Assembly (NCBI GenBank): GCA_937891465.1
Contig: CALAHF010000108.1
Span: forward strand, 1-49,462
Direction of reading: 5' to 3'
Source: an uncultured Verrucomicrobiales bacterium
GTDB lineage: Bacteria > Verrucomicrobiota > Verrucomicrobiia > Verrucomicrobiales > DEV007
Length of the DNA: 49,462 nt
Under the pieces are notes generated by a model. That model saw only the letters and a program-made list of their open reading frames with translations, did no database searches and was not told the DNA's origin. Each line of letters starts with the position of its first letter. Position 1 is the first letter of the stretch. A program made the translations under genes and the position numbers. Shown piece by piece: positions 1-49,462 of this stretch.

Positions 1-57
1 AAACTAATACCAAACGGACCAAGAAATCCGTGTCCACTTTATCGGGGGAGTTCCAAT
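1..57 (+). mobile_element. Right end of an IS3-like insertion sequence (remnant)
   Basis: The first ~55 bases are almost identical to bases 24025-24078, with one visible mismatch (aaactaatacc against aaactaaaacc). The shared part ends in ccactttatcgggggagttc followed by CA-like bases. Sequences related to TGTCCACTTTAT..GGGGGAG are typical terminal repeats of IS3-family elements, from memory of the family. In the second copy the repeat directly follows the stop codon of a transposase-like C-terminus, so this copy probably begins in the same stop region and the body of the element lies left of the window. The IS identity is an inference; the repeat is seen directly. Confidence 0.6.
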
Positions 58-492
58 TATCATCAGTTCTACATCTGGGATCCCATCGCGAGTGAACAGA
101 ACGCTCCCGAAGATTGGTCAGATATTGACGTCGAAGCACGCGCCAAGGTGACAGATCATGTCTTCGTTTTGTGCCCAGCTCGAAACACAACGGTGCCATT
201 CACCCTTGAGATCCACGATGGCGATCCCGGTTTTCAGATGGCTGAATGGGATCACATCGTTGAAGCCTCGATTAGGATTCCGTCCGGACGAGTTGAGGTT
301 CACGAATGCACTGGAGGATCCCACGCCAATCTATCAGTCGAGTTCGGCACGTATCGCATTCGCGCTCATTACAAGTCGTTGGATTCAATCGCCGAAGATC
401 AGCTCGACGGAAAGGATTCTTACATGGTATCACTGTGGCTAGGTGATGAAACGCCGTTCCGAGTCGTGAAGTCCCATCCCAAAACCGCATAA
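58..492 (+). pseudogene. 5'-truncated conserved hypothetical gene in an integron cassette
   Basis: The reading frame is open from base 1 through the IS-like end to TAA at 490-492, and the sequence from about base 58 (SNYHQFYIWDP...) looks coding, so the original N-terminus was probably removed when the IS end was joined here. An internal GTG at 148 would give a 114-residue product but has no reason to be the native start. The protein is small and acidic, with motifs MAEWDHIVEASIRIPSGR and GTYRIRAHYKSLDSIAEDQL, which I associate with a widespread uncharacterised family of small soluble proteins; no function is known to me. Its stop codon lies in the attC site that follows, as is usual for cassette genes. 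Confidence 0.6.
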
Positions 493-613
493 CACGACGC
501 TGGACACCAACGCATGACCCGCTGTAGAATAATTTCGTGAAACCAGTTCAACCATCATTTTTGCAATCGACCCTCGCCGCCAGGTCATGCGCGGGTCAGC
601 TTTAACGTTATGC
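487..613 (+). repeat. attC recombination site 1 (integron cassette)
   Basis: The outer boxes are GCATAAC at 487-493 and its exact complement GTTATGC at 607-613, matching the R''/R' consensus RYYYAAC and GTTRRRY. Inside them, after a short spacer, GCTGGAC on the left pairs imperfectly with the complement of the right arm (GCTGACC), and CGCATGACC on the left matches the complement of ggtcatgcg on the right. The result is a 127-bp imperfect hairpin of the kind recognised by IntI integrases. The preceding gene stops inside the left box, and the next gene begins at the right box. Confidence 0.8.
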
Positions 614-630
614 CATTTAGAGACCCGAAG

Positions 631-1716
631 ATGAACACGCAGGCATTGGGACTACTTGTGGTCGGACTTTTATCATGGAACGTATCGCGATCGTGCACTG
701 CGCAAGACCTCTACTTTCCCAACGCCGACAAAGACTGGGAGATAACGAGCCCCGAATCACTGGGTTGGGACTTGAAAGCGCTCGAATCAGTTTTTGAGTA
801 CGTCGAAAAGTCTAACGGCAAATCGTTTCTCATATTGAAGGACGGAAAGATCGTTGCCGAGCGTTATTGGACGCCGGATGGCGCAACTCACGCGCAATAC
901 ATTATGTCATCTGGCAAGAGCATCACTGCTTTCCTCACAGGGATCGCCAGAGAGCAGGGCAAACTGAAACTCGAACAGCCTGCTTCAGACTTTCTTGGCA
1001 CAGGATGGTCGCGTGCGTCCAACGCTCAGGAAAAGGCCATTCGGATTGAATACATGCTGGAAATGACCAGTGGTTTGAACGGCAGAATGGCATACGAAGG
1101 AAAGCCAGGTTCGATTTGGAAATACAACACCGAAGTCTACCAGCAACTCCATCCGCTATTGGAAAAAGCTGTTGGTTCCACCATGCAGGAGTTCACGAGG
1201 AAAGTGCTATTCGAGCCTTTGGGGATGAGAAATTCCAGATTTCGCTATCATAGCTTTGTGATGAACGCACGAGACATGGGCCGCTTTGGACTCATGATTC
1301 TCGCCAAGGGGAACTGGAACGGCCAGCCGATCATGAAAGACCGAGCGTTTTTTGATGCGATGCTCAATTCGTCGCAGCAACTCAACCAATCTTATGGCTA
1401 TCTCTGGTGGTTAAATGGCAAAGAGTCGTTCCGCACGGTTGGACAACAACGCCAAGCCCTACCCGGTCCACTAGTCCCTGACGCTCCCAAAGACATGGTC
1501 TGCGCAAATGGAAAGGGAGGGCAGCGGATCTACGTCGTTCCAAGTTTGGGCCTTGTTGTGGTCCGTCTTGGCGATAATCCGGTGGATGTTCTTTCGGCCC
1601 TCCGAAATCTTAATTCCGACGGAACGCAATCCAAGTTCGACAATCAACTGTGGGGTAAGCTCATGCTCGCACTGCCAAAAAGTGATGAGACCAAGAAGGG
1701 CATAACCAAGCGGTGA
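631..1716 (+). CDS. Secreted serine hydrolase, beta-lactamase/class C family (cassette gene)
   Basis: The 361-residue protein starts at MNTQALGLLVVGLL, a signal peptide with probable cleavage near CTAQ, so it acts in the periplasm or outside. An ATG at 610 lies within the attC box and would add seven residues before the signal peptide, so 631 is preferred. The beta-lactamase-type nucleophile motif SxxK is seen as SSGK in YIMSSGKSITAF; a Y-x-N-like KYNTEVYQQLHPLL and the late GKGGQRIYVVPSLGLVVV strand (equivalent of the KTG box) follow. Family members are mostly esterases or peptidases of unknown substrate, and true beta-lactamase activity is not implied. The gene fills cassette 2, between two attC sites, and its last codons form the left box of the next. 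Confidence 0.85.
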   Translation: MNTQALGLLVVGLLSWNVSRSCTAQDLYFPNADKDWEITSPESLGWDLKALESVFEYVEKSNGKSFLILKDGKIVAERYWTPDGATHAQYIMSSGKSITAFLTGIAREQGKLKLEQPASDFLGTGWSRASNAQEKAIRIEYMLEMTSGLNGRMAYEGKPGSIWKYNTEVYQQLHPLLEKAVGSTMQEFTRKVLFEPLGMRNSRFRYHSFVMNARDMGRFGLMILAKGNWNGQPIMKDRAFFDAMLNSSQQLNQSYGYLWWLNGKESFRTVGQQRQALPGPLVPDAPKDMVCANGKGGQRIYVVPSLGLVVVRLGDNPVDVLSALRNLNSDGTQSKFDNQLWGKLMLALPKSDETKKGITKR

Positions 1717-1790
1717 ACGGGAGCCGCCGATAACGCGAGTTTTCAAATCATAGTCTTTTGGCGGCGGCCCCGTTACCGCCGTCGTTAGCC
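1700..1790 (+). repeat. attC recombination site 2 (integron cassette)
   Basis: GCATAAC at 1700-1706, inside the last codons of the upstream gene, faces GTTAGCC at 1784-1790. The interior arms GCGGTGAACGGGAGCCGCCG (left) and the complement GCGGTAACGGGGCCGCCGCC (right) pair strongly, with a small bulge. At 91 bp it has a normal attC length. The two outer boxes differ by one base from perfect complements. A new cassette with a small membrane protein starts immediately after it. Confidence 0.75.
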
Positions 1791-1813
1791 AAAAATACGG
1801 GAGACAAAATACG

Positions 1814-2080
1814 ATGAAGACCAAATTTGCATATATTGTCGGTTCTATTTCGGCGATCGGCGGCATGGTGTTTGCGGCTATGGCGCAGTCGATTGCCTTT
1901 AGTAACGTAAAAGGTTATTCTCCGCCTCGCTCAGAAACGTCATATGGTGGGCAGGAACAAGTCTTGCAGAACATTGGCCTGCTCATTCTGGCATTTGGAC
2001 TTCTGCTGATCCTAATCACGTTCCGTGAGTGCCTTCGTGCATCACACCGTGATCACCGACCTGCAAGAAACGAGGGCTAA
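1814..2080 (+). CDS. Small two-helix membrane protein (cassette gene)
   Basis: The 88-residue protein has an N-terminal hydrophobic helix (about residues 7-29, AYIVGSISAIGGMVFAAMAQ), a short polar loop with YSPPRSETSYGGQEQ, and a second helix (about 53-70, IGLLILAFGLLLILITF), then a basic tail. It therefore probably spans the inner membrane twice with both ends on the same side. The ATG is preceded by a plausible ribosome-binding site, gggaga. No family is recognised. It sits between attC site 2 and a third attC-like structure, and its stop codon TAA lies within the left box of the latter, as expected for a cassette gene. Confidence 0.65.
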   Translation: MKTKFAYIVGSISAIGGMVFAAMAQSIAFSNVKGYSPPRSETSYGGQEQVLQNIGLLILAFGLLLILITFRECLRASHRDHRPARNEG

Positions 2081-2178
2081 CAAGCCGCGGATGATCAACT
2101 GCCTGCCCGCTCCGATTCAAAAGGTTCATGACAATCCAGTCATTAACCTTGAACTCGGAGCCCGCTCCCGGGCAGCCT
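2075..2178 (+). repeat. Degenerate attC-like hairpin 3
   Basis: GGCTAAC at 2075-2081 contains the stop codon of the small membrane protein and looks like a left attC box. It is followed by a long imperfect inverted repeat: ctgcctgcccgctccgattc with aaaggttcatgac (2099-2133) against gtcattaaccttgaactc and ggagcccgctcccgggcag (2138-2176). No GTTRRRY right box follows at the proper place, so the distal edge seems to be lost. It marks the probable right end of the cassette array. Confidence 0.5.
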
Positions 2179-2223
2179 GTGGCAGGACTCGAACGTTCGT
2201 TCGCAAATCTATTTCGAACGAAC

Positions 2224-2905
2224 ATGAAGAGGGAACGAGAACACCTGGAACGACGACAAAAACTGATTCTTCGAAATTTCCAATCGCCGGGCGATGTGAC
2301 GATGCTGACGGCGCTGGTGCGGGATTTGGAAAAACTGCACCCGAAACGTTTCTCGATCGGGGTGGAAACGCAGCGACGGGATCTGTGGAAGAATAATCCC
2401 TATATCGAGTGGGAGCTGTGCCGATTCGGTAGTGACGCGACGGATGAGGGGCGCGATGGGGAGGCGGAATTCATGCGGGTGGAATATCAGCTGATTCATA
2501 AAAGCAATCAGCAGCCGCAGCGTTTTATCCATGCGATGCACCAGTTTGTCGGCGAACGGCTCGGACTGGACGTCTATCCCACGGCGTTCAAGGGGGATGT
2601 GCATCTCTCGACGATGGAACGGGAGGCGCGGCTGGGTTTCCCAAACGGCCTAGATCAGCCGGATGGGCTGGAGCTACCGGAGCGGTATTGGGTGGTGCAG
2701 GTCGGGGCGACGACGGGGGCGAATCACACGCATTTTGATCTGTCGGGCGTGACGGATCTGCGAGGGAAAACGAGCGGGCGGGAGTTGATTCAGCTGATCC
2801 ATCACTGAGGCGGTGTCCTGAGTCCGGTGACGTTTGTGATGCATCTGGCGGCGGCGGTGCCGATGCGCTCAAACGCGCCGATTTCCGGGGAAGATCCTCG
2901 CCGGA
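2224..2905 (+). pseudogene. Broken glycosyltransferase family 9 (heptosyltransferase-like) gene
   Basis: The frame from ATG 2224 (MKREREHLERRQKL) shows the N-terminus of a GT9-like protein, ILRNFQSPGDVTMLTALVRD, then NNPYIEWE and YQLIHKSNQQPQRFIHAMH, which are typical of planctomycete and verrucomicrobial glycosyltransferases related to ADP-heptose:LPS transferases. After WVVQVGATTG the usual middle is missing, and the text resumes with DLRGKTSGRELIQLIHH. A TGA at 2806-2808 interrupts the frame, but the same frame continues recognisably as GGVLSPVTFVMHLAAAVPM before fading. An earlier ATG at 2128 lies within the attC-like hairpin. The gene has an internal deletion, a nonsense codon and a lost C-terminus, so it cannot make an active enzyme. 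Confidence 0.75.
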
Positions 2906-3209
2906 AATTTCTGATGATGTTTATCAGTGGTATCTCGATGCGCTTCCTTTAATTGATTCGGAAACGCTCGTTCATTTAATCGCAGGATATATACGGCCTG
3001 GTCTCAGGGTGGATTAATCAGACGCTCCGGGATTTCTCGTTTATTTCTCAGCGACTGCAAGATTTCGGGAGTTTTGCGCGCTCCTGACAGAGCCTCAACG
3101 AGATGTCCTGCTGATGGCCGTCCACTATTTCTTTACGTGCGCGGATTACGCTGATGAATTTTCGATAGCCTACGGTGAAAGTCGAAAATGGTTGTTAAAT
3201 CAACCTTAG
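2901..3209 (+). pseudogene. Remnant of an unknown gene with an internal stop
   Basis: One frame reads DVYQWYLDALPLIDSETLVH and LIAGYIRPGL, hits TAA after RVD, and then continues in the same frame as SDAPGFLVYFSATARFREFC, ALLTEPQRDVLLMAVHYFFT, CADYADEF to TAG at 3207-3209. Codon pattern and amino-acid composition are protein-like on both sides of the stop. The LLTEPQRDVLLMAVHYFF segment resembles the C-terminal helix of small uncharacterised families (possibly DUF6714-like; weak). It directly follows the broken glycosyltransferase in another frame. No clear start codon is seen. Confidence 0.45.
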
Positions 3210-3334
3210 CGCAGAACGAGCAAGGGCGCAGTGAGAGGGCCGCCGCCCGCGCGGTATTGACTTTTTCACCCGGTTTCGTTAGCGTTTTATCGCAGCGCGT
3301 TCTCGACAACTCAACACTCAACTGAATTTGAACC

Positions 3335-3580
3335 ATGACTGAAATTGAAACAATTCGTATTTTCGTGGGGTGGTGCTCTCTAATCAACCTTGCGCTCCTG
3401 ATCCTCACCTCCATTTGCATCGTGTCTCTGCGTGGATTTGTTTCCAAGATTCATTCCAAGATGTTCGGAATCAATGAATCGGATCTGGGGGCGGCGTATT
3501 TTCGATACCTGGGCCAATACAAGATTGCGATCATCGGGTTCAATCCAGTTCCTTATATTGCTTTGAAAATCATGAGCTAA
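3335..3580 (+). CDS. Small membrane protein, DUF6868-like
   Basis: The 81-residue protein has a first hydrophobic helix near residues 8-34 (FVGWCSLINLALLILTSI), a central basic and amphipathic part with SKIHSKMFGINES, and a second hydrophobic part, YKIAIIGFNPVPYIALKI. The order FxGWCxxIN, HxxxFGI, LGxYKI and NxVPYIALxI fits my memory of DUF6868, a family of ~80-residue bacterial membrane proteins of unknown role. The 125 bases upstream hold no gene; they contain GC-rich tracts and a small ggttg/caacc hairpin. There is no sign of co-transcription with uppP, 140 bases downstream. Confidence 0.65.
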   Translation: MTEIETIRIFVGWCSLINLALLILTSICIVSLRGFVSKIHSKMFGINESDLGAAYFRYLGQYKIAIIGFNPVPYIALKIMS

Positions 3581-3720
3581 GACCTTCTGGGCTTAATTAA
3601 CCTGACTTCTCCGTGCTTCCTTCACTGGCCGCAGTGTATGCAAGGTTGCCCTATCAACCCGCTTGAGATTCCCCCCATCCGTTCTATGATCCGTTTCGAT
3701 TTTCTTTAATATCAGATCAT

Positions 3721-4524
3721 ATGAATTTTCTTGAAGCCATCATCCTTGGTCTCGTTCAGGGACTTACTGAATTCCTGCCGGTCTCTTCGTCGGGGCATTT
3801 GGTGCTTACGCAAAAGCTGATGCGTGTGGAGGATAGCGGGGTCACGTTTGAAATCATGGTTCATTTTGGAACCTTGCTGTCAGTGATCATTTACTTTTGG
3901 AAAACGCTGTGGCGGATGGTGCTGTCAATCATTCCTCCCTTTAAACCGGAATATGAGCGGGAGCGTCGCTGGATCGGTTACTTGTCTCTCGCGAGTATTC
4001 CGGCGGCATTTGTGGGGTTTTCTCCACTGAAAGATGCGTTCACGGGAGTTTATGAAAAGCCGGCGATCGTCGGGTTGTTGCTGGTTGGAACCGGCTTGCT
4101 GCTGTTTTTGCCCCGGATTTTGGCGAAGCGAAAGAATCCGCAAAATGATATGAAAGTTCCGTCTGCGCTGGCGATGGGGATCGGGCAGGCGATCGCAATT
4201 CTTCCCGGGGTTTCGCGTTCAGGGGCCACGATCGTTGCGGGCATGCTGACGGGTGTGAAATCGTCTCACGCAGCAGAGTTTTCGTTTCTAATGGCGATTC
4301 CGGCGATTGCGGGAGCTACGGTGAAAGAAATTCCTCACATGCAGGAGCTCGATAGCGGGCTGCTGATGGTCTACATCGCAGGAGCTTGCGTGGCCTTTGC
4401 TTCAGGCCTGATAGCGATTTTTGCGGTGCTGGCAGCGATTCGCAAAGGGAAATTTGAATGGTTTGGAGTGTATTGTTTGATTGTCGGAATCGCTGCCTTC
4501 TGTTATTTCCAATATTTCACCTAA
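3721..4524 (+). CDS. uppP: Undecaprenyl-diphosphatase (UppP/BacA)
   Basis: This integral membrane phosphatase (267 residues, the family's usual length) converts undecaprenyl diphosphate to the monophosphate that carries peptidoglycan and O-antigen precursors; family members can confer bacitracin resistance. The N-terminus shows the signature ILGLVQGLTEFLPVSSSGHL (the E and SSSGH active-site region, residues 8-27), and the second conserved block LPGVSRSGATIVAGMLTG (about 161-178) carries the catalytic Ser/Arg. Seven to eight hydrophobic helices are visible. It is the first gene of a closely spaced plus-strand run and lies 32 bases ahead of a murein peptidase, so both may act in envelope assembly. 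Confidence 0.97.
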   Translation: MNFLEAIILGLVQGLTEFLPVSSSGHLVLTQKLMRVEDSGVTFEIMVHFGTLLSVIIYFWKTLWRMVLSIIPPFKPEYERERRWIGYLSLASIPAAFVGFSPLKDAFTGVYEKPAIVGLLLVGTGLLLFLPRILAKRKNPQNDMKVPSALAMGIGQAIAILPGVSRSGATIVAGMLTGVKSSHAAEFSFLMAIPAIAGATVKEIPHMQELDSGLLMVYIAGACVAFASGLIAIFAVLAAIRKGKFEWFGVYCLIVGIAAFCYFQYFT

Positions 4525-4556
4525 GCTTAACTATTTCTGCCCGTTTATTTCCTGAG

Positions 4557-5405
4557 ATGCCGTTTTTTCGACCCGTATTATCACTGGCCGCTTTCGCTTT
4601 GTTGTTCTTTCTTCCAAATCGGGGAATGAATGCACAGGATCATGTAATGGTGCAGCTGGCTGACGGGTTTGATCTCCCAGTAGGAAAACCGGATGGGGTC
4701 GGATATTATGTGTATCGGGGTTACACCCAGAATGGCCATCTAGGGGAAGATTGGAATGGAAAGGGGATGGGTAACACTGATTTGGGAGATCCCGTTTACG
4801 CCTGTGCGAATGGACTGGTGATCTTTTCAGAAGATTATCGGCACGGCTGGGGAAACGTGATCATTGTTCGTCATGCCTATCGCGGGAAGGACGGACAGAT
4901 CGCGTTTATCGATTCGCTCTACGGACACTTTCAAAAGCGCTACAAAAAAGTGGGAGATCACGTCGTGCGTGGAGAGACACTGGGAGCGATCGGGCGAGGG
5001 CCTAACAACATGTATACGGCCCATCTGCATTTTGAAATTCGTAAAGACCTTCGAGTGGGAATGGCTCGGACCAAATATCCGAAAACCTATGCCGTCTATT
5101 ATTCGCCACGAGATTTCATTCGGGAGCACCGGAAGATACGCTTCGAAAATCGAAAGGTGCCAACACCGATCAATACGTTCATGAAGAGCAATCCGAATCG
5201 CCTGACCGTGACGAAGGTTGAGGTTCCGAGTTTGGCTCCGCCTGAATTGAAAGCAGGCCCCGATGCGCCTCTGATTGTCGAAAAGGCCGTCCAGGAGCAA
5301 ACCAACCCGGTAAATGCCCAGCCAGCAAAAACCAAGAGCATGTGGGAAAAGCTGCTCGGTATTTTTGGCGGAAGTTCTAATGTGAAGACTGAGGTGCTTC
5401 CGTAA
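4557..5405 (+). CDS. Secreted M23-family metallopeptidase (LytM-like)
   Basis: The product is 282 residues from ATG 4557; a longer frame back to 4458 overlaps uppP and would bury the signal peptide (PFFRPVLSLAAFALLFFLP), so it is rejected. M23 enzymes are zinc endopeptidases that cut peptide cross-links in peptidoglycan. The zinc ligands are visible as H..D in GHLGEDWNG and H-x-H in AHLHFEIR, with the intervening GDPVYACANGLVIFSEDY, WGNVIIVRH and GHF motifs in the standard order. A C-terminal extension of about 90 residues (PTPINTFMKSNPNRL onwards) is proline-rich and not recognised. The enzyme probably works in the periplasm in wall remodelling. Confidence 0.92.
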   Translation: MPFFRPVLSLAAFALLFFLPNRGMNAQDHVMVQLADGFDLPVGKPDGVGYYVYRGYTQNGHLGEDWNGKGMGNTDLGDPVYACANGLVIFSEDYRHGWGNVIIVRHAYRGKDGQIAFIDSLYGHFQKRYKKVGDHVVRGETLGAIGRGPNNMYTAHLHFEIRKDLRVGMARTKYPKTYAVYYSPRDFIREHRKIRFENRKVPTPINTFMKSNPNRLTVTKVEVPSLAPPELKAGPDAPLIVEKAVQEQTNPVNAQPAKTKSMWEKLLGIFGGSSNVKTEVLP

Positions 5406-5445
5406 GTTAGAGCCACACGCAGTGTCGATTGTGATCTGATCGCTA

Positions 5446-6027
5446 ATGTCAAAACCAAAAATTCTCGTTTTCTCAGGCAGTGCCCGTCGTGATTCAGTCA
5501 ATCAGAAGCTGGCAACGGCGTCTGCAGAAATGGCTCGCGAAGCTGGTGCTGAAGTGACCCTGGTCTCGCTGGCGGATTATCCAATACCGCTTTACGACGG
5601 AGATCTGGAAGTCGCAGAAGGGTTGCCCGAAAATGCCGTGAAGCTAAAGGCGCTGTTTGTCGAGAACGACGCGCTGTTGCTGGCTTGTCCGGAATACAAC
5701 GGCTTGATCACCCCGCTTTTGAAAAATACAATCGACTGGTTGTCACGCCCAGCCACGGATGATGAACCTTCTCTCTCGGCTTACACGGGTAAAGTCGCTG
5801 GTCTGTTGGCCGCGTCTCCCGGGGGATTGGGAGGCATGCGCGGCCTCGTCCATGTGCGATCGATTTTAGGAAATGTCGGCGTGACGGTGATTCCTCAGCA
5901 ATTCGCTCTTGGCGGTGCCATTCAAGCGTTTGATAAGTCGGGTAATTTGCTTGAAGACCGCTCAAAAGGCGGCGTTGAAAAGGTCGTTTCAGCACTGGTG
6001 GAAACGACAACGAAGCTTGCTGAGTGA
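5446..6027 (+). CDS. NAD(P)H-dependent FMN reductase
   Basis: The 193-residue cytoplasmic flavoprotein has the flavodoxin-like fold of the NADPH-dependent FMN reductase family (ArsH/azoreductase/ChrR relatives). The FMN phosphate loop is GSARRDSVNQKLA (residues 10-22); the second signature CPEYNGLITPLLKNTIDWLSRP (about 81-102) is the classical PEYNxxxxxxLKNxIDWxSR of the family; ASPGGLGGMRGLVHVRSIL follows. It reduces FMN or quinones with NAD(P)H. It lies 40 bases after the M23 gene and overlaps nothing; its specific role cannot be read from context. Confidence 0.93.
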   Translation: MSKPKILVFSGSARRDSVNQKLATASAEMAREAGAEVTLVSLADYPIPLYDGDLEVAEGLPENAVKLKALFVENDALLLACPEYNGLITPLLKNTIDWLSRPATDDEPSLSAYTGKVAGLLAASPGGLGGMRGLVHVRSILGNVGVTVIPQQFALGGAIQAFDKSGNLLEDRSKGGVEKVVSALVETTTKLAE

Positions 6028-6086
6028 GTTTTATTTCACCCAATCGCGCTGTTGCCGATTGTGCTGGTGAAACCGTTGTTCCTTTG

Positions 6087-7337
6087 ATGAAAAACCGAGT
6101 TTTCGCCGCTGGAGTTGTATGTTTGATGGCACTGTCCGGCTGTGATAAATCAGATTCTGGAGGTAAATCGGTCGGCGCAGATTCCGACCTCAATTTCACC
6201 GAGGAAATTCACAACTGGCCCCTTTTTCGCGGTGATGCTCAGATGCAGGGCCGGAGCCAGGAAGATTTGGTGGGCCCGTTGGAGATGGCGTGGAGTTACG
6301 AGCCTTCAGTAGCGACTGCGGAAGCAATTGCCGCCGCGAAAGCGACCAAAACGCAGACTAAATTGCCGAAAAAGCGGTGGCCGATCGAGGCGACACCGGT
6401 GATTGCTGACGGCACGGTTTTTGTAGGTAGTCAGGATGGGCGATTTTTTGCAATCAACCTCGATAAGGGAACTGAGAAGTGGACGTTCACTGCGGAAGGC
6501 CCGATTTCCGGGCCGGGTGCCGTCTTCGGCGATCACGTCTTTTTCGGCGACACCTATGGTTTTATCTACGCGCTTGATGCGACGACTGGCGATGAAAAAT
6601 GGCGCTATGAGACCAATGGACAAATTAAGGGTGGCGTCAATGCCATGCCGGTGGACGGCAAGCTGACCATTTTTGTGGGAAGTGAAGACAACTCGCTCTA
6701 TGCCTTTGATGCGACCACGGGCGAAAAACTGTGGAGTCATGAGACGGATAATTTGATCGTTTCGACGCCTTCCATCGTTGCCTCTAAACAAGCGATCATC
6801 TTTGGCGGGTGCGATGGGCTGCTTCACGTCATTCCTGCAACCCGCGACGGAAAAGGGGAGAAGACCGAGATCGAGATTGGAAGCTACATCGCGAACACGT
6901 CACCCGTGGCGGATGGAATTGCTTACATCGCCAATAATTCGGGGGATATCTTCGCGATCGATATGGAATCCGGCGAAACCGCGTGGGAAGTCAAAACCGG
7001 CAACGAATTCATTTCATCACCAGCGGTGAACGACACGCATCTGTTTGTTGGCGGGCCTGATAAACGCCTTGTTGCTTATGATCGGGTGACGGGCGAAGAG
7101 GCCTGGGAATTTCGGGCGCGGCGCTCAATCGACAGCTCGCCAGTAGTTTGCAAAAGAGCCATTTGGTTTGGCGGCATGGATGCCCGCATTTATTCTATCA
7201 ATCCCGAAGACGGCTCCGAACTCTGGAGTTACGAACTTGGAACTCAGGTGAAAGCCTCACTCGCGATTTCAGCCCAAACACTGGTTGTTTGCGGCGATGA
7301 CGGCGTGGTGTATGCTTTCCGCCCTGAAGGTTTGTGA
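6087..7337 (+). CDS. PQQ-type beta-propeller lipoprotein (BamB-like)
   Basis: The 416-residue protein starts at MKNRVFAAGVVCLMALSGC, a lipoprotein signal with lipobox LSGC, so it is probably membrane-anchored. A frame extending to GTG 6024 overlaps the previous gene's end and is rejected. Repeated blades of the form G-x-VFVGSQDGRFFAIN, YALDATTGDEKWRYE, LYAFDATTGEKLWSHE, FAIDMESGETAWEVK and YSINPEDGSELWSYE show seven or eight PQQ-like WD repeats. The start resembles planctomycete outer-surface PQQ proteins (NWPLFRGDAQMQGRS). No PQQ-dehydrogenase catalytic residues are evident, so a binding or scaffolding role is more likely than catalysis. Confidence 0.88.
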   Translation: MKNRVFAAGVVCLMALSGCDKSDSGGKSVGADSDLNFTEEIHNWPLFRGDAQMQGRSQEDLVGPLEMAWSYEPSVATAEAIAAAKATKTQTKLPKKRWPIEATPVIADGTVFVGSQDGRFFAINLDKGTEKWTFTAEGPISGPGAVFGDHVFFGDTYGFIYALDATTGDEKWRYETNGQIKGGVNAMPVDGKLTIFVGSEDNSLYAFDATTGEKLWSHETDNLIVSTPSIVASKQAIIFGGCDGLLHVIPATRDGKGEKTEIEIGSYIANTSPVADGIAYIANNSGDIFAIDMESGETAWEVKTGNEFISSPAVNDTHLFVGGPDKRLVAYDRVTGEEAWEFRARRSIDSSPVVCKRAIWFGGMDARIYSINPEDGSELWSYELGTQVKASLAISAQTLVVCGDDGVVYAFRPEGL

Positions 7338-7389
7338 GGATTGTTGGCTCCCGGCGTCTCAATTTTACCAGCTCGACTTTACCCATTTC

Positions 7390-8733
7390 ATGTCCGATAT
7401 CGCAGAACTCAAAACACCGCTCGACAAAACGGCCGCCGAACAAACCGAGGCCGGAAACTACTTTGTCGCGAACTACCCGCCATTCTCATTTTGGTCGGCT
7501 GATCACAACTCGGAGGTAGAGCGCGTGCTCGATGGCCCGGCTCCAAAGGACACCAACCTCGGCGTTTACTTTCACATTCCGTTCTGCCGGAAGCGTTGCC
7601 ACTTCTGCTATTTCCGGGTTTACACCGATAAAAACGCTGCCGAGATCAATTCGTATCTCGAAGCTGGAATTCGTGAGTTCGAGCGCTATTCGAAAAAGCC
7701 TTATCTCGCTGGACGTAAGCCGCAGTTTGTTTACTTCGGTGGCGGAACCCCGAGTTTCCTGTCGATTTCGCAGCTTACCGATCTGACAAATCGGATGAAA
7801 GATCTGTTCCCATGGGACGAAACCGAAGAAGTCGCTTTTGAAGCTGAACCCGGAACGTTGACCGAGAAGAAGCTCGAAGCCATTCGTGAAATCGGGGTGA
7901 CTCGACTCAGCTTGGGGATTGAAAGCTTTGACGACCACATTTTGGAAGTGAACGGACGGGCTCACCGTTCGAAAGAAGGCTACCGCGCCCTTGGATTTGC
8001 CAAAACCCTGGGATTTGATCAGCTGAATATTGATCTCATTGCGGGGATGATGGATGAAACCGAAGAAAACTGGCGACGCTCCGTCGATATTGCGATCGAG
8101 CAGGATCCTGATTGCGTCACCATCTACCAGATGGAAATCCCGTATAACACGACGATTTACAAAGAAATGAAAGAGACCGGCAAAATCAGTGCGCCGGTTG
8201 CGAATTGGCCGACGAAACGTGCCTGGGTTGACTGGGCATTCAACCGTTTTGAAGAAGCGGGTTACACCGTGAACTCCGCTTATACCGTCGTTAAAAATCC
8301 TGACAAAGTGAAATTCGTTTACCGCGATAGTTTGTGGGAAGGCGCTGATCTGCTTTCAGCCGGAGTCGCGAGCTTCGGCCATTTTGGTGGGGTTCATTAT
8401 CAAAACCAGGCCGATGTCGGTCCTTACATGACGAAGCTGGACAACGGCGAATTCCCGCTTTTCCGGTCTTACACGACCGATCCTGAAGAGCGTTTGATTC
8501 GCGAGTTTGTTCTTCAACTGAAGCTGGGACAAACATCCGCTTCATATTTCGACAAGAAATACAACGCCAACGTCCTTGAAAAATTCGCTGCACCGCTCGA
8601 ATTGCTCAAGGGCCAGGGATTCTTAAGCGTTGAAGGCGACACAATCAAAATTAATCGTGATGGCTTGCTTCAGGTGGACCGTTTGTTGCACGAGTTTTTC
8701 CTCGATCATCACCGGAACGCCCGTTACACCTAG
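7390..8733 (+). CDS. HemW/HemN-like radical SAM protein
   Basis: The 447-residue cytoplasmic protein begins at MSDIAELKTPLDK; the longer frame overlaps the PQQ gene. The radical SAM cluster motif is CRKRCHFCYF (CxxxCxxC) after YFHIPF, then YFGGGTPSFLS, EAEPGTLT, and LGIESFDDHILEVNGRAH, all in the HemN/HemW order. A C-terminal HemN domain follows. Genuine HemW is a heme chaperone and HemN is coproporphyrinogen III dehydrogenase; this protein has an unusual N-terminus of about 55 residues and its own substrate-facing region, and it sits immediately before chorismate-lyase-like and halogenase-like genes. A role in a secondary pathway is therefore possible, by inference. Confidence 0.9.
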   Translation: MSDIAELKTPLDKTAAEQTEAGNYFVANYPPFSFWSADHNSEVERVLDGPAPKDTNLGVYFHIPFCRKRCHFCYFRVYTDKNAAEINSYLEAGIREFERYSKKPYLAGRKPQFVYFGGGTPSFLSISQLTDLTNRMKDLFPWDETEEVAFEAEPGTLTEKKLEAIREIGVTRLSLGIESFDDHILEVNGRAHRSKEGYRALGFAKTLGFDQLNIDLIAGMMDETEENWRRSVDIAIEQDPDCVTIYQMEIPYNTTIYKEMKETGKISAPVANWPTKRAWVDWAFNRFEEAGYTVNSAYTVVKNPDKVKFVYRDSLWEGADLLSAGVASFGHFGGVHYQNQADVGPYMTKLDNGEFPLFRSYTTDPEERLIREFVLQLKLGQTSASYFDKKYNANVLEKFAAPLELLKGQGFLSVEGDTIKINRDGLLQVDRLLHEFFLDHHRNARYT

Positions 8734-8762
8734 GATTTCGGATTCAACCTCAAGCTCTGGAA

Positions 8763-9368
8763 ATGTCTTCCTCGTCTGATTCTGCGGACCTCGCGCAAGT
8801 GCTTCATTGGCTTTTGCCGCTGCATTTTTTCTATGAAAAACACGATCGTCCCATGGCCGATTTTCAGTTTATCGATGGTAAAGAAATGCCTTACCCGTAT
8901 CGGTCATTGCTCGTTCACGAGAACGATATGACCCCCACGTTGGCGGCTTTTCATCATTCCAAGCTCTACCTTGAAGTGCATGAAAAAGAGGCGACCGAAT
9001 CCTTCGTGATGCGGATGGTCACGCTTCACACCGCGGCTTCGGATATCCCCGTTGAGTTTGGGGCGATCGGGATTCATCTCGAAAATTTCGCGCCCGATGT
9101 GCGACAACTCATCATCGAAGGCCGCGTTCCGCTCGGTGCGATTTTGGGTGAACACAATATCCCCCATCACGGAAGCCCCAGCGCGTATTTCAAAGTCCCG
9201 GCGGATGATCTCATGTGCGGCACGTTGAAGCAGGAACACGGCGACACCCTATACGGACGCTGCAATCAGCTGCTCGACGGCGATCAAATGGTCATCGCTG
9301 ATATCGTTGAGATTTTACCCCGCAGCAACGAAAGCGAAGCTTGGGTGGGGAATGTCAACGCGGAGTGA
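8763..9368 (+). CDS. Chorismate lyase-like protein (UbiC/DUF98 type)
   Basis: The 201-residue protein has no signal peptide. The layout is that of the chorismate pyruvate-lyase fold: MPYPYRSLLVHENDMTPTLAAFH (the R..L.H..DMT region that contacts substrate), a central LYLEVHEK..VMRMVTLHT strand block with E and R, EFGAIGIHLENF, and the late block GRVPLGAILGEHNI containing the conserved E. UbiC-type enzymes release pyruvate from chorismate to give 4-hydroxybenzoate. Identification rests on this motif order and is moderate. It lies 29 bases after the radical SAM gene and before a flavin-dependent halogenase-like gene, suggesting that an aromatic acid made here could feed the flavoenzyme. Confidence 0.6.
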   Translation: MSSSSDSADLAQVLHWLLPLHFFYEKHDRPMADFQFIDGKEMPYPYRSLLVHENDMTPTLAAFHHSKLYLEVHEKEATESFVMRMVTLHTAASDIPVEFGAIGIHLENFAPDVRQLIIEGRVPLGAILGEHNIPHHGSPSAYFKVPADDLMCGTLKQEHGDTLYGRCNQLLDGDQMVIADIVEILPRSNESEAWVGNVNAE

Positions 9369-9371
9369 TTT

Positions 9372-9469
9372 CCGAAGCAACAGGGTATGTTCAACGAAAC
9401 AACCCTATTCGATCGAAACGGCCTCACGGTCCAATAGTATGTGATCGATGAACCAACCCTATTGCTTCG
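9372..9469. repeat. Dispersed intergenic repeat, copy 1
   Basis: Several units in opposing orientation are packed between two genes: cgaagcaacagggt, gttcaacgaaacaaccctat followed by tcgatcgaaacg, ggtccaatagtatg, and gatcgatgaaccaaccctat followed by tgcttcg. The core CCAATAGGGTT with a neighbouring GTTCATCGAA-like arm is shared with eight other places in the window. The array can fold into hairpins. No coding potential is seen. Confidence 0.75.
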
Positions 9470-9654
9470 TGGAGCCCTCGCACAGTGTCACCGAGCACAC
9501 AGAGTTTTTCAAAATGTGAAGTTCGGCTCTGTGTGCTCAGCGCTTCTGTGCGACTTCCTGATCATTCCCAGCGTTCTGATCGCATCATCACGCATCCGTG
9601 CGTTGGAACGCATCTCGTTTTTCGTCTGAAGCGTTCTATATTAAAAGCAATTTC

Positions 9655-10935
9655 ATGAATCTTCAAAATCCTACCGAAACTGATTCTACGTACGACGTAA
9701 TCGTCATTGGCGCGGGCCCTGCGGGCTCGACAACCGCCGCGCTGCTCGCCGAAAAAGGCCGCAACGTGTTGGTCTTGGAAAAGGAAAAGTTCCCTCGCTA
9801 CCACGTGGGCGAATCAATGATGCCCTTTTGCTGGTATACGCTGAACCGCCTCGGTTTGGCGGAGAAAATGGATGAAATCGGCTTTCAGCAAAAGCACAGC
9901 GTGCAGTTTGTGACGACGGAGGGCAAAATTTCGAAGCCTTTCTATTTTTTCCAACATCACGATCACCCGTCATCAACAACATGGCAGGTCGAGCGAATGG
10001 TGTTTGATCAAATGCTGATGGATCGATCCCGCGAGCTCGGCGCAACAGTTGTTGAGGAGCGGAAGGTTCGCGACGTGATCCGCAACGACAGCGGCAAGGT
10101 GATCGGCGTAAAAGTCGTCGATCCTGAGGGCAACGAGGAAACGCATTTCGCTTCACTTGTCGTTGATGCAACCGGTCGCGACGCCCTGATGGCAGGAAAG
10201 AGCAAATGGCGGACTCGTGATCCGGAGCTCAACAAGATTTCGATCTGGACTATTTATGAAGGCGCCATGCGCGACCCTGGCCTCGATGCCGGAGCAACTA
10301 CGGTGGCGTATATCCCGGAGAAGGGCTGGTTCTGGTACATTCCAATGCGGAATAACAGGGTGAGCGTCGGCGTCGTTGCTGAAAGCGATTACCTTTACCG
10401 CAAGGGCGAAACGCGTGATCCGGGTGAGATCATGGATCGTGAGATCCAAGAGAATAAGTGGCTTGCTGATCACATTGCCCCCGGAAAGCAGACCGGCCAA
10501 TATTGGGTGACGGGCGAATACAGCTATCGCTCTGAGCGGTGTGCTGATGACGGTCTTTTGCTTGTTGGTGACGCCTTTGCCTTTCTTGACCCGGTATTTT
10601 CCAGCGGAACGTTTTTGGCCCTGAAATCCGGAGAAATGGCCGCCGATGCGATCGATGAAGCGCTCACGAAAGGGGATGTGTCAGCGGCTCAGTTCGGAGA
10701 TTACGGCGCGAAGTTGTGTCAGCACATCGAGCACATGCGTAAGATTGTTTACTCGTTCTACAACGACGATTTCAGTTTCGGCAAACTCATCAAGGCTCGT
10801 CCCGAACTCCGTCCCCGACTGACTGATTTGTTAATCGGAAATGTTGACGGGGTGGATTTCACCGAGCTGTTTGACGCGATTCGTGACATCTGCGAATTGC
10901 CGGAAGAACTCGACTACGGTTACAAGGCCGCGTGA
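9655..10935 (+). CDS. FAD-dependent oxidoreductase, flavin halogenase/geranylgeranyl-reductase type
   Basis: The 426-residue protein from MNLQNPTETDSTYDV (a longer frame to 9598 runs into the intergenic repeat) has the Rossmann motif VIGAGPAGSTTAALLAEKG (GxGxxG). PRYHVGESMMPFCW follows, then FQQKHSVQF, whose lysine is where variant flavin-dependent halogenases carry their active-site Lys, and GWFWYIPM, which fits the WxWxIP motif of halogenases. LLVGDAFAFLDPVFSSG is the second FAD-binding motif. Many proteins with this pattern are annotated tryptophan 7-halogenase, but activity is rarely shown, so a halogenase, hydroxylase or reductase are all possible. It follows the chorismate-lyase-like gene, with one repeat array between them. 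Confidence 0.88.
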   Translation: MNLQNPTETDSTYDVIVIGAGPAGSTTAALLAEKGRNVLVLEKEKFPRYHVGESMMPFCWYTLNRLGLAEKMDEIGFQQKHSVQFVTTEGKISKPFYFFQHHDHPSSTTWQVERMVFDQMLMDRSRELGATVVEERKVRDVIRNDSGKVIGVKVVDPEGNEETHFASLVVDATGRDALMAGKSKWRTRDPELNKISIWTIYEGAMRDPGLDAGATTVAYIPEKGWFWYIPMRNNRVSVGVVAESDYLYRKGETRDPGEIMDREIQENKWLADHIAPGKQTGQYWVTGEYSYRSERCADDGLLLVGDAFAFLDPVFSSGTFLALKSGEMAADAIDEALTKGDVSAAQFGDYGAKLCQHIEHMRKIVYSFYNDDFSFGKLIKARPELRPRLTDLLIGNVDGVDFTELFDAIRDICELPEELDYGYKAA

Positions 10936-11158
10936 TCAATTCACCGATTGGAAAGGTGATCTCGTCCCCGGAGAAGAAAGCTTCACGATTTATTATCTCC
11001 TGAATTTTAACAACTTTCAGTATTGGAATCGTTCCGGTGAGGCGTCATTGCCCAACGAAAACGTCATCCCGCATTTTGATTTCCGTCGAGCACGATTCAT
11101 TCTGCCGACTGCGATTGGCTATCCGCAGTATCGGGTTCCGCCGGGTTGGGGGGAATAG
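10936..11158 (+). pseudogene. Possible remnant reading frame after the flavoprotein gene
   Basis: Directly after the flavoprotein stop, another frame stays open and reads DQFTDWKGDLVPGEES, FTIYYLLNFNNFQYWN, PNENVIPHFDFRRARFIL and PTAIGYPQYRVPPGWGE to TAG. The composition is protein-like, rich in aromatics, but no start codon lies in the intergenic part and no family is recognised. It may be the C-terminus of a lost gene or chance. Confidence 0.25.
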
Positions 11159-11209
11159 GATTCGGCTTCTGAAGGCTCAGGTGAGTTAGCTTTTCCACCT
11201 TCGAAAACC

Positions 11210-11479
11210 TCAGTTCTCTGTCATCTTCGCCCGCTTAAACGTCGCGACGACCCACTTGGTGCTGCCATAGGCATCGTTTGTATCGAGCATCGGAACCAAC
11301 TCCCAGCCTGATTCCCCCATTTGATTAAATTCGCTTTTGACGTCAGGTAAATCCAATATTCCTCCTAACATTCCTTTTCCGTCGAACTTTATGATCCGGT
11401 ATTCATAGGGTTGCATGAAATTACCATACGGGTTGGAACCGCCTTCTAAATTACAATTCCGAGCCAGTTTGTAACTCAC
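11210..11479 (-). CDS. DUF4177 family protein
   Basis: This small soluble protein is 89 residues from GTG 11479, or 68 from ATG 11416. The core starts at MQPYEYRIIKFDGKG and ends FNQMGESGWELVPMLDTNDA, WVVATFKRA. The pattern YEYRVV...LNxxGxxGWELV...(L/F)KR is the hallmark of DUF4177, a ~50-residue alpha/beta domain of unknown function. The shorter start matches the domain edge better; the longer one has an AGGA sequence just upstream. It stands alone between plus-strand genes and a repeat array, pointing left. Confidence 0.75.
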   Translation of the reverse strand: MSYKLARNCNLEGGSNPYGNFMQPYEYRIIKFDGKGMLGGILDLPDVKSEFNQMGESGWELVPMLDTNDAYGSTKWVVATFKRAKMTEN

Positions 11480-11490
11480 TGTCCTGAGTG

Positions 11491-11570
11491 TTAACGAAGC
11501 AACCCTATCGATTCGAAACGCTGAAACGAATCAACAGTATCAGTTCGACGAACGGGACTGTTAGTTCGTA
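11491..11570. repeat. Dispersed intergenic repeat, copy 2
   Basis: Units gttaacgaagcaaccctatc, gattcgaaacg, aaacgaatcaacagtatcag and gttcgacgaacgggactgtt follow the same pattern as copy 1. It lies between the DUF4177 gene and the end of the PQQ gene. A neighbouring hairpin sequence, tcagaccgctggcgagc (about 11606-11622), recurs beside copy 6 near 31902-31919. Confidence 0.65.
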
Positions 11571-11673
11571 ACGGAGACATCTTGTGCTGCCGGTTCCCGG
11601 ACAGCATCAGACCGCTGGCGAGCCAGCTTTTGTCTCTGTTAGTTCGTGAAATTCTCCCCAGTAATCACTCAGA

Positions 11674-12960
11674 TCAATTCTCGGAAATACAAAACAGGTG
11701 CTTCGATCCGCGGATGAACAAGTCGCTCCCGACTGGTGCTGGAGTTGCGTCGATGCCTTCGCCGAGTGAATTGGTTGCCACAACTTCGAGCGTGCCTGCG
11801 TCTTTAATGACCGTGATTGAACCGCCGCGATCCGTCAGGTAAACGTGGCCTCCTGCCGCCATTGGAGAAGCATACGTGCTGGAAATTCTGGGGATTCGCT
11901 CGGGGCCGAAATTTACTTTTCCGGTGGCCGCGTCTAAGCAGGTCAGTATTCCAGTTTTACCTTTGTAAAAATAAATCCGGCCGTCCGAAAGCAGAGGGGA
12001 TGCAATGTCCGGCGTATCATCATCCGTCGTCCAGACAACGTTTTCGGAACCTTCGATGTCACCCGTTCCAGTGAGCCGGAATGCACCCATAAACGAGCCC
12101 CGAAATCCGCTGCCAATGTGTGCGATTCCATCCGCGAAAACCGCAGATGCAACAGGGCGCTCAGTTTGTCCGCCACAACGCCAGAGTTCAACACCGTCTT
12201 CCAAATTGTAGGCGCAGGCATTGTTCTGGCCGTTCATGATGACTTGCTTCCTTCCACTTGCGTCAACGATGAGGGGCGTCGCCCAGCAAGTCGGCTCATC
12301 GCGCCCGATTTTCCATAACGTTTCACCGTTCTTTTTGTCGAGGGCATAAAGCGCTGAAGCACCTTCGTGATCCCACGGTACGATAATTTTGTCGTCCGCA
12401 AGGGTAGGTGAACTGCCTTCACCAAAGCTCGCGCGAGTTTTCATTTTTCCAAAATCGGTCCTGCTCCACAACAGTTCGCCCTTCATGTCGTAGCAAAACA
12501 ATCCACGTGATCCAAAGTGCGCGTAGACTCGATCTCCATCGGTGCAGGTGGAGGCCGAGGCGTAGCTATTGGTTTTGTGAGTCCCTTCGTGGGGAGTTGA
12601 TTCGACAGCCGTTTTGTTCCAAAGCAACGTCCCTTTCTCACGATCGAAACAGAAGATCTGAAAGCTCAGTTTTGGCAGACGACCACCGCTTCCAACTGAA
12701 ATCGCTGAAGTTACGAAAACCTGATTCCCCCAGATTACCGGCGAACCCGAACCCTGCCCGGGGATCTCGACTTTCCATTTCAAATTCTCCGTTTCGCTCC
12801 ACTCCGTTGGAGGTGTTGCTGTCGTCGAAACTCCATTTCCTCCGTGCCCGCGCCAATGAGCCCATTGTATATTTTCATCGGCACGAAGCGCATTCAGGCT
12901 CAACAAGAAAATAGAGACAGCTAAAATTGGCAGAGGAAAGCGGAAATGATTGAATTTCAT
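11674..12960 (-). CDS. Secreted PQQ-type beta-propeller protein
   Basis: The 428-residue protein from MKFNHFRFPLPILAVSIFLL has a clear signal peptide ending near LRAD; a start six residues earlier (12978) is possible. The N-terminus NIQWAHWRGHGGNGVSTT matches the W-x-RG-x-x-GNG opening of planctomycete/verrucomicrobial PQQ-like repeat proteins. Blades such as IFCFDREKGTLLWNK, LYALDKKNGETLWKIG, AYNLEDGVELWRCGG and LTCLDAATGKVNFG form the propeller. No catalytic signature is seen; such proteins are usually annotated as serine/threonine-kinase-related or PQQ-binding propellers of unknown role. A repeat copy lies just upstream. Confidence 0.88.
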   Translation of the reverse strand: MKFNHFRFPLPILAVSIFLLSLNALRADENIQWAHWRGHGGNGVSTTATPPTEWSETENLKWKVEIPGQGSGSPVIWGNQVFVTSAISVGSGGRLPKLSFQIFCFDREKGTLLWNKTAVESTPHEGTHKTNSYASASTCTDGDRVYAHFGSRGLFCYDMKGELLWSRTDFGKMKTRASFGEGSSPTLADDKIIVPWDHEGASALYALDKKNGETLWKIGRDEPTCWATPLIVDASGRKQVIMNGQNNACAYNLEDGVELWRCGGQTERPVASAVFADGIAHIGSGFRGSFMGAFRLTGTGDIEGSENVVWTTDDDTPDIASPLLSDGRIYFYKGKTGILTCLDAATGKVNFGPERIPRISSTYASPMAAGGHVYLTDRGGSITVIKDAGTLEVVATNSLGEGIDATPAPVGSDLFIRGSKHLFCISEN

Positions 12961-13003
12961 TGGCAGAATAAACCTCAAATTCTACCGATGGTCTCGTGAT
13001 TTT

Positions 13004-13064
13004 CCGAATCAATAGGGTTGATTCATCAAATAGACTTTATTGATTCGTTTCGGACGTATTCTAT
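13004..13064. repeat. Dispersed intergenic repeat, copy 3
   Basis: It reads ccgaatcaatagggttgatt, catcaaatagactttattga, ttcgtttcggacgtattcta: two AATAGGG-like cores in inverted arrangement. It separates the PQQ gene (minus) from the arsC fragment (plus) and ends about 10 bases before the ATG of that fragment. Confidence 0.65.
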
Positions 13065-13074
13065 TTAAATATCA

Positions 13075-13215
13075 TGGCTGATCTAAAAATTTATCACTAC
13101 AACCATTGAGGCTCTTCAACCAATGCTTTGGCGGTCGCCGAAGAGTTAGGAGTTGATCACGACGTTGTTCTTTACATCAAAGAACCGCCTGGCCGCGAGG
13201 AGGTTTTGCGTTGAA
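13075..13215 (+). pseudogene. Truncated ArsC-like gene with TGA at the catalytic cysteine position
   Basis: From ATG 13075 the frame reads MADLKIYHYNH, TGA (13108-13110), GSSTNALAVAEELGVDHDVV, LYIKEPPGREEVLR, then TGA. This follows glutaredoxin-fold arsenate reductases, where the text is HNPxCGTSRNTL...YLxTPPxREEL, and the TGA occupies exactly the place of the redox-active cysteine. Only about 46 of roughly 115 residues remain; the rest is replaced by the converging DUF1553 remnant. A hairpin can form just 3' of the TGA (CTCTTC with GAAGAG, enclosing CCAA with TTGG). It is either a nonsense mutation in a dead fragment or a relic of a selenocysteine version; no active enzyme can be made. Confidence 0.6.
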
Positions 13216-14474
13216 GTGATCCATTCAGCGAGTTCAAGACGGCCGCTGACATCCGCCAGGACTGTGGGAATGCCCTCGTAATCGATGACCTGAACAAATC
13301 CACGTTCCGCTTCCTGCGCAGGTTTATTGATGTCGCCATTCACGAGGATTTCACAATTCTCGGCGCTTCTTTCGCGGCCTCCCATTGCAAAACGCTGCTT
13401 GCTTCCATCAGGATTGAGAAATTTCAGCTCGCTCTGAAGTCGCATGATTTGCTGTTTGAGTCGAACCAGATCCCGCTTCTCCATTCCCATTGACTCTAAC
13501 TTTTTCGCCATTTCATCCGTTCCGCGTCCACCGCCTTTTCCGCCCTTGCCCTTTCCGCTGCCATCGCGGCCACGGAGATTGTTGTTTTTTGCGGTCAATT
13601 CCGCCAACTCCTGTTTCTTTTGCTCATATTCATTGCCTTGATCTTCGCTGCTCGTTCCCTTGTCAGAAATCGGTAGCGGAAGCAGCTCGGAGGTCCGGTG
13701 ATTCTGGTTGCCGGCAATCGTTCCCCAAAGCGTTTCTTTACTTTTGAATATTCCCGCCATCGCATAGTAATCAGCCGTGGGGATTGGATCGAACTTGTGA
13801 TCGTGGCAACGTGCGCAAGAGACGGTGGTTGCGAGAAATTCACGGGTCGTCGTGTCGATTTGTTCATCGATCAAATTCATCACGAATACCTGGCGGTTTT
13901 TCTCGTTTTGCTTTTTCGGACCAACCGCGAGAAAGCCGGTCGCAATCAGATTTTCCTGACGCTCAGCATCGGAAGTGGTTGGCAAGAGATCACCCGCTAG
14001 ATGCTCGGTGAGGAGTTGATCGTAAGGCTTGTCTTCGTTAAATGAATCGATCACGTAGTTTCGAAAACGCCATGCCTACGGATAGACGATGTTCTGAGTT
14101 CCCGAGGATCCGGCGCACCCATCTCCACCCATTTTTTGAGAACCGCGATGGCATCGTCCGGCATCTTTTCTTTGGGAGGCATTTCATAGCCATCTTCCCA
14201 GGTAATGGCATCCACAAAAAGCGGGAATTTACCCTCCAAGATCGGAGCCCGAGCCTCCACCTGCGCGAACACCATCCCGCGTGTCGAGATAGAGTCCTCC
14301 GCGCGATTCCCCCGCATCTGCCGAGTGGCATTCGTAGTAATACTTGATCAAATTCGGTCGAACCTGAGCTTCAAAGAAATCGAGCTGCTCCGGCGTAATC
14401 GGTTCTTCAGCCAACGCGAACGCAGGGAGAAGCGCGGTAAGCAATAGCGCTTGAAGGAGGGGAAGGAGCTTCAT
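13146..14474 (-). pseudogene. Broken PSCyt1-DUF1549-DUF1553 (planctomycete-type cytochrome) gene
   Basis: Starting at 14474, a signal peptide (MKLLPLLQALLLTALLPAFA) is followed by FEAQVRPNLIKYYYECHSAD, GGLYLDTRDGVRAGG: the PSCyt1 opening, but with the first heme cysteine replaced (YYYECHS instead of CxxCH). The frame shifts near 14270-14300 and reads YEMPPKEKMPDDAIAVLKKW, VEMGAPDPRE; it shifts again near 14050 into DKPYDQLLTEHLAGDLLP with CARCHDHKFDPIPTADYYAM (DUF1549, with an intact heme-like CxxCH). The DUF1549 middle is shortened, a G/K-rich linker follows, and DUF1553 stops soon after LAEWITS. At least two frameshifts, an internal deletion and a missing C-terminus mark it as dead. Confidence 0.85.
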
Positions 14475-14560
14475 GATTGGATATAACGCTTCGTCTGATT
14501 ATTGGTTTCGAAAAACCTGATGGGTCCGTAATGTTACCGTCATAAACTGGGAAATCTACA

Positions 14561-14610
14561 CTCAACGAAGTAACCCTATTGATTTATCGGACGTACCCTG
14601 TTGGTTCGTT
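14561..14610. repeat. Dispersed intergenic repeat, copy 4
   Basis: It reads ctcaacgaagtaaccctatt, gatttatcggacgtaccctg, ttggttcgtt. The shared core AACCCTATTGAT and flanking CAACGAA/TTCGTT arms match the family. It lies between the dead cytochrome gene and the end of the TPR membrane protein gene. Confidence 0.65.
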
Positions 14611-14625
14611 AAGCCAGCTCCAACT

Positions 14626-15891
14626 TCACTCCGGGGATTCTGAACGCAGCCCGTTGATATTTCCCATCCAGGTGCATGCGGCGAAGCAGAACAGGGGAAT
14701 GATTGCTACCAGATGGGTCGTGTCTCCTTTAATGGTCGTGAAGCTGTTGCTGGAGAGGAGTAACAATGCGCCCCCAATCAGTGTCGAGATCAGGCCCAAA
14801 CCAAGGATACAGCTGAAAACAATACGGCCGCGATGGGAGTCGTTATTGATGGCCAGAGAAGCTGGAACGGATGCCAGTAAAAGGCTGAGGCCGATAAACA
14901 GGTATGACGGTGAGATTAGCCCAAAGGAGGCGACGATTGTCGCGAGTCCCGCAACTAAGAAAAAGGTCACAACGATGCCTTGACGTTTTTCAGGAGGCTT
15001 CAACGCATGTCGAGCGGACCGATCAAGTTGGACGAGGAAGTTTCCGACGCTCGAGGCGAGCCAGGTGAATGAGGCGAAAAATAGGTACAAACCAAGAACT
15101 AGAAATCCCATTTCCTGTCCCACGACCCGTATCACTACCTGGACAATGATGACGGCTCCAATGATGATGGCCCATTGTTTTCCGCTGGTGAACCGGGCCA
15201 TGAAAAAGACATAGCGGAGGTAGGCGCGATAGATCCACGAGCGGCCTTTGAAGGATTCGAGAAGCCCTTCGCGGGCCATTTCGAAATCGGGATCGAGCCG
15301 CAGAGCTTCGCGAAAATGCTCTTCGGCTTGTTGACTGTAACCGCGACGCAAGGCTGCCCAACCGGCATTAGTATGCGCGTAGGCGCTCTCGGGATCGTCG
15401 GCGAGAAGCTGTTCAACGGCGATTTCGGACTCGACTTGTCTGCCCTGATTGCGAAGCACGTTGGCGAGTAGATTTTTCGCAAAATTATTGTCGGCATCCA
15501 ACACAAGGGCTTTGTGCAGTTCCGTTTCGGCGTCGGCCCAGCGGGACAAATCGGCGAGGGCACCGGCTTTGGCTGTGAAATTGAAGCTGGCTTCAGGGTT
15601 TTGTTCGATGGATGTTTCGGCAGCTTCGAGGGCGTCTTTTCCCCGATTCAAATCCGAAAGAATGATCGATCGGACTGCGTGGTAGTAATCGTGCTCTGGC
15701 TCAAGCGCGATGGCGCGGTTGATTTCTTCGAGAGAATCCTTTTTACGGCCTTCCATCTCAAGAAGGCACAGGGCCAATCTGCAATGGGCATAGTCGTCAT
15801 TCGGCTCCGCGGCGAGATGCTCGCGATAGCAGCTCTCGGCTTGATCCAGCTTGCCTTGCTGGTGGAGAAGGAGGCCGTGAGGAAGTGACAT
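14626..15891 (-). CDS. TPR protein with C-terminal membrane helices
   Basis: From MSLPHGLLLHQQGKLDQAES the product is 421 residues. The first ~215 residues carry tetratricopeptide repeats (ESCYREHLAAEPNDDYAHCR, INRAIALEPEHDYYHAV, TELHKALVLDADNNFAKNL, EHFREALRLDPDFEMAREG). After a basic stretch, at least five hydrophobic helices follow (AIIIGAVIIVQVVIRVV, MGFLVLGLYLFFASFTWLA, GIVVTFFLVAGLATIVASFG and others). The TPR part probably faces the cytosol and recruits partners to the membrane. It begins 34 bases after the stop of the TPR-AAA gene and is very likely in the same operon. The exact family is not recognised. Confidence 0.85.
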   Translation of the reverse strand: MSLPHGLLLHQQGKLDQAESCYREHLAAEPNDDYAHCRLALCLLEMEGRKKDSLEEINRAIALEPEHDYYHAVRSIILSDLNRGKDALEAAETSIEQNPEASFNFTAKAGALADLSRWADAETELHKALVLDADNNFAKNLLANVLRNQGRQVESEIAVEQLLADDPESAYAHTNAGWAALRRGYSQQAEEHFREALRLDPDFEMAREGLLESFKGRSWIYRAYLRYVFFMARFTSGKQWAIIIGAVIIVQVVIRVVGQEMGFLVLGLYLFFASFTWLASSVGNFLVQLDRSARHALKPPEKRQGIVVTFFLVAGLATIVASFGLISPSYLFIGLSLLLASVPASLAINNDSHRGRIVFSCILGLGLISTLIGGALLLLSSNSFTTIKGDTTHLVAIIPLFCFAACTWMGNINGLRSESPE

Positions 15892-15924
15892 CGGAAAGTT
15901 TCGAAGGGGCGCCAAACGGGGCAA

Positions 15925-17352
15925 TTATTTTTGGATTCCCAAATGCTCGAGAACGTCGTCGTAAAACCCACTCTGATTCGCATAGATCGCGTAGTTCTTT
16001 GCCGATTCAAACCACTTCAGTGTGCTTGGTTTTACCTTTTTGGTGGTTTTGACAAGCTGGCGCTGAGTCACCGGGACGATCTTGCCGGATTTCATGGCTT
16101 CAGCGAGCGAAGCTTCGATGGCTTGATCGAATACGGCTTTGATATCAGCTCCGGAGAAATCTTTGAGACGTTTGGCCAACGCGGCCGCGTCGAGTCCGGC
16201 GAGGGGTTTGCCTTCGCCCATGATTTTGATGATTTCGGCGCGAGCGGGTTCATCCGGCGGCGGAACAAAAATAAGGCGATCGAATCGACCAGGACGGAGA
16301 AAGGCAGAATCGAGATGCCACGGGGCGTTGGTCGCACCGAGAATGAGAACGCCATCGTTTTCGTCCTGCCGGCCATCCATCTCGGCGAGGAACTGATTGA
16401 TTAGTGTCCGGCCGGCAGAGGTCCGCATGTCTTTCCGGTCGGCGGCAAGGGCATCGACTTCGTCAAAAAAGAGAACAGACGGGGCATTTCTGCGAGCAAG
16501 TTCGAAAATTTCATGGAGCTTTTCTTCCGACTTTCCGATCCACATATCGAGAATCTGATGGAGGCCAACGCTCATAAACTTGGCATTGATTTCACCTGCT
16601 GTAGCCCTGCTGATAAGTGTTTTTCCGCACCCGGGAGGCCCGTAAAGCAACACACCGCCACCGGCCTTTTTGCCATAGGCTTCGAAGAGCTCCTTATTCT
16701 CCATCGGATAGAGAATTTTCATCCGAATGTCTTCTTTGACGCATTCCATGCCGCCCACTTTTGTAAAATCGGTGTCGGCTTTTTGCACAAAATCCATTTC
16801 CAATTCGGAGGCGGCGCTCGGCGGGGGGCCGAAGGGAGTGCTGTCGTCGAATTCATCGTCGTCTTCCTCGAAATCAGGATCAAAATAGGCTCCTGCCTGA
16901 AAATCGGATGTCGCCTGCGGTTGGATATTCTCTGGCGGTGGTGTCGGGGTTCGACCTCCTGCCTGCCGGATTCGTTTTAGTAAATCGATATCGCTCATCG
17001 CCGCATCAAGCGTGATGGCTTTGTCGTAGCACTCGCGGGCTTCAGTTGAATTATTCTCGTTCAGAGCCAACTTGGCACGGAGCAGCCATGCGGGAGCAAA
17101 ATTGGGTGACTCCCCGCTGACTTGTTCAAGGCGAACGATCGCTTCCGACGATTTTCCCGAGAGATCCAAAATCTGAGCCACCTGGGTTTTGGCGACGGCA
17201 TTGGCTGGCTCAAGCTGGAGGACATTTTCAAACTGCTGTCGGGCTTCTTCGAGGCTGAATTGCTCGAGAAGGGCATCGCCAAGGAGCAGCATAAGCAGGA
17301 CATTGTCCGGCGAAACGGCGAGTGCTTGTTTGAGTGAGTCGATATCAGCCAT
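15925..17352 (-). CDS. TPR-AAA+ ATPase
   Basis: The 475-residue protein combines N-terminal TPR-like repeats (about 1-120) with an acidic linker (DPDFEEDDDEFDD, 158-170) and one AAA+ module. Walker A is GPPGCGKT (238-245), Walker B is VLFFDEVDAL (about 293-302), and the second region of homology is GATNAPWHLDSAFLRPGRFD with the arginine fingers. The pore-loop region reads KFMSVGLHQILDMWIGKSEE, as in the Vps4/katanin/proteasome-ATPase branch (meiotic clade-like), followed by a helical lid. It should act as a protein-remodelling machine, with the TPR part choosing substrates. The membrane TPR protein directly downstream may anchor it. Confidence 0.93.
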   Translation of the reverse strand: MADIDSLKQALAVSPDNVLLMLLLGDALLEQFSLEEARQQFENVLQLEPANAVAKTQVAQILDLSGKSSEAIVRLEQVSGESPNFAPAWLLRAKLALNENNSTEARECYDKAITLDAAMSDIDLLKRIRQAGGRTPTPPPENIQPQATSDFQAGAYFDPDFEEDDDEFDDSTPFGPPPSAASELEMDFVQKADTDFTKVGGMECVKEDIRMKILYPMENKELFEAYGKKAGGGVLLYGPPGCGKTLISRATAGEINAKFMSVGLHQILDMWIGKSEEKLHEIFELARRNAPSVLFFDEVDALAADRKDMRTSAGRTLINQFLAEMDGRQDENDGVLILGATNAPWHLDSAFLRPGRFDRLIFVPPPDEPARAEIIKIMGEGKPLAGLDAAALAKRLKDFSGADIKAVFDQAIEASLAEAMKSGKIVPVTQRQLVKTTKKVKPSTLKWFESAKNYAIYANQSGFYDDVLEHLGIQK

Positions 17353-17498
17353 GGTCTTTTGAAAAAGCTAGAGGGAAGATCGGCTGAGTCAAGATCGATG
17401 CGCACGAAGAGTAGCGGAAGATGCGAAATCTTCTGACGAGTTTGACTGCGGGCTCTGGAACTTTTTACAAGGTCCGCTACATCTGAAGGGATGGCTCT

Positions 17499-19028
17499 TT
17501 ACGCCGCTTTGTCCTTCTTTTTACCTTTCGGTTTTTTCTTGGCCTTTGGTTTTTCCTGAATGACTTCACCTTTGGTTTCGCCACTTTTCCATAGCACGAT
17601 TTCCTCGACGTCGTTTTTCGCTTCAGCACCCTTGGTGCTGCGACCGGCAAAAACGTCTTTCTTCAACAATGCGAGCAGCTGAGCCATCACTTCGGGTTCT
17701 TTGTCGACCAAATTGGTGGTTTCGCTAGGATCAGCTTCGAGATTGTAAAGTTGAGCCACTGGTGCTCCTTTTTTGGCCGCTTCCTTTTCACCGGGCGATG
17801 ACCATCCACCGGAGCCTCGAGCGATGAGGAGTTTCCATTTCCCCTGACGATAAGCGAAGTGACCGCTAATCGAATGATGAATCACGCCGGCGCGGGTCGA
17901 ATCGATAGTATCGCCGCTCAACGCAGGAAGAAAACTGACGCTGTCTTCGCAAGTGCCTTCAGGAACAGTGGCACCGATGATTTGTCCGGTTGTGCTGAAA
18001 AGATCCGTCAGGCAGATGAGTTGATCGGATATGCTACCCGCTTCGATTTTACCTGGCCAGCGAACGAAAAATGGAATCCGGTGGCCGCCGTCCCATAGAT
18101 CGGCTTTTGAACCGCGAAGATGCGCGCTGACGGTGTGTCCTTTCTTTGCAAGGTCTCCGATTTTTGCCGCCTTTGAGCACCCGTTGTCGCTGGTGAAAAT
18201 GACGAGAGTGTTATCAGTAACTCCGGCTTTCTCGAGAGCTTTGGAGATTTCACCAACGACGTTGTCTGTCTCCATTACAAAGTCTCCATAAGGACCGAGG
18301 GGGCTTTTTCCCTGCCAGTCCTTTGATGGAACGATCGGTGTGTGCGGCGAGCCCAACGGCACGTAGAGAAAAAACGGCTGTTCTTTCCCCGCGTGGTTTT
18401 CGATGAACTCGACGGATTTTTTGGTGAGGCGTGGGAGCATGTTGATCTCGTCGTCATGCTCGATCACGCGATCGTTCTCGATCACCGCATCCATATTCCT
18501 CGCATGGTGAAATCCATGATAATATTCGAAGCCCCGGTGCAAAGGACCGTCAGGAATCTTAGCTCCAACGGGTGGAGTCTTGTGGTCTTTCGAAGTGTAA
18601 GCTTTGTCTGTTTTGGGATCGAGGTATTGAAAATCGAGGTGCCACTTGCCGACAATCCCTGTCGCATATCCTTGGTCTTTCAGGAACCCTGCGACGGTAG
18701 GACGTTCTTTGTCGATCAAGCACGGGGCAAAACCAGTGACCACGCCTTTTTGCAGTCGAGTGCGCCAGCTGTAACGGCCCGTCATAATGCCGTAGCGCGT
18801 CGGCGTGCACACCGAAGAGCCGCTGTGAGCATCGGTGAAAATCATGCCTTCCGCTGCCAACTGATCCGCACCGGGGGTTGCGATTTTACCGTTTTCCGGA
18901 TTGAGGCATTGGATGTCGCCATATCCCAAGTCGTCGCAAATGATATAAACGATATTTGGTTTTTCTGCAGCGAAGCCCGTCAGGCTGCCGAGCACTGCGA
19001 GGATTGATAGGACGAAGATCCGTTTCAT
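17499..19028 (-). CDS. Secreted type I sulfatase (arylsulfatase family)
   Basis: The 509-residue protein from MKRIFVLSILAVLGSLTGFA (signal peptide) begins its mature part with PNIVYIICDDLGYGD, which supplies the paired aspartates that bind calcium. The formylglycine site is CTPTR (Cys74 in this numbering) in SSVCTPTRYGIMTGRYSWRT, a perfect C-x-P-x-R motif needing a maturase. KWHLDFQYL, SPHTPIVPSKDW and FTSDNGCSKAA supply the other catalytic and metal positions. It hydrolyses sulfate esters, probably of polysaccharides, outside the cytoplasm. The C-terminal tail is lysine-rich (KPKAKKKPKGKKKDKAA). No maturase gene is in the window. Confidence 0.96.
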   Translation of the reverse strand: MKRIFVLSILAVLGSLTGFAAEKPNIVYIICDDLGYGDIQCLNPENGKIATPGADQLAAEGMIFTDAHSGSSVCTPTRYGIMTGRYSWRTRLQKGVVTGFAPCLIDKERPTVAGFLKDQGYATGIVGKWHLDFQYLDPKTDKAYTSKDHKTPPVGAKIPDGPLHRGFEYYHGFHHARNMDAVIENDRVIEHDDEINMLPRLTKKSVEFIENHAGKEQPFFLYVPLGSPHTPIVPSKDWQGKSPLGPYGDFVMETDNVVGEISKALEKAGVTDNTLVIFTSDNGCSKAAKIGDLAKKGHTVSAHLRGSKADLWDGGHRIPFFVRWPGKIEAGSISDQLICLTDLFSTTGQIIGATVPEGTCEDSVSFLPALSGDTIDSTRAGVIHHSISGHFAYRQGKWKLLIARGSGGWSSPGEKEAAKKGAPVAQLYNLEADPSETTNLVDKEPEVMAQLLALLKKDVFAGRSTKGAEAKNDVEEIVLWKSGETKGEVIQEKPKAKKKPKGKKKDKAA

Positions 19029-19090
19029 AAGTGGAATCATGGCGAGTTTACAAACGAGGTAAAGCGCACAGTTGTGGGGGATCAGTATTT

Positions 19091-19140
19091 TCGATCCAAT
19101 AGGGTTGGCTCAATGAATGAACCCTGTTTGATCGTGAAGC
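19091..19140. repeat. Dispersed intergenic repeat, copy 5
   Basis: It reads tcgatccaatagggttggct, caatgaatgaaccctgtttg, atcgtgaagc, a good match to the family consensus. It lies between the sulfatase and the large esterase gene, which read in the same direction, and reaches the last codons of the latter. Confidence 0.7.
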
Positions 19141-19141
19141 T

Positions 19142-21067
19142 TCACTTCCGATCCTGAGCTTCGCGTTCGACGGATTCATCAACGGCATTGTCAAAGGTAT
19201 CGCGAAAAGCCGCGTCAGCATCGATCTCCGATTCACCGGATTTCAAATAAGGGCGGGGACGATCAGCAAATTCTCCACCTTCCCATCGAATGTTTTTGAA
19301 AACCGGGACGTCGCTTTTCCACTCTGCTTTGAATTCCTTTGGCCGCTCTTTCTGTGCGGGCGTGAGAATGAGGCTCGTCACAAAATCATAGTTCTCGAGC
19401 GCTTCGCCATCTTCGGTAATGAAGTTGTTGCACGGAATGGTGATGGAGTGGGCGCCTGCTGTCTCAAGCTCGATCAAGGCCGTGAAACGGCGAGGCTTCC
19501 GTCCCGTATATCCGCGCCAGCGATCCACATCCATGATGACTGCCAGCGTTTCGTTCGGACCGGTCGTTTCGATTTCAAATGCTAGGGATGCCCCGCGCGG
19601 TCCTACAAAGGCCGGGTCGTTTACTTTGTGGGTTTCGTAATTCCAGTGCGCTCCGTGGTTGACGCCAACCAGTGACCAATCCTGCCAGCCGTTTGCAAAG
19701 TCTTCGATGAGCCGTTTTCGTTGACCCGTTGGCTTTACGTTGGCGGCGACGAGGTGCTCAGGATAAACAATACGGCAGTCGCTGGTCAGAGTGAGCAACG
19801 AATTGTCCAAATACCCCGGTGGCATATCGATTTTCTCTCCGGTATCATAGGTCACGTTCGCAAAGGCAAATAGAGGTTCGCCGAGATCCATCACAGGGCA
19901 CTGAGCGGTGAAATGATCTCCATTTTGAATGGTTTCGGCCGATCGCCAGAAACGCGCTCGGGGATCACGATCGAATCCGTAATAAACGACGACCTTCTCT
20001 ATTTTGTGAGCCGTCGAGAAGTCCGGCTTCACCGTGAATTCCGGAGTTCCACTTTCGGTTTTGATTTTCAATTCGCCGCGCGGCATTTTGGGGAACGTAA
20101 AGTCGCTCTTCAAATGGGCATCGAACCAGAGAATCCGCGCCATGTAGTTGTCGGCGGTAAATCGATGGTTCATGTGTGGTGTAAACGACATGGCACTGTC
20201 ATTTTTCGGAAGTGATTTGAAGCCACGAACGACAAACTCCATCGGAGAATTGAAATCGTTCGTCGCGCCAAGAAACATGACCGGACAACTCGCCAATGGC
20301 CACGCGTGAGCGCAATCAATGGTATCCAAGTAGAGTTTCCGGTTTTCCACCATGCGACGCGCGGAGTTGGGGATGCCGACGATGTCCGTGTAGAGAAAGC
20401 CGCTGCCACCAACCGATGGCGAAATTGCTTTCAGCCGGGGATCGTTGGCTGTCAGCATGGTGATCCGGCCTCCCATGCTATGGCCCATCAAGCCGACGCG
20501 GTCACCATCCGCTTCAGGTTGCTCTTCCAAGAGCGTGATCGCTCGACGGGCGGCGGCCGAATACAGCAGCCACGAACTGTTCCATGGGTGAGGGACATCA
20601 TGAATCGTTCCATCGCCAGGCGTGACGTCATTGTGATGTTTTGGATCCAGAAATCCGGCCGGGATTCCGGTCCAATCCGCGTTGGGATCGTCCGGTTGAT
20701 CGATCACTTTTTCGCCCCAGTTCACGGTCACGACAGCGTAACCTCGCGACGCCCAATATTTTGCAGTGCCTTTTCGGGCGAATTGTCCGCCGCCATGAAC
20801 TTGAATGAGTCCGGGGAGTTTTTCCGCTCCTTTGGGAAACGCGTAGAAGGCCGCGACTTTGGTTTTCCGACCATCAAAGGTGCCGACGACGTATCGGATC
20901 GTGCGGATGACGATGTCTTCTTCGACAACTTCCCGAATGACCTCGACTTCCAGCGGTTCAGCCCGCGGATCATAGTTTTCCCAGGCTTCCGCAAAAGTCT
21001 GCGGGACTTCTTGCGCCGCGCTGAAAATCGGAACGGAGGCAAAAAATAGAAGGAACAATATTCGCAT
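19142..21067 (-). CDS. Secreted alpha/beta hydrolase (acetyl-xylan-esterase/dienelactone-hydrolase type)
   Basis: The 641-residue protein has a signal peptide (MRILFLLFFASVPIFSAAQ). The hydrolase core shows LIQVHGGGQFARKGTAKYWA (oxyanion region) and the nucleophile elbow GHSMGG with catalytic Ser, then FLGATNDFNSPMEFV (acid region) and HMNHRFTADNY (His region). Beyond about residue 340, a beta-rich C-terminal half (WQDWSLVGVNHGAHWNYETH onwards) looks like a carbohydrate-binding or jelly-roll-like module, not identified. Secreted esterases of this build remove acyl groups from plant or algal polysaccharides, which suits the neighbouring sulfatase and second esterase. Confidence 0.87.
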   Translation of the reverse strand: MRILFLLFFASVPIFSAAQEVPQTFAEAWENYDPRAEPLEVEVIREVVEEDIVIRTIRYVVGTFDGRKTKVAAFYAFPKGAEKLPGLIQVHGGGQFARKGTAKYWASRGYAVVTVNWGEKVIDQPDDPNADWTGIPAGFLDPKHHNDVTPGDGTIHDVPHPWNSSWLLYSAAARRAITLLEEQPEADGDRVGLMGHSMGGRITMLTANDPRLKAISPSVGGSGFLYTDIVGIPNSARRMVENRKLYLDTIDCAHAWPLASCPVMFLGATNDFNSPMEFVVRGFKSLPKNDSAMSFTPHMNHRFTADNYMARILWFDAHLKSDFTFPKMPRGELKIKTESGTPEFTVKPDFSTAHKIEKVVVYYGFDRDPRARFWRSAETIQNGDHFTAQCPVMDLGEPLFAFANVTYDTGEKIDMPPGYLDNSLLTLTSDCRIVYPEHLVAANVKPTGQRKRLIEDFANGWQDWSLVGVNHGAHWNYETHKVNDPAFVGPRGASLAFEIETTGPNETLAVIMDVDRWRGYTGRKPRRFTALIELETAGAHSITIPCNNFITEDGEALENYDFVTSLILTPAQKERPKEFKAEWKSDVPVFKNIRWEGGEFADRPRPYLKSGESEIDADAAFRDTFDNAVDESVEREAQDRK

Positions 21068-21234
21068 GGGGCTATTCGATTAAGGGCAGGTTGAAAATGA
21101 CTTTAGCGAACTTTATGAGGCTTCAAAGCCGTTTATAAGTTTGTTACGTTTTCGGTTTTTACTTCCTGTAAATCGCAGTTGCCGTCGCGATACAGGTCAA
21201 TCAACCTGCTGAGGGCCCGTGAATGGGAGAAAAT

Positions 21235-22289
21235 TTACCCTTTTAGCTTCGCTGTCAAGAACGCTTCGAGCGAGCCGTAGGGATCATTTTTGGGTTTCAC
21301 GTCTTTGCCGGTCACGATGCATTCGAGATCCACTTGTTGCATCGCTTCCTGAAGCTTCAGGCCGAGTTTCACGTGATGAACCCATTCGCTTGAGCCGGTT
21401 TTCGCGGTGACAACGGTGTTGGGGCGACCGTAGATCATGTAGACGGGAACATCATCTTTTTTGGTGAGGTGAGTGATCGATGAAGCCTCCGTCATGAGTT
21501 TTTTGACGCGTTCGCTGGTCCAGTCGGCATCGGATTCAACTGCATAGAAGGCGGGAAGTGCAGGACCGTGTTGCAAATCGGGAACGCCGAACCACTCACG
21601 GAAGGTGCGAATGTCGTAGGTCGATTGTCCGTTCAACGTCCCGGCAGCGGTGATGCGAGTGGATTGGCGGGCGATCAGATCTTTTCTGTCAGGATCGGCG
21701 AGGTCTTCGTGAAAGCCCAGCCACAGGGAAATACCCGCGCCGGCGGATCCACCATAACAAGCAACTTTCTTCGGATCGAGATTCCATTCCGTTGCGCGAT
21801 GGCGAATCGTTTGCAAACTGCGAGCGGCGTCGTGCATCATCATGGGATACGGCCCGACGTCGGATAGGCGGTAATTCAAAGCCACATAGGCGATGCCTGC
21901 TTTCAGATATTGATCAATCACTCCGGGAGGAGCCATTGATTTGTCGCCGCTGCGGAAACCGCCGCCGTGAATGAAAATCACCATCGGGGTGGGCTCGGTC
22001 GCGTTGGGAACGAGCCAAATGTCGAAGGCCTGTTTCTCGTAGTCGCCGCAGGAAACGTTGGCGTGAGTAGGTTTGGGGCCAGTGGGTTTGGTTTGCGTCC
22101 GTTTTTCCATACCGGCGCGGCGTTTCTTTAAAAATGCCAACGCTTCTTCCCGAGTCAGCGTCCCATCTTTATTGGCGTCGCTTTGGCAGAGGTGGTTTTG
22201 CTTTCCTGACTGAGTCCGACTTTGCCGAGGGAAAGCATCAGGAGAAAGGCCGCTGTGACCCCGCCAATGAAGTGATTCATTCGATTCAT
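21235..22289 (-). pseudogene. EF-hand plus alpha/beta hydrolase esterase, frameshifted at its 5' end
   Basis: The 3' frame (up to 22140) encodes an esterase with oxyanion motif VIFIHGGGFRSGDKS and nucleophile GGSAGAG, as in hormone-sensitive-lipase-like esterases used against acylated polysaccharides. Upstream in this frame, ANKDGTLTREEALAFLKKRR is half of a calcium-binding EF-hand. The signal peptide lies in another frame: MNHFIGGVTAAFLLMLSLGK from 22280 (or 22289), running to KTTSAK. One missing A in the run that now reads GCCAAAGCG, near 22186, would restore SAKSDANKDG and join both. Thus either a recent single-base loss has broken the gene, or there is an assembly error. The downstream frame is intact over 300 residues, arguing for a very recent event or an error. 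Confidence 0.8.
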
Positions 22290-22344
22290 ACCGTGAAAAA
22301 CCCCACGGATTGCAAATGGTTCCGCTTTCGATTGGAGGTTTCGG

Positions 22345-23574
22345 TTAGTCAGCCGCGAGATCGCGAAACACGATGATCGATGGGTTTCCCACCGGCGTGT
22401 ATTGATCGGTGAAGTTGAGTTTGCCGGTTTTCTTGTCGACCGCAAAAATCGCGATGTGGTCAGCGCGTTGATTGCAGGTGTAGAAAAAGCGGCCGGTTGG
22501 ATCGAATTCGAAGCTGCGTGGATAATTCCCGCGAGTCCATTCGTCGCCGACGAAAGTGAGCTTCCCATTTTCTCCGACGGAAAAGATACCGATGCTGTCG
22601 TGAAGTCGATTGCCGGTGTAGACGAATTTCCCGTCGTCAGACAGCATGATGCCTGAACAGAAATTGCTGCCGGCATAGCCGGGAGGAAGGCTGGAAATCG
22701 TTTGCCGTTCTTTGAGATGACCCTTTTCAGAATCGTAATCGAAAAGCACCACGGTTGAGCCTTCTTCCTGCAGGGAATAGAGCCATTTCCCATCGGGATG
22801 AAATGCAAAGTGGCGCGGGCCATCTCCCGGTGGAAGGGAAACGGAATGAGGCGTATTCGGCGTCAGCTTTCCGTTTTCAGAATCGAATTTCCAAATGAAG
22901 ATTTTGTCCAGCCCGAGGTCGACATGCAGCACAAAACGGCCGGAGGGATCGGATTCGATCATGTGAGCGTGGACTTGATCGTGACCACTGAAGGCAAAAC
23001 TTCCGGGAGGCGCGTTTGTTGCAACCGTTGGACCAACCGTGCCTTCGTCCTGTTTGAAGTCGCTCGCTTCAGCGAGACTGCCGTCTTTATTGATCGGTAG
23101 AACCGCGACCGAGCCTCCGAAGTAATTCGCCACCAGCACGAATTTTCCCGAAGGATGAACACTGAGATGCGCTGGACCTTTTCCGCCCGAGCTGACCGTA
23201 TTGAGCAATTCGAGCTGTCCGTTTTCCGGATTCACTGCAAATGCACTGACTGATCCGGCCTCGTTTTCGCCCGTCCGCTCCGTTTCATTCGCAGAATACA
23301 AGCGGGTCTGCGTTTCATTGAAGGCGAGGGCGCTTGGGCTGGTTCCCATCTCGACCAAGCCCGCTGGAGTCATGGCTCCAGTATCGCGATTGACCGTGAA
23401 AAGGTGAATTCCTCGCCCATTTCCCGGCGGCAAATCCACCTGCGTCTTCCGCATATTTTTCAGCGGCGACGTGTAAGTGCCGACATACGCCATGAGCGGT
23501 TTTTTCTCGTCAGCAAACGACTCAGCAGCCGCAACAAGGCTCAACACCGCAACGATGATTTTGGAAAAATGCAT
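22345..23574 (-). CDS. Secreted lactonase-type beta-propeller (YbhE/PF10282)
   Basis: The 409-residue protein has a signal peptide (MHFSKIIVAVLSLVAAAESF). The mature part starts LMAYVGTYTSPL and carries IHLFTVNRDTGAMTPAG, GTSPSALAFNETQTRLYSAN, KGPAHLSVHPSGKFVLVANY, GDGPRHFAFHPDGKWLYSLQ and NFCSGIMLSDDGKFVYTGNR. These are the repeats of the lactonase/3-carboxy-cis,cis-muconate-cyclase-like propeller family whose cytoplasmic member is 6-phosphogluconolactonase Pgl. A secreted version probably acts on another lactone or only binds sugars. Its stop is about 55 bases from the start of the frameshifted esterase, in the same direction. Confidence 0.92.
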   Translation of the reverse strand: MHFSKIIVAVLSLVAAAESFADEKKPLMAYVGTYTSPLKNMRKTQVDLPPGNGRGIHLFTVNRDTGAMTPAGLVEMGTSPSALAFNETQTRLYSANETERTGENEAGSVSAFAVNPENGQLELLNTVSSGGKGPAHLSVHPSGKFVLVANYFGGSVAVLPINKDGSLAEASDFKQDEGTVGPTVATNAPPGSFAFSGHDQVHAHMIESDPSGRFVLHVDLGLDKIFIWKFDSENGKLTPNTPHSVSLPPGDGPRHFAFHPDGKWLYSLQEEGSTVVLFDYDSEKGHLKERQTISSLPPGYAGSNFCSGIMLSDDGKFVYTGNRLHDSIGIFSVGENGKLTFVGDEWTRGNYPRSFEFDPTGRFFYTCNQRADHIAIFAVDKKTGKLNFTDQYTPVGNPSIIVFRDLAAD

Positions 23575-24226
23575 TCGCTGAGATTGGCGGTTTGTGGTGC
23601 CTAAGGCAAGTGGCGTGATTGTTAGTCAGGGGAGTTTGAACAGGGAAGCACTTTGGTTTGTCACCGAATCAATTCGCGCCTATTCAGTTAAATTCTTTCA
23701 AAAATGCGCAAGACACAAGGTGTCAAGTCAGTTTCGCCTGAGCAGAATTCACGATTTAATAGGAAAATATGTTCACCAAACTCCAATCTAATCGCGATGC
23801 TTTTGCTGCTGATTTGTAACGAGTTAGCCCTGGATGCGATTTGGGAGGGGGCGACGAAACAACCCTGCAACGGAGGGGGTTTACGGGCCGTTGGAATACG
23901 CTAGGTGGTCTGAAAGCTTTATTGCCCAATGCGTGGCGCTTCAGGTCTATGACAACACCTCCCTCGGAAATCGACCGCCGAACGAAATCCTGACAAACTA
24001 CTTTCAAGAGAAAACAATCACCCTAAACTAAAACCAAACGGACCAAGAAATCCGTGTCCACTTTATCGGGGGAGTTCCACACGTGCCTTCGAACTCAATA
24101 CTAGTCGACACTACAAAGCCGTAGCGTGTTTCTTGGCGCGTTTAAATGGATTGGGGATTTGCTCCCTTGAAAGAACAAACTTACCTCAGAAATCCACGCC
24201 TTGACTCGTCTGTTAGAGTTTGCCGT
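23575..24226 (+). mobile_element. Gene-poor stretch with the remnant 3' end of an IS3-like element
   Basis: From about 23900 a frame reads ESFIAQCVALQVYDNTSLGN, RPPNEILTNYFQEKTITLN, ending in TAA at 24029-24031. The YxNTSLGNRPPNE part resembles the C-terminus of IS3-type transposases (YN..R.H.SLG..P.E). Bases 24025-24074 then repeat bases 1-55 of the window. The 5' part of the transposase is absent, so this is a dead fragment. A partial copy of the dispersed repeat (gacgaaacaaccctgcaacg, near 23852) lies before it. Bases 23575-23840 and 24080-24226 show no convincing gene. Confidence 0.5.
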
Positions 24227-25036
24227 ATGCCCAAAATTGCTATCTTATCTGACATCCACGGAAACCTGCCCGCTTTTCAGGCAGTCCTAAAAAGGGTCGC
24301 TAAATCCGGTGCTCAAGAAATCGCCTTTGGAGGCGATATCGTTGGCTATGGTGCTTCCCCGGCTGATTGCGTCGATTTGGTCCGCAATTTGAAAGGGCCT
24401 TGTGTGTTGGGAAATCACGACGCCTACACTAAGGACGTGGCCGAAAAAGGAGAGGAAAGTCTCTACAAGGGGTGGGAGGCCAATCCGGTCTGGGCCGGTG
24501 CAGCCCTCGCGGTTAGGCAGATGACCCGGGAATCCCTGGAATGGCTGTGGGGACGACCATGGTTCCTTCATCTCGAGGGAGCCGTCCTCGCACATGCAAG
24601 CCTGCATGATATAAACAATTGGCCTTATCTTGAGGGGGATGAATCCGCAGCCCCCACTTTGGCGGTTTTGAAGGAGAAAGGGTTTGGCCTGGGCTTCTTT
24701 GGACACATCCACCGGCTTGGGATTTATTTCGATAAAGCGGCCCGGGTTGTCCCCGAGCAGATTAGTGAAGACAAATATCTGATTCCCAAGGGTTCAGTTT
24801 GTGCGGTTACGGTCGGTTCAGTCGGGCAATCGAGAGAAGAAGGAGACGATCGGGCGACCTGGGTCACGTGGGATTCTGATGAACGGATCGTTGAGTTTCA
24901 TCGTAATTATTACTCGAGTATACGGGCAGCCAGAGAGATTATTGAGGCGGCATTGCCGATGGAATCGGCAATGCGGTTGATGCCTGCGAACCCCCGGCAG
25001 TCTGATGAAGATAAGAAAATCATGCAGCCGGAGTAA
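24227..25036 (+). CDS. Metallophosphoesterase (calcineurin-like)
   Basis: The 269-residue cytoplasmic protein begins MPKIAILSDIHGNLPAF; an upstream extension to 24146 lacks homology. Metal-binding motifs are D-x-H in LSDIHGN, GGDIVGYG (GD..G), GNHD in VLGNHDAY, AHASLH, and FGHIH, complete and in the order of the YfcE-like branch of calcineurin-type phosphoesterases. Members hydrolyse phosphodiesters or small phosphate esters using two metal ions, and the substrate is unknown. It stands alone between the IS remnant and a short non-coding stretch. Confidence 0.92.
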   Translation: MPKIAILSDIHGNLPAFQAVLKRVAKSGAQEIAFGGDIVGYGASPADCVDLVRNLKGPCVLGNHDAYTKDVAEKGEESLYKGWEANPVWAGAALAVRQMTRESLEWLWGRPWFLHLEGAVLAHASLHDINNWPYLEGDESAAPTLAVLKEKGFGLGFFGHIHRLGIYFDKAARVVPEQISEDKYLIPKGSVCAVTVGSVGQSREEGDDRATWVTWDSDERIVEFHRNYYSSIRAAREIIEAALPMESAMRLMPANPRQSDEDKKIMQPE

Positions 25037-25357
25037 TTTTGAAACGTAGCGCTTCGCTTCTTTTTCGGCCACATTCAGCCCATGCTGGGCCGTCACGAAA
25101 CGAGTATTCCAAGCTCGATCACGCTCCGAGTTGATTGACAGCCGTGAATAGAATTCGTATTCCCCTTTCGAGAACGCTCCACCTTGAACGGTCGATGAGA
25201 CAACGAAAGTTGGCGGCGTCACCTTCGATCAAGATTCAGAGTTCGAAGCTGAGGTCGCACGAATTTGCGAACTCTTGTGTAGGAAAATCACTGAGCACAA
25301 AGAGGCCAAAAAGGTGCTAGAGGAGCCGGCGTGACTGCCGTTCCTCACCTTTTATGT
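25037..25357. other. Non-coding stretch, possible short remnant
   Basis: No gene can be supported here. A plus-strand frame at 25188-25332 reads VDETTKVGGVTFDQDSEFEA, EVARICELLCRKITEHKEA, KKVLEEPA to TGA, which looks like a protein C-terminus but has an in-frame stop directly before it and no start codon. It could be the tail of a lost gene. Otherwise nothing is seen. Confidence 0.3.
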
Positions 25358-26839
25358 TCACTTTTTCGCCTTCGGTTTCCGAGGCTTTTTTTGCGCTTGT
25401 TTCACAGGCTCCAACCCATCATCGGGCTGATCCCATAGACGATACGGATCATCCAAACGCCGCATTTCGCTGAGCAAAAGCGCTTCCATTTCGGCGAGTT
25501 TTTCGGCGTGCGCGGGAGTTTCTGCGAGGTCGTCTTTGAGAAACTCGTTGGGGTTTTTGGCGAGGTTGAACAATTGGGTTTCGCGGACTTTGCCGTCCAT
25601 CACGTCGTATTTGATGAGTTTCCAATCGCCTTGTTTCACGGCGCGCATGCCGGGCTTGGTGCCGCCGGAGTAGATACCGAACAGGGTGTCGCGGACGGTT
25701 TCTTTTTCTCCCATGAGAACGGGTTTCAGGCTGGTTCCTTCTACTGACCCAGGGATCTCAACTCCGGCGAGATCGCAGATGGTAGGAAGTGAATCGAGGA
25801 GGTATCCGTTGCCCTCAGCGCGGCCAGGCTTGATGCCGGGCCCTTTGACGATGTAGGGTACGCGCCAGGTGTGCTGATACAAATTCTGCTTTCCCTGCAA
25901 GCCGTGACGGCCGATCGCCATGCCGTGATCGGATGTGTAAACGATGTAGGTGTTGTCGAGTTCGCCCATGGCTTCGAGCTTTTTCAAAACGCGGTCGATC
26001 TGAATGTCGATGTTCTCATTGCAGGCAAACTCACGGCCCAGCTCGTTGCGAATGGTGCGCTCGTCGCGCTTTTCCCACACGCCTGAAACGGAGACTTCGT
26101 CGCGGAGACCGGGGTGGCCATGATGAAACGGGTGGGCTTCCATCCAGTTCACGGGAAGGGGCGGCTGCTTATCGTTCGCGGGTGGCAGTGAGTTTTTGTC
26201 TTTGTGATTCACCGCGCCGTATTTCGCCAACAACTCGGACGTGCCGTCGCGGGTGTCGTGCGGGTGGGAAAAGCCGAAGTAAATCATAAACGGATCTTCG
26301 TCCTTGGATGATTCACGGGTGGTGAGGTAGTCGATGACTTGATCGCCATGCCATTCGCTGCCGGTCTTAGCGGTTCCGCCGCGCTTGGTGGCGTCGTGAA
26401 CGACGGTGAATTTCTGATTCGCTCCCGCGTAGCTGTTTCCCTTTTTGCAGGTCCGCATGGTGTCGTAGCCCGCCCGATTGAAGACGGAAGCCATCACGTT
26501 GTCGGTGATGTCGTCGGGGCAGTTTTTTCCGCCCTGCCAGTTGGGCAAATGCCAGACGGTCCGACCGGTCATGACCATGTGGCGCGACGGGGTGCACACC
26601 GCGCCGCTGAAGGAGCCCATCTGATACGCGCCGTCGAGAACCATGCCTTCGGCTGCGAGCTTCTGGATCGTTGGCGTATCGCAGATCGATTTCGGATCAT
26701 ACACTTTCAGATCAAACGGCGACTGGTCATCGACAATGATGAAAAGGATATTTGGCTTCTTGTCCGCAGAATGGCCTGCGACGGCTCCGAAGAGCAAGGC
26801 CGCGAGAGAAAGGAAAAGGGGTAGTTTTTTCATTTTCAA
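25358..26839 (-). CDS. Secreted type I sulfatase (second)
   Basis: The 493-residue protein has a signal peptide (MKMKKLPLFLSLAALLFGAV). The mature start PNILFIIVDDQSPFDLKVY carries the calcium-binding aspartates. The formylglycine motif is CTPSR (Cys82) in GAVCTPSRHMVMTGRTVW. Further motifs are SHPHDTRDG, YTSDHGMAIGRHGLQGKQ and a C-terminal lysine-rich tail like that of the first sulfatase. DHGxxxGxHGLxGKQ is typical of sulfatases related to choline-sulfatase/iduronate-sulfatase groups, so the substrate probably differs from that of the sulfatase at 17499-19028. Confidence 0.96.
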   Translation of the reverse strand: MKMKKLPLFLSLAALLFGAVAGHSADKKPNILFIIVDDQSPFDLKVYDPKSICDTPTIQKLAAEGMVLDGAYQMGSFSGAVCTPSRHMVMTGRTVWHLPNWQGGKNCPDDITDNVMASVFNRAGYDTMRTCKKGNSYAGANQKFTVVHDATKRGGTAKTGSEWHGDQVIDYLTTRESSKDEDPFMIYFGFSHPHDTRDGTSELLAKYGAVNHKDKNSLPPANDKQPPLPVNWMEAHPFHHGHPGLRDEVSVSGVWEKRDERTIRNELGREFACNENIDIQIDRVLKKLEAMGELDNTYIVYTSDHGMAIGRHGLQGKQNLYQHTWRVPYIVKGPGIKPGRAEGNGYLLDSLPTICDLAGVEIPGSVEGTSLKPVLMGEKETVRDTLFGIYSGGTKPGMRAVKQGDWKLIKYDVMDGKVRETQLFNLAKNPNEFLKDDLAETPAHAEKLAEMEALLLSEMRRLDDPYRLWDQPDDGLEPVKQAQKKPRKPKAKK

Positions 26840-27312
26840 AAAAGGGATTCAAAAGGAATCGAGGTGTTGATGGTGGCGGAATCGGAATGAAATGCCAGTC
26901 CCATTATTGTGTTTGGTTGGGAGGTGAGGATGAAAGGTGAGGAGGCGGGAAAGGCTGTCTGAAAAATCAAATTTGGCGCTAAACTTTGGAGAAGGTGTCG
27001 CAGAGCGACCGCTCATGTTAGTCGTGGGTTTCAACCCACGGGGCAATGCCTCTACCTGCGACGTCGCGTAGCGACTGTTCAATCTGAGGCGACACCAATG
27101 CCCAACAGGATGACCGGTCGCTCTGCGACGACTTTCGGTGAATTTTCCGAAAACTACTGAACGGCAAAGCTTTTTGCGATAGGGCCCTCAGCCCACCGGA
27201 CTAGCGTCTGCTCTCTACAATGTCGTGCTATTGGTCGCCTCGGATATCGCTTGTTCGTGGTGGATTTGGGCGAGCGTATTGAGCGGCATTCGTGCAAAAT
27301 AAAAGCCGCCTT
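26840..27312. other. Intergenic region containing a ~133-bp inverted-repeat element
   Basis: No gene is seen between the divergent sulfatase and SGNH esterase. At 26997-27011 the sequence gtcgcagagcgaccg is repeated exactly in inverse at 27115-27129 (cggtcgctctgcgac), enclosing a strong palindrome, cgtgggtttcaacccacg, near 27024-27041 and a cgacgtcgcg tract. The layout (perfect 15-bp ends, no ORF, ~130 bp) suggests a miniature transposable element or REP-type element. Promoters for both flanking genes must lie here but none is clear. Confidence 0.6.
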
Positions 27313-29061
27313 ATGAAATCTGTGTTCTCTGCTCTTCTTTTTATCCTGGTTGCTTCCAGCAGCCTTTTTGCCGAACTTTCGGTGCCTCATTTTTTCAGCG
27401 ATCACATGGTTCTGCAGCGTGATCGCTCTGCTGCGATCTGGGGAAAGGCGAATCCCAATTCTGAGGTATCTGTAGCTTTCAAAAAAGAGACTGCGAAAGC
27501 AACGGCAGATGCAGACGGGAAATGGCGTGTTGAAATCCCGACCGGAGCAGCTGATGCGACGGGTGCTGAATTGAAAATCACATCCGGCGACGCGACAGTC
27601 ACGATCACTGATGTTCTTGTTGGCGAAGTCTGGCTCGCCTCGGGTCAATCGAACATGGTTTTCTCGATGAATCGTGTGCCTGCCTATGCGGAACTCCTTA
27701 AGACGTCGGATCACCCGCTGATTCGGACGTTCAATGCGCCGATGGAGACGGCGATTGAGCCGCAGGACAATATCGAAGGCGAATGGACGGCTGCGGCTCC
27801 GCAAACCGTTCCCGGATACTCTGCGGTGGCGTTCTTTTTTGCCCGCAAGCTTAATGAAGAGTTGGGAATTCCGGTGGGGATCATCAAGTCTGCCTGGGGC
27901 GGAAAGCCGGTAGAGACGTTTACCAGCCGTGAAGCGCTCAGCACGTTGCCGGGAACGAAAATACTGGTCGATGCAGTGGTGGCGGCGGATGCAAAATTTG
28001 ATACTGCAAAAGCAAAGGCACTTTACGAAACGCGATTGGATCAGTGGGAGGCTGCCGCTGCAGAGGCGAAGAAATTACCGAAGGAAAAACGCAAAAAGCT
28101 GTCCCGAAAACCATCCGTTCCGAAACGGCCTCTCAACACCGAAGGCAAGCCGGGAGTGTTGTTTGATTCGATGATTAATCCGTTTGTCGGCTACACGATG
28201 CGTGGGGTAATCTGGTATCAGGGTGAGGGGAATGCCAAAACCGGAGCGGTTCCATATGATCAAACGTTGCCGCTGATGATCAACGATTGGCGCAAGCGTT
28301 GGGCGGATGACTTTTCGTTCTACTACGTTCAGTTGGCCAACTTTCGTGCCCCCAGCACCGAGCCGGGCGACAATGATCCATGGCCGCTGCTGCAGGATCG
28401 GATGCGTCTCGTGCTCGATACCACGCCGAAGACAGGTATGGCGATCATCAACGACGTCGGCGCAGCGAAAGACATTCACCCGAAAAACAAACACGATGTC
28501 GGTGAGCGCCTGGCGCGGTGGGCCTTGGCGAAAGATTATGACAAGGACATTACTTACTCCGGGCCGCTTTTCAAATCGCACGCGGTCAAAGACGGCGCGA
28601 TTCACGTGACTTTTGACCAAGCGGGAAGCGGATTGAAGGCTCGTGAAGGCGGCGATGCTCTGAAGCGATTCGAGATCGCCGGCAAAGACAAGGTTTGGCA
28701 CTGGGCCGATGCAACGGTCGTCGGCAAAGACACTGTCATCGTCAGCAGTGGAAAAGTGGAGGCCCCAGCGGCAGTTCGCTATGCATGGGCGGCGAACCCA
28801 AGCGATGCGAATTTGGTAAACAGCGAAGGGTTACCAGCGTCCGTCTTCCGCACCGACGATTGGGATGATGTGATCGTAAAAATCGATCAAACTGCCGTTA
28901 AGGCGGCTTCAGAGCGTCGTGCGTTGGCTGTGGAGATCAAAGCGCTCGTGGCGAAGAAAAAGGATTTGGATCGGAAAAGTGAGGAGTTCAAGGCGATTAT
29001 CGAAAAGCAGGCGGCGTTGATGAAGGAATACAAGGCGACGGCTCGGGCACCTGTTAAGTAG
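27313..29061 (+). CDS. Secreted sialate O-acetylesterase-like SGNH esterase
   Basis: The 582-residue protein has a signal peptide (MKSVFSALLFILVASSSLFA). The domain order is an N-terminal beta domain (FFSDHMVLQRDRSAAIWGKA, typical opening), then the SGNH core with nucleophile block VWLASGQSNMVF (Ser113), SAWGGKPVETF, and VIWYQGEGNAKTGAVPYDQT, and the catalytic D/H region near DIHPKNKHDVGERLARWAL. Family members remove acetyl groups from sialic acids or other glycans. The last ~70 residues form a lysine-rich coiled-coil-like tail. It belongs with the sulfatases and esterases as part of polysaccharide breakdown. Confidence 0.93.
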   Translation: MKSVFSALLFILVASSSLFAELSVPHFFSDHMVLQRDRSAAIWGKANPNSEVSVAFKKETAKATADADGKWRVEIPTGAADATGAELKITSGDATVTITDVLVGEVWLASGQSNMVFSMNRVPAYAELLKTSDHPLIRTFNAPMETAIEPQDNIEGEWTAAAPQTVPGYSAVAFFFARKLNEELGIPVGIIKSAWGGKPVETFTSREALSTLPGTKILVDAVVAADAKFDTAKAKALYETRLDQWEAAAAEAKKLPKEKRKKLSRKPSVPKRPLNTEGKPGVLFDSMINPFVGYTMRGVIWYQGEGNAKTGAVPYDQTLPLMINDWRKRWADDFSFYYVQLANFRAPSTEPGDNDPWPLLQDRMRLVLDTTPKTGMAIINDVGAAKDIHPKNKHDVGERLARWALAKDYDKDITYSGPLFKSHAVKDGAIHVTFDQAGSGLKAREGGDALKRFEIAGKDKVWHWADATVVGKDTVIVSSGKVEAPAAVRYAWAANPSDANLVNSEGLPASVFRTDDWDDVIVKIDQTAVKAASERRALAVEIKALVAKKKDLDRKSEEFKAIIEKQAALMKEYKATARAPVK

Positions 29062-29094
29062 ACAAACTGCTCTCAATCGCCGACAGGAAAAGAA

Positions 29095-29418
29095 ATGAAG
29101 AAAACCTTTCCCCTGGAAGTTGAAGGCCACAAGCCCGCGCGAGTGATCGAAATGATTCACCGTGATGTTAAAAAATACTTGAAGCGCGAACGTCGCAAGG
29201 AATTGCCCGAAGGGGTTGATTTCTGGGATTTCGATTGCCGCGTTGGTGGAAGTATCGAGACTGCTGAAGTGGTTCACGTTTCGAAAATCTCAGAAGCGAT
29301 CAGTTCCGCGCCCGAAAAGGAATGGCAGGCGATTTACGTCGAGATTTTGGTGAAGCAGGGCGTTCGGATGAAAAGAGATCGGCCCCCGTATGTCGCTAAG
29401 GATAAAAGTTCGGAGTGA
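29095..29418 (+). CDS. DUF6172 family protein
   Basis: The 107-residue protein begins MKKTFPLEVEGHKPARVIEM and continues VKKYLKRERRKELPEGVDFW, DFDCRVG, then a second half EWQAIYVEILVKQGVRMKR. From memory the MKKTFPL...KP.RV.E......KYLKRERRK.LPEG.DFWDFDC pattern is DUF6172, a small conserved proteobacterial and PVC family of unknown function. It is highly charged, has no signal peptide, and lies 33 bases after the SGNH gene. Confidence 0.8.
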   Translation: MKKTFPLEVEGHKPARVIEMIHRDVKKYLKRERRKELPEGVDFWDFDCRVGGSIETAEVVHVSKISEAISSAPEKEWQAIYVEILVKQGVRMKRDRPPYVAKDKSSE

Positions 29419-29527
29419 TATTTTTATGAATGAAAGTTGGTTGACTTGCATCCCGTTCCCCAATTTATTTTAACGGGAATTTTAAAAAATTTCCTGGAAT
29501 GAACGCGAATTCAGGGGCTGCGGTTCT

Positions 29528-30640
29528 TTACTGATTCGGCCGAAGCTCGCGATTCAGTTCTTTCCGATCTTCGAGATTCCTCGCTTTGACACGATGATCT
29601 CGTTTCGCGCGACGCTCGATCGTCTTTTGGTGACGTTTGCGACGATCCTTGAGTTTTTCGATCTCTTCATCGAGGCGCAAAAATCCTTCGTATCGTCCGG
29701 CGTCCAGCTTCTTGCTCTCAACTGCGGCTCGAATGGCACAGCCTTTGTCGGTGCCGTGTTTGCAGTCGTGAAACTGGCATTGCATCGCCAGATTGCTGAT
29801 GTCGATAAATTGGTCTCGGAGGGTTCGTTCATCGGTCCACATCTGGACTTCGCGGATGCCGGGATTATCGATGAGAATACCGCCTTCGCGCAATACCATG
29901 ACCTCGCGAGCGGTCGTTGTGTGGCGGCCTTTTCCTGAAACTTCATTCACCTCTGCGGTGATCTGCCATTCTTCGCCGCCGAGCAGCTGATTGACCAGGC
30001 TAGATTTCCCAACGCCACTGGAACCCACCAGCGTAGCGGCAACGCCCTTCTTGAGGTAACTCCGCAACACCTCGACGCCTTCGTGTTTCATTGCTGAGGT
30101 GATAAATACTTCCGCATCAGGGCTGAGTTCGCGAATGGCGGCAGCGGCGGCTTCATTTTGCTCCGTAGGGAACAGATCGGATTTGTTCACCAGCACAACG
30201 GGCTTGGCGCCGCTTCGCGCAATGATCGTGAAGTAGCGTTCCATTCGACGGACATTAAAATCGGTGTCGGCATCGGTGACGACGACGACGACATTCACAT
30301 TGGCGGCAATGACTTGCTCCTCCGAGCTTTTGCCTGGCATTTTTCGCGAAAAACAGGTTTGGCGGGACAGTCGGGCGCGAATGACGGGTTCGTCGATTTC
30401 GCTGCCGGTGTCGATCGCGACCCAGTCGCCCACGGCCGGAAGTTCAGCATCGCATTCAGCTGCGTGATACACATTTCCGCTCATGACGACTTCCAGCTCC
30501 TCTCCGCCATCGAGGAGCGCTCCGTAGGTTATCTTATTGTCCCGAATCAGTCGCCCGGGTTTCCAGCGTTTCTTGTAAAACGGCTGAAACTCCTTTTCAA
30601 AGGCCGCGTTCCAGCCCAGATCATCAAGCGTTAAAGCCAT
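29528..30640 (-). CDS. rsgA: Ribosome small-subunit-dependent GTPase A
   Basis: The 370-residue GTPase completes 30S subunit maturation. The circularly permuted GTPase order is plain: G4 NKSD (152-155), then G1 GSSGVGKSS (206-214), then G3 DNPG (258-261). An N-terminal OB-like domain (about 40-100, GDWVAID) precedes them, and a C-terminal zinc knuckle CQFHDCKHGTDKGC (288-301) follows. The C-terminal tail is very basic (RRKRHQKTIERRAKRDHR), suiting rRNA contact; the relatively long N-terminus and basic tail match the longer paralogue type. It is encoded alone on the minus strand. Confidence 0.96.
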   Translation of the reverse strand: MALTLDDLGWNAAFEKEFQPFYKKRWKPGRLIRDNKITYGALLDGGEELEVVMSGNVYHAAECDAELPAVGDWVAIDTGSEIDEPVIRARLSRQTCFSRKMPGKSSEEQVIAANVNVVVVVTDADTDFNVRRMERYFTIIARSGAKPVVLVNKSDLFPTEQNEAAAAAIRELSPDAEVFITSAMKHEGVEVLRSYLKKGVAATLVGSSGVGKSSLVNQLLGGEEWQITAEVNEVSGKGRHTTTAREVMVLREGGILIDNPGIREVQMWTDERTLRDQFIDISNLAMQCQFHDCKHGTDKGCAIRAAVESKKLDAGRYEGFLRLDEEIEKLKDRRKRHQKTIERRAKRDHRVKARNLEDRKELNRELRPNQ

Positions 30641-30807
30641 GTGAAATCCGGGTGTTGGTTACCAAATTGATTTGTCAGAGTGTTCACGAAAAAATGGAAA
30701 AGGACGGGGTTTGTTTGATTTAAACCTCAGACAAACTACGAATTCGGGCGGAACAGTCAACTACCACTCCGTTTGTTTCTGTTTCGTTTGATTCCTCCTC
30801 CTATTTC

Positions 30808-31854
30808 ATGAATCCGGTTGATCCTCCCCGACTTTTTGGTGACACCGCGTTGGGTTTAGCTGTTTTTAAGTCGATTCCTGAGGATTTTCAGGTGGAAGAG
30901 ATTCTCGGCTTTGAGCCCTCAGGTGAAGGCGAACATTGTTTTCTCTGGGTGGAAAAGACCGACCGAAACAGCAATGATGTCGCCGGTGAATTCGCTGATC
31001 GGCTCGGGATCCGAAAACGGCTCGTGAGTCATTGCGGATTGAAAGACAAGCAAGCGGTTACGCGACAATGGTTTAGCATTCACCTCCCTGGGCAGGATTC
31101 ACCAACTGTTGAAGCGCTCGAAGGTGAGGGGATTAAGATTCTAAAGATCAGCCGTAACTCTCGGAAATTGCACCGCGGGAGTCACGACGGGAATCGATTC
31201 ATCATCCGACTTCGTGAATGCACGGGAGATCGCAATGAAATCGAGGAGCGTTGGGAGAAAATTATCGAACGAGGCGTTCCTAATTATTTTGGGCCACAAC
31301 GCTTTGGACGAAACGGGAACAACATCCCGCAGGCGCGAGAATTTCTCAGCGGCGACGTCGAAATTCGCGATCGAATGCTTCGTGGAATCCTGATTTCAGC
31401 GGCTCGCAGCGCGCTCTTTAACGCAGTGATCGCTACCCGCGTTGAAAATGAAAATTGGGACCGTCCGCTCGAAGGTGAAGTATTTGGCTTTGCCGAAAAC
31501 CGGAGCCTAGTTTTGCCGAATAACTTGCGCGGAAACGAGAGTGAACGGGTCGCGAAAGCCGAGCTCAATCTGACGGCTCCTCTGTGGGGGGATGGAGAGC
31601 TGCAAAGCGCCGGTGAAGTGAAGGAGCTTGAGGAATCGGTGATCGCGAGCTTCGAGGATTTTGCGAGTGGTCTCGCCAAATTAGGATTGCGGCAGGAACG
31701 ACGAGTCGTTCGGTTGATCCCTCGCAATCCTGAAATCGAGTGGGAAAACGAGTGGGGAAACGACGATGAATTAGTTCTCCGGTTTGATCTCCCCAAAGGA
31801 ACCTACGCAACCACCGTGCTTCGTGAATTGGTGGAGCTGGATTCGATTCAATAG
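30808..31854 (+). CDS. truD: tRNA pseudouridine synthase D
   Basis: The 348-residue enzyme makes pseudouridine 13 in tRNA(Glu). FQVEEILGFEPSGEGEHCFL (27-46) is the usual opening, with KTDRNSNDVAGEFADRLG next; the catalytic Asp is D80 in HCGLKDKQAVTRQWFSI, and NYFGPQRFGRNGNN is the second signature. The C-terminus is KGTYATTVLRELVELDSIQ. Its stop codon TAG lies inside a copy of the dispersed repeat (attcaaTAGggtttg), so insertion of the repeat may have set the present C-terminus. Confidence 0.96.
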   Translation: MNPVDPPRLFGDTALGLAVFKSIPEDFQVEEILGFEPSGEGEHCFLWVEKTDRNSNDVAGEFADRLGIRKRLVSHCGLKDKQAVTRQWFSIHLPGQDSPTVEALEGEGIKILKISRNSRKLHRGSHDGNRFIIRLRECTGDRNEIEERWEKIIERGVPNYFGPQRFGRNGNNIPQAREFLSGDVEIRDRMLRGILISAARSALFNAVIATRVENENWDRPLEGEVFGFAENRSLVLPNNLRGNESERVAKAELNLTAPLWGDGELQSAGEVKELEESVIASFEDFASGLAKLGLRQERRVVRLIPRNPEIEWENEWGNDDELVLRFDLPKGTYATTVLRELVELDSIQ

Positions 31855-31928
31855 GGTTTGTTCGTATCGGGGCTGTCTTCCGGTTCCGCTTCGCGAGAAT
31901 CCTCAGACCGCTGGCGAGCAAACTTGTC
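31843..31928. repeat. Dispersed intergenic repeat, copy 6, with adjoining hairpin
   Basis: attcgattcaatagggtttg and ttcgtatcgg overlap the end of truD. The following segment, cttccggttccgcttcgcg then cctcagaccgctggcgagca and aacttgtc, is related to bases about 11588-11633 next to copy 2 (ccggttcccgg..atcagaccgctggcgagccag..cttttgtc). So the repeat is sometimes joined to a second, longer conserved block. Confidence 0.6.
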
Positions 31929-31997
31929 GCACTGGTTGTTCGCGATACACAAAAAAGGTTTGGAAGTGTTTACGATTTGCCGGAGTGTGGCCGCCTT

Positions 31998-32504
31998 ATG
32001 CTACAACGAATTATTGCCCCGATTTGGGGATTGGCAGGGGTATTGTGGCTCCTGGGATTTGCGATCTATCGACTCACGCCGGTCGCGGTGAATGCGATTA
32101 AGGAAGGTCTGACGGCTTTTCAATGGGTAGTATTGGTGGTCTGGGCGCTTTTTATGGCGGTGGCAGAAGGTTACCGCGGCTTTCAGAAAAAGTTTTCACC
32201 GCGAACGGCTGCGCGGGTTCGTTATTTGCGAGATCACCCCAACTGGTTGCGAACCCTGTTAGCGCCGGCCTTTTGCATGGGCTATTTTCATTCGAATAAG
32301 AAAACCAAGATTGTTTCGATTTGCCTGACCGTTGGAATTTTCCTCCTCGTGATGCTGGTTCGCTTGATCAAAGACGACACATGGCGCGGCATTATCGATT
32401 TTGGCGTCGTGCTTGGTTTGACCTGGGGAGTCGTCTCGTTGCTCGTATATGTGTTTCTGGCGCTGACAAAGAAGGAGTTCGCTCATTCGCCGGAGACTCC
32501 TTGA
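31998..32504 (+). CDS. Integral membrane protein, four helices
   Basis: The 168-residue protein from MLQRIIAPIWGLAGVLWLLG (a start at 31977 is possible) has four hydrophobic segments: about residues 5-25, 40-57 (FQWVVLVVWALFMAVAEGY), 110-128 (IVSICLTVGIFLLVMLV) and 138-158 (IDFGVVLGLTWGVVSLLVYV). A basic loop FQKKFSPRTAARVRYLRDHP and WLRTLLAPAFCMGYFHSNKK lie between helices 2 and 3. The family is not recognised. It is free-standing, between truD and a convergent esterase. Confidence 0.8.
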   Translation: MLQRIIAPIWGLAGVLWLLGFAIYRLTPVAVNAIKEGLTAFQWVVLVVWALFMAVAEGYRGFQKKFSPRTAARVRYLRDHPNWLRTLLAPAFCMGYFHSNKKTKIVSICLTVGIFLLVMLVRLIKDDTWRGIIDFGVVLGLTWGVVSLLVYVFLALTKKEFAHSPETP

Positions 32505-32609
32505 TTGGTTAGCACGCGCCGAATTTTCAAACGCTAAACACAAGTGGCTGTGAATAGTTTCCGGGATGCACCTTCGATTCCTTTGCCATCAATTGAGATG
32601 CTTAGACTC

Positions 32610-32656
32610 AGGGGAACCAATGGCGTTTCAAGCCATATGGCTTATGCGTTCCCCCT
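32610..32656. other. Intergenic stem-loop
   Basis: aggggaac (32610-32617) pairs with gttccccct (32648-32656), and inside it atggc/gccat forms a second stem. It lies between convergent genes and could act as a transcription end point, though no U-tract follows directly. Confidence 0.35.
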
Positions 32657-32720
32657 AACGATTACCTTTCGTCCCCCTGAATTTCCGTTGAAAGGGGCCG
32701 GCTCGTTGCAGGGTCATTGC

Positions 32721-33641
32721 TCAATTACTGTCTTTCCGCCACAGCCAGCGTAGCGAATCCGGCAAGATTGCACCGCCGTGATTCCCGTTGTGGCCGCCTT
32801 CGCCATAAACGAACTTGAAATCGTAATTCGAGAATTCAAGGGCTTTTGCCATCTGTTGATTCGCGATTGGCCAATTGCCATGTGCGTTATCCAAATCGTT
32901 CGAGCCGTCCTGCAAAAAGACCCGCAGCGGTTTTCGTTCCGTTTTCCGGATCAGGGCAGGGTAGACATGGCCTCCGCGGATATTGGTGAAGCTACCCACA
33001 TGACTCAAGACCTTGCGAAAAAGATCCGGACGCTCCCAGGCAACGGTAAAAGCGCAAATACCACCCGAGCTAATTCCGCAAATTGCCCTCATTTCAGGAT
33101 CATCTGTCAGCCGAACCGTTTTGCCGACCTCCGGGAGAATCTCTTTCTCCAAAAACGTCGCATAATCCGCTGACAACGAATCGTATTCGACACTTCGATT
33201 GCTTCTCACACCTTTGGGCGCTTTCCATCCCTGAGGTTTATCCAACTTTTCCGCAAACCAGCCTGGATTGATGAAAATTCCGATTGTGACGGGCATTTCA
33301 CCCGCTGCGATCAAGTTATCCATCACCAGCGTCGTCCGAAACTGCCCCGTTTCTCTGACATAAGCATGCCCGTCCTGAAAAATCATCACCGCCGCTTTTT
33401 CCGTTCCCTTGGGATCGTATTGCGCCGGCGTATAAACGGTGTATTCCCGAATCGTTTGCGGAAACACCGTGCTTTTCCAGATGTGTTTCGTCACTGTGCC
33501 CGCGGGAACGCCGTCTTTTCGGGCCGAATCCGCCCCCAATGGATACTCTTTAGGCTTTGGCTTTTCCGCGTTTTCGTTTTGAGCAAAAACCGGATTTGAG
33601 ACAACAAGCAGAACACAGAAAAAGACAGATCGCAGCGACAT
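32721..33641 (-). CDS. Secreted enterochelin-esterase-like hydrolase
   Basis: The 306-residue protein from MSLRSVFFCVLLVVSNPVFA (signal peptide; longer starts at 33653 and 33719 are possible) has the D/S/H hydrolase pattern of the Fes/esterase D group: REYTVYTPAQYDPKGTEKAA, VMIFQDGHAY, then the nucleophile elbow CGISSGGICAF (Ser), and late VFLQDGSNDLDN and GEGGHNGNHGG with acid and His. FINPGWFAEKL is family-typical. Such secreted proteins in this phylum are usually polysaccharide or phenolic esterases rather than siderophore esterases. Confidence 0.88.
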   Translation of the reverse strand: MSLRSVFFCVLLVVSNPVFAQNENAEKPKPKEYPLGADSARKDGVPAGTVTKHIWKSTVFPQTIREYTVYTPAQYDPKGTEKAAVMIFQDGHAYVRETGQFRTTLVMDNLIAAGEMPVTIGIFINPGWFAEKLDKPQGWKAPKGVRSNRSVEYDSLSADYATFLEKEILPEVGKTVRLTDDPEMRAICGISSGGICAFTVAWERPDLFRKVLSHVGSFTNIRGGHVYPALIRKTERKPLRVFLQDGSNDLDNAHGNWPIANQQMAKALEFSNYDFKFVYGEGGHNGNHGGAILPDSLRWLWRKDSN

Positions 33642-33755
33642 ATCCGCGATCATAGCCACAGCCGTCTTTTGTTCAAGACCGTGTTTTGATGATACCAAGC
33701 CGAGCTTTCGAAATGACAATCCAGCTCAGAATTCACACCAGAAAAAGGTAAGTTC

Positions 33756-33860
33756 TCACGAACCAGCCCTCTTGATTCATCGAACAGACCCTGTTCGATC
33801 GAAATGGCTTTTCGATCCAATAGGGTATAATCAACGAACTTACCCTATTGGATCGTGAAA
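33756..33860. repeat. Dispersed intergenic repeat, copy 7 (longest array)
   Basis: Four units are visible: cacgaaccagccctcttgat, catcgaacagaccctgttcg, cgatccaatagggtataatc, and aacgaacttaccctattgg with atcgtgaaa. Adjacent units are inverted, so the array can fold into long hairpins. It lies between the esterase and accA genes. Confidence 0.75.
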
Positions 33861-33873
33861 TTTGCAAAACTCG

Positions 33874-34833
33874 TTACGCGCCTTTGAACTCGCCGAGATT
33901 GCGGAATTTCTGATAGCGTGCTTCGAGAAGTTCATCGTTTGGAATTTTCTGAAGTTCGGAAACATGCTTCCGAACCACATTTTTCAGGCTCAGAGCTGCA
34001 CCGACGTGGTCGTGATGGGCTCCGCCGAGAGGTTCGGGGATAATTTCGTCGACGATTCCCATTTCACTGAGATCGTTGGCGGTGATTTTCAGTGCTTCGG
34101 CCGCTTCCGGCGCGTATTTCCGGTCTTTCCACAAAATTGCGGCACAACCTTCAGGGCTGATGATGGAGTAATAGGCGTTTTCCATGATCAGGACACGGTC
34201 TGCGACTCCTATTCCCAGCGCGCCGCCAGATCCACCTTCACCAATGACAACGGCGATGATCGGGACTTTCAACAGCATCATCTCGCGCAGATTGTAAGCG
34301 ATCGCCTCGGCGATGTTCCGCTCTTCAGCACCAATTCCCGGATAAGCCCCGGGAGTATCGATCAAGGCGATGATTGGAGCGTCGAATTTTTCTCCCATCC
34401 GCATGAGGCGTATCGCTTTGCGATAGCCTTCAGGGTGGGCTGAACCGAAGTTGCGGCGAAGGTTTTCCTTAGTGTCGCGGCCCTTCTGATGACCTACGAC
34501 AACGACCTTTTGGCTGTCCAGAGTGGCAAAACCTCCCGGCATGGCTTCGTCGTCACCAATCGTGCGATCGCCGTGCAGTTCGATGAAATCGTCGAGCGAC
34601 TTTTCAACATAATCGAGCATGAACGGCCGCTGAGGATGGCGCGCAATCTGAATACGCTGCCAGGGTGTGAGTTTCTGATACACGGAAGTTTTGGTCTTGC
34701 GGAGTTTGGCTTCGATTTTTTGAATGTCAGTATCGAGCTCGAATTCATGACCAACGGAACGGTCACGGATCTCGGCGAGTTGATTTTCAAGATCAACGAT
34801 TGGCTTTTCGAATTCAAGGGGCTCAATTTTCAC
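33874..34833 (-). CDS. accA: Acetyl-CoA carboxylase carboxyltransferase subunit alpha
   Basis: The 319-residue subunit, of normal length, moves the carboxyl group from carboxybiotin to acetyl-CoA, the first step of fatty acid synthesis, together with AccD. Signatures: LDYVEKSLDDFIELHGDRTI, VVGHQKGRDTKENLRRNFGS, HPEGYRKAIRLMRMGEKF, PIIALIDTPGAYPGIGAEER, VIGEGGSGGALGIGVADRVL and YSIISPEGCAAILWKD. The start at MKIEPLEFEKPI matches family members. It follows the LysM protein gene by about 60 bases in the same direction. Confidence 0.98.
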   Translation of the reverse strand: MKIEPLEFEKPIVDLENQLAEIRDRSVGHEFELDTDIQKIEAKLRKTKTSVYQKLTPWQRIQIARHPQRPFMLDYVEKSLDDFIELHGDRTIGDDEAMPGGFATLDSQKVVVVGHQKGRDTKENLRRNFGSAHPEGYRKAIRLMRMGEKFDAPIIALIDTPGAYPGIGAEERNIAEAIAYNLREMMLLKVPIIAVVIGEGGSGGALGIGVADRVLIMENAYYSIISPEGCAAILWKDRKYAPEAAEALKITANDLSEMGIVDEIIPEPLGGAHHDHVGAALSLKNVVRKHVSELQKIPNDELLEARYQKFRNLGEFKGA

Positions 34834-34892
34834 AATACAAAAACGGCTAAGGTTCCGGTTTCTTTGGCGGTAAATCGCTAAATTTTCAACGA

Positions 34893-35750
34893 TTATTCAG
34901 TCATTAGGACAACAGATCCACCACGAACGACGGTAAAAAGCTCTTCGATATCAGGTTTTGAAACGAAAATCCCCGGAGGCGCTGCTTGACCGTCAACACT
35001 TTTAGAAAATTCTATAGGGCGAATGAAAAGCCCGATTTTGCCGGTTCGGATCCATTTTTGACAGTTCAGGTAGTCTTTGCTGGTGATTTGAACCCGACGT
35101 CCGTTACCCCACGCCACTTTTTCTTTAATCTCCGTCTTGATCGGAGGTTTCACCGCGCTATTCAGATTGGTGCCGAGGATATCGTATTCTTTAAAAAACG
35201 TCCCGTCGCGAGTCATGATGATCTTTTTATCCGCCATCTTGATCTCAAGCTCGAAATTGAGGGGAAAGACGGAGAGCCGCTCATCCTTATAAATAAGCGT
35301 GCGAGTCTTACCATTCGCTCGCATCAAATAATCGATCGTAGTCTCGGTGCGGCGGGCGATCGATGCGGGAGCATCGCCGCCGCGGACGACGTATTCAGTT
35401 TTCCCGGGGATTTGAGTCTTCGAAATTAGTAAATCCATGTTCAATTCGCCCAGAATTCGGCGCGCTTCCGGATAGGTTTTCGACTCGGGGTAATATTCGA
35501 GCAGGTAATAGAAGGTTTCTTTAGCTGCTTCGAGATTTCCTTCCTTCAATAGATCAACCGCTTTGTCGAAATGGCGCTTTCCCAGATCAGGGATTTCCCG
35601 CTTTTTGCCTGACTTGCTTTTGCCGTCGATCTCCTGGGTCATTTCAAAATCAGGAGCGGCGATTTTGTCCCAATAAAAGACAGCCCCGGCGACTCCTGCA
35701 GCGAGAATAACCAGACCAAAAAAAGTAAGAAGGAGTTTGATGCGAGCCAT
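34893..35750 (-). CDS. Membrane-anchored LysM protein with L,D-transpeptidase-like C-terminus
   Basis: The 285-residue protein has one N-terminal membrane helix (MARIKLLLTFFGLVILAAGV). A TPR-like helical pair follows (DKAVDLLKEGNLEAAKETFY), then a LysM-like segment, TEYVVRGGDAPASIARRTET. The C-terminal part (IIMTRDGTFFKEYDILGTN to the end) is laid out like a YkuD domain, and GIFVSKPDIEELFTVVRGGS resembles the segment following the catalytic cysteine (GCIRMSNEDIEELYDLVPVG), but the HGT and SxGC catalytic residues are absent. It probably binds the cell wall without cross-linking it. It lies between an unknown protein and accA. Confidence 0.7.
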   Translation of the reverse strand: MARIKLLLTFFGLVILAAGVAGAVFYWDKIAAPDFEMTQEIDGKSKSGKKREIPDLGKRHFDKAVDLLKEGNLEAAKETFYYLLEYYPESKTYPEARRILGELNMDLLISKTQIPGKTEYVVRGGDAPASIARRTETTIDYLMRANGKTRTLIYKDERLSVFPLNFELEIKMADKKIIMTRDGTFFKEYDILGTNLNSAVKPPIKTEIKEKVAWGNGRRVQITSKDYLNCQKWIRTGKIGLFIRPIEFSKSVDGQAAPPGIFVSKPDIEELFTVVRGGSVVLMTE

Positions 35751-35793
35751 GGGGCGATCAGCAGTATCAAATGGGGGAGAAAAGCAACACTGA

Positions 35794-36321
35794 TCAAAGC
35801 AGACCGCGCCGCTTGAAATCGAATTCGTTAATTTTTTGAGACTTTTTGATCATCTCGATTGTAAACTTTAATAAAGAGATTTCCCACGTGTCGTCAACTC
35901 CTTGAATGACGACTCTTGCCGGATTTCCTGATTGCCGGATTTCTTCGACAACTCGGTCGCAGACGAGATCAAGTCGTTCGTGAACGGTGGACTCAACCAC
36001 CTCACGTTGAGCGAAGTTAAAACCGTATTTCACAAGCGTAATGTCTTCATTTTCGCGAAACCACTCGGAGAAAGCCTCGGCTTGTTCGCCGAATCCCTCG
36101 AAAGTGAATTCGTCGTAGCCTTCCGGGCGGAGAATACGGGGCCGTTCTGCTTCAATCCGGCCCTCCCGAACGCGGACTTCGTTGACGGAATCCATCAATT
36201 CGGTGACGAGATAGAATTCAAACTGAGTCGAGCCAAACGTGTCGATTCGCCGATCCGGTTCGTAAAGAACGCGGGTCGTTTCCATTGCATACGAGATGTC
36301 GTCGGAGGAAAGGTTTCGCAT
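35794..36321 (-). CDS. Conserved hypothetical protein
   Basis: The 175-residue product from MRNLSSDDISYAMETTRVLY (the start six residues earlier is less likely) is soluble and acidic, with no signal peptide. STQFEFYLVTELMDSVNEVR, EEIRQSGNPARVVIQGVDDT and WEISLLKFTIEMIKKSQKIN suggest an alpha/beta fold. I do not recognise the family; the pattern seems specific to this phylum. It sits 43 bases upstream of the LysM protein gene in the same direction and 86 bases after the VWA-TPR gene, so all may be co-transcribed. Confidence 0.75.
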   Translation of the reverse strand: MRNLSSDDISYAMETTRVLYEPDRRIDTFGSTQFEFYLVTELMDSVNEVRVREGRIEAERPRILRPEGYDEFTFEGFGEQAEAFSEWFRENEDITLVKYGFNFAQREVVESTVHERLDLVCDRVVEEIRQSGNPARVVIQGVDDTWEISLLKFTIEMIKKSQKINEFDFKRRGLL

Positions 36322-36406
36322 GAAAAGGCAGGCGGTCAACGTCGTAGGTTAGTTGAAGATCGCTCCAAATCCAGTGAGAATCCCTTACGGAGTTGAATCA
36401 AAGCGG

Positions 36407-38683
36407 TTACCAATTCCGAAATTTTTCGGCTTTGGTCGGAACCTCGTAAATCGGCTTCACATCGAGCGTTTCATCGGAAAGGTCGCGAAGTAGCTTGCGA
36501 GCTTCACTTGGTGAGTAGCCCGTATTCGGATTTTTTGCCTGCTGAGCGGCAGCTTCCTGCATTTGTTGAGGGCTCAGTGGCTTTTGCTTTCCAGCTTGTT
36601 CCGGTTTCGCCTTCAGATCGCCGTCGGGATCGGGACCTTCAGGGGCCTTTCCTTGTTCCTCGGGTGAAAGTGGTTTTTCTTCGCCCTGATCCTGATTTCC
36701 GTCCTCGGGCTTCTGGTCCTGTGGGTTTCCGTTTTCGTCTTCACCGGGTTTTTTATCGGCGGGTTCTTCTTTACCTTCAGATTCGTCTTCTTTCGGGTCG
36801 TCCGGTTTCCCATCCTGATTCTGATCATCTGGTTTGCCGTCTTCGTTCTGGTCCTTGGGCTTTCCGTCCTCGTTCGGGTCTTGATTTTGATCTTGTTCCT
36901 GTTCTTGATCTCCCTTGTCCTGATCCTTTTCGTCTTCCCCGTTTTCGTCTTTTTCCTCGTCCTTCTTCTCCTGATCGTCTTCTTTCTCTTCGTCGTCCTT
37001 TTCCTCCTCCTTTTTCTGCTCTTCCTCTTCTTTTTGTTTCTCCTGCTCTTCGATTTGCTGGAGATACTGCAAATAATCGTTCACAAGATCGGTGTTTCGA
37101 CGGGCCTTGCGGTTGTCGGGGTTCAAATCCAACGCGGCTTCATAATGTTCCCGCGCACTCTCCCACTGCGTGCGCACTTCATTACGCGTCGCTTCGTCGG
37201 CAATCTGCATGGGCATTTCAGAAGAACTGGCAGCTGCTTTCGATTTTTCATCCCATTCCATAGTGATCTGACCTTTTCGAAATCCGGTGTTCGCCATATT
37301 GAAATGAGCCTGTTCGACCAACGATTCGTCTTCCGCTTCAGCCAACACCTTGCCGAATTTCAGCTGTGCCTTTTCATAATCACCTTCAAGATACGCCGCC
37401 GTCCCGAGCCCCATATTCAGCCAACTCCGCTTCTGCGATGATTCTTCCGCGGGAATCTCTGTTTCGTAAGCTGAGATCGCTTCTTCGTAATTGCCGTTGT
37501 TGAGAGCGGAAAAACCGGCGCTTTCTTTTTTTGAATCGTCAGCAATTCCAGAAGTGAGCGGAAGCAATGCGGCTGCAATCCACGCAGTGATCGATCGCCC
37601 TTTCACTTTCAGCGGCGCCAGAGTCGGAGGGGAATCCAGTTGGAAACGTTTGGCGCGCTTTTCGACAAATGCACGAGACGAAGCAGGTAACAAAAATGCG
37701 ATCACCCACAGAAAAATGGCAATGCTGAGCGGCCACATGAATCGCTCGATCGGAACGCGCCGCGCTTGGTCTTCCAACCGGGTTGCCGAAAGGGAATCGA
37801 TCGCATTTCCAACCAGCGAAGTGATCGAACTGGCACTACCAAGATTCACGTAAACGCCAGCTCCCGAATCGACGCTTATTTTTTGAAGCGCCACCGGATC
37901 CAATCGGGTCCGCACGACCGCTCCGGCATCATCGCGAATGAAAACGCCAGGCCTGGGGCGTCCTTTGTCGTCTGGTTCGGGAATGATGGATCCCTTTTCG
38001 GTGCCCACTCCAATCGCGACAACGATCATGCCGAGCTCGAGTGCTTTTTCTTTTAAGTTATCGATTTCTTCTTCGCCTTCGAGATCTTCTCCGTCCGAGA
38101 AAATAATCAGCGCGCTTTCCTTGCTTTCCGCTTCGGCAAACGTATCCAAAGCCAGTTGAACCGGCGCTTCGATATTTGTACCTCCCCGGGGAATGATTTC
38201 AGAATCCAGCTGAGCGATCGATTCCAGAACTGCATCGTGATCGACCGTCAGAGGTGCCTGCAGAAATGCTTTTCCAGCAAATGCGATCAATCCGATTCGA
38301 TCCTCGGGCAATGATTCGATGATATCCTGCGCGGCAAGTTTTGCTCGGGTCATTCGATCGGGCTGCAGGTCTGTCGCCAGCATCGAGCGCGAGGTATCGA
38401 TCGCCACGATCAGATTTCGTCCTTCTGAAATGGTATCCGCTTCTTTAAAGCCCCATTGCGGTCGAGCCATTGCGATCATCAAAAATCCCAGTGCAATGAG
38501 ATTCAAAGAGAATACGGCCCAGCGAAGTCCTTGCGAGGCACCGACGATTAGTTCATTTCTCAGGCGAGGGGAAACCAGCGTTTTTCCGCCTTTTCCTGCC
38601 GAGACGTGCGACCACACCCGAAGGAACGCCAGGAACGGCAACGGGATCAAAAGCAAAAGCCAAAGTGGTTGGTGAAACGACAT
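36407..38683 (-). CDS. BatB/BatC-like VWA-TPR membrane protein with acidic repeat region
   Basis: The 758-residue protein has an N-terminal helix (about 8-27) and a second (about 55-75), then a von Willebrand A domain with a MIDAS motif, VAIDTSRSMLATD (DxSxS), a threonine in IPRGGTNIE, and IIFSDGEDLEGEEE. A third membrane helix (WPLSIAIFLWVIAFLLPAS) closes the BatB-like half. The second half has TPR repeats (FSALNNGNYEEAISAYETEI; NMGLGTAAYLEGDYEKAQLK; AREHYEAALDLNPDNRKARR), as in BatC, followed by a ~190-residue E/K/D/Q-rich tract with DxNxDGKPD-type repeats. In Bacteroidetes, BatB and BatC are separate; fusion is common in the PVC group. It probably takes part in envelope stress or protein assembly. 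Confidence 0.9.
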   Translation of the reverse strand: MSFHQPLWLLLLIPLPFLAFLRVWSHVSAGKGGKTLVSPRLRNELIVGASQGLRWAVFSLNLIALGFLMIAMARPQWGFKEADTISEGRNLIVAIDTSRSMLATDLQPDRMTRAKLAAQDIIESLPEDRIGLIAFAGKAFLQAPLTVDHDAVLESIAQLDSEIIPRGGTNIEAPVQLALDTFAEAESKESALIIFSDGEDLEGEEEIDNLKEKALELGMIVVAIGVGTEKGSIIPEPDDKGRPRPGVFIRDDAGAVVRTRLDPVALQKISVDSGAGVYVNLGSASSITSLVGNAIDSLSATRLEDQARRVPIERFMWPLSIAIFLWVIAFLLPASSRAFVEKRAKRFQLDSPPTLAPLKVKGRSITAWIAAALLPLTSGIADDSKKESAGFSALNNGNYEEAISAYETEIPAEESSQKRSWLNMGLGTAAYLEGDYEKAQLKFGKVLAEAEDESLVEQAHFNMANTGFRKGQITMEWDEKSKAAASSSEMPMQIADEATRNEVRTQWESAREHYEAALDLNPDNRKARRNTDLVNDYLQYLQQIEEQEKQKEEEEQKKEEEKDDEEKEDDQEKKDEEKDENGEDEKDQDKGDQEQEQDQNQDPNEDGKPKDQNEDGKPDDQNQDGKPDDPKEDESEGKEEPADKKPGEDENGNPQDQKPEDGNQDQGEEKPLSPEEQGKAPEGPDPDGDLKAKPEQAGKQKPLSPQQMQEAAAQQAKNPNTGYSPSEARKLLRDLSDETLDVKPIYEVPTKAEKFRNW

Positions 38684-38729
38684 GGAACGGACACGCTTAG
38701 GATTCAGTCATCGCGCCATTAAATCAAGC

Positions 38730-38776
38730 GTTACGATCCGATAGGGTTTGTTCATCGAACGGATACTATTGGTTAG
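38730..38776. repeat. Dispersed intergenic repeat, copy 8
   Basis: gttacgatccgatagggttt, gttcatcgaacggatactat, tggttag is close to the consensus and palindromic in the GTTCATCGAAC part. It separates the two VWA genes. Confidence 0.7.
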
Positions 38777-38791
38777 GGATTCTTCGTCGGC

Positions 38792-38815
38792 GCCTGGAGA
38801 GGCGCCGCTCCTTGG
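38792..38815 (-). terminator. GC-rich hairpin downstream of the BatA-like gene
   Basis: ggcgcc-tggaga-ggcgcc forms a strong 6-bp stem directly 3' of the BatA-like gene on its coding strand. There is no long T-run, so it may be a weak terminator or an mRNA-end hairpin; the motif ggcgcctggagaggcgcc also looks like a repetitive palindrome. Confidence 0.4.
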
Positions 38816-39826
38816 TTATGGAAACCGTCGCCAAAATGTCTCGCCGCCAATCAATGACAGCAGACCAAAGAGAAAGGCCACAAATGCAGGCCAATAGAAC
38901 AGCTCGTCCGCGGTAACGGTCGTGCGGGTCTTTACCTCCGTTTTCTCCAACTTATCGATTTGGCTGAAAATGGTTTCTAATCCGCTGGTGTCTTGAGCCC
39001 GGAAATAATCGCCATCGGCAATCGAAGCAATCTGCTGCAGGGTTTCTTCGTCGAATTCCTGACGCAGCATCTGTGGGCCGCGCGGGGTTTGCACGGTGTA
39101 ATCACCATACGTTCCCACGGCGATGGTGTAGATTTTAATCCCGAGTGTTTTGGCGAGTTTGGCGGCTTCGATCGGTGAGAGCTTTCCTGAGTTGTTCACG
39201 CCATCAGTCAAAAGTACGACCACCTTGGATTTGGCAGGGCGCTTATCGAGTCGTTTTGCGGCAGCGGCGATAGCAGATCCGATGGCAGTCCCGTCTTCAA
39301 CCAAACCGATGCGAACACGGCCCAATCCATTGGGGCCTTCGAGCCAATCGTGAGAAACAGTGAGGGGACTTGCTAAATACGGTCGCCCTGCAAACGCAAG
39401 TAGGCCGATCCGATCTGATTTACGGCCGCGAATGAACTCGCGCGTTACTTTCTTCGCAGCCTGAAGCCGGTTTGCTTTTGCACCACCGATCTCAAAATCC
39501 TCGACCTGCATTGAGCGTGAAACATCGATGGCGAGAATCAGCTCGATTCCGCTTTCGGTCGTTTTAGTTTTTTTATCGACCCATTGCGGTCGCGTCAGTG
39601 CAAGAATTCCGAATCCAAGTGCCAGCATCATCAGCGCGATTCGAAAACCGCCTGCGCGGGAACGAGTCATCGGCCCGAGTCGGTTCAGAATATGCAGCGA
39701 CGAAAATACAACCGCGCCTTGTTGGCCTTTTTTGCCTTTTAAAACGAGCAACAGCGGAATCAGCCCAAGGAGCAGAAACGCCCACGGGTTGGCAAATACG
39801 AAACTGGTTTCGGCGAGAAGTGGCAT
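38816..39826 (-). CDS. BatA-like VWA membrane protein
   Basis: The 336-residue protein from MPLLAETSFVFANPWAFLLL (a longer start at 39853 is possible) opens with the BatA N-terminal domain, WAFLLLGLIPLLLVLKGKKG, and a second helix, IALMMLALGFGILALTRPQW. The VWA domain carries the complete MIDAS: ILAIDVSRSMQVEDF (DxSxS), EDGTAIGSAIA (Thr) and VVLLTDGVNNSG (Asp). A C-terminal membrane helix follows (WPAFVAFLFGLLSLIGG). It probably acts with the downstream VWA-TPR protein as a membrane complex. The MoxR and DUF58 genes usually found upstream are not here; a tubulin-associated TPR gene is instead. Confidence 0.93.
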   Translation of the reverse strand: MPLLAETSFVFANPWAFLLLGLIPLLLVLKGKKGQQGAVVFSSLHILNRLGPMTRSRAGGFRIALMMLALGFGILALTRPQWVDKKTKTTESGIELILAIDVSRSMQVEDFEIGGAKANRLQAAKKVTREFIRGRKSDRIGLLAFAGRPYLASPLTVSHDWLEGPNGLGRVRIGLVEDGTAIGSAIAAAAKRLDKRPAKSKVVVLLTDGVNNSGKLSPIEAAKLAKTLGIKIYTIAVGTYGDYTVQTPRGPQMLRQEFDEETLQQIASIADGDYFRAQDTSGLETIFSQIDKLEKTEVKTRTTVTADELFYWPAFVAFLFGLLSLIGGETFWRRFP

Positions 39827-39954
39827 AGGAGATTTCCGAAGTGGAATCTGCACGAAAACGGGCAGGGGTCACGCTTCTTTTTCGGGTCAAAATTGAATCT
39901 CAAAATCAAACGGACACAACTGTTCGCTCATCGCTTTCGCTGAGTCGAACAACC

Positions 39955-40755
39955 TCACTCAGTCACAACTTCACCCACGCCTGACTCAGGATCAATCCCG
40001 CTTTGCACGGTCGGATCGGCGATGTCACCAAGCTTTTCGACTTTGCTGAAATAATCAGCAGCCATTTCGTAGTTACCCATCGCTTTGTGGACGGCGGCTA
40101 GATTGTTGTAAGACTGACCAAGATCGTAATGATGACCATTCTCCCCAAAAAGCTTCTGACGAATCGTCAACGCTTCAGAATGAAACTCGCAGGCGCGATC
40201 AAAATCGTGCTTTGAATAATAGAGAACTCCCAAATTATTGTAGACGGAGGCAACACGAGCATCGTCTTTGTTATTCCTGTCGAGTCCCTTTTGAAATTTG
40301 TTTAGGGCGCTTAGATAACTTTTCTCCGCTGCTTCCGGACGGGATGTCCGTTTGTAAAGCATCGCCAAATTGTTGTGAACGACGGCCACCTGGATTGGTT
40401 CAAGGAGATTCGCTTCTTCAGCGAGTCGGAGAGATTCTTCGTAATGCTCGACAGCTTTCTCATTCCGCTCACTATTGTCGAAGTGACACGCCATGAGCGA
40501 ATGAATCCGGAAAAGCAGCTCTGGAGCTACTTCGATATCGGATTCTTTACAGTGGACCAGTGCCTCGCTGTAAAGACGCTCGGAACGACCCGGTTCTCCG
40601 ATTCTGGAACGGAATTTTGCGAGTTCGCATAACGCGTCCACCAAATCGGGAAGGAATCGGTGATCGCTGTATGATAGGCGCCGCAAACGGTCAACATCGC
40701 GAGATGCTCCTGTAATTTGCTTTTCTATCGGAAGGTCTGTTTCTGTATTTCTCAA
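39955..40755 (-). CDS. TPR protein of kinesin-light-chain type, partner of bacterial tubulins
   Basis: The 266-residue protein has no signal peptide. Residues ~70-240 carry KLC-style 42-residue repeats: AVEHYEESLRLAEEANLLEP, VVHNNLAMLYKRTSRPEAAE, VYNNLGVLYYSKHDFDRACE with FHSEALTIRQKLFGENGHHY, and SYNNLAAVHKAMGNYEMAAD. The YNNLA and LFGENHxxxxxSYNNLA pattern is that of kinesin light chains. In Prosthecobacter the btubA-btubB operon carries a third gene, bacterial kinesin light chain (BtubC), which binds the bacterial microtubule. Here it is likewise 3' of the BtubB-like gene, about 130 bases away, on the same strand. The frame is intact with no sign of decay. Confidence 0.85.
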   Translation of the reverse strand: MRNTETDLPIEKQITGASRDVDRLRRLSYSDHRFLPDLVDALCELAKFRSRIGEPGRSERLYSEALVHCKESDIEVAPELLFRIHSLMACHFDNSERNEKAVEHYEESLRLAEEANLLEPIQVAVVHNNLAMLYKRTSRPEAAEKSYLSALNKFQKGLDRNNKDDARVASVYNNLGVLYYSKHDFDRACEFHSEALTIRQKLFGENGHHYDLGQSYNNLAAVHKAMGNYEMAADYFSKVEKLGDIADPTVQSGIDPESGVGEVVTE

Positions 40756-40882
40756 AAAAACTCTTGGCTGGAATTTCCGGGTAATGAAGGTCCTTAATGC
40801 CTGAGTCTCACAATGCCTGGTTGAGAAAATATCGTTGAGATGGAGCCCGCCAAGTTGGGAACTGCAGGTGAGGGGCAGTCAC

Positions 40883-42124
40883 TTACGCAGCACCATCATC
40901 GTAAGATTTCGCCAAATCTGCAACCACATTCCGCGCTTCCTCAAGTCGTTCAAGGCTCACGCAGTTGTTCTGATACCAATGAGTGTAGGCTTCGTTTTCG
41001 AATATGATGTCGAACTGTTCGACACGACGTTTGAAAACCTGCGAAATTCCAGTGTGGTTCACCAAAGCCAAGCCGGTTGAGCCAAAGCCTTCCGGTGCGG
41101 TGTCGATAATACCAATCTTGATTCCCGTGGGAACGTAAGAAGCAAATTTGAGTGACTTCCGAATTTCGGACACCTTTTCATCAACAGATTTCGCACTGAT
41201 ATCTCCACGGAACAGCGCACAGGCTGAGAGAAAAACACCGGCATCAAAGTCGATTTCGGCAGAGAAGTTATTTCGCGAAAAGGTCTCGGCTGCCAAATCC
41301 GCAAATTCGGTCCGGACAATGCCGTCGGGTTTTGTCGGAGTCATCGGTGCAAAAGATGCCGTGAGGAAGTGGTCTCCGGTGAATGGAACAAGGTTCACAA
41401 GGCATTCGCCGAGGTCAGTGTTCAGTGTTCCATGAAAACGGAGTGAGCTGGTGACCGAGGACATGATCAATGATGTCATGTGATTCACATCCATGTAATT
41501 CGGCGAACGCTTCAGCTTTGACTGAGCAATACGGAAGAGCGCTTCGTTATCGAGAAGGATCGTTGCATCCGCATTTTCCTTCAGCTTCTGGAGTGAAAGA
41601 ATTGAGTTGTAGGCCTCAGTCGCAGAATCGGAAATCAAGGCAGATGGAGCCACTGAGAATGTGAAAACCTTCCTCTTCGGATACGCTTCGCGAAGTTTCT
41701 CAACGATAAGTGATCCGCAACCGCCACCGATACTGTGGGTGATGATGAATCCCTGGAGCGACTCAGTTTTGTCCACCGTTGCGTCGACGACGTTCATCAC
41801 CTGATCGATGATGCGCTCACCTTCAACGTGATAACCGCGCGCCCAGTTGTTTGCTGCGGCGGGTGGGGGTAGATAGACTGACGTTTCAGAAGGCGGCAGG
41901 ATTTTGACGTTTACGGAAGGCCATTGATCGACACTCTTCTTCGCAGTGTCCTGAATCTCTTCGCCTGTTTTTCCGGGAAGTTCGAACCAAACCTGGTGGA
42001 ATGAAAAGGCCTCGTTCTTTAAAGTGCCTCCGTTAATCTTGCCGGCGAGTCCGTTGAGGACCAGAATTGAATCGATCGATGAAGGGCGATGGTTTCGCAG
42101 AATGAGAAATTCCTGAAAGCTCAC
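40883..42124 (-). pseudogene. btubB: BtubB-like bacterial tubulin, chimeric and with a damaged nucleotide-binding signature
   Basis: The 413-codon frame starts at GTG 42124, but the same frame is open back to the TGA near 42242. Residues from about 91 on are unmistakably tubulin and closest in my memory to Prosthecobacter BtubB: NNWARGYHVEGERIIDQVMN, LQGFIITHSIGGG, FTFSVAPSALISDSATEAYN, LLDNEALFRIA, SLRFHGTLNTDLGECLVNLV, HFLTASFAPM and AYTHWYQNN. The first ~90 residues are not tubulin; the segment with the GQCGNQ loop, which opens the GTP site, is gone and replaced by sequence in frame with the upstream kinase remnant. The signature GGGTGSG is reduced to HSIGGGCGSLI, a four-residue deletion. 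It may be a dying gene, or encode a subunit that no longer binds GTP; the remaining ~320 codons are undamaged. Confidence 0.85.
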
Positions 42125-42241
42125 GCCCGTCGTTGTTGTCAGAAAGCGATAGTAAGATCCGTTGAGAAGAATCAGCCCTTCTTCCTGAGGTGGGCTCGGA
42201 ATAATGCCACGAGGTGGAATCCATGGAAGCCGACCCCGTTC

Positions 42242-43169
42242 TCAATTTCCCTTACGAACTGCATTCAATGCGTAGGGACATTCAAAAACGCCAACACTGG
42301 GTTCGAGATCAAACGAGGCCGAGTTGAGTTGATCGTTCGCGCCCACTCGATCGAACACTTCGCGTTGCATCGTTAACCGAGGTCGCGTTTTTGGAGTTGC
42401 GGCGATTGCTGAACGTCGCGGAAGATCTTTTGTCCCTTTATTGTATGCAGACTCTAATAATTCCTGATAACGCTCAAAAGTGTCCACGGAGCCCGTTTCA
42501 GGTTCAATGGTGTCAGAGAGCAGTTTAATCACAGCAGGATCCACGTTCTTAAGAGCTTCCACTTTGGCCTTGCTGCCCAACCGCGTAAGGCCGACCCGCC
42601 AACAAATAATAAAGCTGACGGGAAACATCAGCCAAAAGGTCGATAGTTTCAAAATCGTTCATCCCGCGAGGCTCCGGACGACCCAATCCTAGATCGATAA
42701 TTCGAAGAGTCAGATAAGCTGATTTTTCCAAAACAACCATGAGATTCTCCAACTGCAATCCAAGCAATAAGCGATAGTGAGGCTCGACCTCAACTAAACT
42801 GTCTATAAGATCTAGAGACAAGGCCAGGGCAGTGTGCGGTTCCACCGGGTCGTTCCTTACAATGTAGTCCGTCAGAAACTCGCCTTCGTTGATGTCGGTT
42901 GCGTAAAAGAAAATCCCGTCGTCGTCCGCTGTCGCCAGGATTTTCTGAAAACAATGGTTATGGATCGTTCCTGCATTCCAGGCACGTTCCAAAAATGACA
43001 ATTTGCCATTTCCCTCCATCTGCTAATAACGTGCAGTTCGACAAAGCGATTGGTTTTAAGGGTCAAATCCAAGGCACACGACTTCTTCAGACACTCTGCG
43101 GAGCGAAATCGGGTTCCGGTCCTTGTTTTGGCAAACAAGGAAATCGCCAAAGGGCTCGAGATTAGGCAT
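42242..43169 (-). pseudogene. Decayed Ser/Thr-kinase-like gene inside the tubulin locus
   Basis: From ATG 43169 the frame reads MPNLEPFGDFLVCQNKDRNP, ISLRRVSEEVVCLGFDP, then TAA (43056-43058) and TAG (43023-43025), and resumes in the same frame: LSFLERAWNAGTIHNHCFQK, ILATADDDGIFFYATDINEG, LLLGLQLENLMVV, LRIIDLGLGRPE, FETIDLLADVSRQLYYLLAG. This is the order of a protein kinase C-lobe, with the HRDLKPEN loop replaced by GLQLENL and DFG by DLG, so even the ancestral domain was probably a pseudokinase. A frameshift near 42575-42592 leads into KVEALKNVDPAVIKLLSDTI and ERYQELLESAYNKG. The frame ends at TGA (42242-42244) but stays open beyond it into the replaced N-terminus of the BtubB-like gene. 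Confidence 0.7.
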
Positions 43170-43239
43170 ATGCGGACTTAGAAAGAGTAGAATAGACAGG
43201 ATATTACGAGGCTTTCTATAAACTCCGTGATTATTTTAA

Positions 43240-43512
43240 TTAATGAGAGTCAAAATTGAACGGATGCGAAATGTCATCACGCCTTGGTTTCAACTGTGTT
43301 CCGATCGGATTGAGGATGTTCACCGAACCACCCCTGTTCGATCGTCGCGTTGATTCGATTGAACCCTGTTTGATTGTGACAAGGACTGAAGGCAGCGAAC
43401 CGGGAACATGGTGCGGATTCAATTTTTCAGGATCTCCCAACAATCTAAGCTCAGCGTCGGGGCTCCAACTATCAAGCGTTTCAGTGTTTTCCAAGTTAAT
43501 ATTCATGCTCAC
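43240..43512 (-). CDS. Small hypothetical ORF containing a dispersed-repeat insertion
   Basis: The 90-codon frame starts MSMNINLENTETLDSWSPDA and continues ELRLLGDPEKLNPHHVPGSL; then VTIKQGSIESTRRSNRGGSV is the translation of repeat copy 9, and NILNPIGTQLKPRRDDISHP closes it. The repeat keeps the frame open. The N-terminal half could be the start of a real small protein in the tubulin operon (21 bases after the BtubA-like gene) or the former N-terminus of another gene. It is not recognised and may not be functional. Confidence 0.4.
   Translation of the reverse strand: MSMNINLENTETLDSWSPDAELRLLGDPEKLNPHHVPGSLPSVLVTIKQGSIESTRRSNRGGSVNILNPIGTQLKPRRDDISHPFNFDSH
43315..43380. repeat. Dispersed repeat, copy 9, inside an open frame
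   Basis: gttcaccgaaccacccctgt, tcgatcgtcgcgttgattcg, attgaaccctgtttgattgt: two units in tandem of the family otherwise found between genes. It lies within the small ORF between the BtubA-like gene and the kinase remnant. Confidence 0.65.
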
Positions 43513-43533
43513 TAATTTTCAGGTTCTTAATAC

Positions 43534-44805
43534 TCAAATATCTTGATAGCGCTCGGCACGGAATCCAACTTCGCGGCGGCGTGTTTCGATGTCGTATTCA
43601 GTCATTTCAGCCTCCAAATACCAATTGGCGAAGGCGCGACGGCTCCAAAGTTGATCGAATCGTTCGCACAATTCCTGCAGCCAACTTCCTATCGATGAAC
43701 TGTTTACCAGAACGCAAATTGCTGAATGCGGTGACGGTTCGGTGCTCAAATGCACGCGGGCGAAGTGGGGAATCGCAGTTTCATTATCCTTTTCGTTTTT
43801 CCGAAGTACTTGCAAGCCCGCCCGATTTTTTCCGTAAATGCCGAGGCTGAGGATTTTTCCATCGGCACACGGACAGAGATCGAGGTTTTTCTCGAGGACT
43901 TGATTCAAAATCTGCCCTGAAGTTCTGACCGACGCGTTTTTTCGCAAAATCGACTGAAGTGGGAAAATCGCTCCGGTTGCCAGCGGGAAATCAGGGTGAG
44001 GGGCCAAATCGTGGATAACATCGGCCAGCGAGTTCGCCGGATTTTCATCGCCACTGAATCGAATTGAGCCGGTCATAGCCAGCACAATATCTGCAATCAA
44101 TTTGTTGATGTGCGGAATGCTGGGATGTTCGATTTCCCAGTGAGAGGCCGCTAATTGCAGCAGAATATCGTTGTGGAAAACAAGTCCGAGAGAAATATGT
44201 TTTAGAGCCGCCTCGATGCCGAATACGGCGTTGTAAGGTTCCGTTACCGGCGAAGAGACAGAAGTGGACGGAAGGACGCCTACGGTCATTATCGGGGCTG
44301 CCGGGGCATAGTCCTTCAAAATCTCGAAGAGCCCAGCGGCAAGCCCGGAGCCGGATCCACCGCCGTATCCTTGAAATACAATAAATGCCGTAGGTGCGGG
44401 AGTTTTCTGGAACTCGCGGTCCAAAACAGCACGGATATCGGAATTCAAGCGATCGCCCACTTCTCGAACGGCCACAGCGAAATTGTTTCCGCTCGATTCA
44501 ACGCCGGTTACGAAATTTGCCGGATTGAACAGCTCGCTCCAAGTTCGCTTCAAGTCATCTGCCGCCCGGGGATCGGAATCCAGGAATAGGCAACGAGGCA
44601 CGTAGTGCGTTTCTGAGCCCGTTCCAACCGCGGTGAAGAGTTTCTGCCAGTGACCGGTCGGTTCAGCGTCTGAACGACCGGTTTCGGGAATGATTTGATG
44701 ATCGCGGCATAACTGTGCCCAAAACGCGGCGGCCATTTGACTGCCCGCTTGTCCAACACCGGTGACGAGAATACTGCCTTCGTCCATTGTAAATTTGGTA
44801 TTCAC
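43534..44805 (-). CDS. btubA: Divergent BtubA-like bacterial tubulin
   Basis: The 423-residue protein (an alternative start is MDEGSILV, six codons in) has tubulin/FtsZ GTPase features throughout: VTGVGQAGSQMAAAFWAQLC (loop T1, 14-33), HYVPRCLFLDSDPRAADDLK (T2), ELFNPANFVTGVESSGNNFA (T3), FQGYGGGSGSGLAAGLFEIL with signature GGGSGSG (148-154, T4), GVLPSTSVSSPVTEPYNAVF (T5) and a C-terminal LWSRRAFANWYLEAEMTE. LFNPAN and RRAFANWYL are close to Prosthecobacter BtubA. The middle/C-terminal part (about 255-380) is shorter and much more divergent than known BtubA (473 residues from memory). It should bind GTP and form filaments, but its partner subunit here is damaged. It begins 5 bases after the regulator's stop, so translation is probably coupled. 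Confidence 0.88.
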   Translation of the reverse strand: MNTKFTMDEGSILVTGVGQAGSQMAAAFWAQLCRDHQIIPETGRSDAEPTGHWQKLFTAVGTGSETHYVPRCLFLDSDPRAADDLKRTWSELFNPANFVTGVESSGNNFAVAVREVGDRLNSDIRAVLDREFQKTPAPTAFIVFQGYGGGSGSGLAAGLFEILKDYAPAAPIMTVGVLPSTSVSSPVTEPYNAVFGIEAALKHISLGLVFHNDILLQLAASHWEIEHPSIPHINKLIADIVLAMTGSIRFSGDENPANSLADVIHDLAPHPDFPLATGAIFPLQSILRKNASVRTSGQILNQVLEKNLDLCPCADGKILSLGIYGKNRAGLQVLRKNEKDNETAIPHFARVHLSTEPSPHSAICVLVNSSSIGSWLQELCERFDQLWSRRAFANWYLEAEMTEYDIETRRREVGFRAERYQDI

Positions 44806-44810
44806 TAAAG

Positions 44811-45500
44811 TTATGAAGTGGTGGAAGTTTTATCTGAATTTTCGAGTAAATTTCCCGGAACGGGATGACCCGGTGCCCAGCGGGGGATTCTCTCCATCGC
44901 GATCACTACGCGTGCGCTGGGATGAAATCGTGGTGCGATCGTGTCGAGACTCTTGCCTAATTCGGTTGATCCTTCGATCCACCGCTTCGGAGTTGATGCA
45001 TGGTATTCGACCTTTTTCATGGGGGTCAAAAGGTGCTCTACGGCTTGTTCTAAATCACAATCCTGGCACACGGAATCGAGGGCTTCCGTGAGCAGGTGAA
45101 CAACCGACGCGCGTTGCCGATTTTTTGATGATTCGTTACCCGCCGCGCGAATCAAAAGTCGAGTCCAAAACCCGAGTTGCTGCATGCTGCCTGAAAGTGA
45201 ATTTTCAGGGGCTGAATTGAGCTGCTCGATCCAGCATTCGTAGAAGTCTCTAGAATACTTTTTTCCGTCAACCGCAAGCGGTTTCCCAGAAGACCCTTTA
45301 AGAAGTTCCCGATGGTCGACTCCGGTCGTGCGCTCGATCCGCAACGCGAGCTTTCGACTGATCTCGAATTTTCCGTTTTCGATCGCCTGGATCGTGGGTG
45401 CCGCAACTCCTACCAACTCGGCAAAATCTGCCTGAGTTTTTGTGTCCGTCAATTTTCGGATATCACGCAAAGGATGATAGAAGGAGGGAGGTCTCGGCAT
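44811..45500 (-). CDS. XRE-type helix-turn-helix regulator heading the tubulin operon
   Basis: The 229-residue protein from MPRPPSFYHPLRDIRKLTDT (a longer start at 45545 crosses a palindrome and is less likely) has an N-terminal HTH of the Cro/C1 type: KTQADFAELVGVAAPTIQAI, ENGKFEISRKLALRIERTTG (about 19-60). The C-terminal ~150 residues are not recognised; they carry SVVHLLTEALDSVCQDCDLE. The HTH is followed by a spaced sensor-like part rather than by a phage repressor peptidase. Its stop codon is 5 bases from the BtubA-like start, so it is in the same transcript and may regulate it. Regulators are not part of the known btub operons. Confidence 0.85.
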   Translation of the reverse strand: MPRPPSFYHPLRDIRKLTDTKTQADFAELVGVAAPTIQAIENGKFEISRKLALRIERTTGVDHRELLKGSSGKPLAVDGKKYSRDFYECWIEQLNSAPENSLSGSMQQLGFWTRLLIRAAGNESSKNRQRASVVHLLTEALDSVCQDCDLEQAVEHLLTPMKKVEYHASTPKRWIEGSTELGKSLDTIAPRFHPSARVVIAMERIPRWAPGHPVPGNLLENSDKTSTTS

Positions 45501-45811
45501 GATTTTTCTGCCAGAGGTGTAGCATAGCCGTATGCAAGAGTGCAACTTATTCTTTTATGTTTTTCGCGTGTTTGAATTTTTTATGAAAATTGGAAGTGCG
45601 CTACGATTAAGTAGGCACAACGTAACTGGATCCAAATTGATTTTAAAAAGCGCGTAGCATACAAATAAGTTAAAAATGAAGAATTCAAAATTTAGTTAAG
45701 ACATCTAAATAATAAACGAAATTAAGAGAAAATGACGAAAAATTGCCAATTTTTTCCCAAATTTGAACGGGTATCAGTTGCTTTTGTTGTGGGTTAGACT
45801 ATCGAAATGGA
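45501..45811. promoter_or_regulatory. AT-rich divergent intergenic region with a palindrome upstream of the regulator
   Basis: This 311-base region separates the regulator (minus) from the His-rich lipoprotein (plus). GCATA-gccg-TATGC (45522-45535) is a perfect 5-bp-arm palindrome 22-35 bases before the regulator's ATG, and the half GTAGCATA recurs at about 45652-45659. It is a candidate autoregulatory operator; the inference rests only on position and symmetry. The rest is strongly AT-rich and no gene is seen. Confidence 0.35.
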
Positions 45812-46117
45812 ATGAAATTCTCTCGATTGTTGTTGATTGCTCCGGCTCTAACTGGATTCGGAATCGTAGGTTGTGAGCGGCATAGTTTTGAAGAAACCAG
45901 CCAGCTATTTAAGCCACATGGCGGTGATCACGGAGATGGGCACGGCGATCATTCCGACCCACATGCGGGAGATCATGCTGCCGAAAAAGGACACGATGAT
46001 CACGGCAAAAAGGATGGCCATGAAGGGGATGCAAAGCGCGATGATCACACCGACAAACCAGCCAAAAAAGAGGCTCCTAAAAAGGCGAAAGGCGAAGCAA
46101 AAGATGTTGGGATTTGA
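45812..46117 (+). CDS. His/Asp-rich small lipoprotein
   Basis: The 101-residue protein starts MKFSRLLLIAPALTGFGIVGC with lipobox GIVGC, so the mature protein would be lipid-anchored at Cys21. The mature part is built of H, D, G and K: HGGDHGDGHGDHSDPHAGDH and HDDHGKKDGHEGDAKRDDHT, then an alanine/lysine tail. Such composition binds divalent metals (Zn, Ni, Co or Cu) in known His-rich proteins, so metal storage or delivery at the envelope is likely by composition alone. A strong terminator follows 46 bases after the stop. Confidence 0.75.
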   Translation: MKFSRLLLIAPALTGFGIVGCERHSFEETSQLFKPHGGDHGDGHGDHSDPHAGDHAAEKGHDDHGKKDGHEGDAKRDDHTDKPAKKEAPKKAKGEAKDVGI

Positions 46118-46162
46118 TCCCGTTTTTCGTTCAGAATCGGATCGAAGTTATGATCCTGGATT

Positions 46163-46202
46163 CACAAAAAAACACGGGCCAAACGGACCGTGTTTTTTTG
46201 TG
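46163..46202 (+). terminator. Bidirectional rho-independent terminator
   Basis: cacaaaaaaacacgg pairs with ccgtgtttttttgtg around the loop gccaaacgga. The stem is perfect over 15 bp with A- and T-runs on both sides, so it can end transcription of the His-rich lipoprotein gene (plus) and of the GtrA-like gene (minus). Confidence 0.9.
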
Positions 46203-46285
46203 TCTTTTTCGGTCGGTTGTCCATTGCTTTAATGGATTGATTCTTGGGTGAATTAAACCCAAACATTGCTTTTGGTTACCTGGAT

Positions 46286-46831
46286 TTACTTGGCGAATAC
46301 GAACAACTTCCGACAAGCGAAATTTACGAGAGCGGAAACAACGATCAGTAAAACATGGGCAATTATGGCGACACCTTTTTGAGACTCAGCCTGCCCGATC
46401 AAGTAAATACTGGGAATAATTCCTACGACAAATGAGAATGTTGAAATTGCTGTAAATATGGAAAACTCTTTTAGCTTAGAGTGCTTTCCAGAGGTGAAAA
46501 CCCACAACGCGTTTAGGAAATACGCCACGAAATTGGCAAAAATGAATGCAATTGATTCGGCGACGATGTAATTGCTCCGAGCACCAGCGACTGTCAGTCC
46601 TTCATTGTCGTCAATGTTGACGGGGAAGCCGTTATGTATGATCAAAAACGCAATGATGGTCATAACGATGACGGATGCTACTCCGCAGATGCCGTATTTC
46701 GCGAATTGAACCAACCCAGGAGCATCCCGGGAATTCATCAGACGCAGGGTCGGGCCAAGGCCTTCCGTTTGAAGCACTCTATAAACGATCTGAATGTCGC
46801 CTACGGCGCCTTTGAAAAGTTTACCAATCAT
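46286..46831 (-). CDS. GtrA-like membrane protein
   Basis: The 181-residue protein has four hydrophobic helices: about 44-68 (KYGICGVASVIVMTIIAFLI), 91-112 (VAESIAFIFANFVAYFLNAL), 122-146 (EFSIFTAISTFSFVVGIIPS) and 152-178 (IIAHVLLIVVSALVNFACRK). FANFVAYFLNALWVFTSGKH and the closing NFACRKLFVF are the two signatures of the GtrA family (PF04138), which helps flip or transfer lipid-linked sugars. An N-terminal cytoplasmic part of ~40 residues is longer than usual. It starts 21 bases after the end of the TIM-barrel gene on the same strand. Confidence 0.88.
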   Translation of the reverse strand: MIGKLFKGAVGDIQIVYRVLQTEGLGPTLRLMNSRDAPGLVQFAKYGICGVASVIVMTIIAFLIIHNGFPVNIDDNEGLTVAGARSNYIVAESIAFIFANFVAYFLNALWVFTSGKHSKLKEFSIFTAISTFSFVVGIIPSIYLIGQAESQKGVAIIAHVLLIVVSALVNFACRKLFVFAK

Positions 46832-46852
46832 TATAATTCTATAAAATTGTGA

Positions 46853-47785
46853 TTACTTCTCAGGCCACTCGTAAGTTCCGCCATAGCGTTTCTCCCAGAT
46901 TTTCCAGGATTCCATAATTTCCTTGGTTTTCCGTCGAGGATTCAGCTCCCAAACGAGTGGCAAGCTTTGCGGAACGAACGGCATCAGAGCATCGTAATCG
47001 ATCGAACCGTGAAAAGGGATGTGATGATCTTTGTGTGGCCAGATCGTATCGTGCAGATGGCACCCTATGAGTCGCTTGTGAACGCTCTCAAGCCACTGAT
47101 GATGATCGAGCAGGCCAAGGTTGGCCTTTCTTTGAACGTGTCCGAAATCGTGCCAATAGCCCAACCAGGGCGAATCGTATTCGTCGAGCAACTGAAGCAT
47201 TTCCTCCTCAGTCGGAACCTGTTCGTAGTGGCTTCGGCTCTCTAGGGCGATTTTAACCCGTTTTTCCTCTGCGTGGGGTAAAATGATGTCCAGTGCATCC
47301 CGGACTCGCTGGAGATAAATTGGAGCGATTTCACGACGTTTCTGAATGAACTCGTGTTTGAGCTTCACGTATTGGCGCGAATGGATCTCTCCGGCAAGGG
47401 CCATCGCTTCCAATTCTTTCGAATATGACTTGATCGGAGCTGTTCCGCAATGAACTACGAGATATTCACCACCGAACTTCTCGCAGGTGTAGATCGAGTC
47501 TATACTGAGGCGGATGGCACGCTGGCGCTCGTTTTCGCGGTGCGACGTAAACTCAAAGGCGTCCGGCGCATCGATCATGACATCTACCGGAGAAGGACAG
47601 AAATTATGAACACCGCATATATTTACCAACCCTTCCTCGTATGCCTTAAAAATGCCGGGGAGTAGTGAAACTTTGGTTCCGTGACTGATTTCTAGTAAAC
47701 GGATGTCATGCCACTTCATCTCCTTGGCAAGGAGGTAGCCGTCATCGTATCGATGACTGAGCCAACAGGTGGAATAGGCGAGCAT
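46853..47785 (-). CDS. Sugar phosphate isomerase/epimerase-like TIM-barrel protein
   Basis: The 310-residue cytoplasmic protein is of the xylose-isomerase-like/AP-endonuclease-2 type. Metal-site and barrel motifs: VNICGVHNFCPSPVDVM, EYLVVHCGTAPI, VKIALESRSHYEQVPTEEEM (the E of the metal site), PWLGYWHDFGHVQRKANLGL (HD), LIGCHLHDTIWPHKDHHIPF (H) and LPLVWELNPRRKTKEI (E). The metal-binding set E-D-H-E is complete. The substrate cannot be told; neighbours (GtrA-like protein) give only a loose link to sugar metabolism. Confidence 0.88.
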   Translation of the reverse strand: MLAYSTCWLSHRYDDGYLLAKEMKWHDIRLLEISHGTKVSLLPGIFKAYEEGLVNICGVHNFCPSPVDVMIDAPDAFEFTSHRENERQRAIRLSIDSIYTCEKFGGEYLVVHCGTAPIKSYSKELEAMALAGEIHSRQYVKLKHEFIQKRREIAPIYLQRVRDALDIILPHAEEKRVKIALESRSHYEQVPTEEEMLQLLDEYDSPWLGYWHDFGHVQRKANLGLLDHHQWLESVHKRLIGCHLHDTIWPHKDHHIPFHGSIDYDALMPFVPQSLPLVWELNPRRKTKEIMESWKIWEKRYGGTYEWPEK

Positions 47786-48156
47786 AGTGAGAAAAGTGTG
47801 CTGTGACCTTAGGTCGTGATTCGAGATAATCCATAGACGCTTTTCACTGCGTCGAAAGTGTTAAATGGAAAGATTTTCAAGGATTGAATTGTCCTAATAC
47901 ATTGACCTTGTGGTTTATGATTCTAATTTTACGCAAAATCGTGTTTGTGGTGTTTATCGTAAAGTATTTTAAATGTGATTCCTTGGAGTCGCAACTTCTA
48001 AGTATTATCTGACTATTGCAACGGTGTGATTATCAACTAATTTAAACTATTAATGAATGCTAGGCGTTTTCTTCGCGAGGTTTCTGTGATCAGCCGATCA
48101 AAAAGGTCCGGGCAATTGATCTCGCGTCCATAGGGGAGCTTTGATTTTGTTCTGGA
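47786..48156. other. Non-coding, AT-rich stretch
   Basis: Nothing convincing is seen on either strand. The region is A/T-rich from about 47860 and lies between two minus-strand genes, so it may hold the promoter of the TIM-barrel gene. No repeat copy is found here. Confidence 0.4.
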
Positions 48157-48864
48157 TCAGCCCAAATGGCGAATCTGCGAATCGGTGGAGTCACCCGACA
48201 ATTCGTCATCTGGGACGGGTTTATTATTTCGACGTGCTGCGTAGGGAATTCGCTCGGGGTAAAGATAACCAGCCTGCAAAAGCCGGACTCGAGAATGAGG
48301 CGGCATGGGATTTTTAACTGCGGATTTATATGACCAGCCTGGGCACCCTGCCAAAATCACTTTTCTGTTCATCGACTGGGCTCTTTCGACTGTCATCTGA
48401 AGGAGCCAGAAGAAATGTAGGGCATCAAGATTTCCATCGAAGTCGATGTCCGATTCAGAAACATATTCCGTAAACGAGACGACTTCCTCCTCCCCAACAA
48501 GGAACTGATTTTCTCCCGTTGAGACCAACTCCGGCTCCCATATCGCAAATGCGGAGGCACTTTTTTCTTCAGTTCGCCCGTGAGCGATTACTTTCGGAAG
48601 TATTTCAAAAGTGAAGGGAAACGGTGACCACGATGGGGTCATCGTCAAGGGCGCCGACGGAGTAACGAATTTCTTATACAGATGAACTTTCGAAATGCTC
48701 TCTTTTGGGGAATCGGCCTGATCCTCCATCGTATGAAGCCAGTCAAATTCCTGTGTGAAGAATTCAGCGTTGAGAAGGAACTTCTTCGGTGACTTCCTGA
48801 GAACTCCAAGGAGGTAAGCAAAAGGATAATCTTCTTCTGAACAGAGTTCGTCGAAGGGATACAT
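48157..48864 (-). CDS. Hypothetical protein
   Basis: The 235-residue soluble protein is not recognised. It begins MYPFDELCSEEDYPFAYLLG and has no signal peptide or membrane helix. Conserved-looking parts are LHFFWLLQMTVERAQSMNRK, VILAGCPGWSYKSAVKNPMP and YLYPERIPYAARRNNKP. It is acidic in the first half. Its start lies 43 bases beyond the end of the preceding minus-strand gene, so both may be co-transcribed. Confidence 0.65.
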   Translation of the reverse strand: MYPFDELCSEEDYPFAYLLGVLRKSPKKFLLNAEFFTQEFDWLHTMEDQADSPKESISKVHLYKKFVTPSAPLTMTPSWSPFPFTFEILPKVIAHGRTEEKSASAFAIWEPELVSTGENQFLVGEEEVVSFTEYVSESDIDFDGNLDALHFFWLLQMTVERAQSMNRKVILAGCPGWSYKSAVKNPMPPHSRVRLLQAGYLYPERIPYAARRNNKPVPDDELSGDSTDSQIRHLG

Positions 48865-48906
48865 AACTAAGCGAGGCTGAGGATAGTTCTTCGCACTGCG
48901 ACCAAC

Positions 48907-49462
48907 TCACTGAGCCTCTGAACCGTGGATGTTTTTGAAATACTCCTTCACACCTTCTTTGACATCTTCCGGAACATCTTCACGCTGAACGAATGACTCG
49001 AGCTGTTCGGAGAACTCGCGCTTAGCGGCACCCGCCCGGCGACTGCTGACGCCATCTCCATCATCAGCAGATTCGACGGTGGCCATGCTTGGCCCATGTC
49101 CTTTTTGGCCTTTCAATTGAGTGGTATTCCCGTTGTCGGTCAATTCAGTTGATTGATTCGTTCGGCTTTCGGTTGACCCCATGCCTGCTTTCTTGCCGCC
49201 GGCATTCGGGCTCATGCTTTGGCTGAGTGATGAAAACTTGGGCTCGCCGAGGTAGCCCTGGCACTGACCGAGTTTCTTGCACATACTCAGCAACTTAGAC
49301 TGGCTGTCCTTCATTTGACCAATCTTGCACATGCTCTCACTGAGTTTGTCTAAATCGGAAAGCACCATGTTTTTGCAATCTTTGCATTCGCCCGCTATTT
49401 TGTCGGACAACTTGCCCATCTGCTTTTTCTGAAGCTCGGCATTTTTGAGGGCTTCATCGAGC
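48907..49462 (-). CDS. Partial gene: Lys/Ser-rich protein with Cys-pair motif (5' end outside the window)
   Basis: The frame is open to the window edge (LDEALKNAELQKKQMGKLSD upstream of an internal ATG at 49419), so the true start lies outside. The visible part has IAGECKDCKNMVLSDLDKLS with a CxxC pair, SMCKIGQMK, LSMCKKLGQCQGYL (four more cysteines), a low-complexity middle, and an acidic C-terminus (FSEQLESFVQREDVPEDVKE, GVKEYFKNIH). It looks like a helical, coiled-coil-prone protein; no family is recognised. Confidence 0.6.
   Translation of the reverse strand, partial: LDEALKNAELQKKQMGKLSDKIAGECKDCKNMVLSDLDKLSESMCKIGQMKDSQSKLLSMCKKLGQCQGYLGEPKFSSLSQSMSPNAGGKKAGMGSTESRTNQSTELTDNGNTTQLKGQKGHGPSMATVESADDGDGVSSRRAGAAKREFSEQLESFVQREDVPEDVKEGVKEYFKNIHGSEAQ

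Follow-up and report, generated by a model that had tools for sequence, protein, structure and literature searches.

In the closest described system, that of Prosthecobacter, the tubulin genes btubA and btubB are followed by bklc. The Bklc protein of Prosthecobacter vanneervenii was reported to bind Btub filaments and lipid, and the operon appears as btubA-btubB-bklc only in the portion of that paper considered here (PMC5372463). Further verrucomicrobial BtubA and BtubB sequences, together with an Asgard origin, are reported in parts of a second paper (PMC13394414). In type III plasmid partition, the TubZ-TubR-tubC system pairs a tubulin-family protein with a protein that binds DNA at a particular site (compare PMC7762940). 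A partial search of the literature returned no description of the regulation of bacterial tubulin genes, and none of an XRE regulator that is joined to a tubulin, whether by fusion or as a pair.

In this report, we describe a tubulin locus from an uncultured Verrucomicrobiales bacterium. The window, by which we mean the whole stretch of DNA that was analysed, has a length of 49,462 nucleotides, and the genome assembly to which it belongs is 95.6% complete, with 5.97 Mb in 229 contigs. The original prediction had placed an XRE regulator, a BtubA-like tubulin, a kinase remnant, a BtubB-like tubulin, and a kinesin-light-chain-like TPR gene on one strand, and all five items were found on the minus strand at roughly the predicted positions (Table 1). 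The genes for the XRE protein, the first tubulin (here called TubX), and the TPR protein are intact. As in Prosthecobacter, the tubulins belong to the BtubA/BtubB group and a gene for a Bklc-like protein follows that for BtubB; unlike the Prosthecobacter operon, the window is without btubA, its btubB is broken, the XRE and TubX genes are extra, and the kinase-like gene has decayed. The btubA-btubB-bklc set that had been predicted is not kept in the window. On balance, we favor the reading that the locus is a decayed six-gene tubulin operon in which the XRE protein and TubX form a single autoregulatory functional unit, with TubX as its putative effector part.

Table 1. Features of the tubulin locus in the window.
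Feature	Position	Strand	Evidence and remarks
Candidate operator, palindrome GCATA-N4-TATGC	45522..45535		Sequence match; 5' end (coding strand) 35 nt ahead of the XRE ATG
XRE-type HTH regulator, 229 aa	44811..45500	-	HTH_3 E 1.9e-9; conserved start is the ATG at 45500
TubX, divergent third tubulin	43534..44805	-	PF00091 E 1.6e-40; BtubA is the top solved match
Kinase-like gene, decayed 5' part	42564..43169	-	tblastn, residues 1-206 of the G057 protein; 2 internal stops, frame change before the next piece
Kinase-like gene, decayed 3' part	41882..42520	-	tblastn, residues 220-433 of the G057 protein; 1 stop
BtubB remnant	40883..41863	-	phmmer to 2btq_B; ~90 N-terminal residues gone, 4-residue T4 loop deletion
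Bklc-like TPR protein, 266 aa	39955..40755	-	TPR_12 E 1.5e-23 (Pfam)

Tubulins of the BtubA/BtubB group were found in three of the 74 genomes of the family, namely the window genome (G000), G057, and G017. G057 is a metagenome assembly of the same genus as the window genome (Verrucomicrobiales bacterium SS_bin_30). At one of its contig ends, the genes for an XRE protein, TubX, an intact kinase-like protein of 507 amino acids, and BtubA lie in a row, and those for BtubB and Bklc are located at a second contig end. The ancestral order was probably XRE-TubX-kinase-like-btubA-btubB-bklc, six genes in all, where the junction of btubA and btubB is inferred because the G057 contig end falls between BtubA and BtubB. 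The expectation that relatives would share the gene order of the window was therefore borne out within the genus, albeit over two separate contigs. In G017, from another genus, a gap of 100 N comes after BtubA, with BtubB and Bklc beyond it; a kinase-like gene was not detected within 15 kb upstream. A frame of 912 amino acids in G017 was considered as a single-chain fusion of BtubA and BtubB and was dropped; it crosses the 100-N scaffold gap and so is no evidence of a fusion. A Bklc-like TPR gene also comes after BtubB in G057, as it does in those Verrucomicrobiaceae btub loci where the contig extends far enough. The TPR gene of the window, homologous to these genes and positioned directly after the BtubB remnant, was correctly identified at the outset.

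The best solved structure for TubX was that of BtubA (2bto, E 1.6e-69), and its other best solved relatives are Asgard and eukaryotic tubulins rather than GTPases of the TubZ kind. The identity of TubX to the BtubA proteins of G057 and G017 is 31-33%, and there was no match to TubX in NCBIfam. The designation BtubC was considered for this protein and dropped, since the name btubC is given to bklc in PMC9871819. A tree of 44 tubulins was constructed. The 37 distinct BtubA loci contributed 11 members in addition to G057 and G017; to these were added one locus from Heimdall and three from Myxococcota, every TubX-type protein except that of G109, which is incomplete, and a pair of eukaryotic references. 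TubZ was left out of the tree. The tubulins of genome G349 were omitted as well. Their visible N-terminus resembles an algal alpha-tubulin, and they were judged by eye to be contamination rather than bacterial proteins.

In this tree, the two TubX proteins and five tubulins of the fused type described below form one clade (100/98). This clade joins BtubA at 100/98, the split that holds BtubA alone is supported at just 71/63, and the exact placement of TubX is unsure because the branches are long, as the tree program warns. The gene fusion and the common XRE protein provide independent support for the grouping of TubX with the fused tubulins. BtubB clusters with one Heimdall tubulin (100/99), and the other Heimdall tubulin is positioned outside BtubA. 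As judged from its sequence, TubX is a third, divergent tubulin that branches beside BtubA in a clade of its own and is not BtubA; it is counted as the third because G057 carries TubX beside a true BtubA on the same contig. The assignment of the first tubulin as the btubA of this locus consequently had to be given up. The broader assignment to tubulins rather than to FtsZ or TubZ stands, as the Pfam matches, the solved structures, and the tree place both proteins of the window in the BtubA/BtubB group.

TubX from the window and from G057 was found to retain the T1, T3, T4, and T5 motifs in the alignment. The match to PF00091 and these motifs identify TubX as a tubulin with a GTP site, and the fold itself was examined on a fused relative. 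The T7 loop is altered relative to BtubA: at the acid position, which we take to be that of E254 in alpha-tubulin, the residue is D in the window and A in G057. The fused tubulins additionally lose residues of T1 and T4 and thus parts of the GTP motifs, and for this reason they may do something else.

The second tubulin aligns with BtubB (2btq_B, E 3e-140) from approximately residue 88 of BtubB onward, and it also matches the Pfam families Tubulin and Tubulin_C. The open reading frame at 40883-42124, which had been annotated as BtubB-like, proved to be a chimera. The match to BtubB was confirmed, but the tubulin portion starts only at ~41863 and has no N-terminus, and the rest is kinase-like; in the longer open frame at 40883-42241, the kinase-like remnant reads directly into BtubB. 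This remnant is a decayed copy of the intact kinase-like protein of G057 (tblastn E 6e-99, two frames with stops). In the T4 loop of BtubB, the sequence GGGSGSGVGS is cut to GGGCGS, so that the GTPase domain is incomplete at two places. No BtubA was detected in the window genome with a PF00091 search of the 95.6% complete assembly, the matches being TubX, the BtubB remnant, and a third protein on a different contig that was taken as FtsZ. By comparison with G057, the end of the kinase-like gene, the whole of BtubA, and ~90 residues of BtubB, or at least ~2 kb, appear to have been deleted.

The BtubB remnant is sister to BtubB of G057 (100/99) within the BtubB clade (100/100), with an end branch of 0.118 for the window versus 0.014 for G057. 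The dN/dS ratio was set aside in favor of a relative-rate test because synonymous sites are saturated in every pair except BtubB. With L050 as the outgroup, 20 unique changes were counted in BtubB of the window and 2 in that of G057 (p 1e-4), and the counts with three further outgroups were 19:3, 19:4, and 15:6 (p 0.0495 for 15:6). The corresponding window to G057 counts were 21:19 and 12:14 for TubX and 12:5, 12:5, and 9:7 for Bklc (p 0.09, 0.09, and 0.62). For TubX, pN was 0.19 and pS was 0.81, with saturated synonymous sites. From the relative-rate and pN/pS results, BtubB is decaying and TubX is held like its sister in G057. The locus thus shows bacterial microtubule genes in decay inside one genus.

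These results bear on two other readings of the locus. The first is that of the original prediction, a functioning BtubA/BtubB pair to which two genes were added. The top solved match of TubX is to BtubA and that of the second tubulin is to BtubB; nonetheless, G057 encodes the true BtubA in a gene of its own, and the BtubB of the window, which is not an intact partner for TubX, has lost the N-terminus as well as part of T4 and is evolving at an accelerated rate. We regard this reading as extremely improbable. The second holds that the deletion and the chimera are errors of assembly or binning and that the organism has the full operon. The assembly is in 229 contigs and the chimeric junction is known from this contig alone, which leaves some room for such errors. 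We consider them very improbable, however, given that the lesions are independent of one another (in the kinase-like gene, a frame change together with stop codons; in BtubB, an independent T4 deletion of four residues and an excess of changes spread along its length), the neighboring open reading frames are intact, and BtubA was not found elsewhere in the assembly.

The XRE protein of the window is 66% identical to that of G057 and 35% identical to the N-terminal parts of two fusion proteins from G097 and G091, with which it shares the opening MPxPPxxxHPLRxIR. Its matches in NCBIfam were weak ones to HTH models of the antitoxin type, all below the cut-off. The prediction of an XRE regulator abutting the first tubulin was accurate as to its position, except that the tubulin is TubX and not BtubA. 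The stop codon of the XRE gene is separated from the start of TubX by 5 nt in the window and by 4 nt in G057, a spacing that suggests coupled synthesis.

G097 and G091 belong to another family of the order (f3), in which a TubX-type protein was found in six of 13 genomes, with one match in each. The model used in this search detected no BtubA or BtubB in these genomes. In both G097 and G091, the protein is a single chain of 644 amino acids with the XRE domain at the start and the tubulin at the end, and G082 has the same layout, so that the fusion is visible in three f3 genomes in all. In G088 and G106, the XRE part was matched only weakly (E 2e-6 and 6e-6), and the G088 protein gave no HTH match in Pfam. 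The protein of G109 is truncated by the contig end. In the fusion of G097 as modelled with AlphaFold (pLDDT 79.5, pTM 0.73), the chain begins with helices that resemble an HTH, continues with a further helical part, and ends in a tubulin fold whose best matches include BtubA structures. Of the checks proposed for the two tubulins, sequence comparison and trees were carried out for both, and the tubulin-like fold was obtained with the G097 fusion.

When the 386 genomes of the order were searched with a model of the XRE protein, 22 gave a match. Full-length matches (E < 1e-100) were restricted to G000, G057, G091, and G097, and G082 was matched in two pieces (best E 1.9e-23). The 17 others had E values of 2e-17 or weaker and reached at most position 176 of 217; six of these were inspected over ~1.5 kb on each side, and no tubulin was present beside them. 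The HTH family is therefore wider than its pairing with tubulin. In samples of 335 genomes from the class and 387 from the phylum, both partial in that the f3 genomes went unreported, TubX was found in the window genome only, and the remaining matches were to f4 genomes with BtubA/B.

TubX could instead be cytoskeletal in its own right, either capping or nucleating BtubA/B filaments or forming filaments of its own, with the XRE protein acting only as the regulator of the operon, encoded next to it. The XRE and TubX genes are separate in the window and in G057, the motifs of the GTP pocket are kept in both of these TubX proteins, and TubX and BtubA occur together in G057. Against this role, the XRE and TubX genes are fused in the three f3 genomes (G091, G097, and G082) where BtubA/B was not found, pocket motifs are lost from the fused forms, and the window retains TubX without BtubA. 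A cytoskeletal TubX is thus unlikely in our estimation.

The palindrome GCATA-N4-TATGC has one match in the window (0.02 expected), which is also the sole match in the 5.97-Mb genome. There is likewise a single match in G057 and in G097, and in all three genomes it is located upstream of the start of the XRE or XRE-TubX gene, with its 5' end at -35 in the window, -35 in G057, and -117 in G097. Because the window genome and G057 are closely related, they do not count as independent cases; G097 is from another family. A further copy with 9 of 10 positions is found at -29 in G097, which has a 7/10 site as well, and the window and G057 have weaker 8/10 sites at -170 and -165, respectively. The palindrome was present in 10 of the 120 loci examined, all of which trace back to the places in G000, G057, and G097, and in none of the Verrucomicrobiaceae btub loci. 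The corresponding promoters in G091, G082, and G088 are without it: the single match in G091 lies elsewhere, beside genes that have no obvious connection, and its own promoter has only a 7/10 site at -27, while the genomes of G082 and G088 gave no match. A reversed control pattern had 0-3 matches per genome (1, 2, and 3 in the window genome, G057, and G097, respectively), so that the number of matches is unremarkable and only the position is telling. By our own arithmetic, the chance for a match to fall in the 300 bp ahead of one particular gene is ~5e-5 per genome. A sigma-70 scan of the promoter returned 2 sites versus 1.0 expected.

The XRE-TubX pair resembles TubZ-TubR-tubC in that a tubulin-family protein occurs together with a protein of DNA-binding type and a candidate site for it, and it could act similarly in DNA segregation, with the palindrome as the centromere and TubX as the motor. 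In TubZ-TubR partition, the HTH protein binds an array of centromere repeats, and a cytomotive filament requires the GTP motifs. Here, there is one exact site in each of three genomes (G000, G057, and G097), accompanied by the weaker sites given above, and the fused forms have lost parts of the GTP motifs. A role in segregation is judged improbable. The pair also differs from TubZ-TubR in that the HTH is of the XRE type, the tubulin is related to BtubA, and the two genes can be fused.

Under the reading that we favor, in which the XRE protein and TubX are one autoregulatory unit, the XRE protein would bind GCATA-N4-TATGC in its own promoter and control the operon. TubX would be the effector part of this regulator; in f3 both are carried on one chain. 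TubX appears to have kept the nucleotide pocket with a degenerate T7 catalytic loop, and for this reason it may dock onto tubulin subunits or onto itself and not behave as a normal polymer subunit. This contact would alter the binding of the XRE protein to DNA; DNA binding, the sign of the regulation, and the ligand are all putative elements of the scheme. In genomes with BtubA/B, the unit would read the tubulin pool, tubulin being the presumed signal, and in genomes without BtubA/B it would persist with another input. The arrangement suggests that a tubulin has become a component of a genetic switch. The more specific proposal is that a tubulin of the microtubule branch is now the effector domain of a transcription factor, which senses the tubulin pool or another ligand, switches its own operon via the palindrome, and outlives the cytoskeleton in whose service it formerly stood. 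We advance this tentatively, as a serious possibility somewhat short of probable. If true, it would be an instance of gene control by a tubulin domain, and a third tubulin that is coupled or fused to an HTH regulator beside a palindrome constitutes a testable regulatory circuit.

The kinase-like gene had been regarded as a new member of the locus. It is instead an old neighbor, since 23 of 37 distinct btub loci have it ahead of btubA and in the same orientation. Another nine loci gave no kinase-like match in 3 kb or more of upstream sequence; in the other five, too little upstream DNA is available, and two of these show a partial match. Outside G057 the proteins have 584-870 amino acids, and by eye they seem to comprise a pair of kinase-like domains, what is likely a membrane helix, and a tail rich in proline. 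The homologue in L072 (labelled Prosthecobacter debontii) matches Pkinase with E 7.7e-11, and NCBIfam kinase models touch both of its regions; those in L047 and L049 fall below the Pkinase cut-off, and the Verrucomicrobiaceae homologues match Pkinase only partly. The G057 protein resembles the PknB-type bacterial Ser/Thr kinases in the fold of its model, a kinase fold obtained with low confidence (pLDDT 69, pTM 0.56). It differs from them in having no kinase match in Pfam and catalytic motifs that by eye look poorly kept, and on these two grounds it is likely a pseudokinase. The Foldseek matches of the model to MARK kinases are at the level of the fold only and were not taken as a connection to microtubules. 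The word "kinase" is absent from the main text of PMC3232192 and PMC13394414. The kinase-like gene may encode a further partner of the bacterial microtubule.

The locus had been described as flanked by VWA genes. They were found on one flank, where 38816-39853 was examined with Pfam, and the opposite flank is occupied by a small gene for a lipoprotein-like product and by one of the GtrA family.

A kinase-like gene was found upstream of btubA in 23 of the 37 distinct BtubA loci (for example, L047:3537-5768). The encoded protein is 507 aa in G057, from the same genus as the window, and 584-870 aa in the other loci, where, judged by eye, these longer forms likely carry a membrane helix. One genome of f4, a family with BtubA/B genomes, has two separate BtubA/BtubB pairs (G083:C9).

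The 90-aa ORF that follows TubX, the divergent third tubulin of the window, gave no match in a Pfam search, and the equivalent gap in G057 is just ~130 bp. The lipoprotein-like gene has a similar counterpart at the equivalent position in G057 (L010:3704-3943).

Features of the window and of other tubulin-bearing contigs
Feature	Coordinates	Context
90-aa ORF	43240-43512	between TubX and kinase-like remnant
small His/Asp-rich lipoprotein-like gene	45812-46117	divergent from XRE regulator
two adjacent eukaryote-like tubulins	L086:5962-8810	Myxococcota/Polyangia metagenome contig
two adjacent eukaryote-like tubulins	L087:5968-8618	Myxococcota/Polyangia metagenome contig
two adjacent eukaryote-like tubulins	L084:2418-5074	Myxococcota/Polyangia metagenome contig

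The tubulin pairs of L084, L086, and L087 are not BtubA/B; each set clusters with its own eukaryotic counterpart in the 44-tubulin tree (support of 100/99 and 100/98). The nearest relatives of the first and second tubulins of L086 are eukaryotic beta-tubulin (E = 1.7e-139) and alpha-tubulin (E = 1.3e-84), respectively. The Verrucomicrobiaceae-labelled MAG G349 also carries tubulins (L094 and L095), whose sequences, judged by eye, look like algal contamination.
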